Shown here: one piece after another, positions 1-64,000 of the stretch
How positions within the stretch are numbered: the first letter of the stretch is position 1
How the letters are laid out: each line of letters begins with the position of its first letter
Assembly: GCA_019356535.1 (NCBI GenBank)
Contig: CP037918.1
Location: 1,830,315-1,894,314 of the forward strand
DNA: 64,000 bases
Reading direction: 5' to 3'
Origin: Chromatiaceae bacterium
GTDB taxonomy: Bacteria; Pseudomonadota; Gammaproteobacteria; Chromatiales; Chromatiaceae
The notes under the pieces: model-generated
What the model saw: only the letters and a program-made list of their open reading frames with translations
Databases searched by the model: none
What the model was told of the DNA's origin: nothing
Program-made: the position numbers and the translations under genes

Positions 1-1122
1 ATAACAGCCAGGGTCCTCGGCCCAGGGGTTGCCGGTGAGCTGCCAGGCCCGGGTACGGCTGTTTCCCCCGCAGATGGCACGCTCGGCACAGGCCGCACAG
101 CGCCCGAGCAGTGGTCGGGGGCTGCGCTTGAGCCCGGCCATCAACGGATCGCGCGTATCTTCCCATATCTTGGAGAAGGGGCGCTCGCGCACCGACCCCA
201 GATCATAGTCCCACCACATGGTATCGGGATGCACATGGCCAAGATTGTCGATATTGGCGATGTTCACCCCCGAGGCATTGCCGCCCCAGCGTTCGAGCAA
301 GGGCCGCAGGCGCTGCTCGCCGCCGGGAATGCGCTGGCGCGCCCAGTGCAGCAGGTAGACGCCATCGGCGTCGTTGTTGCCGGTGACGAACTCGCGCGGA
401 CGCCCCGAGACGATGTGATTCCAGCAGGTGTCGAATATCAGGTCCATGGCGGCGCGGGTCATACGGTGATGGGCATCGTCCATGCGGTTCTTGTTGCCGC
501 GCCCGGCATAATTGAGGTGGGACAGGTAGAACTTGTCGATGCCCTCGGCATCCATCAGGCGCAGCAGGTCGGGCAGATCGCGCGCATTGTCGCGCGTGAG
601 CGTGTAGCGCATGCCAACCTTGATGCCGGCATCTCGACACAGGCGGATACCACGCAGCGCCGCATCGAAGGCCCCTTCAAGCCGGCGAAAGCGATCATGG
701 GTCGCGCGCATGCCGTCCAGGCTGATACCGACATAGTCGTAACCCACTGCGGCGATGTCCTCGATGTTGCGCTCGTCGATCAGGGTGCCGTTGGAAGACA
801 GGCCCACGTAGAAGCCCATGGCCTTGGCGCGTTGCGAGATGGCGAAAATGTCCGGGCGCATCAAAGGTTCGCCGCCTGACAGGATGAGCACCGGCACACC
901 ATATTGGCGAAGGTCGTCCATCACCGCGAACACCTCGTCGGTGGACAGCTCGCCGGGAAAATCCTTGTCCGCCGAGGTGGCATAGCAGTGGCGGCAGGTG
1001 AGATTGCAGCGGCGCACCAGATTCCAGATCACCACCGGGCCGGCAGGCCCGTTCGCCGACGAGTGACGCGGGCGCGCATCGGGATCGCTCAAGGCCTGCA
1101 GGTAACGGGTCACGCGAAACAT
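1..1122 (-). CDS. nirJ: NirJ, heme d1 biosynthesis radical SAM enzyme (3' end cut by window)
   Basis: The product is a radical SAM protein that, in the known heme d1 pathway, removes two propionate side chains from 12,18-didecarboxysiroheme. Residues 39-46 hold the CxxxCxxC iron-sulfur motif (CNLTCRHC), followed by the SAM-binding SGGEP segment. A second cysteine group near the C terminus (CAACAERAICGG) resembles the auxiliary cluster region of NirJ/PqqE-type enzymes. The start at 1122 is preceded by a strong ribosome site (GGAGGAG). 374 codons are visible and the reading frame runs off the left edge, so only a few C-terminal residues are probably missing. It lies 13 bp after the fused nirGH gene and is the last visible gene of the nir operon. 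Confidence 0.93.
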   Translation of the reverse strand, partial: MFRVTRYLQALSDPDARPRHSSANGPAGPVVIWNLVRRCNLTCRHCYATSADKDFPGELSTDEVFAVMDDLRQYGVPVLILSGGEPLMRPDIFAISQRAKAMGFYVGLSSNGTLIDERNIEDIAAVGYDYVGISLDGMRATHDRFRRLEGAFDAALRGIRLCRDAGIKVGMRYTLTRDNARDLPDLLRLMDAEGIDKFYLSHLNYAGRGNKNRMDDAHHRMTRAAMDLIFDTCWNHIVSGRPREFVTGNNDADGVYLLHWARQRIPGGEQRLRPLLERWGGNASGVNIANIDNLGHVHPDTMWWDYDLGSVRERPFSKIWEDTRDPLMAGLKRSPRPLLGRCAACAERAICGGNSRTRAWQLTGNPWAEDPGCY

Positions 1123-1135
1123 GGGGCTCCTCCGT

Positions 1136-2131
1136 TCAGGCGACCAGGCGCATGCCGGTCTTCTTGAGTATGGCGGTGCTGAACAGCACCTCGTGGCCAC
1201 GCACCGGCTCACCGAGCTTGCGGCGCAGGCGCTCCATCTTGTCGAGCACCTCGTGGCGGTCGTGCCCGTGCACCATGGCAAACAGGTTGTAGGGCCAGAT
1301 GCCCGGGTGCCGTGGGCGCTCATAACAATGGCTCACCGCGTCCATGCTGCCGAGCTGCTGTCCCAACTCTTCGGTCCACTGCTCAGGCACGTCCCAAACC
1401 GTCATGCCGTTGGCGCGCAACCCCAGGCGATAGTGATTGGGCACCGCCCCGATGCGCCGAATCACCCCGCCATCGAGCAGGCGCTGCAACCGCACGATCA
1501 CCTGTTCTTCATCAACGCCTATGGCCTCTCCGACCACCCTGTAGGGCCGTGCCACGCACGGTAGACCCGCCTGGGTGGCAGCGATCAGGAGTTGATCGAG
1601 CGCATCCAGGCGCACAGAGGACGTAGGTTTGCATGCCATCTCGCCGGGCACCGGTACCGTGCTCACCCGGCCGTCTTCGTGCAGCTCCAGCCACAGCCCC
1701 AGGTAGAAGGCCCTTCGGCGCGGAAAGTCGTACACGGGAAACCCGGTTTCGTACTGGATGCGTCGCAGCGTGCGGGCGACACCATCGGGCCGGGAACTGG
1801 CAACCACGAACCACATGTTCAGCCGGTGATCACGGCGATAGTTGTGGGCCACCTCGGGCAAGGCATTGACCTGTTCGGCCACCGCATCGAACACGGAGTC
1901 GGGTACGCTCAGGGCCGCCAGGGTGAGCCCACCGCCCATGGCCTCGGCGTCATACAGCGGCCCGAAACGCGACAGCAGGCCCTCCTCGAGCAGGCGTCCC
2001 ACGAGCTGGATCAGGGCGACCTCCGACAGGCCGATGTCTGCCGCGACGATCGAGAAAGGTCGTTCGGCCAGAGGGAAGCCGCCCTGAAAACGGTTGATGA
2101 AGGCACGAGCGCGGTCATCGATGGTGATCAC
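1136..2131 (-). CDS. nirGH: Siroheme decarboxylase subunits fused in one chain (NirG-NirH type)
   Basis: This 331-residue protein contains two AsnC/Lrp-like siroheme decarboxylase modules. The first (about 1-155) has the NirD/NirG-type signature HNYRRDHRLNMWFV. The second (about 175-331) has the NirL/NirH-type signature IWPYNLFAMVHG. The single-module homologues are about 150-180 residues, so this is a natural fusion of two. The family converts siroheme to 12,18-didecarboxysiroheme in the cytoplasm. The start is a GTG at 2131 that overlaps the TGA of the upstream gene (GTGA). Order in the operon (F, D, L, this, J) suggests NirG plus NirH, but assignment to G/H rather than D/L rests on position only. 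Confidence 0.88.
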   Translation of the reverse strand: MITIDDRARAFINRFQGGFPLAERPFSIVAADIGLSEVALIQLVGRLLEEGLLSRFGPLYDAEAMGGGLTLAALSVPDSVFDAVAEQVNALPEVAHNYRRDHRLNMWFVVASSRPDGVARTLRRIQYETGFPVYDFPRRRAFYLGLWLELHEDGRVSTVPVPGEMACKPTSSVRLDALDQLLIAATQAGLPCVARPYRVVGEAIGVDEEQVIVRLQRLLDGGVIRRIGAVPNHYRLGLRANGMTVWDVPEQWTEELGQQLGSMDAVSHCYERPRHPGIWPYNLFAMVHGHDRHEVLDKMERLRRKLGEPVRGHEVLFSTAILKKTGMRLVA

Positions 2132-2679
2132 GAGACCCCCCTCCCCGCCTCCATCGAAGCTGCCGGCACTTCTGGCAGATCGACAAAGCGATAGCGTGCG
2201 CCGCGCTGTTTGAAGCTGCGACGGCTGAACAGCACGGCATGCGGCACGTCCTCGAGGCCGCAGGCAACAATCAGCTCGCCCACCCGCGCGCGCACCTCGG
2301 CACGGTCACGCCCGTGAATCATGGTGAACAGGTTGTAGGGCCAGACCGGCTGGCGGCGCGGTCGCCGGTAGCACAGGGTGACGAAGTCGAATCGGCCGAA
2401 GCAATGTCCCACCTCGGCAACCCGCTCGTCCGGCAGATCCCAGACCACCATGGCATTGGCGCGATAGCCCAGGCGCCGGTGGCGCACCACCACACCCAGG
2501 CGCTTGATGCTGCCGTCGCCCTGCAGAGCGCGCACCCGGCGCATCACCTCTTCCTCGCTCATCCCCAGGCGTTCCCCGATCACTGCCCAGGGACGAGGTT
2601 CCAGAGGAAGGCCCTCCTGGATGGCGGCGATCAACGCCGTCTGCCGAGGGTCTTCGATCATGCCGTGTTCTGTATTCAT
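2128..2679 (-). CDS. nirL: Siroheme decarboxylase subunit, NirL/NirH type
   Basis: The 183-residue product is an AsnC/Lrp-like protein of the siroheme decarboxylase family, acting in heme d1 synthesis. It has a winged-helix-like N-terminal half (PWAVIGERLGMSEEEVMRRV) and the family motif VWPYNLFTMIHGRDR in the C-terminal half. I chose the ATG at 2679 because it overlaps the stop of the preceding gene as ATGA; an ATG two codons upstream (2685) is also possible. The name nirL follows its place after nirD in the order known from Pseudomonas and Paracoccus; sequence alone does not separate NirL from NirH. Confidence 0.85.
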   Translation of the reverse strand: MNTEHGMIEDPRQTALIAAIQEGLPLEPRPWAVIGERLGMSEEEVMRRVRALQGDGSIKRLGVVVRHRRLGYRANAMVVWDLPDERVAEVGHCFGRFDFVTLCYRRPRRQPVWPYNLFTMIHGRDRAEVRARVGELIVACGLEDVPHAVLFSRRSFKQRGARYRFVDLPEVPAASMEAGRGVS

Positions 2680-3149
2680 GTCCATTGCAGACGAAACCCC
2701 AGGTCGATGAAATAGTCCTCGAGCATCGGCAACTCCAGTACCGCCAGGCCGGTATGACGCTCGATACGCGCGAGAACCGAACACAGGTGCGCCTGATCGT
2801 CGGCAGTGACCACGAACCACAGGTTGAAATCATGCTCGCGCTCGTAGTTGTGGTTGACCTCTGGCAGGCTGCTGATCCAGGCAGCGACCGAGTCGAGCCG
2901 CTGTTCCGGCACGGCCATCGCCACCAGGGTGCTCACACCGATACGGTTGGGGCGGAACACCGGCCCCACGCGACTGATCAGTCCGGCTGCCTGCAAACGG
3001 CGCAGACGTGCGAGCACTTCCTCCTCGTCGATGCCCAGCTGCTCGGCCATCACTGCCCAGGGGCGCTCCACCACCGGAAGGTCCTGCTGGAAGTCGTCGA
3101 GCAGATGGCGGTCAATGGCGTCGAGCGTATCCTGAGCCGTGGCAGTCAT
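2676..3149 (-). CDS. nirD: Siroheme decarboxylase subunit, NirD/NirG type
   Basis: The product has 157 residues and belongs to the AsnC/Lrp-like siroheme decarboxylases of heme d1 synthesis. It carries the PWAVMAEQLGIDEEEVLARL helix-turn-helix-like segment and the signature NHNYEREHDFNLWFVV, whose histidine belongs to the conserved residues of this family. The start ATG at 3149 lies two bases after the nirF stop; the longer open frame upstream runs through nirF in another frame and is not used. The partner is probably NirL from the next gene, since NirD- and NirL-type modules form the enzyme together. Confidence 0.86.
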   Translation of the reverse strand: MTATAQDTLDAIDRHLLDDFQQDLPVVERPWAVMAEQLGIDEEEVLARLRRLQAAGLISRVGPVFRPNRIGVSTLVAMAVPEQRLDSVAAWISSLPEVNHNYEREHDFNLWFVVTADDQAHLCSVLARIERHTGLAVLELPMLEDYFIDLGFRLQWT

Positions 3150-3151
3150 GG

Positions 3152-4321
3152 CTAGAGTCCGATCCGATGGGCGCGCGCCGCCATGAAGATACCGCTGGGC
3201 TTGCGTGCCGGCAGTTCGCGCAGCAGCCGGTGGGTTGCCGTGTCGTAGACCTGCACCCGGTCGCGGTCGCGCACCGATATCCACACCTCCTCGCCGCGCG
3301 GCTCGAATTCCATGTGCAGCACACCCTTGCCCGGCTCCAGAGTGTGGGTGACCTTCAGGGTCTCGACATCGATGATCTGTACCTTTTCGTTGTTCGGAAA
3401 GGCAAAGTTCACCCACACCTCGCGTCCGTCGGGACGGGCTTCGACGAACACCGGCTGGCCGTGGACCGGAATGCGCGCCAGCTCGCGCCAGTCGCGCAAG
3501 TCGATCACCAGCACAGCATGCAGCCCCACCGCGGGCACGAAGGCACGGTCGCCAGCGACCGCCCAGCCCTCCAGGTGCGGCATCTTGTAGACCGGCAGCT
3601 TTTTCTCGCCCCGGCCATAATGGTCGAGGATACGGCGCACCCCACGCTCGGGATGCCAGAGGTCGAGCTGGGCCATGCCATCCTCGCCAAACAGGCCGGC
3701 AATGTAGTAACGCCCGTCGGGGGTGATCAGGCCGTCGTAGGGATTACGTCCGATATCCCTGAAACGGGTGATGCGGGGATGCCTCGGGTCCTGCATGTCG
3801 GCAACCCAGATCTCGCCCGCGTCCCACAGGCTGAACACGAAGCGCCGGCCGGGGGCATCCACCAGACCGATCACCTTGGAGCGCAGCCCGTTTCCCCAGG
3901 TAGCAGGGATGTCGGCCAGCAATTCCAGACTGTCGGCATCGAACACCTTGACCCCGCCCGGGGTGTAGTTGGACACCGCGATCAGGCGGCCGTCCTGGGA
4001 GATGGCGCCACCGATGCTGTTGCCGGACTGAATCACCCGCTTCTCCACCCGGGCACAGAGCAGGTCGACCTTGCTCAGCCCGCCGTCGCGCCCGAACACG
4101 TAGGCATAACGCCCGTCACGGGAGTACACCACCGAAGCGTGCGACAGGTCGCCCAGCCCCTCGACCCGGGCAATGGCAGTATTGTGCGTGGTCTCGACGA
4201 TCTGCACCGCTCCGTCGGCACGCTCGATGACGATCGCCAGATCGCCGGTTCCACGCAGGGCGCAGTCGTCGGCCAACAGGGCACCGCTGAACAGGACCAG
4301 CAGGAGCCACCACCGCTTCAT
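3152..4321 (-). CDS. nirF: NirF, heme d1 biosynthesis protein
   Basis: NirF resembles the d1-heme domain of cytochrome cd1 and is required for heme d1 formation; family work describes it as a periplasmic protein that acts late in the pathway. The 389-residue product starts with a hydrophobic signal-like segment (MKRWWLLLVLFSGALLA) and then shows an eight-bladed propeller pattern with repeated blade motifs such as YSRDGRYAYVFGRDG and ITPDGRYYIAGLFGEDG. A conserved histidine is seen in KMPHLEGWAV. The start at 4321 forms an ATGA overlap with the stop of nirC, which indicates translational coupling. Confidence 0.92.
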   Translation of the reverse strand: MKRWWLLLVLFSGALLADDCALRGTGDLAIVIERADGAVQIVETTHNTAIARVEGLGDLSHASVVYSRDGRYAYVFGRDGGLSKVDLLCARVEKRVIQSGNSIGGAISQDGRLIAVSNYTPGGVKVFDADSLELLADIPATWGNGLRSKVIGLVDAPGRRFVFSLWDAGEIWVADMQDPRHPRITRFRDIGRNPYDGLITPDGRYYIAGLFGEDGMAQLDLWHPERGVRRILDHYGRGEKKLPVYKMPHLEGWAVAGDRAFVPAVGLHAVLVIDLRDWRELARIPVHGQPVFVEARPDGREVWVNFAFPNNEKVQIIDVETLKVTHTLEPGKGVLHMEFEPRGEEVWISVRDRDRVQVYDTATHRLLRELPARKPSGIFMAARAHRIGL

Positions 4322-4656
4322 CGCTTCACCTCCTTGCCCGGCGCACCACGCAGCAGGCGGTCGGCCAGCCAGGCGATATCCGCGTCGGAGAGGATGGGCC
4401 CCCAGGGCGGCATGGCGGTACCGGGCCGGCCGTCGCGAATGGTGTCGATCAGCCATTGCCGTGGCTTGCCGGCCAGCGCCTGCGGCCGCAGAGCCGGCCC
4501 CAGCCCGCCCTTGAGCGTCAGCCCGTGACAGGAGCCGCAATCCTGCAACAACATGGACTCGAGCTCCGCCTGCCGCTGCGCACTCGGCGCCGCCGACTGG
4601 GCGAGTGCCGCCGAGACGGCAAGACTAGATGCCACGATGCCGATCCTGCGCCACAT
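4318..4656 (-). CDS. nirC: NirC, small c-type cytochrome of the nir operon
   Basis: This is a 112-residue periplasmic cytochrome c. It begins with a signal peptide (MWRRIGIVASSLAVSAALA), and residues 40-44 are the CGSCH heme-attachment site. The later MPPWG segment (in GTAMPPWG) supplies a likely methionine ligand. NirC family members can donate electrons to nitrite reductase or take part in d1 maturation. The start at 4656 was chosen because it gives a proper signal peptide; upstream residues in this frame are shadow sequence within nirE. It overlaps the nirE end by 32 bp and the nirF start by 4 bp. Confidence 0.88.
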   Translation of the reverse strand: MWRRIGIVASSLAVSAALAQSAAPSAQRQAELESMLLQDCGSCHGLTLKGGLGPALRPQALAGKPRQWLIDTIRDGRPGTAMPPWGPILSDADIAWLADRLLRGAPGKEVKR

Positions 4657-5446
4657 GGGAGATTGCCTCTTCGAGAAACCCACCTGCCGCCATGGCATCG
4701 GGATGGAACCAGTCGAGCTGCCTGGCCAGGGCCACTGTCTCGCCGATGACCACCAGCAGGGGCGCGCCGAGGCCGGCCTCTTCCACTCGCTCGACGATGT
4801 CGCCGACCGTACCGACGACCTGGCGCTGCGCCGGCGTGGTGCCATGCTGCACTGCCAGCGCGGGGGTGGTCGCCGGCATGCCGGCACCCAGCAGTTCGCG
4901 GCAAATGCGTGCCAGAGAGGACAGCCCCATGTAGATCACCAGGGTGCTGCGCGTATCGGCCAGGCCATGCCAGTCCAGGTCAATCGGCTCGTCGTCACGA
5001 AAATGCCCGGTCACCAGCTGCACGCCACGGCTCAAGCCGCGGTGAGTCAGCGGTACGCCAGCATAGGCACTGCACGCCGCCGCTGCGGTGACGCCCGGTA
5101 CCACATCGAAGGGAATGCCATGCCGGCGCAGATACAGGGCCTCTTCGCTGCCGCGACCGAAGATGAAGGGATCACCGCCCTTGAGGCGCACCACCTCGCG
5201 CCCACCGCGCGCCAGGCGAACCAGCAGGGCGTTGATCTCGTCCTGCGACAGGGCGTGGTGTCCGCTGCGTTTGCCGACATGGATGCGCGACACCCCCGAA
5301 GGGATCTCGTCAAGAATGGCAGGGGATACCAGACGGTCGTAGACCACGACGTCGGCTCCCTGGAGGAGACGGTGTGCCTTGCGGGTCAGCAGTTCCGGAT
5401 CACCGGGACCCGCGCCAACCAGGTGGACGATGCCTGTACCTTTCAT
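4625..5446 (-). CDS. nirE: Uroporphyrinogen-III C-methyltransferase (SUMT)
   Basis: The 273-residue enzyme methylates uroporphyrinogen III at C2 and C7 using SAM, giving precorrin-2, the entry to siroheme and heme d1. Visible family motifs are VGAGPGDPELLT near the N terminus, VVYDRLVSPAIL, and RLKGGDPFIFGRGSEEAL. The ATG at 5446 is preceded by GAGGTGACGAG, a good ribosome site. Its place directly after nirS matches the nirS-E-C-F order of Paracoccus and argues for the dedicated NirE role rather than cobalamin synthesis (CobA). Confidence 0.92.
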   Translation of the reverse strand: MKGTGIVHLVGAGPGDPELLTRKAHRLLQGADVVVYDRLVSPAILDEIPSGVSRIHVGKRSGHHALSQDEINALLVRLARGGREVVRLKGGDPFIFGRGSEEALYLRRHGIPFDVVPGVTAAAACSAYAGVPLTHRGLSRGVQLVTGHFRDDEPIDLDWHGLADTRSTLVIYMGLSSLARICRELLGAGMPATTPALAVQHGTTPAQRQVVGTVGDIVERVEEAGLGAPLLVVIGETVALARQLDWFHPDAMAAGGFLEEAISHVAQDRHRGI

Positions 5447-5505
5447 GCTCTCGTCACCTCCAGTGCTGGGAAACAGGGGCGCGGGGTCTCCCCCGCGCCA
5501 TGGCT

Positions 5506-7287
<1,782 letters not shown>

Positions 7288-7317
7288 TCAAGTATCGAGC
7301 AGCCCCTGCCGCCCGCC

Positions 7318-7331
7318 TTGACAATTGTCAA
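7318..7331 (-). promoter_or_regulatory. FNR/DNR-type box upstream of nirS (promoter-proximal)
   Basis: The sequence TTGACAATTGTCAA is a perfect 14-bp palindrome and fits the Crp-Fnr family consensus TTGAY-N4-RTCAA. Its centre is about 91 bp before the nirS ATG. A GATACT hexamer (7291-7296, minus strand) could be the -10 element; a start near 7283-7284 would put this box at about -41.5, the usual activating position. Such boxes bind FNR, ANR or the NO-sensing DNR/NNR proteins. Which regulator acts here cannot be told from the window. Confidence 0.8.
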
Positions 7332-7366
7332 GGGCGTGAGGGGTTGGCGCCAAAATCGGCAGCACT

Positions 7367-7380
7367 TTGATGTGGGTCAA
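7367..7380 (-). promoter_or_regulatory. Second FNR/DNR-type box upstream of nirS (distal)
   Basis: TTGATGTGGGTCAA also fits TTGAY-N4-RTCAA. It is centred 49 bp upstream of the first box, near -90 relative to the inferred nirS start site, a position where Crp-Fnr proteins act from upstream. It lies just beyond the copA terminator hairpin, inside the 187-bp gap between copA and nirS. Confidence 0.65.
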
Positions 7381-7407
7381 AAGACGCGGCCCCGGAACCG
7401 GGGCCGC
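7378..7407 (-). terminator. Rho-independent terminator of the copper operon
   Basis: A perfect 10-bp stem (7386-7395 with 7398-7407, GCGGCCCCGG / CCGGGGCCGC) with a 2-nt loop is followed on the minus strand by GTCTTTTG. It sits 14 bp after the copA stop and would separate the copper operon from nirS. The T-run overlaps the distal FNR-like box. Confidence 0.8.
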
Positions 7408-7420
7408 TCCTGGAACGAGG

Positions 7421-9634
7421 CTACAGGCGCAGATGACGCAGCCGCAGGGCGTTGCTCACCACAGTGACCGAGCTCATGCTCATGGCCGCCGCGGCGATCA
7501 CCGGGCTGAGCAGGATACCGAAGAAGGGATAGAGCACCCCGGCGGCTACCGGGATACCCAGGGAGTTGTAGACAAAGGCACCGAACAGGTTCTGCCAGAT
7601 ATTGCGCAAAGTAGCGCGAGAGAGTGCCACCGCATCGGCCACGCTGCTCGGCGAACTGCGCAGCAGGGCAATATCCGCGGCCTCGACGGCCACATCCGTT
7701 CCCTGGCCGATGGCAATCCCCACATCGGCCTGGGCCAGCGCCGGCGCATCGTTGATGCCGTCGCCCACCATGGCCACCACCTTGCCCTGCTGCTGCAGGC
7801 GCGCGATCTCCTCGCGCTTGTCGCCGGGCAATACCTCGGCGAGCACCCGGTCGATACCGATATGCGCGGCGACCGCCTCGGCGGTGTGTCGATTGTCGCC
7901 GGTGAGCATCACCACCTCGATGTCCAGGTCATGCAGTCGCCGCACTGCCTCGACCGCATCTTCACGCACCCGATCGGCCACGCTAATGATCCCCAGCAGA
8001 CGACCGTCACAGGCCACGAACATCGGCGTCTCGCCCTCGCCCGCGCGCCGCTCCACCTCGTCCTGCAAGGCGGCGACATCGATGTCGTGCTCGGCCATCA
8101 GACGCCGGTTGCCGATCAGGCAGGCACGACCTGACACCCGGCCACGCACGCCCGCGCCCGAGATCGCCTCGAATCCCTCGACCGCAGCCGGTTCCAGATC
8201 CTGCGCCTGGCCATGTTCGACGATCGCCTGGCCCAGCGGGTGTTCCGAGCCCGCCTCCAGGGCCATAGCAACTTGCAGCAGTTCGTCCTCGTCCCCTCCG
8301 GGCAGCGCCTGCACACTCACCACCTGGGGTCGTCCCTCGGTGAGGGTACCGGTCTTGTCGAAGACCACGGTATCGAGCTGCCCTGCGCGTTGCAGGGCCT
8401 CGCCGTTGCGGATCAGGATCCCGTGTTCTGCCGCCTTGCCCACGCCGACCATGATGGAGATCGGCGTCGCCAGCCCCAGGGCGCAGGGACAGGCGATCAC
8501 CAGTACCGTCATGCCGGTAACTACCGCGTAGGCCAGCTGCGGCTCGGGACCGAAGCGATACCAGATGAAGAAGGTGATCACCGCAACGCTCACCACCACC
8601 GGCACGAACACTGCTGCTACCTTGTCCACCAGGCGCCCGATGGGCGGCTTGCTGGCCTGTGCCTGGCGCACCAGCTCGATGATATGTGCCAATGCGGTAT
8701 CGCGACCGATGCGCGTAGCGCGCATCAGGAAACTGCCCTGGGTGTTCAGCGTACCGCCATAGACGGTATCGCCTACCTGCTTGGCCACCGGCATGGGCTC
8801 GCCGGTGAGCATGGATTCATCGACATGCGAACTGCCCTGGATGACCTCGCCATCGACCGGGATGCGATCGCCCGGGCGGATGCGGATGGTCTCGTCCAGA
8901 CCGATCTCCTCAACCGGCAGGTCCAGTTCCTTGCCGTTACGGATCACCCGCGCAGTGCGTGGTTGCAGGCCGATCAGACGCTTGATCGCCAGCGAGGTCT
9001 TGCCGCGCGCCTTGCTCTCCAGCGCCGAGCCCAGCGACACCAGGCCGATAATGATCAGGGCGGCATCGAAATAGGCATGCCGCGCCAGCGCCGGCAACTG
9101 CTCGGGTAACAGCACGACCAGCGTCGAATACAACCAGGCGGTGCCGGTGCCCAAGGCTACCAGGGTATCCATGTTGCCGCGCCCGGCCTTCAGGCTGGCG
9201 AACGCCCCGCGGAAGAAATGGCCGCCCACGGTAGACAACACCGCGAAGGTGATCACGCTGATCGCCAGCCAGACCCCCTGCCCCTGGTCCACCGGCGGTA
9301 GCCAGCCAGCGAAACCGGCGACGAACAGCCCGAAGCCGATGCCGCCAGCGACCAGAGCACGCCACCAGAGACGGTGGTACTCGGCCAGCTCCCGTTCTTC
9401 CTTCTCGCTCTCGTCATCCAGGCCGCGCAGTTCGGCGGCATCGTAGCCAGCCTTGCGCACTGCCTCGACCAGGGCATCGGCGGACACCCCTTCACCCTCG
9501 ACTATCGCAGTGCGCTCACCCAGATTGACTACCGCCGAGCTTACCCCCGGCACTGTCTTGAGCGCGTCTTCAACTACAGTGACACAACCGGCACAGGCCA
9601 TGCCGTTGATCGAGAGCCGAATCGGATCGCTCAT
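7421..9634 (-). CDS. copA: Copper-exporting P1B-type ATPase
   Basis: The 737-residue inner-membrane pump exports Cu(I) using ATP. It has one N-terminal metal-binding domain (GMACAGC, cysteines 14 and 17), eight expected membrane segments, the CPC metal motif in [10 protein letters not shown], the phosphorylation site DKTGTLTEG, the SEHPLG motif of the nucleotide domain and the hinge [18 protein letters not shown]. All key residues are present. Its start shares one base with the copZ stop (TGATG), so the chaperone and pump are coupled. It is the last gene of the copper operon. Confidence 0.96.
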
Positions 9635-9837
9635 CAGTCAGTGGCCTTTGCAGGATACCCCGCGTCGGTGATGGCCTGTGCCACCTGGGCGGGATCGAAG
9701 TCACCGGAGACACTGGCCCGGCCACCCTCCAGATCGACCTCGACGCCGGTCACCCCGGCGAATCCCTCGAGGGCCTTCTTCACGGCCGACACGCAACCCA
9801 TGCACTTCATCCCCTGAATCTCGAACGTCTTTTCCAT
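9634..9837 (-). CDS. copZ: CopZ-like copper chaperone
   Basis: A 67-residue heavy-metal-associated domain protein. The metal-binding loop is GMKCMGC (cysteines 12 and 15). Family members carry Cu(I) in the cytoplasm and hand it to the CopA ATPase, which is encoded immediately downstream. Confidence 0.92.
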
Positions 9838-9864
9838 CGTCTGCTCCTCGTTAGATCGATAAGG

Positions 9865-10377
9865 CTACTGTTGCGGCTGCAGGCGCTGAGCTGCCCTACT
9901 CAAGTCTTCAAGGGCGGCTGAGGGAATCGGCGCCCTGAGCCCACCCTGCCGGCTTGTGCGCGGGCGGTTGCGTTCCTCCCAGATCGCATAGATCCGCTCC
10001 GGCCACTTGGACTGGAACCAGGCGATCGCCGCCAGCATCTCCTCGTCACTGAGCTTGCCTGCAAAGCCTGGCATGGTACCACCCAGCGGCTTTCCACCCA
10101 TGCGGATCTGCCGCATCAGCACCTTCAGAGAATGATGCCACGCATGAGCCGTACCATTCAGGGGCGGTGGCGGATACTTTCCGTCGGGACCAGCCTCGCG
10201 CCAGTCCGCTGTGCCCTCGGCCTGCTTCCCATGACAGCTTGCGCAATGTTGCTGAAAGACCTGTTCGCCAAGGCGCAACTGGTCCTCCGAGTACCAGCGT
10301 TGAGAACCGGCGGCAGTCGCCACACCCGCCAGCAACAGCAGTGCGGAGTACGCGGCCGATCGAATACGATGATTCAT
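9865..10377 (-). CDS. Periplasmic cytochrome c of the copper cluster
   Basis: The 170-residue protein has a signal peptide (ending near ATAAGS) and one heme-binding site, CASCH, at 45-49. A likely methionine ligand lies in GTMPGFAGKLSDEEM. It continues past the heme domain with a proline- and arginine-rich tail. I chose ATG 10377, which has GAAGGAGAGG upstream; a TTG at 10392 is an unlikely alternative. Class I cytochromes like this are often found next to DUF411 and copA/copB genes, but the electron partner is not known. Confidence 0.85.
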   Translation of the reverse strand: MNHRIRSAAYSALLLLAGVATAAGSQRWYSEDQLRLGEQVFQQHCASCHGKQAEGTADWREAGPDGKYPPPPLNGTAHAWHHSLKVLMRQIRMGGKPLGGTMPGFAGKLSDEEMLAAIAWFQSKWPERIYAIWEERNRPRTSRQGGLRAPIPSAALEDLSRAAQRLQPQQ

Positions 10378-10388
10378 GCACCTCTCCT

Positions 10389-10877
10389 TCAATGTGAAGC
10401 GAAGACCGTCGGCGTGCCGTCGCTGGCAATGGCGAGTACCTGGTAGGGCTGCGGTGCCTTTCCCGGCACTTCCATACCGGGTGACCCGATGGGCATCCCT
10501 GGTGCACTCAGGCCGCGGATATCGGGGCGTTCGGTCAACAGACGCCGCACGTCGGCCGCCGGCACGTGCCCCTCGATGAAATAACCACCCACGATAGCGG
10601 TATGGCAGGAGCGCGCCTGGTTCGGCACCCCATGTTCTGCCTTGATCGCCAGCAGGTCACGAGTATTGCGCGCCTCGACCGAATAACCGGCATCGCGCAT
10701 GTAATCCACCCACTTGCGGCAACAACCGCAGTTGGGATCCTTGTAGACGACGATGTCGGCCGCCTCCGCCGATTGCGAACCGAGCAGCCAAGCGGCGGTG
10801 CCGCCAACGATGGCCAGTCCGGCGGCCAGCACGATGCCGTTGCGCCAGCCCGTCTTCCTGTGCAATGACTTGGACAT
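10389..10877 (-). CDS. DUF411 metal-binding protein
   Basis: The 162-residue exported protein has an N-terminal hydrophobic segment (about 12-33) and then the DUF411 domain. It begins VVYKDPNCGCCRKWV, so it has a thioredoxin-like fold pattern with a CGCC metal or redox motif, and later shows RSCHTAIVGGYFIEGHVP. The family is linked with copper and silver resistance clusters; biochemical function is not settled. It sits between the cytochrome c and cupredoxin genes on the same strand. Confidence 0.88.
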   Translation of the reverse strand: MSKSLHRKTGWRNGIVLAAGLAIVGGTAAWLLGSQSAEAADIVVYKDPNCGCCRKWVDYMRDAGYSVEARNTRDLLAIKAEHGVPNQARSCHTAIVGGYFIEGHVPAADVRRLLTERPDIRGLSAPGMPIGSPGMEVPGKAPQPYQVLAIASDGTPTVFASH

Positions 10878-10943
10878 GAGGCATTCCTCCTCTGTTCGAA
10901 TGAATGTAACGGCGCCGGGGAGCCTCCCCGGCGCCGCTCCTGC

Positions 10944-11495
10944 TCAGCGAACGAGCCGTGCGGTACGGGTCATGCCGGCCTCGGCATGCCCCGGAATATT
11001 GCAGGAGAAGACGACTTCGTCCTGCCCATCGAAGGTCCATACCAGCTCGCGGGTCTGGCCGGGCTCCACGGTGATGGAGTTTCCATCCTCATGCACCATG
11101 CCAGGCATCCGCCGCATCATCTCGCGGTGGGCCGCCTGTTCAGCAGCACTGCCGATGGAGAACTCGTGCCGGATGGCCCCGCGATTGCTGACCACGAACT
11201 TCACCGTCTCTCCGGGGCGCACAGTGAAGGGGGACTTGAAATCCAGACGCATGGCGTCGAGCAGGTCCACCGCGATCACGCGATCCACCTTGGCCGGGTC
11301 ACCCGGGCGACCGACCGCACTGCGCCCGTGATCATCGTTATGCCCACCTTTCTCGTGTGCGTGCATGGCGGCTTGTCCGTGCCCTTCGGCATGGCCACTC
11401 TCATGCCCATGCCCACCTTCGTGTGCTCCGCCGGCCAGCACACTGCGACCAAGCAGCATGGCCCCAGCCAGGACTAACAGTAACTTGTTGTTCAT
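10944..11495 (-). CDS. Periplasmic cupredoxin with His-rich N-terminal region (CopI-like)
   Basis: The 183-residue product has a signal peptide (ending near SVLAGG), a His/Gly-rich stretch (about 24-58, many HG and GH pairs) and a C-terminal cupredoxin domain. Type 1 copper ligands are visible as the histidine of IRHEFSI and the cluster CNIPGHAEAGM. It resembles CopI-type copper tolerance proteins reported in Gammaproteobacteria. The His-rich stretch is probably an extra copper-binding region. Confidence 0.85.
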   Translation of the reverse strand: MNNKLLLVLAGAMLLGRSVLAGGAHEGGHGHESGHAEGHGQAAMHAHEKGGHNDDHGRSAVGRPGDPAKVDRVIAVDLLDAMRLDFKSPFTVRPGETVKFVVSNRGAIRHEFSIGSAAEQAAHREMMRRMPGMVHEDGNSITVEPGQTRELVWTFDGQDEVVFSCNIPGHAEAGMTRTARLVR

Positions 11496-11508
11496 ATCTC
11501 TCTCCTTT

Positions 11509-12219
11509 TCAGAACCAAGTACGAATGCCGATCACGAACTGAACATCGTCCGCCTTCTCGCCCGCGGCACGTGCCAGCCCCGCGGTCTCGCCGAACTTGC
11601 GGTTCCAGTTCACACCGATGTAAGGGGCAAACTCGCGCACGAACTCGTAGCGCAGGCGCAGGCCAGCCTGCATGTCGGCCAATCCGGCGCCGATACCCCG
11701 CTTCCTGTCATCGCGGCCATAGAGGTTGAACGTCACCTCGGGCGACAGGATGAGCTGCTGGGTGAACAGCAGTTCGTACTCAAACTGGCCACGCAAGGCG
11801 AACTGCCCCTCGTCGCTGACAAAGGCGGCGACATCGGTTTCGAACCAGTACGGCGCCAGCCCCTTGAAGCCGGCGGCCAACCAGGTCTGATCGGGCTTGG
11901 GCCGGAAATCCTGGCGCAGCCCCACTTGCAGGTCCCAGAAGGGCGCCACCGCCCGGCTGTAGAGCGCCTGCACCTCCAGTTCCTCGGTCTTGCCATTGAC
12001 ACGTGCCGCATCGATCTTGAACCAGGCCTTGTGCAGGTCCTTGCCGATCCAGGCCTCGCCCTCGAGCACCAGCGGATCCGGGCCATTGGTGTAACGGCGC
12101 TCGAGCTGATTGATCATCACCTTGGCGAGTGTGGGATCGTCCTCCATGGCCGCCTGCGCCATCGGGCTCAGCGTCGCCATCGCCAGCAGGGACAGCAGGA
12201 TTTTCTTGAATTTTTTCAT
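11509..12219 (-). CDS. copB: CopB outer-membrane copper resistance protein
   Basis: The 236-residue protein has a signal peptide (about 1-23) and a repeated amphipathic beta-strand pattern ending in a C-terminal aromatic residue (VIGIRTWF), typical of an outer-membrane barrel. It matches the CopB/PcoB family, including APYWFETDVAAFVSDEGQFALRG-like strands and FVREFAPYIGVNWNRKFG. Many CopB proteins have a long Met/His-rich N-terminal part; this one lacks it and is short. Confidence 0.9.
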   Translation of the reverse strand: MKKFKKILLSLLAMATLSPMAQAAMEDDPTLAKVMINQLERRYTNGPDPLVLEGEAWIGKDLHKAWFKIDAARVNGKTEELEVQALYSRAVAPFWDLQVGLRQDFRPKPDQTWLAAGFKGLAPYWFETDVAAFVSDEGQFALRGQFEYELLFTQQLILSPEVTFNLYGRDDRKRGIGAGLADMQAGLRLRYEFVREFAPYIGVNWNRKFGETAGLARAAGEKADDVQFVIGIRTWF

Positions 12220-12231
12220 GACACTCTCTCC

Positions 12232-14208
12232 TCAGCTCACGATGACTTTGCGGAACATACCGGCCATGTGGTACAGCAGGTGGCAGTGATAGGCCCACCC
12301 CCCCATGGCGTCTGCCGTGACCAGGTAGCTGATGCGGGCACCTGGCTGCACGATCACCGTGTGCTTGCGCGGGATGTGGTCAGGGTCGCCGGTTTCCAGG
12401 TCGCTCCACATACCGTGCAGGTGGATCGGGTGATTCATCATGGTGTCGTTGATGAGATTGATGCGCAGACGCTCGCCGTACTTCATTTGGATGGGCTCGG
12501 CATCCGCATACTTGACCCCGTTGATCGACCACATGTAACGCGCCATGTTGCCAGTGAGGTGCAGATCGATCTCGCGTCCAGGCTCGCGCGGGTCCGGCGT
12601 CTTGCCCAGGTTGCGGAGATCGGCGTAGGTCAGCACCCGTCGGCCGTTGTTGCGCAAGCCGATGCCGGGATCGTCGAGGCGGTAACGGGCACCGTCGGCG
12701 CGCATGTCGATATGCGGCCCGTACTCGGTCGGCGCATGTACCACGGGGCGCTTGCTGCCATAACCCGCAGGCCCCGACCCCATGGGGAGCCGCTGCTTCA
12801 TGCCGCCGTGCTGCATGCCGTGGTCCATCTTCATGCCACCGTGCTGCATGCCGGACATGTCGTGGTCCATCTTCATACCGCCGTGCTGCATGCCGGACAT
12901 GTCGTGGTCCATCTTCATGCCGCCGTGCTGCATGCCCGACATGTCGTGGTCCATCTTCATGCCACCGTGCTGCATGCCCGACATGTCGTGGTCCATCTTC
13001 ATGCCGCCATGGTCCATGCCATGCATGCCGTGGCCCATCATGCCCATGTCCATGCCCATATCCATGTGCCCCAGGATGGGAGCCGGATCCATCTCAGGCA
13101 CTTCTGCACTCAGGGCGGGATCGGGGGTCAGGGTGCCGCGTGCATAGCCACTGCGATCGATGGCCTGGGCAAAGATGGTGTAGGCACGATCATCGCTGGG
13201 CTCCACGATGACGTCATAGGTCTCAGCCACCCCCATGCGGAACTCATCCACCGTCACCGGCTCGATGTACTGCCCATCGGCGGCCACCACGGTCATCTTC
13301 AGTCCCGGGATGCGCACGTCGAAGAAGGTCATGGCCGATCCATTGACGAAACGCAGGCGCACTTTCTCCCCACGTTTGAACAGCCCCAGCCAGCCGTCGG
13401 CTGGCGCCACGCCATTCATGAGGAAGGTGTAGGTGTACCCCGTGACATCCGAGATGTCGCGATCGGACATGCGCATCTCGTTCCACATCTGGCGGGCATT
13501 GAGGAAACCTTCCCAGCCCATCTTGTCGATGTCCGCAAGGGCATCGCTCAGCGTGCGTTCGCGCCGGTTGTAATAATCGGACAGCTTCTTGAGCTTGGCG
13601 TAGATGCGACTCGGCTCCTCGTCGCTCCAGTCCGAGAGCATGACCACATAATCGCGATCATAGGTGAAGGGTTCAGGCTCTTTCGGATCGATGACGATCG
13701 CACCATAGGCACCGGTCTGCTCCTGGAACCCGGAATGGCTGTGATACCAGTAGGTGCCGCTCTGCTGCACCTGGAAACGGTAGGTAAAGCTTTCTCCCGG
13801 ACGGATGCCCGTGAAACCGTTGGAGACATGCGGCACCCCATCCTGCTCACTGGGCAGGATGATGCCGTGCCAGTGGATGGAGGTGTCCTCGGCCAGGTGA
13901 TTGGTCACCTTGAGGGTGACGGTATCGCCTTCCTTCCAGCGCAGGATGGGCGCCGGCACCGAACCGTTGATGGCGGTGGCAAAGCGCTCCTTGCCGGTGA
14001 AATTCACCTTCACCGGGCTGTAGGTGAGATCGAAACGGGTACCACTCAGCACCTTGGGCCCCATCCGTGCCTGCAATTGCTCGGCACGGGTCGGCACAGC
14101 ATGCAGCCCCAGTCCCAGCAAGGCGCCACCGGCAGCCACGCCCTGCACGAAACGACGACGTGAAAACGAGAGATGATCGCCCGCAAGGGGTATCAATGGA
14201 TTCGACAT
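12232..14208 (-). CDS. copA: CopA/PcoA-type periplasmic multicopper oxidase
   Basis: The 658-residue enzyme oxidises Cu(I) in the periplasm as part of Cop/Pco copper tolerance. It begins with a Tat signal (SRRRFVQG, about 16-23). Copper ligand motifs are all present: HWHG, YWYHSHSGFQ, HPIHLHGMW and HCHLLYHMAGM. A Met/His-rich insert between the second and third cupredoxin domains carries about four exact 14-residue repeats (MDHDMSGMQHGGMK). ATG 14208 has GAGGAAG eight bases upstream; the ATG at 14229 has no such site. The gene shares its symbol with, but is unrelated to, the copA ATPase downstream. Confidence 0.95.
   Translation of the reverse strand: MSNPLIPLAGDHLSFSRRRFVQGVAAGGALLGLGLHAVPTRAEQLQARMGPKVLSGTRFDLTYSPVKVNFTGKERFATAINGSVPAPILRWKEGDTVTLKVTNHLAEDTSIHWHGIILPSEQDGVPHVSNGFTGIRPGESFTYRFQVQQSGTYWYHSHSGFQEQTGAYGAIVIDPKEPEPFTYDRDYVVMLSDWSDEEPSRIYAKLKKLSDYYNRRERTLSDALADIDKMGWEGFLNARQMWNEMRMSDRDISDVTGYTYTFLMNGVAPADGWLGLFKRGEKVRLRFVNGSAMTFFDVRIPGLKMTVVAADGQYIEPVTVDEFRMGVAETYDVIVEPSDDRAYTIFAQAIDRSGYARGTLTPDPALSAEVPEMDPAPILGHMDMGMDMGMMGHGMHGMDHGGMKMDHDMSGMQHGGMKMDHDMSGMQHGGMKMDHDMSGMQHGGMKMDHDMSGMQHGGMKMDHGMQHGGMKQRLPMGSGPAGYGSKRPVVHAPTEYGPHIDMRADGARYRLDDPGIGLRNNGRRVLTYADLRNLGKTPDPREPGREIDLHLTGNMARYMWSINGVKYADAEPIQMKYGERLRINLINDTMMNHPIHLHGMWSDLETGDPDHIPRKHTVIVQPGARISYLVTADAMGGWAYHCHLLYHMAGMFRKVIVS
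12826..13002 (-). repeat. 42-bp tandem repeats encoding Met/His copper-binding motifs
   Basis: The unit has a period of exactly 42 bp (CATCTTCAT recurs at 12826, 12868, 12910, 12952 and 12994 on the plus strand), giving about four copies inside the multicopper oxidase gene. Each unit codes for MDHDMSGMQHGGMK. Copies differ by only one or two silent changes, so the array is recent or kept uniform, and the copy number may vary between strains. Confidence 0.92.
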
Positions 14209-14319
14209 GTTCAAGACTTCCTCGGTCATTGCACGTGTCCACGGCCTGCTCATGGTTGTGGCCGGACACACGAAGATTTTCCATCCCGACCGGGATGGCG
14301 TTATCGGCGGTAGAGGAAA

Positions 14320-14679
14320 TCAGACCCGGGGAGGGCGATAGAGAAAGGAAGGATGACAGGGGACCGCGGTGGGCAGTTCAGCCATGCCGGCAGGTACCGG
14401 CACATGCACCGCCACCCCGACGATACCGGGCAGAATGCCGGCCACGCAGGCGCCGCAGCTGATGCCGCTGCACACGCCCTGCTCGCAACACTGATCCGTA
14501 CACTGCTGGCAATCACCCGCCATGCCGTCTGCCTTGTCGGCCTGCATACCTGCGGCATGCTGCACCGTCGAGGGCATAGCGCCCGCAACGCCACCGGCAG
14601 CAAGGGCCGCGGTCAACGGCATCAGCCCCAGTACCAGGGCCAGCAGCAGACAAACGGACTGTCGAAGAGAATACGCCAT
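14320..14679 (-). CDS. Small exported Cys-rich protein, CopL/DUF2946-like
   Basis: The 119-residue product has a signal peptide (about 1-28) and a central cysteine-rich stretch (CQQCTDQCCEQGVCSGISCGACV). It ends in FLYRPPRV, similar to the LxRPPR ending common in DUF2946/CopL proteins encoded upstream of copA-copB. CopL is a copper-responsive protein needed for induction of copAB in Xanthomonas. Similarity is by pattern only. It is the first gene of the copper operon, 111 bp before the multicopper oxidase, and a short hairpin (14281-14298) lies in that gap. Confidence 0.6.
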   Translation of the reverse strand: MAYSLRQSVCLLLALVLGLMPLTAALAAGGVAGAMPSTVQHAAGMQADKADGMAGDCQQCTDQCCEQGVCSGISCGACVAGILPGIVGVAVHVPVPAGMAELPTAVPCHPSFLYRPPRV

Positions 14680-14814
14680 GCCGTCAGGTTAGCAGCTCGA
14701 GATCGCGGAGGCAAAACCGTTGCCTAAACCCACCTCTTCGGCCCAGGTCCGGGCCTCATACAACCGGACCAAGAGACCGGACATGACAGATAAAGTTCCC
14801 GAATACCGTGAAAA

Positions 14815-15924
14815 TCAGCCTCCCTGCCCTCGCACCGGAGCCACGGGCTTGAGATAACGCACAGCGGCATAACCGATCTGACCATCGCGAGTGCGCACAC
14901 GGCACCAGCCAGGCCGCTTGGCATGGTCGATGAACGAGACCTCTTCGGAGCCGCGCAACACCTTGCGCACCTTGTAGTGGATACCGGGGCCTTCGCGCAG
15001 GTTGAGGCTTTTGGCCACCACCCGGTAAAGACGATCGAATCCCTGCTCGAGATTGGAGGCCACGTGCGAGGCCATGCTGGCCGCCAACAGGAAGGGATTG
15101 TCCGGCTCCAGTGGCATGGTACGCACCAGCCGGCGTGCCAGATCCGCCGCCACACGCTCGAGCTGGTCCGGCTCGAGGTTGCTGACCGCCTTGACCGCGC
15201 CTACCGCAAGATCGAGCGGCGTCAGGGGTACCGAGCCTGCCCGCCCCTGAGCCACATGCCGGCCACTCCAGACCACTTTCCCGGTACTGGCACGCAGCAG
15301 CTTCAGATCGGCACCGATACGAATATTGGAATACACGCCCAGAAAATCGACATTGAAGTCGGTGATGCGACCGGTGAGTACCCAATCACACCCCACCCGC
15401 CGAGCCACCCGACGCAGACCCGCCGCGTCGGTAACCGGCTTGCCCCCGGTAACCCGATCGACCAGGGTCAGCTCCACATCTTTCGGCGCATGCATACTGA
15501 TGAAGCCGTACAGCATGTTACGGACCAGCCGCTGCTTGTCGGCTGCCTCGAAGCGCATTCGGTAAGGCCTGGGCGCATCATCCTTCCGCGCATCCGACTC
15601 CCGGTTGTCCGCGTCACCATCATCCACGACATCCGGCACACCCAGCGCGGGCTCGTCATCATTCTTGGCGGCCTGTGCGGAGGCCAGGTATTCAAACGAC
15701 AGTTCAGCGCTGGCCTCGGGAACCACTTCGAGGGGCAGCACGGCAACACATTCCGGGGGGCGGAAATCGGGCCCGGGATAGATGCGATAGTTCACCTGCT
15801 CGAAAACACCGGCCGTCCGGGCTTTGTCACCCTCCTTGAACAGCGAATACTGCGGCGTACTGATACAGCCGCCCAGCAAGAGGGCTGCCGACGACGCCAA
15901 ACCGCCGACCATGCGAATGTTCAT
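14815..15924 (-). CDS. Lipoprotein with C-terminal bacterial SH3 domain
   Basis: The 369-residue protein has a lipobox (LLGGC, cysteine about 19), so it is a membrane-anchored lipoprotein. The middle region (CVAVLPLEVVPE ... DWVLTGRITDFNV ... GKVVWSGRHVA) resembles lipoproteins of the GNA1162/CsgG-like type that assemble at the outer membrane. About residues 305-360 form an SH3b domain (LNLREGPGIHYKVRKVLRGS). An acidic low-complexity stretch lies at about 90-115. I do not recognise a specific function. It stands alone between the copper cluster and the tRNA pair. Confidence 0.75.
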   Translation of the reverse strand: MNIRMVGGLASSAALLLGGCISTPQYSLFKEGDKARTAGVFEQVNYRIYPGPDFRPPECVAVLPLEVVPEASAELSFEYLASAQAAKNDDEPALGVPDVVDDGDADNRESDARKDDAPRPYRMRFEAADKQRLVRNMLYGFISMHAPKDVELTLVDRVTGGKPVTDAAGLRRVARRVGCDWVLTGRITDFNVDFLGVYSNIRIGADLKLLRASTGKVVWSGRHVAQGRAGSVPLTPLDLAVGAVKAVSNLEPDQLERVAADLARRLVRTMPLEPDNPFLLAASMASHVASNLEQGFDRLYRVVAKSLNLREGPGIHYKVRKVLRGSEEVSFIDHAKRPGWCRVRTRDGQIGYAAVRYLKPVAPVRGQGG

Positions 15925-16100
15925 TTTTGGACCGTGCTCTCAGGGGGTTCCATCTGACGATGAATCCTAGTGAAGACCAGGCCATCCGTGAGTGACTGCG
16001 ATCACGAAGACGGGCATTTCCCGGCAAGCCACGGCAGGACCCCGCAAAAGCGTGAACCAGTCCGCGATGGGGGAAGCGCAACCCCTTGCGCCACACATAG

Positions 16101-16131
16101 AAAAAACCCGGCAGTGTCACCACTACCGGGT
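16101..16131 (-). terminator. Rho-independent terminator after tRNA-Glu
   Basis: An 11-position imperfect stem (ACCCGGCAGTG with CACTACCGGGT, one mismatch, loop TCAC) is followed on the minus strand by TTTTTT. It lies 6 bp past the tRNA-Glu CCA end and ends the Ala-Glu tRNA transcript. Confidence 0.85.
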
Positions 16132-16136
16132 CCTTT

Positions 16137-16212
16137 TGGCGTCCCGTAGGGGAGTCGAACCCCTGTAACCAGCGTGAAAGGCTGGGATCCTAGGCCTCTA
16201 GATGAACGGGAC
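16137..16212 (-). tRNA. tRNA-Glu (anticodon TTC)
   Basis: A full 76-nt tRNA on the minus strand. The acceptor pair GTCCCGT/ACGGGAC, the T loop GGTTCGACTCC and the anticodon loop CTTTCAC are visible. The discriminator G and CCA end are encoded. Confidence 0.96.
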
Positions 16213-16237
16213 AGAAACCTTTTCCAAATTGTTTGTT

Positions 16238-16313
16238 TGGTGGAGCCAGGCGGGATCGAACCGCCGACCTCAACACTGCCAGTGTTGCGCTCTCCCAGCT
16301 GAGCTATGGCCCC
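16238..16313 (-). tRNA. tRNA-Ala (anticodon GGC)
   Basis: A full 76-nt tRNA on the minus strand, beginning GGGGCCATAGCTC. The anticodon loop is CTGGCAG, the T loop GGTTCGATCC, and the CCA end is encoded. It is transcribed just before tRNA-Glu. Confidence 0.96.
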
Positions 16314-16779
16314 GTCGAGCGAGGCGCGTATCTTAGTGCAGTCCCCTGCACTTGTCTAGCCCCCCGAGAGCGGATTTCCCGGCTCCCCTCCGAGGCGACT
16401 TGCGCCCTGAACGGCCGCGCATGATACCCAAGTTTTTTTCCATTGCAAGAGGCAATCGGGAAAACCACAAAGACCCCAGGGGTGCAAGCCCCTCCCCTCG
16501 CAAACGGGACAACCACAAAGGGCACGAAGGACGCAAAGGCTATCCGGGCCAGGAGGTTTCCAGGCCGTGTGTGGGGAGATCACGGAGTCCACGGAGAGCA
16601 CAGCGTTTTCTTGCCGGTCTGGAGCACAGCGCAATCCCGGGACGTTCATCACACAACTCGTGCAGTGCCACCATCATCACCTTCGTGTCCTTTGCGCCCT
16701 TCGTGGTAAAGCCAGCGCGCATGGCTTCGCAACATCCCACGCCCCCCGGAAACCGGCGTGCAGCCTGATCCGGGCCAGC
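16314..16779. repeat. Gene-free region with dispersed CACGAAGG-type repeats
   Basis: No convincing gene is seen in these 466 bp. It holds an inverted pair of a dispersed repeat: ACCACAAAGGGCACGAAGG and following bases at about 16512-16540, and the reverse-oriented form CCTTCGTGTCCTTTGCGCCC at about 16681-16700, with AAACCACAAAG again at 16461. A further motif, CACGGAGTCCACGGAGAGC, lies near 16580. This type of repeat is scattered through many proteobacterial genomes. A one-off trace of the same motif occurs near 43770. Confidence 0.6.
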
Positions 16780-19814
<3,035 letters not shown>

Positions 19815-19824
19815 GGCCTCCCCG

Positions 19825-22800
19825 TTACACCGCCGCCAGCGAGGCAGCCTCTTCCACGTCCACCGAGACCAGCCGAGAGACCCCCGGTTCGTGCATGGTC
19901 ACGCCCATCAGCTGGTTGGCGATCTCCATGGTCACCTTGTTGTGGGTGATGAAGATGAATTGCACGTGCTCGGACATCTCCTTGACCAGTTGCGAATAAC
20001 GACCCACGTTGGCGTCGTCCAGCGGCGCATCCACCTCGTCGAGCATGCAGAAGGGTGCCGGATTGAGGCGGAAGATGGAGAACACCAGCGCCACCGCGGT
20101 CAGCGCCTTCTCACCGCCGGACAACAGGTGAATGGAGGAATTACGCTTGCCCGGCGGACGCGCCATCACCGTCACCCCGGTGTCCAGCAGGTCGTCCCCG
20201 GTCAGTTCCAGGTAGGCATGACCGCCACCGAACAGCTTGGGAAACAGCTCCTTGAAGCCGGCATCCACCTTGTCGAAGGTCTCCTTGAAACGGGTTCGGG
20301 TCTCGCGGTCGATCTTGCGGATAGCCTCTTCGAGCGTCTCCAGCGAACGCGTCACGTCCTCGTGCTGGCGGTCCAGGTATTCCATGCGCTCGCTCTGCTC
20401 GCGGAATTCGTCGATAGCCGCGAGGTTGATTGGTCCCAGGCGCTGGATGCGCGTGGCCAGTTGCTCGGCACGCTCCTGCCAGACCTGCACACTGGCGCCT
20501 TCTGGCATCTCCTCAAGCAACGCCGCGAGTTCGAAACCGGTCTCACCCAGCTGCTCGCGCAGAGTGCCGGCGCGCACCACGATTTCCTGACGGGCCATGC
20601 GTGCCTGATCGAGGGCGATACGCGCCTCCTGCACCTGCTGCTCCACGCCGTGACGCGACTGCTCCAGTTCGCGTAGCCGATGATCGATGCCTTCCAGAGC
20701 CTTGCGCGCCTCGGCCAGCTGGGCCTCCACGGCGACGCGCTCCTGCAACTGGGTCTCTAGCAGGATCTGTTGCTCGCCCATCGGCGCCTTGCTCTGCTCC
20801 AGCGCTTCACGCAGCTCGGCCACGCGCTGCTCGAGCTGCGCGACCTGCGAGTGTACCCGGTCGATGCCGGACCTCAGCGAGTCCTCGGTGCTGCGGATGG
20901 ACTCGATGCGCAAGGCCAGTTCGTGCACCTCGGCATGCCGTGCGGCCGCGGCCTGGCGTGCCTCTTCGAGGCGCTGGCGCAGGCGTTCGCGCTCGGCCTG
21001 CAACGATTCGCGCTGGCGGTCCAGTTCGTCCACTCGCGCCAGCGCCGCATGCAGGCGCTCGCGCGCCGCCTCGATCTGCTCCGCACCTTCCTGCAACTGC
21101 TGCTGCAGCTCGGCGGCCTCCTCTTCCAGCCCCCCCAGGCGCTGGCGGATCTGCTCGGCACGTGCCTGCTTGCCCGAGAGCAGGGCCTTGATGTCGGCCA
21201 GGGCGCGCGCACCGGCATCCTGCCGCGCCTGTGCCTCCTCGCGCGCCCGCTCCGCCTGGCGCAGACGCTCGCGCGCCTCGACCAGCAGACGTTCCAGCTC
21301 CTCGATGCGCGGCGCCAGCTCCTGTTTGCGTTCACTGAGCGCGCGGATCTCGCGCTCGCGCGCCAGCACCCCCCGCTCGGCCTCGTTGCCTCGCGCCGCG
21401 GCCAGCCAGCCACTGCCCACCAGCACGCCCTCGGGGGTAATCAAGGACTCACCCTCGCCCAGCTCGCCACGGCGCGCCAACGCCTGCGCCAGCTCGTCGG
21501 CCAGGTGGATGCCGTTGAGGATGCCGATCAGCCCTGCCGGACCGCGCACCACCGAGGCGAGCGTCCCGGGCCGCGCAGCGGCCTGGCCTTCGCGAGTCTC
21601 GAACAGCCGTGCGCCGGCAGCCAGCAGGGCCTCGACATCGCTGGCATGCGGCGCCAGGTCATCCACCAGCACGGCCTGCAAGTGCTGCCCCAGAGCCACC
21701 TCCACCGCCTGCTGCCAGCGGCCCTCGACCTCGATGCCCTCGAGCAGGCGTCGCGCGCCTTCCAGTCCCTGCCGGGAGAGCCAGTCGTTGAGGGCCTCGT
21801 CGTCCTCGCCGCGTGCCGCCTGTTGCAACGCCTGCAGGGAGGCCAGCCGCCCCTGCAGCGACTGCAACTCCGAACGCAGGCGGTCGAGCGCTTCCTGACG
21901 CTGCTGGATCTCGCCACGCGCCTGCTCGATGTCCTCGCGCGCCTGCTCGGTCTGTTCGCGTGCCTCGACCAGTGCCGCCTCGGCCTCTTCCTGGCGACGC
22001 AACAGCTCGCGGATCTCGGCCTCCAGCTCGATATCGGACAGGCGGCGCTGCTCTTCCTGGTTGCGCTCGATGCGCCGCCGCAACTGCTGTTCCTGCTGCT
22101 CGAGGTGATTGATACGGGTGCGCTCGACCTGCGCTTGCTGCGCCGGTTCGTTGACCTGTTCATTGAAGCGGTCCCACTCGGCCTGCCAGGTGGCCATCGC
22201 CTCCTCGGCGGCAGCCAGCTGCTCGCGCGCCGCCTCCTCGGCCATGCGCGCCTCTTCCAGGCGCGGACGGTCACGCTCCAGCTCCTCGGCGAGCTGTTGC
22301 AGGCGGCTCTGGTCCTGCTGGCCCAGTTCACGCGCCTCGGCCAGCGCGCGCTCGGCCTGTTGCAAATCGACCTCCTGCTGGCGACGCGTCTCGCGAGCGT
22401 ACTGGATAGCCTCCTCCAGGCGCGCGATCTCCGAGCCAATGGCATAGAAACGGCCTTGCACCTCGTTGAAGTGCTCGTTGGCCCCACCATGCGCCTCGCG
22501 CTGCTGCTCGATCTCGGCCTCGACTTCGCGCTGGCGCGCAATCGCTGCCTCCAGTGCGGTATTCAGCTCGTTGATGCGGCGATCGCGTTGCGCCACGTCT
22601 TCCTGCATGGACGACAGGCGCAGGGCCAACAGCTCGGCGCGCACCCGACGCTCTTCGTCCTTGAGGGTCTTGTACTTCTCGGCAGTGGCCGCCTGGCGCT
22701 CGAGGTGACGCAGCTGTTTCTGCACCTCCTCGCGCACATCGTCCAGGCGCTCCAGATTCTCGCGGGTATGGCGAATGCGGTTCTCGGTCTCACGCCGGCG

Positions 22801-23325
22801 TTCCTTGTACTTGGAGATGCCCGCCGCCTCCTCGAGATAGACCCGCAACTCTTCGGGCCGGGCCTCGATAATGCGCGAGATCATGCCCTGCTCGATGATG
22901 GAGTAGCTTCGCGGCCCCAGGCCGGTGCCCAGAAACAGATCGGTGATGTCGCGCCGGCGACAGCGCACGCCGTTCAAAAAGTATTGCGATTGGCCATCGC
23001 GCGAGACCTGGCGCTTGACCGAGATCTGCGCGTACTGGGCGTACTGGCCACCCGCGCCGCCATCGCTGTTGTCGAAGATCAGCTCGATGCTCGCCATGCC
23101 CACCGGCTTGCGCGTGGACGAGCCGTTGAAGATGACATCCGCCATCGACTCGCCACGCAGCATCTTCGCCGAACTCTCGCCCATCACCCAGCGAACGGCG
23201 TCGATCACGTTGGATTTTCCACAACCGTTGGGACCCACGATACCCACCAGGTTGCTCGGAAAATGCACCGTGGTGGGATCGACGAAGGACTTGAAACCGG
23301 CGAGTTTTATCTTTTCCAGTCGCAT
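19825..23325 (-). CDS. smc: Chromosome segregation ATPase SMC
   Basis: This 1166-residue protein forms the ATP-driven ring that organises and separates chromosomes. The N-terminal head has Walker A (GPNGCGKSNVIDAVRWV). Two long coiled coils, rich in Glu, Arg, Gln and Ala, flank a hinge at about 510-640. The C-terminal head has the signature LLSGGEKALTAVAL and Walker B (FCMLDEVDAPLDDANV). ATG 23325 gives the usual MRLEKIKLAGFKSF start; no clear ribosome site is seen. No kleisin genes (scpA/scpB) are in the window. Confidence 0.95.
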   Translation of the reverse strand: MRLEKIKLAGFKSFVDPTTVHFPSNLVGIVGPNGCGKSNVIDAVRWVMGESSAKMLRGESMADVIFNGSSTRKPVGMASIELIFDNSDGGAGGQYAQYAQISVKRQVSRDGQSQYFLNGVRCRRRDITDLFLGTGLGPRSYSIIEQGMISRIIEARPEELRVYLEEAAGISKYKERRRETENRIRHTRENLERLDDVREEVQKQLRHLERQAATAEKYKTLKDEERRVRAELLALRLSSMQEDVAQRDRRINELNTALEAAIARQREVEAEIEQQREAHGGANEHFNEVQGRFYAIGSEIARLEEAIQYARETRRQQEVDLQQAERALAEARELGQQDQSRLQQLAEELERDRPRLEEARMAEEAAREQLAAAEEAMATWQAEWDRFNEQVNEPAQQAQVERTRINHLEQQEQQLRRRIERNQEEQRRLSDIELEAEIRELLRRQEEAEAALVEAREQTEQAREDIEQARGEIQQRQEALDRLRSELQSLQGRLASLQALQQAARGEDDEALNDWLSRQGLEGARRLLEGIEVEGRWQQAVEVALGQHLQAVLVDDLAPHASDVEALLAAGARLFETREGQAAARPGTLASVVRGPAGLIGILNGIHLADELAQALARRGELGEGESLITPEGVLVGSGWLAAARGNEAERGVLAREREIRALSERKQELAPRIEELERLLVEARERLRQAERAREEAQARQDAGARALADIKALLSGKQARAEQIRQRLGGLEEEAAELQQQLQEGAEQIEAARERLHAALARVDELDRQRESLQAERERLRQRLEEARQAAAARHAEVHELALRIESIRSTEDSLRSGIDRVHSQVAQLEQRVAELREALEQSKAPMGEQQILLETQLQERVAVEAQLAEARKALEGIDHRLRELEQSRHGVEQQVQEARIALDQARMARQEIVVRAGTLREQLGETGFELAALLEEMPEGASVQVWQERAEQLATRIQRLGPINLAAIDEFREQSERMEYLDRQHEDVTRSLETLEEAIRKIDRETRTRFKETFDKVDAGFKELFPKLFGGGHAYLELTGDDLLDTGVTVMARPPGKRNSSIHLLSGGEKALTAVALVFSIFRLNPAPFCMLDEVDAPLDDANVGRYSQLVKEMSEHVQFIFITHNKVTMEIANQLMGVTMHEPGVSRLVSVDVEEAASLAAV

Positions 23326-23532
23326 GGGCGGCAAAGATACAGAAGCACCCGCAGCGGCACAAGCGGAGACCCGGCGCGCTCGGGCTTAGAAAGGCACACC
23401 ATAAACAATTGAATTTACGTGAACTTTTTTGCGACACCCAACACCCAGGTCCCGGCCTGGGAAGCGCCACTGACCCGCACGGCCGGGGCCACCGCACGCC
23501 GGCGGCCTTGGCCCGCATGGCCCTCAAATGCC

Positions 23533-23538
23533 TATAAT
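23533..23538 (+). promoter_or_regulatory. Likely -10 box for queF
   Basis: A consensus TATAAT lies 34 bp before the queF ATG in the gap that separates the divergent smc gene. A weak -35 (TTGGCC near 23509) is 19 bp upstream of it. Confidence 0.5.
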
Positions 23539-23571
23539 GTACGGTTTCCATATCCGTCACTGGTAGCCACC

Positions 23572-23961
23572 ATGCCCTCATCACCCAGCAAGGATCTCGA
23601 AACCTTCGACAACCCGCAGCCCGAACGCGACTACACCATCCGCATCCGGGTGCCGGAATTCACCTGCCTGTGCCCCAAGACCGGGCAACCGGACTTTGCC
23701 GAACTGCACATCGAGTACGTCCCCGACCGGCTGTGCGTGGAGCTCAAGTCGCTCAAGCTCTACGTCTGGTCGTTCCGCGAAGAGGGCGCCTTCCACGAGG
23801 CGGTGACCAACCGCATCCTCGACGACCTGGTGGCCGCGACCCGACCGCGATTCATGCGCCTGACCGCCGACTTCAACGTGCGTGGCGGCATCTACACCAC
23901 GGTGGTGGCCGAGTACCGCGACCCGGCCTGGACCGCCCCGGAGCCGGTGCGCCTGCCCTGA
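23572..23961 (+). CDS. queF: NADPH-dependent preQ0 reductase QueF
   Basis: QueF reduces 7-cyano-7-deazaguanine to 7-aminomethyl-7-deazaguanine (preQ1) for queuosine in tRNA. The 129-residue protein is of the short, single-domain type. The catalytic cysteine lies in [15 protein letters not shown], and the QueF motif [20 protein letters not shown] is complete. A consensus TATAAT box lies 34 bp before the ATG. Confidence 0.95.
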
Positions 23962-23965
23962 GGCG

Positions 23966-25252
23966 GTGAACACCCTGTTCCTCGGCATCGATCTGGGCAC
24001 CTCCGGGGTACGCGCCTGCGTGATCGATGCCACCGGCACGGTGCACGCACAGTCCGCCGTCCCCCTACCCGCATCCAGCCACCCCTGCGCGGGCTGTTCC
24101 GAACAGCGCCCGGACGACTGGTGGCAGGCGGTGCTGGAGGTGGTAGACGCACTCCCCGCCGACTGCCGCCGTGCCCTGGCGGGCATCGCCGTGGACGGCA
24201 CTTCCGGCACCCTGCTGCTGGTCGACCGGGACGGCGAACCGCTGGGGCCGGCCTGGATGTACGACGACCGCCGAGCCCGTGCGCAAGCCGAACGGCTGGC
24301 GGAAATCGCCCCGCCACAGGCCGCGGTGCACAGTCCCACCTCAGCCCTGGCCAAGCTGCTGCACCGGCTCGAAGACGGTGCCGGCCAGGCCGCCCATGCC
24401 CTGCACCAGGCCGACTGGATCGCTCACCGCCTGGGCGCCCCCCTCGGCCTGAGCGACGAAAACAACAGCCTCAAGCTCGGTTACGACCCGGTGACGCGGC
24501 GTTGGCCGGACTGGCTGACACAGACCAGTGTGCCGGCACGCCTGCTGCCCCGGGTGGTCCCGGTAGGCCAGGCCATCGGCGAACTCACCCCGGCACTGCG
24601 CGACCGCTGGGACTGCGAACGGCCGCCGGTGCACCTGCTCGCTGGCACCACCGACAGCAATGCCGCCACCCTGGCCACCGGCATCCGCGACATCGGCGAG
24701 GCGAGCACCGCACTGGGCTCTACCCTGGTGCTCAAGGTGCTCTCCGAGCGGCCGGTATTCGCCCCGGAATACGGCGTCTACAGCCACCGCCTGGGCGATT
24801 GCTGGCTGGTCGGCGGCGCCTCCAACAGTGGCGGTGCAGTGCTGCGGCAGTTCTTCGACGAGGACAGCCTGTCCGCGCTGAGTGAACGCATCGACCCGCA
24901 GGCCGACAGCGGCCTGGACTACTATCCCCTGCCGGCACCGGGCGAACGCTTTCCGGTCAACGACCCGGCCAGGCTGCCACGCATCGCCCCTCGTCCCGCC
25001 GACGACGTGCGCTTTCTGCATGGCCTGCTCGAGGGGATCGCTCGCATCGAGCGTGAAGGCTACCGCCGCTTGCACGCACTGGGCGCGCCTTGGCCGAGCC
25101 GGGTACTCACCAGCGGCGGCGGGGCGGTCAACGCGACCTGGCGCGCCATCCGCGAGCGCCTGCTGGGCGTGCCGGTGCTGGCGGCGGACTGCACCGAGGC
25201 GGCCTGCGGCACTGCGCGCATCGCCGCCGGTCTGCTAGGATCGGGCGCCTGA
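23966..25252 (+). CDS. FGGY-family sugar kinase, D-ribulokinase/xylulokinase-like
   Basis: The 428-residue cytoplasmic kinase has the N-terminal phosphate-binding motif GIDLGTSGVRACVID, the GIAVDGTSGTLLLVD segment and the C-terminal adenosine-binding glycines (VLTSGGGAVNATW). It is shorter than E. coli XylB (484) and its motif set is closest to the D-ribulokinase-like branch known from cyanobacteria and plants. The substrate is not certain. Start is GTG 23966, four bases after the queF stop, because upstream residues are a shadow of queF. It is probably co-transcribed with queF and the epimerase gene. Confidence 0.85.
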   Translation: MNTLFLGIDLGTSGVRACVIDATGTVHAQSAVPLPASSHPCAGCSEQRPDDWWQAVLEVVDALPADCRRALAGIAVDGTSGTLLLVDRDGEPLGPAWMYDDRRARAQAERLAEIAPPQAAVHSPTSALAKLLHRLEDGAGQAAHALHQADWIAHRLGAPLGLSDENNSLKLGYDPVTRRWPDWLTQTSVPARLLPRVVPVGQAIGELTPALRDRWDCERPPVHLLAGTTDSNAATLATGIRDIGEASTALGSTLVLKVLSERPVFAPEYGVYSHRLGDCWLVGGASNSGGAVLRQFFDEDSLSALSERIDPQADSGLDYYPLPAPGERFPVNDPARLPRIAPRPADDVRFLHGLLEGIARIEREGYRRLHALGAPWPSRVLTSGGGAVNATWRAIRERLLGVPVLAADCTEAACGTARIAAGLLGSGA

Positions 25253-25276
25253 GTTTCACAGCCAAGGAAATGCCCC

Positions 25277-26284
25277 ATGCGTGTATTGATCACCGGCAGC
25301 GCTGGTTTCATCGGCAACCAGCTCGCCCTGCGCCTGCTCGAGCGCGGCGACGAAGTCATCGGCGTGGACGCCCTGGACGACTACTATGACGTCACGCTCA
25401 AGGAGGCGCGCCTGCGCCGCACCCTGGCCCATCCCGGCTTCACCGACGTGCGCGCGCGCATCGAGGACCGCGAGGCCATGGCCGAGACCTTCGCGAAGTA
25501 TCGGCCTGAGCGGGTGGTCAACCTCGCCGCTCAGGCTGGGGTGCGCTATTCCATCGAGAACCCGGCGGCCTACATCGACAGCAACCTGGTTGGCTTCGGC
25601 AACATCCTCGAGGGCTGCCGCCAGTGCGAGGTGGAGCACCTGGTATATGCCTCGTCCAGCTCGGTGTACGGCTCGAACACGCGCATGCCCTTCTCGGTAC
25701 ACGACAACGTCAACCACCCGGTCAGCCTGTACGCAGCGAGCAAGAAGGCCAACGAACTGATGGCCCACACCTACAGCCATCTGTACGGCATCCCCACCAC
25801 CGGCCTGCGCTTCTTCACCGTCTACGGCCCCTGGGGACGGCCTGACATGGCGCTGTTCCTGTTCACACGCAAGATCCTCGCCGGCGAACCTATCCCGGTG
25901 TTCAACTACGGCAAGCACCGGCGCGATTTCACCTATATCGACGACATCGTCGAGGGGGTCATCCGCGTGCTCGACCGCCCGGCCCCGCCCAACCCCGACT
26001 GGGATTCCGACCATCCCGACAACGCCAGCAGTCGCGCCCCCTGGCGGCTGTACAACATCGGCAACAACCGCCCAGTGGAGCTGATGCACTACATCGAGAC
26101 GCTGGAGAAGTGCCTGGGGCGTGAGGCCGAAAAGGAACTGCTGCCGCTGCAACCCGGCGACGTGCCCGACACCTATGCCGACGTGGACGATCTGGTGCGC
26201 GAATTCGACTACAAGCCCGACACCAGCGTGGAGGAAGGCGTGGCGCGCTTCGTCGAGTGGTACCGGGATTACTACCAGGTCTGA
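25277..26284 (+). CDS. NAD-dependent epimerase, UDP-glucuronate 4-epimerase type
   Basis: The 335-residue short-chain dehydrogenase-type protein has the NAD-binding motif GSAGFIG near the N terminus and the catalytic YAASKK. Segments such as [31 protein letters not shown] and [19 protein letters not shown] are typical of bacterial UDP-glucuronate 4-epimerases that supply galacturonate for capsules and lipopolysaccharide. No other polysaccharide genes are nearby, so the pathway it feeds is not shown here. Confidence 0.9.
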
Positions 26285-26386
26285 CTCGCTCGCGAGCCTG
26301 CTGCGTCCCTGGTCAAGCCTTGAGGGTCGATCGTCGACCGCCAGGGGCCAGGCGCTCCGGCGCCTGCCAGGAGCATTCCCTTCTCC

Positions 26387-29300
26387 TCAGTGAAAATCCC
26401 GCGAGCGTACCGGTAGTTCGCCGAGCAGATCGCTGTGATCTTCCAGCACCCGACCGACCAGGTGCTGCACCCCCTCGGCGCGCTGGACCTCCACTTCCGC
26501 GCCCAGCAGCCCCGCGCCCAGCACGATACGCCGCTCACGCTCGGCCAGGTCGGCCCAGATCAGCAGGTTCTGGGTACCGGTCTCGTCCTCGAGGGTGATA
26601 TACACCGCCCGCCCCTTACCGGGCCGCTGACGGATCAGCACCAGCCCGGCGGTGCGCGTGCGGGCCCCGGCCGGCAGGGCGGCGACCTCGGCGGCGCTGC
26701 ACAGGCCACGCGCACGCAATCGGTGGCGCAGCAGCGCCAGCGGGTGCGCGCGCAGGCTCAGCCCCAGGGCGTGGTAATCGGCCAGCACCGAACGCCCCCG
26801 GCTCGGGGGATCCAACGCCAGGCGCACCCGATCCCGCCCGGGATGCGGAAACAACGGCAGCTGCGGCTCCACACCAGCCACCGCCCAGGCGGCCGCGTGG
26901 CGATGCCCGGCCAGCCCGTGCAGGGCATCGGCCGCGGCCAATGCCTTCAGCTCGCGCCGGGACAGGCCGGCACGACGAGCCAGGTCGTCCACATCCTGGA
27001 AATCGCCCTGGGCACGTACCGTCACCAGGCGTTCGCCCGCCGCGCGTGACAACCCTCTGATCATCCGCAGTCCCAGACGCAGTACCGGGCGGGCAGGGTC
27101 ATCGTCCGCAGGCTCCAGGGTGCAGCACCAGTCGCTGGAGCGCACATCCGCCGGGCGGACCTCCACCCCGTGTTCGCGGGCGTCGCGCACCAGTTGCGCA
27201 GGCGCGTAGAAGCCCATCGGCTGGCTGTTGAGCAAGGCTGCGCAGAAAGCCGCCGGATGATGGCACTTGAGCCAGGCCGAGGCATAGGCCAGCAGGGCGA
27301 AGCTGGCAGCATGTGACTCGGGGAAGCCGTATTCGCCAAAGCCCAGGATCTGCCGGTAGATACGTTCGGCGAAGTCACGCGCATAGCCGCGTTCGGCCAT
27401 GCCGCGCAACAGGCGCTCGCGCCAGGGCGCCAGCCCACCTCGCCGCCACCAGGCCGCCATCGCCCGGCGCAGGCCATCGGCCTCGCCGGCGCTGAACCCC
27501 GCTGCGACCATCGCCAGGCGGATCACCTGCTCCTGGAAGATGGGCACCCCCAGGGTACGCTCGAGTACCTCACGCACCGCCGCCGAGGGATATTCCACCG
27601 GCTCCAGTCCCTGCCGCCGGCGCAGGTAGGGGTGCACCATATCGCCCTGGATGGGGCCGGGGCGCACGATGGCCACCTCGATGACCAGATCGTAGAAAGT
27701 GCGCGGCTTCAGACGCGGCAGCATGGCCATCTGCGCGCGCGACTCGATCTGGAAGACGCCGATGGTGTCCGCACGGCGAATCATGGCATAAGTGGCCGGG
27801 TCCTCTGGCGGGATGTAGGCCAACGTCGAGTGCCGCCTCCCGGCTGCCCCCTCCCGGCCTCCCCCGCAAGCGGGGGAGGAGCTGTCACCATGGTTGCCGT
27901 GGCCGGAAAAGAGTGCCTCTCCCCCTCCCCGCTCGCGGGGAGTGTCGGAGTGGGGCCTTCCGGCCGCCCCCTCCCAACCTCCCCCGCAAGCGGGAGAGGA
28001 GCCGTCACGATGGTTGCCGCAGGCAGGGGAGGAACCCGCCCCCTCCCCGCTCGCGGGGAGGGCCGGGGAGGGGCCCCGGGCAGGCGGCAGGAAGGGCCCA
28101 CCGAACGCATTGATCAGCTGCAGACAGCGGCGGATCGCCGAAAGCATGCCCAGCGAGAGGATATCGATCTTGAGCAGACCCAGGGCCTCGAGGTCGTCCT
28201 TCTCCCATTGGATGACGGTGCGGCTGGGCATGGCGGCGTTCTCGATGGGCACCAGCTCGTCGAGCCGTCCGCGTGCGATCACGAAGCCGCCCACATGCTG
28301 CGAGAGGTGACGCGGAAAACCCAGCAGCTCGTTGACCAGCACCCGCAGGCGGTGCAGGCGCGGGTTGTCCGGGTCGAAACCGGCCTCGGCCAGGTATTCC
28401 GGCTTCAGCTCGCCACGCCGCCGCCAGGCCGCGGCCGCCGCGACCAGCGCCTCGATCTGCCCGGCCTCCAGCCCCAGGACACGCCCCACGTCACGGATAG
28501 CGCTGCGCACCCGCCAGGTGATGACTGTCGCCGCCAGCGCCGCGCGCTCGCGGCCATAACGTTGGTAGATGTACTGGATCACCTCCTCGCGGCGCTCGTG
28601 CTCGAAGTCCACGTCGATGTCCGGCGGCTCGCCCCGCTCGCGCGAGACGAAACGCTCGAACAGCAGGTTCATGCGCGACGGATCCACCTCGGTGATGCCC
28701 AGGCAGTAGCAGACCGCCGAGTTGGCCGCCGACCCCCGTCCCTGGCAGAGAATGCCGCGGCGGCGTGCGAAGCGCACAATGTCCCACACGGTGAGGAAAT
28801 AGGCCTCGTAGCGCAGCTCGGCAATCAATGCCAACTCGTGCTCGATCTGCGCGCGCACCGAGTCCGGGCAACCGTCCGGCCAGCGGACCAGCATGCCCTG
28901 CTCCACCTGCTCGCGCAGGAAGTCATGAGGATCACGGCCGGCCGGCACCACGTCGTCAGGGTAGTCGTAGCGCAGCTCGTCGAGCGAGAAGGAGCACAAG
29001 TCCGCGATGCGCAGGCTCTCGGCCAGCAGCGCGGCCGGGTAGCATGTACGCAGCGCCTCGAGTGGCCGCAGGTGACGCTCGCCATTGATCAGCGCCGCCT
29101 CGCCCAGCGTCTCCAGCGTGCATCCCAGGCGGACGGCGCTCAGGGTATCGGCCAGAGCGCGCCGCCCGCGCACGTGCATCAGCACATCGCCCACTGCGAC
29201 GAGCGGCAGACCGTGCCGCGCCGCGGCATCCTGAGCCTGTTCGAGCCGCTGCGCATCGTCTCCCTCGTTCAACAGGGCCAGCGCCAGCCAGCCACGCTCG

Positions 29301-29710
29301 GGAAAGCAGTCGGCAAACCAGGCAAACGCATCTTCCGGCGCATCGGCTGCCAGCAGGGCCAGGCAGCCGTCCAGCCCCGCACAATCACCTCGTGACAGCC
29401 GGTAGTCGCCCTTTGTCGCCTGCCTGCGTGCACAGGTGATCAGGCGACACAACTGCCCGTAACCCCGGCGGTTGCGCGCCAGCAGCGTCAGGTCATCGCC
29501 CTCGGCCAGACGGAATCGCGCCCCCACGATCAGCCGCAGCCCGGCCGCCTTCGCCGCCAGATGCGCCTGCACCACCCCGGCTACCGAGCACTCGTCGGTG
29601 AGCGCCAGCGCGGCATAGCCCAGCGCCGCCGCGCGCTCGACCAGTTCGCCCGGATGCGAGGCCCCCTGCAGAAAGCTGTAGTTGCTGCGGCACTGGAGTT
29701 CGGCGTACAT
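26387..29710 (-). CDS. dnaE2: Error-prone DNA polymerase DnaE2 (ImuC), with in-frame repeat insertion
   Basis: DnaE2 is the damage-induced C-family polymerase that works with ImuA and ImuB in mutagenic bypass. The 1107-residue protein begins with a PHP domain (MYAELQCRSNYSFLQG) and has the polymerase core with catalytic aspartates in PPDIDVDFEHERRE and the GVFQIESRAQ motif. About residues 538-625 are a glycine/proline/serine-rich insertion encoded by palindromic repeats (27836-28097); family members pass directly from the EIRxxL-type helix to the IPPEDP segment here. Start ATG 29710 is where homologues start. A LexA-like box lies 49 bp upstream. imuA-imuB are about 28 kb away. Confidence 0.92.
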   Translation of the reverse strand: MYAELQCRSNYSFLQGASHPGELVERAAALGYAALALTDECSVAGVVQAHLAAKAAGLRLIVGARFRLAEGDDLTLLARNRRGYGQLCRLITCARRQATKGDYRLSRGDCAGLDGCLALLAADAPEDAFAWFADCFPERGWLALALLNEGDDAQRLEQAQDAAARHGLPLVAVGDVLMHVRGRRALADTLSAVRLGCTLETLGEAALINGERHLRPLEALRTCYPAALLAESLRIADLCSFSLDELRYDYPDDVVPAGRDPHDFLREQVEQGMLVRWPDGCPDSVRAQIEHELALIAELRYEAYFLTVWDIVRFARRRGILCQGRGSAANSAVCYCLGITEVDPSRMNLLFERFVSRERGEPPDIDVDFEHERREEVIQYIYQRYGRERAALAATVITWRVRSAIRDVGRVLGLEAGQIEALVAAAAAWRRRGELKPEYLAEAGFDPDNPRLHRLRVLVNELLGFPRHLSQHVGGFVIARGRLDELVPIENAAMPSRTVIQWEKDDLEALGLLKIDILSLGMLSAIRRCLQLINAFGGPFLPPARGPSPALPASGEGAGSSPACGNHRDGSSPACGGGWEGAAGRPHSDTPRERGGGEALFSGHGNHGDSSSPACGGGREGAAGRRHSTLAYIPPEDPATYAMIRRADTIGVFQIESRAQMAMLPRLKPRTFYDLVIEVAIVRPGPIQGDMVHPYLRRRQGLEPVEYPSAAVREVLERTLGVPIFQEQVIRLAMVAAGFSAGEADGLRRAMAAWWRRGGLAPWRERLLRGMAERGYARDFAERIYRQILGFGEYGFPESHAASFALLAYASAWLKCHHPAAFCAALLNSQPMGFYAPAQLVRDAREHGVEVRPADVRSSDWCCTLEPADDDPARPVLRLGLRMIRGLSRAAGERLVTVRAQGDFQDVDDLARRAGLSRRELKALAAADALHGLAGHRHAAAWAVAGVEPQLPLFPHPGRDRVRLALDPPSRGRSVLADYHALGLSLRAHPLALLRHRLRARGLCSAAEVAALPAGARTRTAGLVLIRQRPGKGRAVYITLEDETGTQNLLIWADLAERERRIVLGAGLLGAEVEVQRAEGVQHLVGRVLEDHSDLLGELPVRSRDFH
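27836..28097. repeat. Palindromic repeat cluster inserted in the dnaE2 reading frame
   Basis: Four to five copies of a GC-rich hairpin repeat lie here in alternating orientation (about 27846-27881, 27924-27957, 27960-28003 and 28040-28079). Each has a core like CCCCGCTCGCGGGG or CCCCCGCAAGCGGGGG with CGGGGAGGGG-type flanks. The block keeps the dnaE2 frame open, and its minus-strand translation repeats the words LPASGEG and SSPACGGG. The repeat family also occurs in five other places in this window. Confidence 0.88.
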
Positions 29711-29758
29711 GGCCCGGCGACCGAAAACAGGGGAACACGGACCGGACGGCCCGATGGA

Positions 29759-29773
29759 GAACAAATATAGAAC
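29759..29773 (-). promoter_or_regulatory. LexA-like box (GTTC-N7-GTTC) at the dnaE2 promoter
   Basis: On the minus strand the sequence is GTTCTATATTTGTTC, a direct repeat GTTC-N7-GTTC followed by TCCAT. A TATATT hexamer inside it could be the -10 element, with TTGCTC 18 bp upstream as -35, so a bound repressor would block the promoter. The flanked 20-mer is identical to the one before imuA. Confidence 0.72.
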
Positions 29774-29803
29774 AGTTGCAGATTACCGAGCAAGCCGCGC
29801 CGT

Positions 29804-31039
29804 TCAGTGCGCAGCGGGCACGATCCGTTTCGGACGCCGCCAGAAACGCCGGCGCATCGCCGGACGCCAGCGCCAGGTCTGGCCGGCGGCATCATGCAGC
29901 ATCAGCGGTTCACCAAGCAGCCGGGCGAGCCGTTCGTCGAACCGCCGCAGGGCCTGGCACCAGGCCGCAAAATCGCCATCGAGCACGGCACGCCCGGGGG
30001 CCAGGTCGAGCAACAGCCGATCGGGACCGCGTGCCTGGGCGCTGTGCAAAAGCCCGGTGAACAGGGCGTGGGTTTCCCCCTCCCAACCTCCCCCGTAAAC
30101 GGGGGAGGAGCCAGCCCCCTCCCGGCCTCCCCCGCAAGCGGGGGAGGGGTTGAGGGGAGTGTCACTGGTGGTGGAGGAACCTTCCCCCTCCCCGCTAACG
30201 GGGAGGGTCGGGGTGGGGCCTTCCGCCTGCCCCCTCCCGGCCCCCTCCGCATGCGGGGAAGGAGCTGTCGAGGTGGCTGCCGCATGCGGGGAAGGGGAAT
30301 CTGCAGACGCCCCCGCAAGCGACGCCGTAGCAGGCGTTGCGGCAGTCGGCGGGCGCGGGTCGGCCTCGTTCCATTCGATGCTGCCGATCCGCCCGCCAGG
30401 CACCGGCGGCAGCCGCCCTGCCCCGCTGAACCACAGGCCGTTGATCGGCCACAGGCCGCGGGCCTCGCGTTCGGCATTGACCGGCAGGCCGTGGAACAGC
30501 ATCTGCACCTCGTTGAGCAAGGCGCGCCAGGTGCGGGCCTCCTCGCCTTCGGGCAGGAACAGGTCGATATTGCGCCCGAGGATGTCGCTCAGCGGATGAA
30601 AGCGAACGCGCGGCAGGTGTTCGACCGCGAGATACCAGCGCCCTGGCTGCGGGGCGAGCAGTTCCAGGCCGTCCTCGGCGAAGTGCCGGTTGAAGGCTTC
30701 GACGAAGGCGGCGGCCTCTTCGGCGCGGATCGGCCGGTCGTGGAAATCGAAGGCCAGCAGGCGGTCATGGTCGGGACGAAGGTGCACGGGATGGGCGTGC
30801 AGCAGTACGCGCGACGCCTCCGCCTCTCCACCATCGGCCGCATGGCACAGGGCGGCGGTCGCCGCGGGTTCGGCATCGACACCAAACAGCTCGAAGGCCA
30901 CCTCGGCGACGCTCCCGCCGCCCGGCCCGCGCTCGCTGCGCGCCATCAGGGTCTCGAGCGCAGGCAGACGCGGCGCCTCCCCCGCCTCGGCGAAGCGGGG
31001 GAAAGGCCCCAGCAGACCGGGAACGAGCAGGTGGATCAA
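29804..31039 (-). CDS. RpfE-like protein (phosphoglycerate mutase-related family), with in-frame repeat insertion
   Basis: The 411-residue protein resembles Xanthomonas RpfE and related proteins, sometimes annotated as cofactor-independent phosphoglycerate mutase relatives; no reaction is established. Family segments seen are LLHAHPVHLRPDHDRLLAF, PGRWYLAV, RTWRALLNEVQMLFH and WPINGLWFSGAG. Residues about 230-321 are a Gly/Pro/Ser/Ala-rich insert encoded by palindromic repeats; without it the length fits the family (about 320-340). The start is probably the TTG at 31039, overlapping the hom stop (TTGA). It is thus coupled to hom. Confidence 0.7.
   Translation of the reverse strand: MIHLLVPGLLGPFPRFAEAGEAPRLPALETLMARSERGPGGGSVAEVAFELFGVDAEPAATAALCHAADGGEAEASRVLLHAHPVHLRPDHDRLLAFDFHDRPIRAEEAAAFVEAFNRHFAEDGLELLAPQPGRWYLAVEHLPRVRFHPLSDILGRNIDLFLPEGEEARTWRALLNEVQMLFHGLPVNAEREARGLWPINGLWFSGAGRLPPVPGGRIGSIEWNEADPRPPTAATPATASLAGASADSPSPHAAATSTAPSPHAEGAGRGQAEGPTPTLPVSGEGEGSSTTSDTPLNPSPACGGGREGAGSSPVYGGGWEGETHALFTGLLHSAQARGPDRLLLDLAPGRAVLDGDFAAWCQALRRFDERLARLLGEPLMLHDAAGQTWRWRPAMRRRFWRRPKRIVPAAH
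30076..30348. repeat. Palindromic repeat cluster inserted in the rpfE-like reading frame
   Basis: At least four hairpin repeats of the same family as in dnaE2 are visible (about 30076-30114, 30115-30149, 30184-30219, 30229-30262), with a partial copy near 30278-30298. Cores include CCCCCGTAAACGGGGG, CCCCCGCAAGCGGGGG and CCCCGCTAACGGGG. The gene frame stays open across all of them and encodes repeated words such as NPSPACGGG and LPVSGEGEG. Confidence 0.88.
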
Positions 31040-32346
31040 CTCAGGCTTTCGACCCGGATGCGGGTGACCGGCCCGGTGATGGCATCGAGCGCCTCGATGC
31101 GCGCAATGGCGTCGTTCATTTGCGCCTCGCGCACGCGGTGGGTGAGCATCACCACCGGCACCTCGGTCTCACCCTCGGCAGGCTCCTTCTGGTGCATGGC
31201 CTCGATGCTGATACCGGCGTCGCCGAGGATGCCAGCCACCGCCGCGACCACGCCGGGACGGTCCTGCGCGGTCATGCGCAGGTAATAGGCGGTCTCGATC
31301 TGCTCGATGGACAACACCGGCAGGTCGGACAGCTCGTCGGGCTGGAAGGCCAGGTGCGGCACCCGGTTCTCCGGGTCGGTAGTCAGCGTGCGGGCGACAT
31401 CGATGATGTCGGCCACCACCGCCGAGGCGGTAGGCAGCGAGCCCGCGCCTGCACCGTAATACAGGGTCGGTCCCACAGCATCGCCCTTGACCAGCACCGC
31501 GTTCATCACGCCGTCGACATTGGCGATCAGCCGCCGCTCGGGGATCAGGGTGGGATGCACCCGCAGCTCCACGCCCTCGGCGGTCTTGCGCGCCACCCCC
31601 AGGTGCTTGATGCGATAGCCCAGTTCCTCGGCCCAGGTCACGTCCTGGGGCTCGATGCGGCTGATGCCCTCGGTGAAGCAGCGGTCGAACTGCAGCGGAA
31701 TGCCGAAGGCCAGCGAGGCGAGGATGGTGAGCTTGTGCGCCGCGTCGATGCCTTCGACATCGAAGGTGGGATCGGCCTCGGCATAGCCCAGGGCCTGCGC
31801 CTCGGCGAGCACGTCGGCGAAGTCGCGACCCTTGTCGCGCATCTCGGTGAGGATGAAGTTGCCGGTGCCATTGATGATGCCGGCGACCCACTCGATGTGG
31901 TTGGCCGCCAGGCCCTCGCGCAGCGCCTTGATGATGGGGATACCACCAGCCACCGCCGCCTCGAAGGCCACGGTCACGCCCTTCTCCCGGGCAGCAGCGA
32001 AGATCTCGTTGCCATGCAGGGCAATCAGCGCCTTGTTGGCGGTGACCACGTGCTTGCCGTTGGCGATCGCCTCGAGCACCAGCTCGCGCGCCGGCGAGTA
32101 GCCGCCGATCAGCTCGACCACGATGTCCACCTCGGGCTCGCGCACCACCGAGAAGGCGTCGTCACTCATCTGCACGCGATCCAGCCCTTCCAGCGCCGAG
32201 GGGTCGTATTCCCGTGCCGCGGCATGGCTGACCACGATCTCGCGGCCGGCGCGACGCGCGATCTCGGCGGCGTTGCGCACCAGCACGTTGAGGGTACCGC
32301 CACCGACGGTCCCCAGTCCCAGCAGTCCTACCTTGACGGGTTTCAC
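31036..32346 (-). CDS. hom: Homoserine dehydrogenase
   Basis: Hom reduces aspartate semialdehyde to homoserine with NAD(P)H, the branch point to threonine and methionine. The 436-residue protein has the nucleotide-binding motif GLLGLGTVGGGTL, the active-site region AAVAGGIPIIKALREGL, the GIINGTGNFILTEM segment and a C-terminal ACT domain (RMTAQDRPGVVAAVAGILGD). The start is GTG at 32346 (VKPVKVGLLG). It sits between alaC and the rpfE-like gene on the same strand. Confidence 0.96.
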   Translation of the reverse strand: MKPVKVGLLGLGTVGGGTLNVLVRNAAEIARRAGREIVVSHAAAREYDPSALEGLDRVQMSDDAFSVVREPEVDIVVELIGGYSPARELVLEAIANGKHVVTANKALIALHGNEIFAAAREKGVTVAFEAAVAGGIPIIKALREGLAANHIEWVAGIINGTGNFILTEMRDKGRDFADVLAEAQALGYAEADPTFDVEGIDAAHKLTILASLAFGIPLQFDRCFTEGISRIEPQDVTWAEELGYRIKHLGVARKTAEGVELRVHPTLIPERRLIANVDGVMNAVLVKGDAVGPTLYYGAGAGSLPTASAVVADIIDVARTLTTDPENRVPHLAFQPDELSDLPVLSIEQIETAYYLRMTAQDRPGVVAAVAGILGDAGISIEAMHQKEPAEGETEVPVVMLTHRVREAQMNDAIARIEALDAITGPVTRIRVESLS

Positions 32347-32374
32347 AGCCTTCTCTCTCCCGTTTGTTGCATTG

Positions 32375-33586
32375 TCAGCCGGCTTCGACGAGCACGCCGT
32401 CGCGACGGAACATGTCGCGGATGCCGCGCACCGCCTGCCGGGTGCGGTGTTCGTTCTCGATCAATCCGAAGCGCACGTGGTCGTCGCCGAATTCGCCAAA
32501 GCCAACACCCGGCGAAACCGCCACCTTGGCTTCCTTGAGCAGCTTCTTGGAAAACTCCAGCGAGCCCATCTCGCGATACGGCTCGGGGATGGGCGCCCAC
32601 ACGAACATGGTCGCCTTGGGCTTTTCGATATGCCAGCCGATGTTGGCCAGGCCGTCGCAGAGCACGTCACGGCGGCGCTGGTACATGCTGCGGATCTCCT
32701 CGACGCAGTCCTGCGGACCTTCGAGCGCGGTGATCGCCGCCACCTGAATGGGCGTGAACATGCCGTAGTCCAGGTAGGACTTGATGCGCGCCAGAGCGGC
32801 GACCAGTGTCTTGTTGCCGACCATGAAGCCGACTCGCCAGCCCGGCATGTTGTAGCTCTTCGACAGCGAGAAGAACTCGACCGCAATGTCCTCGGCACCC
32901 GGCACCTGCAGGATGGACGGCGCCTGGTAGCCGTCGAACACGATGTCGGCATAGGCCAGATCCTGCACCACCCAGATGCCATGTTCCTTGGCGATGGCGA
33001 TCACCCGCTCGAAGAACGCCAGGTCCACGCACTCGGTGGTGGGGTTGCCCGGGTAGTTGAGCACCAGCATCTTGGGCCGCGGCCAAGACTCGCGGATGGC
33101 GTTCTCCAGCGACTCGAAGAAGTCGTGCTCGGCATTCACCGGCACATGCCGCACGTCGGCGCCGGCGATGATGAAACCGTAGGGATGAATGGGATAAGCC
33201 GGGTTGGGCACCAGCACCGAGTCGCCCGGCCCCATGCAGGCCAGCGCCAGATGCGCCAGCCCTTCCTTGGAGCCGATGGTGACGATGGCCTGCGTCTCCG
33301 GGTCCAGGTCCACGTCGTAGCGCCGCTTGTACCAGTTGCAGATGGCGCGGCGCAGACGCGGAATGCCCTTGGACATCGAATAGCGGTGCGTATCGCGGCG
33401 CTGCGCGGCCTCGACCAGCTTGTCCACGATGTGCTGCGGCGTGGGCTGGTCGGGGTTGCCCATGCCGAAGTCGATGATATCCTCACCCCGCGCGCGCGCC
33501 GCCGCCTTGAGCTCGTTCACGATGGCGAACACATAGGGCGGCAGACGTTGGATACGATGGAATTCTTCCATTTCGCGGGACGGCAC
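32375..33586 (-). CDS. alaC: Alanine aminotransferase AlaC
   Basis: The 403-residue PLP enzyme transfers amino groups between alanine and 2-oxoglutarate. It is very similar in pattern to E. coli Ala[43 protein letters not shown], and the PLP lysine in [16 protein letters not shown] chose GTG 33586, which has GCGAGG just upstream; ATG 33571 is an alternative without a clear site. The hom gene follows 28 bp downstream. Confidence 0.92.
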
Positions 33587-33694
33587 GGGAACCTCGCATG
33601 GCAGACGAAAAGCAAGCCCGTAACGCTACTGAGGGCCACCGAAATTGTCAATGAACCCTCTGCTCCACTCCCCCTGGCAAGGAGACCCCGCCCT

Positions 33695-34078
33695 ATGAAG
33701 ATGGTGCTCGACGATGCCGGCGGCCTCAACCTGATCGGCGCCTATGCGCCTGGCGAGGCGCGCATCCACGGCGAAACCTACCCGACCAGCCTGCTGGTGT
33801 GGCCCCGGCGCATCGTCACTGACTGTCCCGTTACCTCGATCGACACGCTGGACGCTGCTGCCCTGACGCCCATCCTCGAGGGCGCCCCCGAGGTCCTGGT
33901 GATCGGCACCGGGGAGCGTCAGCGTTTCCCCGACCCGGCGGTGCTCGCCCCGCTGATGACGGCCCGCATCGGCTGCGAGATCATGGACAACGCCGCAGCC
34001 TGCCGCACCTTCAATATCCTGCTTGCCGAAGGCCGCGAGGCCGCGCTGCTGTTGCTGGCCGAGCCCGTCGCAGACTGA
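33695..34078 (+). CDS. Mth938/DUF498 domain protein
   Basis: The 127-residue protein is a single Mth938-like domain. Typical elements are SLLVWPRRIV, the IGTGERQRFP turn and GCEIMDNAAACRTFNIL. The family is widespread but its molecular role in bacteria is unknown. AAGGAGA lies ten bases before the ATG. It is divergent from alaC and 9 bp ahead of mltF, so the two are probably one transcript. Confidence 0.85.
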   Translation: MKMVLDDAGGLNLIGAYAPGEARIHGETYPTSLLVWPRRIVTDCPVTSIDTLDAAALTPILEGAPEVLVIGTGERQRFPDPAVLAPLMTARIGCEIMDNAAACRTFNILLAEGREAALLLLAEPVAD

Positions 34079-34087
34079 ATCCTGCCG

Positions 34088-35524
34088 ATGCGCTGGCGCC
34101 GAATCGTCCTGCTGTTGATCCCGTTGCTCGCGCTGGCCGGCCAGATCGCTGCGCTGGTGCTCGCATCGCAGCACCAGACCGATCCGCTGGCACGCCTGCT
34201 CGGCCGCGGCGAGCTGATCGTGGTCACCCGCGAGTCACCCAGCACCTGGTACCCCGGGGTCGAAGGTGCCACCGGCCCCGAACACGATCTGGTCGAGGGC
34301 TTTGCCCAGGAACTGGGTGTGCACGCGCGCTTCGTGGTGGTGAACGACATCGATCGCCTGCTGGCCATGACCCGCCAGGGCGCGGTGCACATGGCCGCAG
34401 CGGGCTTGACCATCACCCCCGAGCGCCAGCGCACCCTGCATTTCTCGGTCTCGTACCAGCAGGTGAGCGAACAGCTCGTCTACCGTCGCGGCGACCGGCG
34501 CCCGCGCACGCTCGACGACATCCCGCCCTTTGCCATCCAGGTGATCGCCGGCTCGGCCCACGAAGAGACACTGAGGCGACTGCGTGAGCGACATCCCGCC
34601 CTGCAGTGGATCGCGCGGCACCATATCGGCCTCCACACCCTGCTCGAAGGCGTGGAAGCAGGAAACGTCCGCTTTACCGTAACCAACAGCAACGAACTGC
34701 TGCTGGCCAGCCGCATCTACCGCCACCTCGCCCCGGCCTTCGAACTGCGCAGCGACGCCGCACTGGCCTGGGCCTTCCCCACCTTCGGCAGCAACGCCCT
34801 GCGCCAGGCCGCTGACCGCTACCTGCAACGCATCCGCACGAACGGCACGCTGCAACGCCTGCTCGAGCACTACTATGGCCACGCCGGGCGGCTCAATTTC
34901 GTGGACAAGCGCGCCTTCCAGCGTCACCTGCGTGAACGCCTGCCGGCGCTACGCCCCTTCTTCGAACAGGCGGAGCGCCAGACCGGCATCGACTGGCGCC
35001 TGCTCGCCGCCATCGCCTACCAGGAATCACACTGGAACCCGAAGGCCGTCTCGCCCACCGGGGTGCGCGGGGTGATGATGCTCACCCACGACACCGCCCG
35101 CCTGCTCGGCGTGAGTGACCGCGTCGATCCGCAGCAGAGCATCCTCGGCGGTGCGCGTTACCTGCGCATCGTGGAGGAAAAGATACCGGAGCGCATTACC
35201 GAACCCGACCGCCTGTGGCTGACGCTCGCAGGCTACAACATCGGCTTCGGCCATCTCGAGGACGCACGCATCCTCACCCAGAAGGCCGGTGACGACCCCG
35301 ACCGCTGGTCGGCGGTGCGCCAGCACCTGCCGCGACTGAACCGCAAGAAACTGGCCGGACAGCTGCGCTACGGCAACGCCAATGGCGTGCAGGCGGTGGA
35401 ATACGTGGAAAACATCCGCAACTACTATGACCTGCTGGTGTGGTACGACAACCACCCGGAGGATCTGACGATCCAGGAGGCACGCAGCCGGGTTCAATCC
35501 TCGCCGTCGCACTCCGCCAGGTGA
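34088..35524 (+). CDS. mltF: Membrane-bound lytic murein transglycosylase F
   Basis: MltF cleaves peptidoglycan glycan strands. The 478-residue protein has an N-terminal membrane segment (about 6-26), a solute-binding-like domain (GELIVVTRESPSTWYPG to about residue 270) and a C-terminal SLT domain. The catalytic glutamate is in AIAYQESHWNPKA, followed by GVRGVMMLTHDTA and AGYNIGFGHLEDAR. Its last 31 bp overlap the end of pgi, which is on the other strand. Confidence 0.94.
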   Translation: MRWRRIVLLLIPLLALAGQIAALVLASQHQTDPLARLLGRGELIVVTRESPSTWYPGVEGATGPEHDLVEGFAQELGVHARFVVVNDIDRLLAMTRQGAVHMAAAGLTITPERQRTLHFSVSYQQVSEQLVYRRGDRRPRTLDDIPPFAIQVIAGSAHEETLRRLRERHPALQWIARHHIGLHTLLEGVEAGNVRFTVTNSNELLLASRIYRHLAPAFELRSDAALAWAFPTFGSNALRQAADRYLQRIRTNGTLQRLLEHYYGHAGRLNFVDKRAFQRHLRERLPALRPFFEQAERQTGIDWRLLAAIAYQESHWNPKAVSPTGVRGVMMLTHDTARLLGVSDRVDPQQSILGGARYLRIVEEKIPERITEPDRLWLTLAGYNIGFGHLEDARILTQKAGDDPDRWSAVRQHLPRLNRKKLAGQLRYGNANGVQAVEYVENIRNYYDLLVWYDNHPEDLTIQEARSRVQSSPSHSAR

Positions 35525-37161
35525 TAGCGGCGCACCAGCGAGGCGGTGGAACAGTCCACATCCGGTGAGCCACTGATGTCCTGGAAGCCCTGGAGGATGT
35601 GACCGGCGAGCTGCTTGCCCAGCTCAACCCCCCACTGGTCGAAGGAGTCCACGCCCCAGACGATGCCCTGCACGAACACCTTGTGCTCGTAGAGCGCGAT
35701 CAGCGAACCCAGGATGCGCGGGGTAAGGCGGTCGAACACCAGCATGTTGCTCGGCCGGTTGCCCGGAAACACGCGGTGCGGCAACAGCGCGCGAATACGC
35801 GCCTCATCGAGACCCACAGCCTCCATCTCGGCGCGGGCCTCGGCCTCGGTGCGGCCACGCATCAGCGCCTGCGCCTGAGCGAAACAGTTGGCGACCAGCT
35901 TCTCGTGGTGCCCGGGTAGATCGTAATGACTGCACAGGGGCAGGATGAAATCGACCGGGATCAGGCGCGTGCCCTGGTGCAGCAACTGGAAGAAGGAATG
36001 TTGCGCATCGGTGCCCACCGCGCCCCAGATCACGGGCCCGGTGTGGTAGTTCACCGGCTGCCCGTTGCGGGTCACGCGTTTGCCGTTGCTCTCCATGTCG
36101 AGCTGCTGCAGAAAGGCCGGCAGGTGCATGAGGTGCTGGTAGTAGGGCACCACCGCGTGCGAATCGCAGCCGCCGAAATTGAGATACCAGATGCCCAGCA
36201 GGGCCAGCACGATGGGCAGGTTGCGCTCGGGCGGGGCCTCGACGAAATGCTCGTCCATGTCGTGCGCACCGGCCAGCAGTTCCTCGAAGCGATCCATGCC
36301 CACGGCCAGGGCGATCGGCAGGCCGATGCTCGACCACAGCGAATAGCGCCCACCGACCCAGTCCCAGAACTCGAACATGTTGTGCACGTCGATGCCGAAG
36401 GCACGCACCGCCTGGGTGTTGGTCGAGACCGCCACGAAGTGCCGCGCCACCGCCTCGTCATTGTGCAGACGATCGAGCAGCCAGCGTCTTGCCGACTCCG
36501 CGTTGGTGAGCGTGTCCTGGGTGGTGAAGGTCTTGGAAGCGACCACGAACAGGGTGGTCGCCGGATCCAGGTGCTGCAAGGTGCTGGCCAGGTGTGTGCC
36601 GTCGATGTTGGACACGAAGTGCACCCGCAGATCGTCGCGCTGGTAGGGCCGCAGCGCCTCGCAGACCATCTTCGGCCCCAGGCTGGATCCGCCGATGCCG
36701 ATGTTCACCACGTCACGGATCGGCTGGCCGGTATAGCCCAGCCAGCGCCCGGCGCGCACGTCTTCCGAAAAGGTGCGCATACGCGAGAGCACCGAACGGA
36801 TCGCCGGCATCACATCGCGCCCCTCGTGGCGGTAGTCGCGGTAGCCGATATTGCGCAGCGCCATGTGCAGCACGGCGCGCCCCTCGGTGGTGTTGACCTT
36901 CTCGCCACGCAGCAGGCGGTTGCCCCAGCGCGACAGTTCAGCGGCCTCGGCGAGATCGATGAGCAGGCGCATCGCTTTCTCATCGATCAGATTTTTGGAA
37001 TAATCGAGGTTTATGCCGCAAGCTGACAGGCTGTACCGCTCACAGCGTTGCGGATCCCGGGCGAACAGGTCCCGCATGCGAATACCCCTCAGCGACTGCC
37101 AGTGGCGCTCGAGCGCCTTCCATTCCTTCGTCTGGTCGATGAGTCCCTTGTCTTTCTGCAT
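35494..37161 (-). CDS. pgi: Glucose-6-phosphate isomerase
   Basis: Pgi interconverts glucose 6-phosphate and fructose 6-phosphate. The 555-residue protein shows the substrate-binding segments IGIGGSSLGPKMV, SKTFTTQDTLTNAESAR, GGRYSLWSSIGLP and the C-terminal QWGVELGKQLA. Length matches E. coli Pgi (549). It is divergent from ppc and converges on mltF with a 31-bp overlap. Confidence 0.96.
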   Translation of the reverse strand: MQKDKGLIDQTKEWKALERHWQSLRGIRMRDLFARDPQRCERYSLSACGINLDYSKNLIDEKAMRLLIDLAEAAELSRWGNRLLRGEKVNTTEGRAVLHMALRNIGYRDYRHEGRDVMPAIRSVLSRMRTFSEDVRAGRWLGYTGQPIRDVVNIGIGGSSLGPKMVCEALRPYQRDDLRVHFVSNIDGTHLASTLQHLDPATTLFVVASKTFTTQDTLTNAESARRWLLDRLHNDEAVARHFVAVSTNTQAVRAFGIDVHNMFEFWDWVGGRYSLWSSIGLPIALAVGMDRFEELLAGAHDMDEHFVEAPPERNLPIVLALLGIWYLNFGGCDSHAVVPYYQHLMHLPAFLQQLDMESNGKRVTRNGQPVNYHTGPVIWGAVGTDAQHSFFQLLHQGTRLIPVDFILPLCSHYDLPGHHEKLVANCFAQAQALMRGRTEAEARAEMEAVGLDEARIRALLPHRVFPGNRPSNMLVFDRLTPRILGSLIALYEHKVFVQGIVWGVDSFDQWGVELGKQLAGHILQGFQDISGSPDVDCSTASLVRRYHLAECDGED

Positions 37162-37252
37162 GACGGGCGCCTGAGTGCGATGCTCCCTTGAGTGGGAGCC
37201 GAGTATATCAACGCCCAGTCACGATGTGAGACAAGCAACTGGAGTTTTCCCG

Positions 37253-40072
<2,820 letters not shown>

Positions 40073-40081
40073 GGACGGGCA

Positions 40082-43672
<3,591 letters not shown>

Positions 43673-44061
43673 GATCGGGGACAGCACCGGTTGGGGACGG
43701 GGGCCAAGAGGATACCCCCTCGGGAGGCGAGGCCCAAGGGCGGCCCGCACCCAGTAAGCCAAAGGAGGAAACCACCTAGGACGCACAGGACGCGAAGGCT
43801 CCAGGCGCCCTGACACCGCACCACATCCGCTTGCAGGGCCTGGGATCAGCGCCCGCTTGCGGACACTGCCAGATCAACCCCTCCCCCGCTCGCGAGACGG
43901 CCAATCAACTCCTCCCCCGCACGCGGGGGAGGCCGGGAGGGGGCAAACCGCAAAGTCTGTGAGAGTGGCGTCCTCGCCGCAAACGGACCACCCTCCGGGT
44001 ACATTTGAGGAAACAGCATTGGCGGCATATGCTCAAGCCCATGTCACATGAGGACACCCGC
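43673..44061. repeat. Gene-free region between dnaE and vapB with palindromic repeats
   Basis: No gene is seen in these 389 bp. Two copies of the GC-rich palindromic repeat family lie at about 43877-43900 (degenerate) and 43911-43945 (CCCCGCACGCGGGG core). A trace of the CACGAAGG-type repeat (AGGACGCACAGGACGCGAAGG-like) is at about 43777-43800. The dnaE promoter should lie here but no clear -10/-35 pair was found. Confidence 0.6.
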
Positions 44062-44295
44062 ATGGCCACAGATGAACGTCGCGTGCGCCTGTTCCGCAAC
44101 GGTCGCAACCAGGCCCTGCGCATTCCTCGCGAATTCGAACTCGAAGGAGACGAGGCAATCATCCGCAAGGAAGGTGACCGCCTGATCGTGGAACCCGTCC
44201 GCAAGGGCCGACTGCTGGCCACCCTCGCCCCCCTCGAAGAACCCTTCCCCGACATCGACGAAGACCTGCCGCCCCTCGACGACGTGACCTTGTGA
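44062..44295 (+). CDS. vapB: VapB-type antitoxin
   Basis: The 77-residue protein has an AbrB-like SpoVT DNA-binding start (RVRLFRNGRNQALRIPREFELEGDEAIIRKEGDRLIVEP) and an acidic C-terminal tail (about 60-77) that would bind the toxin. It fits type II VapB antitoxins, which also repress their own operon. ATG 44062 has AGG eight bases upstream; ATG 44041 in the same frame is an alternative. The VapC reading frame begins inside its last codons. Confidence 0.85.
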   Translation: MATDERRVRLFRNGRNQALRIPREFELEGDEAIIRKEGDRLIVEPVRKGRLLATLAPLEEPFPDIDEDLPPLDDVTL

Positions 44296-44714
44296 ACTGA
44301 TCACCCGCCTGGCTGCTGGACACCAATATCCTTTCCGACCTGATCCGCCACCCGCAGGGCGTTATCGCCGAACGAATCGCCGGGGTCGGAGAAGACGCTG
44401 TCTGCACCAGCATCGTCGTCGCTGCCGAGCTTCGCTATGGCGCTGTCAAATCCGGATCGACGAAACTTTCCGAGCGCGTCGAACTGCTGCTCTCTGCCCT
44501 GGAAATCCTGCCGCTCGAACCACCCGCCGACCGGGAGTACGCCAGGCTGCGCCACCACCTGGACCGACAAGGCACGCCGATCGGCCCCAATGACCTGCTG
44601 ATCGCCGCCCAGGCCTTGGCAACGGACCTGACAGTCGTTACCGCGAATACCCGGGAATTCACGCGCGTTCCGGGCCTGAAGACGGAAAACTGGCTCGAAG
44701 AACCACCGGTTTGA
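44292..44714 (+). pseudogene. vapC: VapC-type PIN toxin with an early stop codon
   Basis: From about 44301 the frame encodes a full PIN-domain ribonuclease (WLLDTNILSDLIRHPQG ... VVAAELRYG ... PIGPNDLLIAAQALATDL). The acidic residues D (LLDTN), E (AAELR) and D (PNDLL) are all present, and the end (stop 44712-44714) is normal. However, the natural start, GTG 44292 overlapping the vapB stop, is followed two codons later by TGA (44298-44300). No ATG, GTG or TTG start exists after that stop before the active-site aspartate; only CTG codons at 44313 and 44316. The toxin is therefore probably dead, or uses a rare CTG start, or the base call is wrong. Confidence 0.7.
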
Positions 44715-44810
44715 ATGCCCTCCCGTGCGCGGCGAGATCGGAGGTTTCCGAAGCCCGCCCGGTAGCCAAACCAAAGGGGAAACCGCAAAGAACGCGACAG
44801 GTTCTAGGCG

Positions 44811-44882
44811 TAGTAACGACCAAGCTGTGCGGCGCAAACGAAGCGCAGCGTAGTTTGCGTCCGAACGAGCGCATTGTTAGCC
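44811..44882 (-). repeat. attC-like recombination site of the integron cassette
   Basis: Read on the minus strand, a 72-bp imperfect palindrome begins with GGCTAAC (44882-44876, R''-like) and ends with GTTACTA (44817-44811, R'-like). Inner arms CGCAAAC/GTTTGCG pair around a 13-nt loop. The stop codon of the GIY-YIG gene is the TAA inside GGCTAAC, as in many gene cassettes. The outer motifs are not perfect to the RYYYAAC/GTTRRRY consensus. Confidence 0.68.
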
Positions 44883-45505
44883 ACGCTGTATATTCCAAGG
44901 TGGATTATATGCATGAATAAGCTCCCTTTCTAATGACTCAATCGCCACCTCAGACTCCATCTCGTGCAACCATAAGGTAACTTCATTTTTTTCTGCGGTG
45001 ATTCTTGCATTCAGATGACAGTTAGTAGCTTGGCCATCTAAATAACAATTTTTGGGGTGAATTTTTCCGTAACCCTGGTTTACTCGTTTTTTCATCGAAT
45101 CTTTGCAGCGACCAATGTATTTCAGTTCATCGCCCGCAATATATGCATATACACCCTTACTTTCCAAGTAAGCCGTATCTGCGATTTTAAAGATTGAATA
45201 AGTAAGATCCCCGTATTTATTGAGAAATCGCTTATAGAAACTATCCCCAGAATTTTTTAGGTCTTTCAGAAACTCACCCAGCGGCTTCTCAAGAGAATTA
45301 GAATACCTCTCTATAACTTCCTCTTTAAATTTCGCGTAACACCTATGCTCTAGCGTCTGCGCGACAGTTTTGTTGTTTTTATGGATAAATATATCCCGAT
45401 ACGAACTTCCTTCGAACACTAGGGCGACCCGAAAGAACTCGTATTCGTTCTCTCTATCTCCACAGCTTAACTTCATGCTTCAACGGTCATATTCAAGTGG
45501 CTAAC
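44817..45505 (-). mobile_element. Single integron gene cassette
   Basis: The cassette runs from the crossover triplet of GTTAGCC (minus strand, 45505-45499) to that of GTTACTA (44817-44811), about 690 bp, with one gene and its attC-like site. Low GC content against a high-GC chromosome and the adjacent intI remnant support this reading. Next to it on the left is ordinary chromosomal DNA, so only one cassette remains. Confidence 0.7.
44877..45476 (-). CDS. GIY-YIG nuclease-like protein, integron cassette gene
   Basis: The 199-residue protein has a C-terminal GIY-YIG-like domain from about 105: GVYAYIAGDELKYIGRCKDSMKKRVNQGYG, with a glutamate-bearing helix near SLERELIHAYNPPWN, the usual final element of the fold. 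The N-terminal half is of unknown type. The gene is clearly lower in GC than its neighbours. It reads away from the broken intI, starts 23 bp after the GTTAGCC crossover site and ends inside an attC-like site, the normal layout of a gene cassette. A role in DNA cleavage is likely from the fold; the target is unknown. Confidence 0.78.
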   Translation of the reverse strand: MKLSCGDRENEYEFFRVALVFEGSSYRDIFIHKNNKTVAQTLEHRCYAKFKEEVIERYSNSLEKPLGEFLKDLKNSGDSFYKRFLNKYGDLTYSIFKIADTAYLESKGVYAYIAGDELKYIGRCKDSMKKRVNQGYGKIHPKNCYLDGQATNCHLNARITAEKNEVTLWLHEMESEVAIESLERELIHAYNPPWNIQRG

Positions 45506-45563
45506 AGGTGATTATGTGGCTGGCACGAATATCGTGATATGTGGCTGGCGCCAATATTGCGAT
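45499..45563. repeat. attI-like site: crossover core plus two tandem 25-bp repeats
   Basis: The core GTTAGCC (minus strand) lies at 45505-45499. Next to it, two directly adjacent 25-bp repeats (45514-45538 and 45539-45563, ATGTGGCTGGC...GAT) match at 21 of 25 positions. The class 1 attI site also has a core with nearby direct repeats bound by IntI, so the layout fits. The sequence itself is not that of attI1. Confidence 0.55.
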
Positions 45564-45590
45564 ATGCGACCATTTGTTCTATACTTGTTC
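45557..45590 (+). promoter_or_regulatory. intI promoter with overlapping LexA-like box
   Basis: TTGCGA (45557-45562), a 17-bp spacer and TATACT (45580-45585) form a good sigma-70 promoter facing intI. The box GTTCTATACTTGTTC (45576-45590), a GTTC-N7-GTTC repeat, covers the -10. Together with TCCAT it differs by one base from the boxes before imuA and dnaE2. SOS control of integron integrases is well known. Confidence 0.72.
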
Positions 45591-45622
45591 TCCATCGATC
45601 CGACACACACGGAGGTTTGCCC

Positions 45623-46352
45623 ATGTCCGACCAAGCATCTGCCCCGGAAGGCCCTCGCGTAGCACGCTTCTGGCGCGCCTATCTCGAGACACTGCGCTTG
45701 TTCCGTGTTCCCGAGCGCGCCTGCCCCTAGTATCGACGCTATGTGGAGGCGTTCATGCAGGCCCATCCGGGTGTTCGCCTGCGTGAGCATACGACGGAGA
45801 CGGTCATCCACTGGCTGGAGGCGCAGGGGCGCAATCCGCTGGTGCCCGATTGGCAACTTCGTCAGCAGGCCGATGCCTTGCGTTTGCTGTTTGCCCATCA
45901 CCTGCGCCTGGAATGGGCCAAGACGTTCGATTGGAATGGGTGGATGCAGGGCAGCAAAGGGCTGGAGGCTAACCACCCTACCTTGGCGCGGTCGAGCGAC
46001 ATGATCGAGAAGGCGGTGGCTGCGACGGACAATTCGCTGGGTGCACGCTTTCCGGCGCTGTACCGCCGTTTTCTGACCCTGGTGCGGTCGCGCGGGTATT
46101 CGGTGAACACCGAGAAGGCCTATCTCGGCTGGATAAACCGTTACCTGTTGTTCCATAAGGACAAGGATCCCTTTGTCGGCACCGAACAGGCGGTAGGTTC
46201 CTTTTTAGAATATCTGGCACTGAAACGCAAAGTAGCCAGCACCACCCAAGCGCAGGCATTGAATGCGCTGGTGTTCCTGTTCGCGCAGGTGCTGAAGAAA
46301 CCACTGGGCGACATCGGCCCCTTTCTCCGAGCCAACCGACCGCGGCACCTAA
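45623..46352 (+). pseudogene. Integron-type tyrosine recombinase IntI, broken
   Basis: The frame starts at ATG 45623 (MSDQASAPEG), meets an amber TAG at 45728-45730 and continues in the same frame to about 46350. Residues after about 130 match the integrase SAM-like domain (YSVNTEKAYLGWINRYLLFHK ... TTQAQALNALVFLFAQVLKKPLGDI ... ANRPRHL), close to the pattern of integron integrases. A roughly 130-residue N-terminal extension precedes it. The catalytic C-terminal domain (R...HxxR...Y) is missing: the similarity stops just before the radical SAM gene. It cannot be an active enzyme. Confidence 0.8.
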
Positions 46353-46401
46353 TGGCGGTTGTCGGGCTGAAGCCCGTAGGCCTCGATGAGCATTCGGGGC
46401 G

Positions 46402-48126
46402 TCAGGCCGCTTCGATCAAGCGCCGCGTCATGTGCAGCCGCACCTCGGGATCTTCGGTGAGCATGTGGAACAGGTGGTGGGGGCCGGTGGCCTTGTCGAT
46501 CAGGGCCTGCAGGTCGGGGCGGATCTCGGCGTAGAGCGTGGGCAGGCGGCGATCGAAGCGATGCAGCGCCTGGGTGAGCGGGTCCTTGCGCTGGCGGGCG
46601 AGGATGCGTTGCACGCCGTCGCGGTAGAGGTCGCCGAGGCAGATGTGCACGGCATTGAACAGGGTGGCCCAGCCGTTGAACCAGAACATCAGGTCGATAT
46701 CGAAGGCCTCGCCCGGCGGCGGGCCCTGTTCGAGCACCTGTTGCAGCAGTTCGCGTTCCTTGACCGTCTCGCCCGGTTCCATCAGTTCGGCGCGGCCGTA
46801 GCCGTCGATGGTGGAGCTGGTGAGCAGGATGGGCACGTCCGGGTGCCGGGCGAGCACGAAGTTCATGTCCTTGAGCACCCGACCCTTTTCACCGGTGAGC
46901 GGGTGGGTCTTGAGTCGTGCCGCGGGCCGGGTGGCCAGCACCTGCACCTGGTGGCCGCGCGCGCCCAGCTCGTTGACCAGGCGCGCGAACACCCCCTTGT
47001 GCAGCACGTCGGTCGAGAAGTTGAGCGCGGTCTGCTTGTGCAGCAGCGCCAGTTGCACCTCGGGCGCGTGGCGCGGGGCGCACTCGACGATGTTGGCGAT
47101 CTTGCGCACCGGGATGCGCTCTTTCAGGCGCCCATGGCGATCCACGATCACTTCCTGGTGGAACTCGTCGAAGCTGATCTGCAACAGCACGTGCGCCTTC
47201 GACCAGTGCTTGGGGCGACCGCGCACCGCCGCGGCCATGCGCCCGATGACCTCCTCGGTACGCTCGGGCGTGTCGGCAAAATCGCCGTTGAGCAGGATGG
47301 CAAAGGTACGCACCTGGCGCATGGCGCGGATGCCGTCGTAGAAGGCATCGAGGTGGCGGGTGAGATCGCCGCCGGTGAACAGCACGCTGTCGGTCAGTGA
47401 CTCGACCGTGCGATAGACCTTCTGCGGATCGGGGTCGGTGGGCTTGAGCGGCCGCCAGATGAACATGCAGTGTCGGCAGGTCTGCGGACAGCCCATCGCC
47501 GGGATGATGCCCAGCTTGGCGAAACGCGGCGTGCCCGGTTTTGCCGGCTCGGGCAGCGCATCGACCAGCTTCAGGCGTTCCTGGTCGGCCTCGCCCAGCA
47601 TGTCGCCATAGCGCTGCTTCTCCTGCTTTGCCAGCCCGCTGTAGGCGACCTTGAGCGTCTGCGTGAACAGACCCAGCCCGCGCCAGGCCGTGAGCATGTG
47701 CTCGGCGAGGCGCTGCGGATCGCCGCCCTGCCTGGCCAGCAGTTCCAGCAGTTGCGCCTGCTGCACCGGCCCGCCGGGCGGGGCCTGGCGCCAGTGCTCG
47801 ATGTAGCCCTCGATGAAGGCACGCGCGCTGCCGGCCTCGACGAGCAGGCGCATCAAAAAGCGGCGCTCGGGCGCGCGAAAGGCCGCCAGCACGCCCTCGC
47901 GGTAGGGCTCGGACACGTGTTCGCGCAGCCAGTGCCAGCCGTACAGGTAGGTGAGCGGGAAGGCCAGTGCCGCGGCGTCGGGGTGATCCCGCAACATCTC
48001 CGCCATGTCCAAGCGGGTCAGGCGATTGATCTCGGCCTTGAAGCGCGCCCGCATCGCAGGCAGGTAGAGGCCGAGCAGGCGCTGCTGCTCGGCCTCGTCG
48101 ATCACGGTCTGCGGGCTGGCGGACAT
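46402..48126 (-). CDS. Radical SAM protein of unrecognised family
   Basis: The 574-residue protein has a CxxxCxxC cluster motif in IIPAMGCPQTCRHCMFIWRP (about 215-235) and a following VLFTGGDLTRHL, which is the SAM-binding GGE-like turn with D in place of E. The N-terminal 200 residues are helical and lack a known domain to my eye. No peptide-binding SPASM cysteines are evident. ATG 48126 has GGGGAG upstream; the longer frame is not supported. It is alone on the integron side of rnhB, and its stop lies about 50 bp from the broken intI end. Confidence 0.75.
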   Translation of the reverse strand: MSASPQTVIDEAEQQRLLGLYLPAMRARFKAEINRLTRLDMAEMLRDHPDAAALAFPLTYLYGWHWLREHVSEPYREGVLAAFRAPERRFLMRLLVEAGSARAFIEGYIEHWRQAPPGGPVQQAQLLELLARQGGDPQRLAEHMLTAWRGLGLFTQTLKVAYSGLAKQEKQRYGDMLGEADQERLKLVDALPEPAKPGTPRFAKLGIIPAMGCPQTCRHCMFIWRPLKPTDPDPQKVYRTVESLTDSVLFTGGDLTRHLDAFYDGIRAMRQVRTFAILLNGDFADTPERTEEVIGRMAAAVRGRPKHWSKAHVLLQISFDEFHQEVIVDRHGRLKERIPVRKIANIVECAPRHAPEVQLALLHKQTALNFSTDVLHKGVFARLVNELGARGHQVQVLATRPAARLKTHPLTGEKGRVLKDMNFVLARHPDVPILLTSSTIDGYGRAELMEPGETVKERELLQQVLEQGPPPGEAFDIDLMFWFNGWATLFNAVHICLGDLYRDGVQRILARQRKDPLTQALHRFDRRLPTLYAEIRPDLQALIDKATGPHHLFHMLTEDPEVRLHMTRRLIEAA

Positions 48127-48215
48127 GACAGGCTCCCCGGCATCAGGATGCCCGCAGTATACCGGGACACCCGGCCAGCCGCGCGGCACCCGGTGGCCAG
48201 CGCGGCAGCGCGGGC

Positions 48216-48896
48216 TCAGTAACGCGGCGACTCGTAGGCGCGGTATTCCTGTCCCTGAACGATGGGCTTGACGTAGACCTCCACCCGCCGGTTGAGCTGG
48301 CGACCGGCCTCGGTGGCGTTGCTGGCACGCGGCTCGGACTCGCCTCGCCCCTCGGTACGCAGGCGGTCACGCGGTACCCCGCGCGAGGCCAGGTAGTCGG
48401 CCACCGCCTCGGCGCGCCGCCGCGACAGGTCGAGGTTGTATTCCTCGGAGCCCACGCTGTCGGTATGCCCCACCACGTGCACCACGGTACGGTCGTACTT
48501 GAGCAGTACATCGGCCAGCTTGTCGAGCGAGCGGGCGAAGCCGTGCTTGATGCGCGCGCTGTCGAAGTCGAACGAGACCTCGGAATCGATGCTCAGCTTG
48601 AGGGTGTCGTCGCGCAGGCGTTCGATCTCGAGCTGGTGCGACTGCCGTTCCTGTGACAGTTGCTGTTCGAAGGCCCGCTGCTGGTTGTCCATGTAGTTGC
48701 CCACCGCGCCCCCGGCCAGCGCGCCCACCGCCGCGCCGACCCATTTGCCGGCGCCATGGTCCATCTGGTGCCCTACCACGGCACCGACCACCGCACCGAC
48801 AGCGGCACCGACCTTGGCGCGCTGATTGGGGTCATTGGTGGTACAGCCGGAGACCAGTACTGCAGCGATCGTTGCAGCCGTTACAAGACGTTTCAT
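48216..48896 (-). CDS. OmpA-family peptidoglycan-binding lipoprotein
   Basis: The 226-residue lipoprotein has a lipobox (LVSGC, cysteine about 18), a glycine-zipper region (GAAVGAVVGAVVG ... GAAVGALAGGAVG, about 30-66), a short coiled coil, and an OmpA C-terminal domain (about 100-220) with FDFDSARIKHG, VVGHTDSVGSEEYNLDLSRRRAEAV and NRRVEVYV. It is similar to E. coli YiaD and should tie the outer membrane to peptidoglycan. GAGGAGGTACC precedes the ATG. Confidence 0.9.
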   Translation of the reverse strand: MKRLVTAATIAAVLVSGCTTNDPNQRAKVGAAVGAVVGAVVGHQMDHGAGKWVGAAVGALAGGAVGNYMDNQQRAFEQQLSQERQSHQLEIERLRDDTLKLSIDSEVSFDFDSARIKHGFARSLDKLADVLLKYDRTVVHVVGHTDSVGSEEYNLDLSRRRAEAVADYLASRGVPRDRLRTEGRGESEPRASNATEAGRQLNRRVEVYVKPIVQGQEYRAYESPRY

Positions 48897-49007
48897 AGAC
48901 GGTACCTCCTCTCGTCAGTCATCCCGTCCACACGTCGGGACCATGCCTGCATGATTGGGCAAGCCCGCATGGAATACAAGGCAGACGATCACAGACCGGT
49001 CACGCTT

Positions 49008-49604
49008 TCAGCTACCGTTCAGGATGCGGCGCACCGGCCCGAAGCTGCGCCGGTGGATGGGGCTTGCGCCCAGCTCACGCAGCGCCTCGAGATGCTGGCG
49101 GGTGGGATAGCCCTTGTGCCCGGCCAGGCCATAACCCGGATAGCGCGCATCCAGCGCCACCATCTCGCGGTCGCGCGTGACCTTGGCCAGGATGGAGGCC
49201 GCCGCGATGGCAGGCTCCGAACCATCACCGCCGACGATGGCCGTGGCCGGGCACGCCAGCCCCTCGGGCACCCGGTTGCCGTCGATCAATGCATGATCCG
49301 GCGCCAGGGACAGTCCCTGGACGGCGCGTCGCATCGCCAGCAGGCTGGCCTGAAGGATATTGAGCTGGTCGATCTCCTCGACCTCGGCACGCCCCAGCGA
49401 CCAGGCCAGCGCGCGCTCGCGGATCTGCTCGAACAGCGCCTCGCGGCGTTTCTCGGTGAGTTTCTTGGAGTCGTTCAGCCCGGCGACAGGACGCGCCGGG
49501 TCGAGGATCACCGCTGCGGCCACCACCGGCCCGGCAAGCGGACCACGACCGACCTCGTCGACGCCGCAGATCAGGGAAGGTCTCGGGGAATCGGCAGGGT
49601 TCAT
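49008..49604 (-). CDS. rnhB: Ribonuclease HII
   Basis: RNase HII cuts RNA-DNA hybrids and removes single ribonucleotides from DNA. The 198-residue enzyme shows the catalytic residues in [19 protein letters not shown], the ALIDGN aspartate and [12 protein letters not shown]. Its ATG overlaps the stop of the FGE-like gene upstream (ATGA). Confidence 0.96.
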
Positions 49605-50485
49605 AACTCCCGCACCACCCGGAAACCCAGATTCACGTCCAGCTCGTCACGCAGACGCGCGCGGCGTGCGGCAGAGCGAGCGTACACCGCCGCATCGAAC
49701 CAGGAACCGCCGCGCACCACAATCCACTTGTTGCGGCGCCCGACCGGTGCGGGGTGGGCACGCGGCAGATTGGTCAGCGAGTTGCGCCAGTTCGACTCGG
49801 TCATCTCCCAGACGTTGCCGTGCATGTCGTGCAGGCCCCAGATATTGGGCCGGTAGCTGCCCACCGGCAGGGTGTGCGCCACCGGTGCGCACTTGGGCAG
49901 GTAGAAACGCTTGTTGTCGCGTGCTTCCTCGTAAGGGAAGCTGGCCTTGAAGTGCACCTCGCGACAGCTTACCGAGTCGCCGTAGGCAAAGGGCGTGGTG
50001 GTGCCGGCACGGCAGGCGTATTCCCACTCGGCCTCGGACGGCAGGCGGTAGCGCTGCCCGGTGCGCTCGCTCAGCCAGGCGCAGTAGTCCTCGGCCTCGC
50101 CGTGACGGATGTTGATCACCGGGTGCCGACCCTCGCTGGTGATCAGATCGGGCCGCCAGCGCCAGCCGGTGGCGCGGGTGAAGGCCGCGAACTCCTCGGC
50201 GGTCACCGGGTAGACGCCGATGGCGAAGGGCTGGGTGATCTGCTGGTAGTGTTGCGGCCCCTCGCCCGCCCAGTGACCGAACTCGTGCTCGGGCGAGCCC
50301 ATCTCGAATATCCCGGCGGGGATCACCGCCAGCTCGGGCGCCTCGCCGGCATCCAGCGGGTCACGAAAGCGCACCGGCAGGCCGAACGCCTCGGCGGTGC
50401 GTGCCTGCAGGGCCTGGCGAGCGGCCTCGTCGAGATCGGGGACGAAGGGCAGACGATCGGGCGATTGGGGTTGCAGGGACGACAT
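49601..50485 (-). CDS. Formylglycine-generating-enzyme-like (SUMF1/FGE-sulfatase) protein
   Basis: The 294-residue protein has the FGE-sulfatase fold signatures: [65 protein letters not shown] and [10 protein letters not shown] ... NLGFRVVR. True FGEs need a Cys pair near the C terminus; none is seen here, so it may be a non-catalytic or differently acting member (e.g. ergothioneine-, hopanoid- or kinase-related relatives). ATG 50485 was chosen over TTG 50509. It overlaps rnhB by 4 bp. Confidence 0.8.
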
Positions 50486-50573
50486 GGCGACACAATGGTT
50501 GACCGACAAGGCGGCGGATTATCGCCGATCCTGTCCACACCGCGAAAGCGGCCTTTCCCCGCCGTTCACGGAG

Positions 50574-51113
50574 TCATCCCGGCATTACCGAAAAATAGAC
50601 GACATAGAAGGCCAGCCAGGCGACGGCCAGCAGCCCGCCCGCCGGCAACCCGGGCCAGCAGCGCCGCAGGCCCCGCAAGGCAAGGTGCGCCAGCAGGGTG
50701 ACCAGCACGAAACGCCCCAGGCGCGCCGGCACCGACACGGCCAGGAAGGCCGCCAGACCGATGCCGGCCCCGGATGCCTCCAGGGCATACAACTTGTACG
50801 GGGTGCCGCTGAGGGGGCCGAGCAGGACGGCAGCCAGGCCGTGCTCGCGCAGCTCGGCCGCCACCCGCTCGATCATCGCCGGGCCGATGGCCGGAGTGGC
50901 ATCCAACCACGGGCGCGCTTCGGCAGCCCAGGTCTGACCGACGCGGTACATCAGCAGGCCGCCCAGCAAGGCGCCGGCCAGTGCGTACAGCGCGCCGATG
51001 AGCCCGTCACGCAACCGCTCGCGCGCCAGCCAGGTGAGCAGCACGTCGGGCACGATGAAGAACACCGTGGCCTCGGCCAGGCCCCAGGCCAGGGCCAGCA
51101 TCTTCACTCCCAT
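50574..51113 (-). CDS. Integral membrane protein of unknown function
   Basis: The 179-residue product has about four to five hydrophobic segments (for example GLIGALYALAGALLGGLLM, LAAFLAVSVPARLGRFVLVTLLAHLAL and LLAVAWLAFYVVYF). I see similarity in style to DedA/YqaA-type small membrane proteins but no decisive motif. It overlaps the end of plsC by 10 bp and closes the phospholipid cluster, so a membrane-lipid role is possible. Confidence 0.72.
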   Translation of the reverse strand: MGVKMLALAWGLAEATVFFIVPDVLLTWLARERLRDGLIGALYALAGALLGGLLMYRVGQTWAAEARPWLDATPAIGPAMIERVAAELREHGLAAVLLGPLSGTPYKLYALEASGAGIGLAAFLAVSVPARLGRFVLVTLLAHLALRGLRRCWPGLPAGGLLAVAWLAFYVVYFSVMPG

Positions 51114-51763
51114 GGTGGAAAGTCACCCTCGGCGGCCAGTTCGTTCATCGCCTGCTCCAGCCGCTGCATGAACACACGCCGCTCGCCACCAGCATCGACC
51201 GGTTCACCCACGAAGACATCGCAGAAAAAGGGCACCAGCAGCGCCTCGCCGCGCGGCAAGGCCTTGCCCAGGCCATGCAGGAACACCGGGATCACCGGCA
51301 CCTCGGGATGCGCCTGGTGAATGCGTGCGACGCCCTGCTTGAACGCAGCGAAGCGCTCGGGCTCGCCGCGCGTGCCCTCGGGAAACAGGATCAGGATCTC
51401 GCCCGCCGCCAGGGCCGCATCGATGTCGGCAAAGGGGTTCTCGCCACGGCGTGGCCTGCCCCGTCGCAGCGGCAGGATGCCGATGATCTCGCGCGCGAAC
51501 CAGGCCAGCGCCCGGTTGCGCAGGAAATAGTCCATCGCCGCCACCGGCCGGATACGCGGCAGCAGGTGGCGCGGCAACAGCGTCATCAGCACCAGGGTGT
51601 CGAGATGCGAGTTGTGGTTGGCCACGATCACCGCCGGTCCTTGCGCTGGCAGGCGTTCACGGTGGCGCACGTTCAGCCCCAGCACAAACAGCACCAGAAA
51701 GCGTACCACCCCGTCGAAGAACAGGCGGCGCAGCAGACGCACGGGCAGGGAACGCTCGGACAT
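51104..51763 (-). CDS. plsC: PlsC-family 1-acylglycerol-3-phosphate O-acyltransferase
   Basis: The 219-residue enzyme has the acyltransferase motifs NHNSHLD (HX4D) and FPEGTRGEPERF, and an N-terminal membrane segment. The family adds the second acyl chain to glycerophospholipids. It follows the CdsA/YnbB-like gene by 13 bp. Confidence 0.88.
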   Translation of the reverse strand: MSERSLPVRLLRRLFFDGVVRFLVLFVLGLNVRHRERLPAQGPAVIVANHNSHLDTLVLMTLLPRHLLPRIRPVAAMDYFLRNRALAWFAREIIGILPLRRGRPRRGENPFADIDAALAAGEILILFPEGTRGEPERFAAFKQGVARIHQAHPEVPVIPVFLHGLGKALPRGEALLVPFFCDVFVGEPVDAGGERRVFMQRLEQAMNELAAEGDFPPWE

Positions 51764-51776
51764 GGCCTGGAACTAT

Positions 51777-52712
51777 CTAGAAATACAGGTAGTAGACCAG
51801 GTGGAAGAACAACGGCGCGGTGAAGGTGAGGCTGTCGATGCGGTCCATCACCCCACCGTGGCCGGGCAACAGCGAGCCGGCGTCCTTCACCCCGATGTCG
51901 CGCTTGAGCGCCGAGATGGTCACATCACCGATGAAGCCCGCCCCGCCGATCAGCAGGCCGGCGGCCGCGGCCTGCGCGGTCGAGAAGGGCGTCAGCCAGG
52001 GCGCGAGCACCAGCGCCAGCAGCGTTGTGGTCGTCACCCCGCCGGCGAACCCTTCCCAGGTCTTGTTGGGCGAGACGCGCGGCGCGATGTGCCGCCGGCC
52101 GAAACGCTTGCCCCAGATGTACTGGGCGATGTCATTGGCCTGGGTGAGGAACACCAGGAACAGTAGCAGCCCGGCGCCACCGGCCGGCAGCACGGGGCCC
52201 TCCAGCTGCAGCAGCATGGCCGCATGCGAGATGGAGAACACCAGGGTCATCACCCCCCAGTGCAGGGTGCCGGCGGCGCGCAGGAAGTCACGTGTCTCGC
52301 CGATCAGCACCATGCGGAACGGCAGGAACAGGAACAGGTATACGGGAATGAAGATGATGAACATCCCGTACCAGCCGATGTGTACCCAGTAGTACTGCAG
52401 GGGGATGGCCAGGTAGGCCCAGAACAGCACCCGGCGGTCGGCGCGCCGCGTGGGGATGATCGAGAAATATTCCTTGAGCGCCAGGAAGCTGACGATGCCG
52501 AAGAAGACCACCGAGACCGTTGGCGACACCACGATGGCCAGCGCGAACACGGCCACCATCACCCACCAGGAGCGGATGCGCGCACGCAATTCGCCGAAGT
52601 CGCGTTGCGGGTGACGCCGCGCCAGCCACCACTGCACGCCGCTGGCGATCGCCAGCAGGCCGAACAGGCCGCCGAGCATCCACAGCACGTTGGGCGAGAG
52701 GTGCGCAAACAT
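51777..52712 (-). CDS. CdsA/YnbB-like phosphatidate cytidylyltransferase
   Basis: The 311-residue membrane protein makes CDP-diacylglycerol. It has several membrane segments and the family signature VSPNKTWEGFAGG ... GDVTISALKRDIGVKDAGSLLPGHGGVMDRIDS. Pairing with a CDP-alcohol phosphatidyltransferase, and a downstream PlsC, matches the E. coli ynbAB type rather than the housekeeping cdsA next to bam genes. Its start shares one base with the upstream stop (TGATG). Confidence 0.9.
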   Translation of the reverse strand: MFAHLSPNVLWMLGGLFGLLAIASGVQWWLARRHPQRDFGELRARIRSWWVMVAVFALAIVVSPTVSVVFFGIVSFLALKEYFSIIPTRRADRRVLFWAYLAIPLQYYWVHIGWYGMFIIFIPVYLFLFLPFRMVLIGETRDFLRAAGTLHWGVMTLVFSISHAAMLLQLEGPVLPAGGAGLLLFLVFLTQANDIAQYIWGKRFGRRHIAPRVSPNKTWEGFAGGVTTTTLLALVLAPWLTPFSTAQAAAAGLLIGGAGFIGDVTISALKRDIGVKDAGSLLPGHGGVMDRIDSLTFTAPLFFHLVYYLYF

Positions 52713-53317
52713 CAGCCCACCTCGGCCAGCGCCGCGCGGGCGCGGTTGAATACCGTGAGCACCAGCAGGGCGCAGACCACGCCGAGCAGCCAGTCGCTCC
52801 AGCCGGCCAGCGGCAGGCCCAGGGCCCCGGCCAGCGCCAGGGCGCCGAACAGGAAGGCCCGGTCGGATTTGCCCATCGGCCCGTCGTAACGGCGCGAGGC
52901 GCCGATCTGCACCGCCACCACCCCGGTCATCTCGGTGAGCAGCGCCAGCAGCACCACCGCCATCACCCAGGGCGCGGACAGCCCCGGCACCAGCGCGAAG
53001 GCGGCGTAGAGGGCGGCATCCGATATCACGTCACCCAGCTCGTTGAGCAGCGCGCCGAGCGGTGTCTTCATGTCGTGCTCGCGCGCCAGCATGCCGTCGA
53101 TGGCGTTCAGCGCCATGCGCACGAACAGCACCCCGGGCACCAGCGCCAGCGCCCAGCCCGCCCCGCCACTGCAGGCCACCGCCGCCCCGGTCACCAGCGA
53201 CAGGAGCAGCGCGGCGAGTGTCACCTGGTTGGCCGTCACGCCGGCCGCGGCCAGCCGCGCCGTCAACGGTCGCAGCCGATTCTGAAAGGCGGGTTTCAGA
53301 TCGTAAATGGTGGGCAT
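52712..53317 (-). CDS. CDP-alcohol phosphatidyltransferase, YnbA-like
   Basis: The 201-residue membrane protein belongs to the CDP-alcohol phosphatidyltransferases. The family motif, normally DxxDGxxAR...GxxxDxxxD, reads NAIDGMLAREHDMKTPLGALL and then NELGD here. The first and third aspartates are asparagine, which may be characteristic of the YnbA-like branch. The alcohol used is unknown. It is the first gene of a four-gene cluster with the CdsA/YnbB-like gene, plsC and a membrane protein. Confidence 0.83.
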   Translation of the reverse strand: MPTIYDLKPAFQNRLRPLTARLAAAGVTANQVTLAALLLSLVTGAAVACSGGAGWALALVPGVLFVRMALNAIDGMLAREHDMKTPLGALLNELGDVISDAALYAAFALVPGLSAPWVMAVVLLALLTEMTGVVAVQIGASRRYDGPMGKSDRAFLFGALALAGALGLPLAGWSDWLLGVVCALLVLTVFNRARAALAEVG

Positions 53318-53406
53318 GACAGTCTTACGACCCTACATTTCGATGGATCCTGCAGTTCCCTGTAGCGTCAGCCTACGACCTATTCCCTACCCTCGCAACG
53401 AGCTCA

Positions 53407-53748
53407 TCATGAGCCGCCGTCAGCCGGCAGTTTCAGACAATCTCTCAACCAGGCCGGATCCACCGCTTTCCCTTCTTCGATATCGGAATACAGCTTACGC
53501 TCCACGCCTGTCGCATCGACATATTCGATTTTGTAAATCACGCGGCCACAGTAGCTTTCCAGCTCTTTATCAAGGATCTGGCTCCCCGGCTCCCGTTCCA
53601 GCAAACGCGCCTCTATCTGCCGCATCAGGACACCACGTCGTTCACTGATCCGCTGAATTTCAGCCTGTTTGCTCTTGACCCACGCGTAAGCACCTACCAA
53701 AGCAAGCAACGATGCGCCAATCGCCACCGTCAACAAGGCGCGCTTCAT
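53407..53748 (-). CDS. Small membrane-anchored protein of unknown function
   Basis: The 113-residue product has an N-terminal hydrophobic segment (LLTVAIGASLLALVGAYAW) and then a soluble domain with a helical first part (SKQAEIQRISERRGVLMRQIEARLLE). Two cysteines are present (ESYCGRV and LRDCLKL). AGGAGAG precedes the ATG, which supports that it is a real gene. I do not recognise a family. It stands between the phospholipid and ABC exporter clusters. Confidence 0.62.
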   Translation of the reverse strand: MKRALLTVAIGASLLALVGAYAWVKSKQAEIQRISERRGVLMRQIEARLLEREPGSQILDKELESYCGRVIYKIEYVDATGVERKLYSDIEEGKAVDPAWLRDCLKLPADGGS

Positions 53749-53825
53749 GGTTCTCTCCTGCTGCGTAGTCTGACAAAAGGTGATTTTTCACCGATTCTGC
53801 CATCGGCGAAAACCCTTTCCATGCT

Positions 53826-54536
53826 CTACTCTGGCAACCGCCCCTCGCCCTGCTCCTCGTGGGTAACGCCGTCGCGGATGTGGTAGATGCGCCGGAAGGT
53901 GGGGATGATCTTCTCGTCGTGGGTGACCACGATCACCGCGGTGCGGTACTGGCGCGCCATGTCGTTGAGGATACGGATCACCGCCAGCGCGCGCACCGAG
54001 TCCAGCGGCGCGGTGGGCTCGTCGGCGAGGATCACCGGCGGGCGGTTGACCAGGCCACGGGCGATGGCCACACGCTGCTGTTCGCCGCCGGAGAGCTGGG
54101 CGGGCATGGCCCTGGCCCGGTGCTGCACGTCGAGCGCCTCGAGCAACTCGTGCGCCCGCTTGCGCGCCTGCGCATTGGGCACGCCGGCGAGCATGGGCAG
54201 CAGGGCAACGTTGTCGGTGACGTCGAGAAAGGGGATCAGGTACGGCGCCTGAAACACGAAGCCGATCTTGTCGCGGCGCAGGGCACGCAGGTCGCGCACC
54301 TTCCAGCCGTCGTCGTAGATCACCTCGTCGCCCAGGGTCATGCGCCCGGCGGACGGATCGATGACCGCACCCAGGCACTTGAGCAGGGTACTCTTGCCCG
54401 AGCCGGAAGGCCCGATCAGGCCCACCACCTCGCCGGGTTCGACGCGCATGTTCACTTCCTTGAGCGCGTCCACCGCGGTGTCACCCTGCCCGTAGCGCTT
54501 GCGCAGCCCCTCGATGAGAATGCCACCTTCGCTCAT
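53826..54536 (-). CDS. ABC exporter ATP-binding protein (LolD/MacB type)
   Basis: The 236-residue ATPase drives the FtsX-type permease encoded just upstream. Walker A is [12 protein letters not shown], the signature is [15 protein letters not shown], and Walker B is [12 protein letters not shown], with P instead of the usual N after EPTA. Its ATG 54536 lies one base after the permease stop. Confidence 0.93.
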
Positions 54537-54537
54537 C

Positions 54538-55740
54538 TCAGCCTCCAATCGCCTCGGCCGGATCGACCTTGATCGCCATGCGGATGGCCACCAGGCTGGC
54601 CAGGGTGCAGATCGCCATCACGATGAAAAAGCCGGCCACGGCGTCCTGCGGAATCAGCAATACGTACTTGGGGAAATGCGGCGCCGCGAAGGTGGCACTG
54701 ATGCGCCCGACCATGAAGCCGATGGCGCCCAGCGCCAGTGCCTGTTTGAGGATCATGCCGGCAATGGTGCGGTTGCGCGTGCCGATCAGCTTGAGCACCG
54801 CAATCTCGCGGATCTTGTCCATCGTCAGGGTGTAGATGATGAAGGCCACGATGGCCGCGCTGACCACCGCCAGGATCACCAGGAACATGCCGATCTGTTT
54901 CGACGAGGTGGCGATCAGCTTGCCGACCAGGATCTCCTCCATCTGCGCGCGATCGTAGACCTGCAGGCGCTGCCAGCGGCGGATCGACTCGGCCACCTCG
55001 GCAACATCGTAGCCCGGCTTCACCCGCACCAGCACCGCATTGACGAAGTTGCTCGTTGCCTGCGAGGCGATCACCGCCTCGGCCACCCCTGGCACACCCG
55101 GGCGGTTGAAGGCCGGATTCTCCAGCGTGCGACGGCGCTGGCTGTGGATGCTGTCGTTGTCCTTGAGGAACTGCGCCTCCTGCGCATCCTTGAGCGGGAT
55201 GAAGACCATGGGATCGCCACTGGAGGACACCATGCGCCGGGTCAGGCCCACCACGGTGTAGTGCTTGCGACGAATGCGGATGCGCTCGCCGAGGCGCAGC
55301 CCGGCCTTCACGTCGGCCACCGCCTCGTAGTGTCCGCGCGTGATCTGGCGGCCGGCAACCAGGTGACGCGGCCAACCGGGGCCGGCCGGCATGCCCGGAG
55401 CGATACCCACTACCATCACCCGCACATCGCTGTCGGGGCGCGCCACCTGCATGGTCAGATAGGTGACATTGGCCGCCGCGGCCACACCCGCGATGCCGGC
55501 GATGTCGCGCCACAGGTCATCGTACAGGCTGGACGGCTCGGCATAGGGCCCCAGGGTGCCTTGCTGCACCACCCACAGGTCGGCGCCGCTGTTGTCGATC
55601 AGCGCCCGGCCGTCGGCCACCATGCCACGGTACACCCCGGCCATGGTCAGGGTGACACCGATCAGCAACCCCAGGCCAAAGCCGGTGAACACGAACTTGC
55701 CCCAGGCGTGCAGGATGTCGCGGCCGGCCAGGCTGATCAC
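54538..55740 (-). CDS. ABC transporter permease, FtsX/MacB type
   Basis: The 400-residue inner-membrane permease has an N-terminal membrane helix, a large periplasmic domain (about 45-265) and three C-terminal membrane helices (VILAVVSAAIVAFIIYTL and following) with the FtsX-like DKIREIAVLKLIGTRNR loop. GTG 55740 overlaps the stop of the membrane-fusion gene (GTGA). Confidence 0.9.
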   Translation of the reverse strand: MISLAGRDILHAWGKFVFTGFGLGLLIGVTLTMAGVYRGMVADGRALIDNSGADLWVVQQGTLGPYAEPSSLYDDLWRDIAGIAGVAAAANVTYLTMQVARPDSDVRVMVVGIAPGMPAGPGWPRHLVAGRQITRGHYEAVADVKAGLRLGERIRIRRKHYTVVGLTRRMVSSSGDPMVFIPLKDAQEAQFLKDNDSIHSQRRRTLENPAFNRPGVPGVAEAVIASQATSNFVNAVLVRVKPGYDVAEVAESIRRWQRLQVYDRAQMEEILVGKLIATSSKQIGMFLVILAVVSAAIVAFIIYTLTMDKIREIAVLKLIGTRNRTIAGMILKQALALGAIGFMVGRISATFAAPHFPKYVLLIPQDAVAGFFIVMAICTLASLVAIRMAIKVDPAEAIGG

Positions 55741-56882
55741 GACTTCACCCCCGGCAGGTGTTCGACCCGGCGGATCTTCGCCCCCAGGCGCAGCGGCTTC
55801 TCGTTGTAGATCACCACCTGCTCGCCCGGCGACAACCCTTCGAGCACCTGCACCCGGCCGTCGAGATCGCGCGCGCCGATGCGCACCGGCGCATAGCGCA
55901 GCGACTCGCCATCGACCACCCATACGCCCAGCTCGCCATCGACTCGGCGCAGCGCCGCATTGGGCACCACCGGACGCGCGGGCAAGGGCGCCAGATGCAC
56001 CGTGACCTCGGCCAGCTCACCCAGTGGCGGCAGCGGATCGGGAACGCGGTCAAAGCCGATCTTGGCCAGCATCTCCTCGGTGACGGCGTCGGCCAGCGGC
56101 TCGAGCCGCAGTACCTGGCCTGTCAGCGGCGCACTCGCCCGCGAGCGCAGCACGATGGACGCCTGGAGTCCCGCGACCAGTCCCTCGGCACTGACCTGAT
56201 CGAAACGGGCGTTCACCCACAACCGGGCCGGATCGATCAGTTCGACCACCGCCTGCCCGGCCACCAGGGTGTCACCGGGGATGGCATTGCGCGCCACCAC
56301 CACGCCATCCACCGGGCTGAACAACGTCAGGTTGTGGCGCTGCGCCTCCAGCGCCTCCAGTTCGTGACGCAGGCGGCTCAGCTCATCACGCGCCGATTGC
56401 AGAGCTGCATCGGCGATGCGGCGTTCCAGACGCTTGGTGGCCACCAGTTCCTCGCTGGTGGAACCCAGCTTGCGCAGCCGTTCATAGCGCTTCAGCTGAC
56501 GATCGGCGTACTCGAGCCGCGCCTGAGCCTCGCGCACGGCCGAGCGGGCGCGCTGGATGGCGGCCTGCTGAGCCTGGATACGCGCCCCCAGGTCCACGTC
56601 GTCCATTATCGCCAGCACCTGTCCCCGGCGCACACGGTCGCCCACGTCCACCCGCAGCTCGGCCAGACGCCCCGGCTGGGTGGGTCCGATGTGGTAACGG
56701 TCGCGTGCCTCCACCGTACCAATGCCGAACAGGCCCGGGCGCACCGCGGCCTCGACCACCGGGGTCACGCGCACCGCGATCGGCGCCAGGGGACCAGCGC
56801 GCAGCGCAGTCCAGGCGAACAGCACCAGCAGGGGCAGCAGTACCGCCCCCACCGCCAGCATGCGACCTCGCGGCAGGTTCAT
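55737..56882 (-). CDS. Membrane-fusion (HlyD/RND-like) periplasmic adaptor
   Basis: The 381-residue protein has an N-terminal membrane anchor (about 8-28), a biotinyl-lipoyl-like domain split by a coiled coil (about 100-190) and beta-barrel domains (LWVNARFDQVSAEGLV, YAPVRIGARDLDGRVQVLEGL). It would link the ABC permease to an outer-membrane channel; no TolC gene is present here. ATGA overlap with the TetR stop shows that regulator and exporter form one operon. Confidence 0.9.
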   Translation of the reverse strand: MNLPRGRMLAVGAVLLPLLVLFAWTALRAGPLAPIAVRVTPVVEAAVRPGLFGIGTVEARDRYHIGPTQPGRLAELRVDVGDRVRRGQVLAIMDDVDLGARIQAQQAAIQRARSAVREAQARLEYADRQLKRYERLRKLGSTSEELVATKRLERRIADAALQSARDELSRLRHELEALEAQRHNLTLFSPVDGVVVARNAIPGDTLVAGQAVVELIDPARLWVNARFDQVSAEGLVAGLQASIVLRSRASAPLTGQVLRLEPLADAVTEEMLAKIGFDRVPDPLPPLGELAEVTVHLAPLPARPVVPNAALRRVDGELGVWVVDGESLRYAPVRIGARDLDGRVQVLEGLSPGEQVVIYNEKPLRLGAKIRRVEHLPGVKS

Positions 56883-57487
56883 GAGCGCACCTCCAGGCCC
56901 CGGCGATACAGGGCAAACAGCGGCGGTGCGGCCGCACGCATGCGGGTCACGTCACCGGCCAGCAGCGATTGCATGGCCAGACCTTGCACCATGCCGATCA
57001 GGGCCATGGCCGCCGTGCCGGGCTCGACTCCGGGGTCGATCTCGCCGACGGCCTGCCCCTGCTCGATGCGCATCACCAGGCGCTCGGCATAACGCTGCAT
57101 CAGGCGTTGCACCGCGTTGCGCACGGGCGAACCGTCGGGCCGCTGCAACTCGGCGAACAGGATGCGCGGCACCCCCGGGTGCTCGATGACGAACGCGACA
57201 TGGGCAAGGAAGATCGCCTCGAGCTGCGCCAGCGGCGAATCCACGCCTTCGGCCGCCTGCTCGATGCGCGCCAGCAGCCGATTGGCCACCCAGTCCATCA
57301 CCGCCTGCCACACCGCGTCCTTGTTGGGAAAGTGGCGGAACAGCGCGCCCTGGGTCAGGCCCATGCGCTCGGCGATGGCCGCGGTGGTGATCTTGCTCGG
57401 ATGTCGCTCGCCGGCCAGATCGAGCACGGTACGTACGATCACCGCGCGGCGCTCCTCGGCGGGCAAGTGCTTGCGTCCTGGACTCAT
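56879..57487 (-). CDS. TetR-family transcriptional regulator
   Basis: The 202-residue repressor has an N-terminal HTH (TTAAIAERMGLTQGALFRHFPNKDAVW, about 35-62) and a C-terminal ligand domain. Since it is the first gene of the exporter operon, it probably represses its own transcript and that of the exporter. The ligand is unknown. Confidence 0.92.
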   Translation of the reverse strand: MSPGRKHLPAEERRAVIVRTVLDLAGERHPSKITTAAIAERMGLTQGALFRHFPNKDAVWQAVMDWVANRLLARIEQAAEGVDSPLAQLEAIFLAHVAFVIEHPGVPRILFAELQRPDGSPVRNAVQRLMQRYAERLVMRIEQGQAVGEIDPGVEPGTAAMALIGMVQGLAMQSLLAGDVTRMRAAAPPLFALYRRGLEVRS

Positions 57488-57881
57488 TCCGTTACCTCAA
57501 AGGTAGTAATCAGTTACTATCTTTTAGCCTACTCCTCCATGACACGCGGAGCAAGCCTCCTCTCGCATCGGGACAAGAATCCTCCGCCGTATGCCTTGCC
57601 TGAAGCGGCATCAACCTGGGCGCCAGGTACGCTCAAGCCTGTGCTTTCGCGCCTTCGATACCGACATCCACCGCCCCTCGTCCTCTGCAATGGCACAACC
57701 CCGGACGGACAAGGACGGATGTTTCCGTGATTCCTCCTCCCGCCCCGCGAACGGGAGAGGGGTGAACTCTCGGCAACCGCCCTCCTCCCCGCTTGCGGGG
57801 AGGGCCGGGGAGGGGCCACCCCGCAAGGCCAGGAATCGACACCCTGGTCGTCCTGACCAGAACTGAAGGCAGGGAAGAGAA
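57488..57881. repeat. Gene-free region with palindromic repeats
   Basis: No gene is supported in these 394 bp. It holds two copies of the GC-rich palindromic repeat family (about 57731-57761, CCCGCCCCGCGAACGGGAG core; 57781-57817, CCCCGCTTGCGGGG core). The start of the region (57488-57540) should contain the TetR operon promoter; a TAGTAACTGATTACTA-like near-palindrome around 57504-57522 is a possible operator. Confidence 0.5.
57504..57521. promoter_or_regulatory. Possible TetR operator
   Basis: The bases GTAGTAATCAGTTACTAT form an interrupted palindrome (TAGTAA with TTACTA) 16 bp before the tetR ATG. Position and symmetry fit an autoregulatory operator. This is a visual call only. Confidence 0.45.
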
Positions 57882-59312
57882 CTAATCGAACAAACCGTGC
57901 AGAAACCACCCCCCGCCCCGCCGGTCGCGGTAGATCCAGAAGCGCTCGTTGGCGGGGTTGCAAGCCAGATAGTAGTCACGCGCCACATCGTCGCCGTCCC
58001 ACCACCCGGTCTCGATGCGCCGCGGTGGCCCGAGCAGTTCGAGCGCGCCGCGATGCCAGGGACGGCCTGCGCGCACCCTCAGCGGCCGTGGTTGCGGCAG
58101 CAGCCACAGGGGCAACTCGCCGCGCCAGGATGATCGAGCTCCCGCCTCGCCCGGCGCACAGCAGCGCTGCGCGCGCTCGGGACGGTGATCGGCGACCGGG
58201 CAGAGCCCCGTCAGGCGCGGCCCCAGGCGGCTGTGCAGACGTTCCAGCCACTCGCCCGCGGCCTCCCCTCCAGCCGGAGCATCCAGCAATGCGGCGGTGC
58301 GCTCTGAAAAGGCCAGGCAGTCGCGCACTTCGAGCCCCAGCGCACGTACCGGCGCCGGCAGCTCCAGGCGCTGCAGGCGTTCACCGAAACGGGCCAGCAA
58401 GTATTCGGCATCGCGCTCGGGCCGCAACAGAGTCTGCGCGAAGACCGTCTCAGGCTGGTCGTCGGGATGCCGCAGGTGCCAGCGCAGGTGCTGGGTAGCC
58501 GCCCCCTGCCCGCGCAGCCAGCCGCACAGGGTCAGCAACAGGCGCCGTGCCGGGAAACGCAGGGCCTCGCGATCGTCCAGCTCGGCCGGCAGTTCGAGCC
58601 ATTCCAGAAAGTGCGGCGGTGGTTGCCAGGGCAAACGCGGGTCCGGGGCGTCACCCAGCAGGCGGTCGAGCAGGGCTGGCAAGCCGGGGCCAACGCGCCG
58701 CGCCAGTTCGGGACGCGGCAGGCGCAGCACATCACCGATACCGTGCAGGCCGATGTCGCGGACCAGTTGACGCACCCGCGGGTCAGCACTCAGCCGCGCC
58801 ATGGGGATGTCTTCCAGCCAGGGCAGCAGAGCCTCGCGCGAGGCGACCCGTGCCCCGGGTCGTTCACGCGCCAGCAGGGCCGCCGCGGTGGCGGTATGCG
58901 CCACAGCCAGGCGCGCCGCGTGCCCGAGCGCGGGCAGTTCTGCCTCGATGCGCCCGAGCAGCGCCTCCATGCCACCGAACAGGCGCAGGCTGGCACCGAT
59001 CTCGAGCAGCAGCAGCGCCGGCTCCCGGTACAGGCGCGAGCTGTACTGCCAGGCCCACAGCGCCAGCGCCTCCATAGCCCGCTGTTCGCGTTCGGCATCA
59101 CGCGGCCACAGGCGCAGCCGTGGCAACAGGGCCAGTGCCGCCGGCACCGGCAGGCCCGGATGCACACCCGCGGCACGCGCGGCGGCATTGCAACGCAACA
59201 CCGTCTCGCGTCCATCGCGCACGGCATGCACCGCTGCCGGCGACCGGTCTGTCGTGCCGCGCAGAAACACCTCCAGCGGCAGCTCGGGAAAGTACAGTCC
59301 CAGCCAGAGCAC
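57882..59312 (-). CDS. imuB: ImuB, Y-family polymerase-like mutagenesis factor
   Basis: ImuB is a catalytically inactive Y-family relative that, in known systems, joins the beta clamp, ImuA and DnaE2. The 476-residue protein starts LWLGLYFPELPLEVF and has the Y-family region (AVRDGRETVLRCNAAARAAGVHPGL) and the SLRLFGGMEALL, LGDAPDPRLPWQPPPHF and C-terminal LLGPPRRIETGWWDG segments of ImuB/DUF6504-type proteins. The acidic catalytic residues of active Y polymerases are not evident. The start is GTG 59312, six bases after the imuA stop. Confidence 0.9.
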   Translation of the reverse strand: MLWLGLYFPELPLEVFLRGTTDRSPAAVHAVRDGRETVLRCNAAARAAGVHPGLPVPAALALLPRLRLWPRDAEREQRAMEALALWAWQYSSRLYREPALLLLEIGASLRLFGGMEALLGRIEAELPALGHAARLAVAHTATAAALLARERPGARVASREALLPWLEDIPMARLSADPRVRQLVRDIGLHGIGDVLRLPRPELARRVGPGLPALLDRLLGDAPDPRLPWQPPPHFLEWLELPAELDDREALRFPARRLLLTLCGWLRGQGAATQHLRWHLRHPDDQPETVFAQTLLRPERDAEYLLARFGERLQRLELPAPVRALGLEVRDCLAFSERTAALLDAPAGGEAAGEWLERLHSRLGPRLTGLCPVADHRPERAQRCCAPGEAGARSSWRGELPLWLLPQPRPLRVRAGRPWHRGALELLGPPRRIETGWWDGDDVARDYYLACNPANERFWIYRDRRGGGWFLHGLFD

Positions 59313-59318
59313 GTCGCT

Positions 59319-59948
59319 TCACCGTTGCCGCAAGGGCACCAGGCAACGCCGACCGCCCCAGCCACCGCGCCGCTTGAGCACCTCGACCTCCACGCCCAGC
59401 GGTGCGGGCAGCAGGCGCAGGCGCAACGCTGCCGGCGACGGCTGCGCGGCATCGCGCAGCGAGCGGAACAATAGGCCGATGGCATTCCCGGCCCCGGCGG
59501 CCAGTTGCAGGCGGCGGATCTGGGCCGAGGTCAGGTGCCCTGGCCAGATCAGCACCACGCCGCACTCGCCCGAACGCAACATCTGCTCGGCCGCCCACAG
59601 GCCCTCGGCGGCATCGCGCTCGCCTACCAGCAGCAGGCGGGCCGGGTCCACGCCTCCCTGCACCAGCGCGGGCACAAAGGGCGATTGCGGCGGCGCAACC
59701 CAGCCGATCCAGCGCCCTGCCCCACTCTCCCGCGCCAGCAGGGGCAAGGCCAGTGACAGACCCAGACCACGCCGGCTGAGCAACTCGCCCAGCGCACCAC
59801 GCGGCCAGCCGCCACCCAGGCAGTCGTCGAGCACCGGCCAACCGCTCGGCACCACGTCCCCGCCCGGCGAATGCAGCTCGCGCCCGCGCCACAACAGGCG
59901 GCGGTCCACGCCCTCGGCAACCAGCTTGTCGATCAACGGGGCAGCCAT
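59319..59948 (-). CDS. imuA: ImuA, SOS cell-division/mutagenesis cassette protein
   Basis: The 209-residue protein is a RecA/SulA-like member of the ImuA family, acting with ImuB and DnaE2 in damage-induced mutagenesis. Seen are SGWPVLDDCLGGGWPRGALGELL (a degraded Walker-like region), ERDAAEGLWAAEQMLRSGECGVVLIW and RRLQLAAGAGNAIGLLF. ATG 59948 has GAGG nine bases upstream; the longer frame would start within the SOS box. The LexA-like box is 28 bp upstream. Confidence 0.88.
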   Translation of the reverse strand: MAAPLIDKLVAEGVDRRLLWRGRELHSPGGDVVPSGWPVLDDCLGGGWPRGALGELLSRRGLGLSLALPLLARESGAGRWIGWVAPPQSPFVPALVQGGVDPARLLLVGERDAAEGLWAAEQMLRSGECGVVLIWPGHLTSAQIRRLQLAAGAGNAIGLLFRSLRDAAQPSPAALRLRLLPAPLGVEVEVLKRRGGWGGRRCLVPLRQR

Positions 59949-59975
59949 GCACCAGACCTCGCACCAGGAAATGGA

Positions 59976-59990
59976 GAACAAATATAGAAC
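59976..59990 (-). promoter_or_regulatory. LexA-like box (GTTC-N7-GTTC) at the imuA promoter
   Basis: Minus-strand GTTCTATATTTGTTC, followed by TCCAT. The 20-mer is identical to that before dnaE2 and one base different from that before intI. A TATATT hexamer inside it may be the -10. Confidence 0.72.
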
Positions 59991-60010
59991 GACTGTGGCG
60001 AAAACGATAG

Positions 60011-60562
60011 CCCCTTCCCGCATCGCGAGGGAGGCCGAGAGGGAACGTCAAAACCGCCCTTAATTCTCTTCCCGAGCGTCGCCGTCAAGCGACATTACTG
60101 CCCGGGAAAATTTGCCCCCGGAGGAGCGGAATCGCGTTGGAGGGATCGACGAAGACCGCAAAGAATCTGGTCTTCTCTGTCCTTTCGACGAGAAACAGCG
60201 GCGTCGCCGATGCCGGAATGGTGAAATGGCAGCGGTAGCGGGAGATTCCTCGGCTCCGATCGGGAGGACATAAGGGGTCGAGGCCACTCGGGATGACGAA
60301 GGTGTCGATTCCTGGCCATGCCGGGTGGCCCCCTCCCCGACCCTCCCCGCAAGCGGGGAGGGAGCGGCTTTCCCTGCTTGACGAGGGGTCACCCCGCTCG
60401 CGGGGGAAGGCCGGCAAGGAGCGTAAAAACAGCCTTTATTCCCCTCCAGACCTTCTCCACAAGCGCGGAACAGGATGCACAGGCCCCCGCCCGACATACC
60501 AACGGCGAGGTGGTCGAGGGAAGCCAGGAAGATCAGCCGTGCCAGCGACGCTGCACGCCCGA
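60011..60562. repeat. Gene-free region with palindromic and other dispersed repeats
   Basis: No gene is supported in these 552 bp. Copies of the GC-rich palindromic family lie at about 60011-60040 (degenerate), 60331-60365 (CCCCGCAAGCGGGG core) and 60391-60421 (CCCCGCTCGCGGGGG core), with a weak one near 60440-60470. Bases about 60220-60300 (GATTCCTCGGCTCCGATCGG and after) resemble a second dispersed repeat type, read from the other strand as GAGTGGCCTCGACCCC with CCGAGGAATCTCCC. Confidence 0.55.
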
Positions 60563-61708
60563 TCAGGACGTTCCGGATCGCCTGAGAGCCAAGGTCAGCC
60601 GCAGGTCCTCGCCGACCTGACGCACGTCGTTCATCGCCAGCTCGATGCGCTGCTCCAGGCGCTCGACCCCGGGCAGATGCACCAGGCCGCGCGCGGCATC
60701 ACCCAGCAGTTGCGGCGCCAGATAGAGGACAAGCTCATCGACCACCCCGGCCTGCAGCGCCGAACCGGCCAGGGTGGCGCCGCATTCCAGCAGCACCTCG
60801 TCGATCTCTCGCGCGCGCAGCGCATCCATCACCGCCGGCCAGGCAGGGTGTCCCGATGCGTCGGTCGGCAGGCGGCAGACCTCGGCACCGGCCCGCTCCA
60901 GGGCGGCGACCCGATCCCCGTCCGCGCCCTTGGCGGCGCAGATCAGCACCGACCCGGGCAGGCGCAGCAGCCGCGCATCCGGCGGGGTGCGCGCGCTACT
61001 GTCGAGCACCACGCGCAATGGCTGGCGCACCGGCAGGTCGGACGGCAGGCCCAGATCGGCGCTGTCCAGGCGCACGTTCAGCGAGGGATCGTCAGCCAGC
61101 ACGGTACCGATGCCGGTGAGCACCGCGGCCGAGCGTGCACGCAGGAACTGCACGTCGCGACGCGCTGCGGGGCCGGTGATCCATTGGCTCTCGCCACTGG
61201 CCATGGCGGTACGCCCGTCGAGGCTGGCGGCCAGCTTGAGCCGCATCCAGGGACGCTCACCCTGCATGCGGCGGATGAAGCCCGGATTGAGCGCCCGGGC
61301 ATCGGCCTCGAGCAGGCCGGTCTCGACGCGGATACCGGCATTGCGCAGCCGCGCCAGCCCCTGCCCCGCGACCTGCGGGTTGGGGTCTTCCATGGCCGCG
61401 ACCACCCGCGCCACTCCGGCCTCGATCAGGCCGTCGGCACAGGGTGGCGTGCGCCCGTGATGACTGCACGGCTCGAGCGTGACATAGGCGGTCGCCCCAT
61501 GGGCCCGCTCACCGGCGGCGGCCAGGGCGATGCGCTCGGCATGCGGCTCGCCGGCGCGACGATGCCAGCCCTCGCCGACGATCTCGCCGTCGCGCACCAG
61601 CACGCAACCGACGCGCGGATTGGGGAAGGTGGTGTAGCGGCCACGGCGCGCCAGTTGCAGAGCGCGGGCCATGAAGGCGTGATCGGCGCGGTCGAAACCG
61701 GCGCTCAT
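60563..61708 (-). CDS. ribD: Riboflavin biosynthesis deaminase/reductase RibD
   Basis: RibD carries out the second and third steps of riboflavin synthesis from GTP. The 381-residue protein has the N-terminal deaminase domain (zinc ligands HAERIAL and [15 protein letters not shown]) and the C-terminal NADPH reductase domain ([36 protein letters not shown]). ATG overlaps the nrdR stop (ATGA), the common nrdR-ribD order. Confidence 0.96.
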
Positions 61709-62208
61709 TTCTCCCCTTCCAGCAGGTCGAGCTGGGCACGACGCACCTCGGGTGACGGCTCCTGGCGCAGACGCTCGATCTCCTCGCTGAAGGCCTGCAC
61801 ATCCTCGAACTGGCGATACACCGAGGCGAAGCGCACATAGGCCACCTGATCGAGCGCCTTGAGCTCCTCCATCACCAGCTCGCCGATCAGCTTGGAGGGC
61901 ACCTCGCTCTCGCCACGCGACATCAGCTTGCGGGTGATGTGATTGACCGCCGCGTCCACCGCCTCGGTGGGCACCGGGCGCTTCTCCAGCGCACGGTCCA
62001 TGCCCGCACGCAGCTTGCGCCCGTCGAAGTTGACCCGGCGGCCGTCGCTCTTGACCACCCGGGGCAGGTTCAGCTCAGCGGTTTCGTAGGTGGTAAAGCG
62101 CTCCTTGCAGACGGTGCACTGGCGGCGACGGCGCACCTGGTCACCGTCGCCGTGCAGGCGTGAGTCCACCACCTTGGTGTCCTGAGCGCCGCAGAAGGGA
62201 CAGCGCAC
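61705..62208 (-). CDS. nrdR: NrdR, ribonucleotide reductase repressor
   Basis: The 167-residue repressor has an N-terminal zinc ribbon ([16 protein letters not shown] ... [17 protein letters not shown]) and an ATP-cone domain ([20 protein letters not shown]). It controls nrd genes in response to dATP/ATP. The start is GTG 62208 (VRCPFCGA), with GGAGGCGG just upstream; longer frames are not conserved. C-terminal residues after about 150 exceed the usual length. Confidence 0.94.
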
Positions 62209-62221
62209 CGGCCGCCTCCGC

Positions 62222-63478
62222 TCAGCCCCGGTACACCGGGTAGCGGGCACACAGATCGAGCACCTGGCCCTTGACCCGCTCGATCACCGCGGTATCGCCA
62301 CGCCCGTCGATCACGTCGCACATCCAGCCGGCGAGCTGGCGGCACTCGTCCTCACCGAAGCCACGGGTGGTCACTGCCGGCGTACCGACACGGATACCTG
62401 AGGTGACGAAGGGCGATTGCGGATCATTGGGCACCGCATTCTTGTTGACCGTGATGTTGGCCGCACCCAGCCAGGCGTCCACGTCCTTGCCGGTGAGCCC
62501 GGCCTCGATGAAGCTGACCAGGAACAGGTGATCGTCGGTGCCGCCCGAGACCACGTCGTAGCCACGCTCGATGAACACTTGCGCCATGACCTGGGCATTG
62601 CGCACCACCTGCTTCTGGTACTCGACGTACTCGGGCTCCATGGCCTCCTTGAAGGCCACCGCCTTGGCGGCGATGACATGCATCAGCGGACCACCCTGAA
62701 TGCCCGGGAAGACCGCGGAGTTGAGCTTCTTCTCGACCTCCTCGTTGGCGCGCGCCAGGATCAGACCACCACGCGGACCACGCAGCGTCTTGTGCGTGGT
62801 AGTCGTGGTGACATCGGCGATCTGCACCGGGCTGGGATAGACCCCGGCAGCGACCAGGCCGGCGATGTGCGCCATGTCCACCATCAGCCAGGCACCCACG
62901 CTGTCGGCGATCTCACGGAATCGCTGCCAATCGACGATGCGCGAATAGGCCGAGAAACCGGCCACGATCATCTTCGGCTTGTGTTCCTGGGCCAGACGCT
63001 CGACTTCTTCGTAGTCGATCTCGCCCGTCTCGGGATTCAGGCCGTACTGCACCGCGTTGTACATCTTGCCCGAGAAGTTGGGCTTGGCGCCGTGGGTCAG
63101 GTGACCGCCGTGCGCCAGCGCCATGCCCAGTACGGTATCGCCCGGCTGACACAACGCCATGTACACCGCAGCATTGGCCTGCGAGCCCGAATGCGGCTGC
63201 ACATTGGCGTAGTCGGCGCCGAACAGGGCCTTGGCACGGTCGATGGCCAGCTGCTCGGCACGGTCAACGTATTCACAGCCGCCGTAGTAGCGCTTGGCCG
63301 GGTAACCCTCGGCATACTTGTTGGTGAGTACCGTCCCCTGAGCCTCCATCACCCGCGGGCTGCAATAATTCTCCGAGGCGATCAGCTCGATGTGCTCTTC
63401 CTGACGGCGCTCCTCGTCCTTGATGGACTGCAAAAGCTCATCGTCGTAACCCTCGATCTTCATGGACTTGTCAAACAT
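62222..63478 (-). CDS. glyA: Serine hydroxymethyltransferase
   Basis: GlyA interconverts serine and glycine, loading tetrahydrofolate with one-carbon units. The 418-residue PLP enzyme has [22 protein letters not shown], the HSGSQAN segment and the PLP lysine in [23 protein letters not shown] precedes the ATG. The glyA-nrdR-ribD order is common in Gammaproteobacteria. Confidence 0.97.
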
Positions 63479-63525
63479 CGCTCGATCACCTCGGCAAATA
63501 CTGGCAGAAAGCCAGGAATTCTAAA

Positions 63526-63553
63526 CGAAAAAGGGGCTGCAAACGCAGCCCCT
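63526..63553 (-). terminator. Rho-independent terminator of the tRNA cluster
   Basis: A perfect 9-bp stem (63532-63540 with 63545-63553, AGGGGCTGC / GCAGCCCCT, loop of four) is followed on the minus strand by TTTTTCG. It lies just past tRNA-His. Confidence 0.9.
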
Positions 63554-63561
63554 CGTGAAGA

Positions 63562-63638
63562 TGGGGTGGGTAATGGGACTCGAACCCACGACGACCGGAA
63601 TCACAATCCGGGGCTCTACCAACTGAGCTATACCCACC
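63562..63638 (-). tRNA. tRNA-His (anticodon GTG)
   Basis: A 77-nt tRNA with the extra G at position -1 opposite a C discriminator, as histidine tRNAs have. The anticodon loop is TTGTGAT and the T loop GGTTCGAGTCC. CCA is encoded. Confidence 0.95.
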
Positions 63639-63693
63639 ATCGAAACCTGATTGTCCGCCGACCATGGCCATGCCATGGTCAGCTACATTGTAC

Positions 63694-63770
63694 TGGCACG
63701 CCCGGCAGGATTCGAACCTGCGACCCGCGGCTTAGAAGGCCGCTGCTCTATCCAACTGAGCTACGGGCGC
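63694..63770 (-). tRNA. tRNA-Arg (anticodon TCT)
   Basis: A 77-nt tRNA starting GCGCCCGTAGCTCAGTTGG, with anticodon loop CTTCTAA and T loop GGTTCGAATCC. CCA is encoded. Confidence 0.95.
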
Positions 63771-63818
63771 ATGTTCTGCCCGCCAGGGACGAAAACCGCC
63801 GGGGCCAACCGCCCAGCC

Positions 63819-63910
63819 TGGTCGGGGCAGAGGGATGACTCACCCTCCGGGGCCGGCGTCGAACCACCATTATTTCACGCCGGGGGTTCGAATCTCCTGT
63901 GCCCCAACCA
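63819..63910. repeat. Inverted pair of tRNA-Pro 3'-end-like fragments
   Basis: Between tRNA-Arg and tRNA-Pro, 63819-63836 (minus strand ATCCCTCTGCCCCGACCA) matches the 3' end of the neighbouring tRNA-Pro at 17 of 18 bases. In the opposite direction, 63882-63910 reads GGGGGTTCGAATC then TCCTGTGCCCCAACCA, a second tRNA-Pro-like T arm and CCA end. The two face each other as an imperfect 92-bp inverted repeat with an inner CCGGCGT/ACGCCGG stem. It lacks a D arm and anticodon arm, so it is not a working tRNA. Confidence 0.65.
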
Positions 63911-63950
63911 CGGCAGCGTCTATCTGCACCGGGGCATATCCACCCACATC

Positions 63951-64000
63951 TGGTCGGGGTAGAGGGATTCGAACCCCCGACATCCTGCTCCCAAAGCAGG
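63951..64000 (-). tRNA. tRNA-Pro (anticodon TGG), partial at window edge
   Basis: The 3' part of a tRNA on the minus strand: the anticodon loop contains TTTGGGA with TGG, the T loop is GGTTCGAATCC and the CCA end is encoded. Its 5' half lies beyond the window. Confidence 0.9.

Follow-up and report, generated by a model that had tools for sequence, protein, structure and literature searches.

Three promoters in the 64,000-nucleotide stretch of Chromatiaceae DNA analysed here, hereafter the window, raise the question of which repressor would read, in a gammaproteobacterial host, the GTTC-N7-GTTC motif known for Alphaproteobacteria (excerpts of PMC8565304, PMC9578287 and PMC3323433). An earlier note had claimed that the promoters of dnaE2, imuA and intI share a 20-mer with at most one difference, and this was confirmed, coordinates included: when up to three mismatches are allowed, GTTCTATATTTGTTCTCCAT has three matches in the window against 0.00 expected, two of them exact and on the minus strand, in the promoters of dnaE2 (29754-29773) and imuA (59971-59990), and one on the plus strand with a single difference, in that of intI (45576-45595). 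GTTC-N7-GTTC itself matches five times in the window, against 1.05 expected, a number reached in none of 100 shuffles, and the remaining two matches (5680 and 45403) are unlike GTTCTATATTTGTTCTCCAT.

The predicted LexA box of dnaE2, GTTCTATATTTGTTC, occupies positions 29759-29773 on the minus strand, 63 bp 5' of the ATG, with a -10-like TATATT (29764-29769, minus strand) between its GTTC half-sites; the gene itself (26387-29710, minus strand; NF004225) encodes an error-prone DNA polymerase. The same predicted box is found at 59976-59990 on the minus strand, 42 bp 5' of the ATG of imuA (59319-59948, minus strand; NF033429), and also contains a -10-like TATATT (59981-59986, minus strand). A probable imuB (57882-59312, minus strand) is assigned by its position after imuA, an NCBIfam match being absent. 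At intI, the predicted box is GTTCTATACTTGTTC (45576-45590, plus strand), placed 47 bp 5' of the ATG, with a -10-like TATACT within it (45580-45585, plus strand) and a -35-like TTGCGA (45557-45562, plus strand) 17 bp 5' of the -10-like element. This integrase gene (45623-46325, plus strand) is broken, as earlier claimed, by a TAG at codon 36 and by truncation, its C-terminal half being missing; its 3' end is set as the end of its match to a second copy (L033), and the remnant matches TIGR02249 as a fragment, with a score of 80, below the cut-off of 265.

Some further features were noted in or beside these genes. Within dnaE2, two tandem 120-nt units (27828-28067), 72% alike and in frame, add a Gly/Ser/Pro-rich stretch between two conserved halves. 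Beside the broken intI, a gene for a PIN-domain (VapC-like) toxin seems, by eye, to be present at 44301-44735 on the plus strand, and it is followed near 44800-44880 by an attC-like sequence, also recognised by eye; an Rfam scan of the 43.5-47 kb region of the window gave no match above threshold.

The host genome consists of one contig of 2,745,378 bp, and its only LexA, the single PF01726 match, scores 159.1 bits over the whole protein against TIGR00498 (cut-off 110.95). Residues A100-G101, S134 and K172, which we take to be the self-cleavage site and the conserved Ser/Lys pair of LexA, are invariant in a 19-row alignment. An exact GTTC-N7-GTTC, the alphaproteobacterial-type SOS box, is found at lexA as well as at dnaE2, imuA and intI, the lexA promoter carrying GTTCTACATTGGTTC on the minus strand directly 5' of the start, and the promoter of the sole recA contains GTTCTCTTTTTGTTT, with one mismatch to the box (GTTT). 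CTGT-N8-ACAG is not enriched genome-wide (15 places versus 23 for a reversed-pattern control), and none of these 15 places is at lexA or recA. Considering that (i) LexA is single, (ii) its own promoter carries the box, (iii) recA has a box as well, and (iv) E. coli-type boxes are unenriched, the first of two branches offered in the earlier note, a resident LexA with GTTC-N7-GTTC specificity, appears to hold. Inspection of the two promoters, which that note had proposed, did not reveal the arrangement named there as contrary to its reading (lexA and recA with E. coli-type boxes only), because lexA carries the exact box and recA the one-mismatch box; both also support the three window sites as putative SOS boxes of the GTTC-N7-GTTC kind. 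With the predicted box of the resident LexA at lexA, recA (one mismatch), imuA, dnaE2 and intI, this set would qualify as an SOS regulon.

When one mismatch at most is allowed, a refined pattern, GTTCTHYWYTKGTTC, occurs at 11 places genome-wide, compared with three for the control, and seven of the 11 correspond to lexA, recA, imuA, dnaE2 and three integron integrase loci. The other four are taken as chance: three lie within long reading frames (248204, 1260952 and 2483595) and one is without a gene start close downstream (1282222). A wider regulon (uvrA, ssb and others) was also considered, 50 of the 83 genomic GTTC-N7-GTTC places being classified with a crude GC3 gene model, and was rejected: besides those of lexA and intI, the intergenic places precede no gene recognised as SOS, being located upstream of rho-like, adenylylsulfate kinase-like and ftsK-like genes, as named by eye.

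The other branch of the earlier note, a second, dedicated LexA that runs the mutagenesis regulon through the GTTC box while the main LexA reads another motif, has a precedent in the lexA2-imuA-imuB-dnaE2 cassette of Pseudomonas putida (excerpts of PMC3901139), where imuA, imuB and dnaE2 are under LexA control, as proposed for the host; besides, a pair of LexAs is present in two sister genera (G009 and G018), with one of the pair beside imuA. The complete host genome, however, holds one PF01726 match, with the GTTC box in its own promoter, and unlike the P. putida cassette it is without a second LexA and has dnaE2 ~30 kb from imuA, under a box of its own. The sister genera, moreover, display the reverse of the proposal, since the extra LexA adjoining imuA is the canonical one, the GTTC-type LexA being encoded elsewhere in the genome, and their dnaE2 has the E. 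coli-type CTGT-N8-ACAG. Thus, the canonical LexA beside imuA makes the second-LexA reading fit these relatives and not the host genome, for which we regard it as extremely improbable. In G009 and G018 the mutagenesis cassette is apparently still under the canonical LexA despite the presence of a GTTC-type one, whereas in the host genus the GTTC-type LexA would control it.

Among members of the host genus, imuA is boxed in all seven genomes having it. In three of them (G001, G002 and G004) and in G010, from another genus, dnaE2 follows imuA at a short distance on the same strand, leaving enough space for imuB, and is without a box of its own, while in G000, G005 and G006 it is found away from imuA and with its own box. 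In the close relative G005 (L196 and L197 being the dnaE2 loci of G000 and G005) the box is kept but the open frame comprises only 471 aa, and dnaE2 may therefore be broken there.

These arrangements bear on the earlier suggestion of copying, by which duplication would have spread one promoter to all three genes. The 20-mer is indeed identical at dnaE2 and imuA and has one difference at intI, and dnaE2, downstream of imuA in some relatives, has its own box where it has moved (G000, G005 and G006), so that for dnaE2 the short operator itself could have been copied. Nonetheless, similarity stops at the 20-mer, the flanks beyond it being no more alike in the three promoters than shuffles (p = 0.05 in one of six local comparisons), other genera have the same 15-mer before imuA and intI, and variant boxes retain the -10 letters. 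Copying of the promoters is thus not upheld, and we consider it improbable.

The identity along the 20-mer is instead attributed to the sigma70-like -10 element that would sit between the half-sites. Of 34 imuA, dnaE2 and intI sites, 33 have a spacer starting with TA and 29 a spacer with T as the sixth letter, matching a -10 hexamer. Regarding the -35 element, a T occupies the first place at all 34 sites and TTG is present in most; TTG stands at 17-bp spacing in most integrase sites, whose promoters are related to one another, and most of the imuA and dnaE2 sites have a weak -35. The predicted operator, -10 element and start region together suffice to explain the 20 letters, and copying need not be invoked.

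It is the resident repressor to which the boxes are assigned: with high confidence, they would be operators of the host's single LexA, shutting SOS genes until DNA damage. LexA would bind GTTC-N7-GTTC and keep the promoters of lexA, recA, imuA(-imuB), dnaE2 and the integron integrase shut. At imuA, dnaE2 and intI the half-sites would flank the -10 element, and bound LexA would therefore exclude RNA polymerase from these promoters, whose exact start sites are predicted. Upon DNA damage, activated RecA would lead to LexA self-cleavage, and the promoters would open. A LexA box over the -10 element is likewise described for the SOS integrases of Vibrio and mobile integrons (excerpts of PMC8876359), theirs being CTGT-N8-ACAG in contrast to the GTTC-N7-GTTC of the host.

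A LexA-profile scan of named genomes detected relatives in Chromatiales, including its member Sedimenticola, in Methylococcales and in others. An exact GTTC-N7-GTTC occurs within 200 bp in 57 of 77 related lexA promoters (80 named loci minus three with too short upstream sequence) versus 8 of 1,932 control windows, counts that treat related sequences as independent; the exact motif is missing from the remaining 20, two boxes are present in 19 of the 77, with opposite orientations in all or most of them, and CTGT-N8-ACAG is found in none of the 77. As a positive control, the same procedure was applied to lexA promoters of Alphaproteobacteria and detected the box in all 29, one of 30 loci having been dropped for an unreadable start. 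The predicted GTTC-N7-GTTC specificity thus extends over a wide lineage that includes Chromatiales and Methylococcales, among others. In four genomes (G366, G370, G374 and G398), lexA and a short S24 peptidase match (UmuD-like in its length and range) are divergently oriented and a few hundred bases apart, and both may therefore share a promoter region.

Regarding the protein, the recognition helix of the host LexA reads S-R-G-S-L-H-K-Q-I, and those of its lineage S[RK]GS[LM]HK[QH]I, compared with SKSGIHRLI in Alphaproteobacteria; a third LexA group (SKGVVHRYV, SKGTAHRHV) also goes with GTTC-N7-GTTC. Canonical helices (e.g., SANAAEEHL) are accompanied by CTGT-N8-ACAG in 9 of 14 distinct genes and by GTTC-N7-GTTC in none of the 14. 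Glu44-Glu45 of E. coli LexA contact DNA, and upon alignment they correspond to His-Lys in the host protein.

A recent acquisition of box and LexA from an alphaproteobacterium would agree with the shared motif, since the LexA system of Caulobacter and others has half-sites and spacing as in the host, and with the related helix patterns (S-K-S-G-I-H-R versus S-R-G-S-L-H-K in the host). On the contrary, the DNA-binding domain of the host protein is 30% identical to an alpha-type query, and in an unrooted LexA tree (65 rows, 213 columns) the alphaproteobacterial sequences form a clade of their own (100/100, branch 1.35), the host LexA being outside it on a separate branch. Recent import is accordingly unlikely, and we judge it very improbable; of the "alphaproteobacterial" label given to the boxes, the motif stands, but recent ancestry does not. 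In the same unrooted tree, a 97/84 branch has the GTTC readers, alpha and gamma, all to one side, so that a very old link, with a common origin of both groups, is possible. The host system also differs from the alphaproteobacterial one in that its imuA, dnaE2 and intI spacers hold a -10 hexamer and in that integron integrases are among its predicted targets. Sideroxydans and other Betaproteobacteria are likewise said to have a non-canonical LexA with a box unlike that of E. coli; both are thus proteobacterial subgroups with a non-E. coli box, that of the host being a direct repeat and theirs, reportedly, a B. subtilis-like palindrome.

In the host genome the box is kept before three integrase remnants, namely the window intI, L005 (1187375), which is split over two frames, and L033 (1036330), which lies ~2 kb after recA and is 85.5% identical to the window intI over 788 bp; no intact intI is among the matches listed there (two matches, both broken). 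Integrase matches occur in at least 114 of 210 family genomes, and 69 intI regions were considered, comprising the first 30 loci minus one C-terminal piece and 40 further N-terminal matches, and thus part of the N-terminal matches among those listed, several others being left out. GTTC-N7-GTTC is found in 21 of these 69 promoters, among the matches listed, versus 4 of 767 control windows, with related sequences again counted as independent; all 21 boxes are on the coding strand at -47 to -60, and CTGT-N8-ACAG is present in none of the 69 N-terminal regions among the matches listed. The boxed reading frames comprise 446-467 aa in 18 of 21 cases. Against TIGR02249 (cut-off 265), the relatives L276 and L309 score 458.5 and 438.4 bits and the C-terminal piece of L005 324.4, and the other box-bearing proteins share 56-87% identity with L276 or L309 along the aligned portion.

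Over 62 genomes, a GTTC-type LexA is present in 42 (in one of them, G405, as a partial sequence at a contig edge) and absent from 20, and a boxed intI is found in 21 of the 42 versus none of the 20 (Fisher p = 3e-5, uncorrected for kinship). All 21 intI-box genomes thus carry a GTTC-type LexA, one being seen in part, but the exact box is missing from the tested intI in half of all genomes with such a LexA. The helix was read in 18 of the 21 intI-box genomes and always conforms to S[RK]G-x-x-H-[KR], the lexA promoter being boxed in 18 of 18; the LexA start was unread in 15 of 50 loci, three of these from intI-box genomes.

According to the excerpts of PMC3108266 (Cambray et al. 2011), 1,103 intI promoters were compared there with 15 LexA motifs including the alphaproteobacterial one, only E. 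coli-type LexA sites were found before intI, and Chromatiaceae are stated to have no LexA. Considering the operators that match over the -10 element, we think it likely that in this Chromatiales lineage integron integrases are under SOS control through a non-E. coli LexA motif, which, if true, contradicts the published confinement of such control to hosts with a LexA specific for the E. coli motif. No report of GTTC-N7-GTTC in gammaproteobacteria or at intI was found in the open-licence literature, and earlier ones may exist; as far as searched, the predicted operators would represent an ordinary mechanism in an unusual lineage, new at integron integrases within that literature. One family would thus have integrases under LexA control through a different box, in most cases ahead of a full-length integrase gene, and would allow the joint change of a global repressor and its targets to be tested in nature.

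Follow-up and report, generated by a model that had tools for sequence, protein, structure and literature searches.

We found that the window, as we call the whole 64,000-nucleotide stretch of Chromatiaceae DNA analyzed here, almost certainly harbors a decayed chromosomal integron that has kept a single cassette, coding for a GIY-YIG nuclease. A one-cassette integron remnant is, as such, an ordinary arrangement. What sets this locus apart is the family of its nuclease and especially the type of its integrase and the putative operator in front of the integrase gene, an operator type not reported before for intI or integrons.

Read along the minus strand, the locus comprises the start region of intI, attI, a GTTAGCC core, an open reading frame (ORF) of 199 amino acids, the heptamer GGCTAAC and a palindrome extending to 44811. 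The GTTAGCC core (45505-45499, minus strand) is the junction between attI and the cassette. From the TT of this core to the G of R', the cassette spans 44817 to 45504 (minus strand), and its 688 bp correspond to cuts at the two G/TT positions. The nuclease gene (44877 to 45476, minus strand) has its ATG at 45476, 22 bases past the core, and its stop codon TAA (44879-44877) sits within GGCTAAC (44882-44876), which is the R'' box of the 72-bp terminal attC (44811 to 44882, minus strand); the R' box, GTTACTA (44817-44811), is partly made of flanking sequence. The ORF has a GC content of 40%, against 60-70% in its surroundings, and it lies opposite to an intI gene on the plus strand that is interrupted by a TAG codon. 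The sequence-only reading of this region had described a low-GC gene opposite to a broken intI, starting shortly after GTTAGCC and ending with its stop codon inside a 72-bp attC-like palindrome, and had taken the whole for an integron remnant with one GIY-YIG cassette; the elements were confirmed, and the interpretation is supported by the complementary cores, the attI breakpoint and an attC held in common with other integrons.

The two cores that delimit the cassette are exact complements at seven of seven positions. When the cassette is closed into a circle, its attC adopts the canonical attC hairpin fold, with the bottom strand (-19.3 kcal/mol) more stable than the top strand (-15.8 kcal/mol). 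Folding of the linear window site is no more stable than that of its shuffled versions (z -0.23). In a covariance model trained on class 1 attCs and attCs of the family, from which the window site and its near-identical copies had been left out, it scored 8.7 bits (E 0.14 in 1 kb), a low value due to an R' that is partly flanking sequence. In a related integron (L029), this attC has both its boxes intact and reached 29 bits (E 5e-4 in 233 kb). Thus, the significant attC hit asked for by the earlier reading was obtained for the copy in the relative, and the window site ranked first in its kilobase and at the right ends, but its own score is weak. The model also detected attC arrays elsewhere in the genome. 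A strict search for RYYYAAC...GTTRRRY missed the window site because its R'' is GGCTAAC and its R' is degenerate, and an Rfam scan for the attC family found nothing relevant, returning only tRNAs for the whole 64-kb window.

The same elements also occur in relatives. The 67-bp core of the attC is 92-97% identical at three loci (L034, L031 and L029) in two other genomes of the family. In an array of one of them (G018), the attC ends another gene, is bounded by GTTAGGC and GTTAGCC and lies beside an uninterrupted intI frame. At the orthologous site of the sister species (G005), the flanks are about 94% identical and the same terminal attC and flank are found, but with two unrelated cassettes, one coding for a RiboL-PSP HEPN protein and the other including a 76-amino-acid ORF that has no Pfam match. 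The terminal cassette of G005 starts with GTTATGC and ends with GCATAA, and is again self-complementary. On the attI side, the sequence from 45499 to 45575 (minus strand) belongs to a stretch that, when the upstream regions of eight related intI genes are aligned, stays conserved as far as the junction GTT and diverges beyond it, which looks like attI followed by different first cassettes.

That the palindrome is a chance or terminator hairpin, and the low-GC gene an ordinary horizontal acquisition beside a dead recombinase gene, would agree with the shuffle-like folding and low score of the linear site, but this is scarcely credible and is refuted by the shared attC and shared attI breakpoint: the same element ends different genes within GTTRRRY boundaries at other integron loci, the cores match exactly, eight integrons break at one point and the sister species has other cassettes at the same site.

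That the two sister species differ in the cassettes they carry at this site is indirect evidence, read from the sequences, that recombination at attI and attC took place here. With the terminal attC retained and the cassettes entirely different, the locus offers a clean natural record of cassette exchange. We also considered whether the GIY-YIG cassette was the only one ever held at this site, which is unlikely given the two others in G005. A second integron of G005 carries the same attC as well; the nearly identical copies at 6171-6237 of L031 and 6233-6302 of L034 belong to two different integron loci of this genome, which may be a sign of exchange between integrons within one genome.

The integrase gene (45623 to 46357, plus strand) is a pseudogene of a long type. 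The in-frame TAG (45728-45730) is codon 36, and the whole catalytic domain is missing, so that no intact, catalytically competent integrase exists at the window locus. Its surviving part scored 79 bits against TIGR02249 (integron integrase), below the curated cut-off of 265, as the gene is not full length; intact relatives score 443-453 bits. The fragment is 58% identical to an intact 460-amino-acid relative over residues 5-266 of the latter. The earlier claim of a broken intI was well founded. Intact relatives (L025, L027, L028, L032 and L056) are about 446-463 amino acids long and have an N-terminal extension, a SAM-like domain, which matches Phage_int_SAM_4 a second time, above the cut-off in L028 (7e-7) and more weakly, below the cut-off, in L027 (1.3e-4), L025 (0.003) and L056 (0.009).

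Using the 460-amino-acid relative as query, we found four integron-type places in the genome, all of them broken by nonsense codons, a frameshift or truncation. The same search turned up two uninterrupted tyrosine recombinase genes, probably those of XerC and XerD. With every integron-type copy broken, the cassette is stuck in place unless the cell acquires an integrase from elsewhere. A further integron in this genome (L023, G000:C1 at about 1186-1191.5 kb) has several attC sites, a cassette with an Mrr-type restriction endonuclease and an intI split by an apparent frameshift. Three attC-model matches occur at G000:C1 904455-906397 (L077), a CALIN-like stretch without an intact intI nearby. 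A vapBC-like pair adjoins the window integron (44062-44714), in which the vapC frame lacks an ATG, GTG or TTG start beyond the stop codon of vapB; the sister species retains just the 3' portion of vapC, next to a different small set of genes. Our literature search found no paper linking integrons and Thiodictyon.

Upstream of intI we found a promoter-like site, TTGCGA-17-TATACT (45557 to 45585, plus strand), and over its -10 element lies GTTCTATACTTGTTC (45576 to 45590, plus strand), a putative SOS operator of LexA type. The same motif precedes the error-prone polymerase gene dnaE2 (29759 to 29773, minus strand) and imuA, which is followed by an imuB-like gene (59976 to 59990, minus strand). 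Further copies of the extended motif are located at 1036330, 1187375 and 1483108 of G000:C1. In the entire 2.75-Mb genome, GTTCTAYNNTNGTTC occurs exactly six times, before three intI genes, lexA, imuA and dnaE2, and the reversed pattern used as control does not occur at all. As the pattern was derived after the intI, imuA, dnaE2 and lexA sites had been seen, the agreement at all six sites is not entirely independent evidence. For the looser GTTC-N7-GTTC, known as the LexA motif of alphaproteobacteria, the window has five matches against 1.05 expected; this motif is perfect before lexA, imuA and dnaE2, and recA has the near variant GTTC-N7-GTTT. In relatives, the motif was again found before imuA, dnaE2 and intI genes, together with some unrelated matches, and the box is absent or degraded in the related integrons L029, L056, L033 and L034. 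No perfect match to the E. coli-type LexA box, CTGT-N8-ACAG, was found in the window, where only perfect matches were scored.

These motif positions suggest that intI, while alive, was probably repressed by LexA bound at GTTC-N7-GTTC over its -10, a repression that DNA damage would have released. More generally, we consider it fairly likely that the locus belongs to a lineage of chromosomal integrons whose integrase has two tandem SAM-like domains and whose SOS control operates through this operator. A survey of 1,103 intI promoters reported E. coli-like LexA boxes only (PMC3108266). If GTTC-N7-GTTC is indeed a LexA operator, integrases are under SOS control through more than one kind of LexA motif, which that survey did not find, and DNA damage would be linked to the shuffling of cassettes by a second route in addition to the E. 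coli-type box.

On the basis of profiles and of its predicted structure, the cassette protein is a nuclease of the GIY-YIG fold. The domain occupies residues from about 107 to 197, and an extra N-terminal domain residues 1-104. In a single-protein Pfam search, PF01541 (GIY-YIG) scored 14.8 bits (E 0.037), below the gathering threshold of 22.6, and this profile was matched by seven of 16 family members at E up to 0.1 (best 7e-5). Phrog_1111, an endonuclease family, was matched by all 16, and a PDB profile search retrieved T4 endonuclease II (EndoII) at E 1e-5. Moreover, the AlphaFold model (pLDDT 94.3) was matched by Foldseek with probability 0.99-1.00 to T4 EndoII (2WSH) and UvrC nuclease domains, with E-values from 2.5e-3, the best, to 1e-2; Hpy188I was also among the best matches. 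Only the catalytic domain aligns to T4 EndoII. All residues of the GIY-YIG motif (G-V-Y, Y-I-G, R, E, N) are present in the window protein, and Y110, G122, R131 and N195 are invariant across the 16 members; R123 and E183 were lost in two members from Bacillales (L052 and L053). Hence the nuclease identity proposed earlier is borne out by the family-level profile and the fold, not by Pfam alone.

The gene has a very patchy distribution. Of the 38 genomes searched as relatives one has it, and the other 37, among them the sister species that shares this site, lack it; in a class sample it was found in three of 369, two of these matches being weak and partial. Such a pattern does not fit a gene kept at fixed loci in relatives without integron features, the finding that would have spoken against the earlier reading. 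The family consists of scattered solitary genes in genomes and MAGs labeled as Cellvibrionales, Thermodesulfovibrionia, Campylobacterales, Bacteroidota, Patescibacteria and Firmicutes, and two phage-like contigs from a viral collection (L040 and L041) hold homologues. Plasmid and phage records contain distant GIY-YIG relatives only, those of plasmids with at most 38% identity. A homologue 60% identical to the window protein, in a Thermodesulfovibrionia MAG (L043), has its ATG 13 bases past a GTTAGCC; behind the gene come an inverted repeat, long but degenerate (fold z -1.9 and -2.4), and, 1.7 kb further on, an attC-model match (23.3 bits, E 0.004). The core, the inverted repeat and the match suggest that members of the family have probably moved as cassettes in at least two phyla. 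The whole stretch (3798-6170 of L043) resembles an array, with several small genes between the homologue and the attC-model match. The earlier reading had asked for the protein in other cassette arrays, and this distant relative is the one found in such a setting. Two other candidates were rejected. The Cellvibrionales homologue (L042, 68% identical) ends in GGCTAAC owing to shared coding sequence and has no attC after it, and the inverted repeat downstream of the L046 homologue is not recognized by the attC model. The description of a GIY-YIG cassette as unusual was overstated, as one had already been reported in an Aeromonas integron (PMC10609294).

Taken in sequence, the history of the locus was most likely as follows. 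The long-type IntI inserted circular cassettes at attI, joining the GTT of the attI core to the folded attC of each cassette, until a nonsense mutation and the loss of the catalytic half of IntI froze the last remaining one, with its solitary nuclease combining an EndoII-like catalytic domain and an extra N-terminal domain. The cassette may be expressed, and the nuclease may cut incoming DNA, either of phages or of other mobile elements. We put forward this role against foreign DNA tentatively. It is suggested by the solitary, mobile and patchy occurrence of the gene and by the HEPN and Mrr cassettes in integrons of the lineage; against it, no PADLOC defence family or model matches the cassette protein, and neither an evident methyltransferase nor any other recurring partner could be recognized by eye next to the gene or its relatives.

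The strongest competitor is a passenger gene without present function in the host, simply undecayed so far. The dead integrase, the absence of the gene from 37 relatives and a consensus scan that found no promoter reading into the cassette all agree with this explanation, which we nevertheless regard as somewhat unlikely: the ORF and all the motif residues are intact whereas intI is far decayed, although this is weak counterevidence because decay needs time. A selfish, homing-type element spreading through the integron without serving the host is improbable. GIY-YIG domains are common in homing enzymes, and homologues occur in phage-like contigs and scattered phyla, but neither an intron or intein nor a duplicated target at the flanks was seen, the nearest structural matches are to EndoII and UvrC rather than to I-TevI-like enzymes, and a free-standing cassette moves by IntI and not by its own cut. 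Equally doubtful is a nuclease kept for DNA repair or recombination of the host, similar to UvrC or Cho, since the resemblance of the catalytic domain to UvrC as well as to EndoII has to be weighed against the patchy distribution, the mobile contexts of the gene and an N-terminal domain for which the UvrC matches show no counterpart. The nuclease family, which combines a compact EndoII-like domain with the extra domain at its N-terminus, counts as a candidate single-gene defence cassette.

Among known systems, the locus is most similar to the sedentary chromosomal integrons (TIGR02249), with which it shares the attI core, the R''/L''/L'/R' layout of attC, the stop codon in R'', a divergent intI and a site that is occupied by other cassettes in a sister species; it differs from them in its single cassette and dead intI. 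IntI1 has about 337 amino acids, whereas the long type has an additional N-terminal SAM-like domain. As to the nuclease, T4 endonuclease II (denA, phrog_1111, PDB 2WSH) is alike in the GIY-YIG domain, the Y-YIG-R-E-N motif and the C-terminal NPPWNIQ, but its family is made up of single-domain proteins of about 140 amino acids from T4-like phages, where the 199-amino-acid window protein has no place. The family described here has about 100 extra residues at the N-terminus and comes from cellular genomes and cassettes rather than from a set of phage genes for the degradation of host DNA. The orf6 of a class-4-like integron of Aeromonas (PMC10609294) is likewise described as a GIY-YIG cassette. 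Finally, SOS-controlled intI genes (PMC3108266) likewise have a LexA-type box overlapping the -10 of the intI promoter, but the putative box of the window is GTTC-N7-GTTC instead of the E. coli type.
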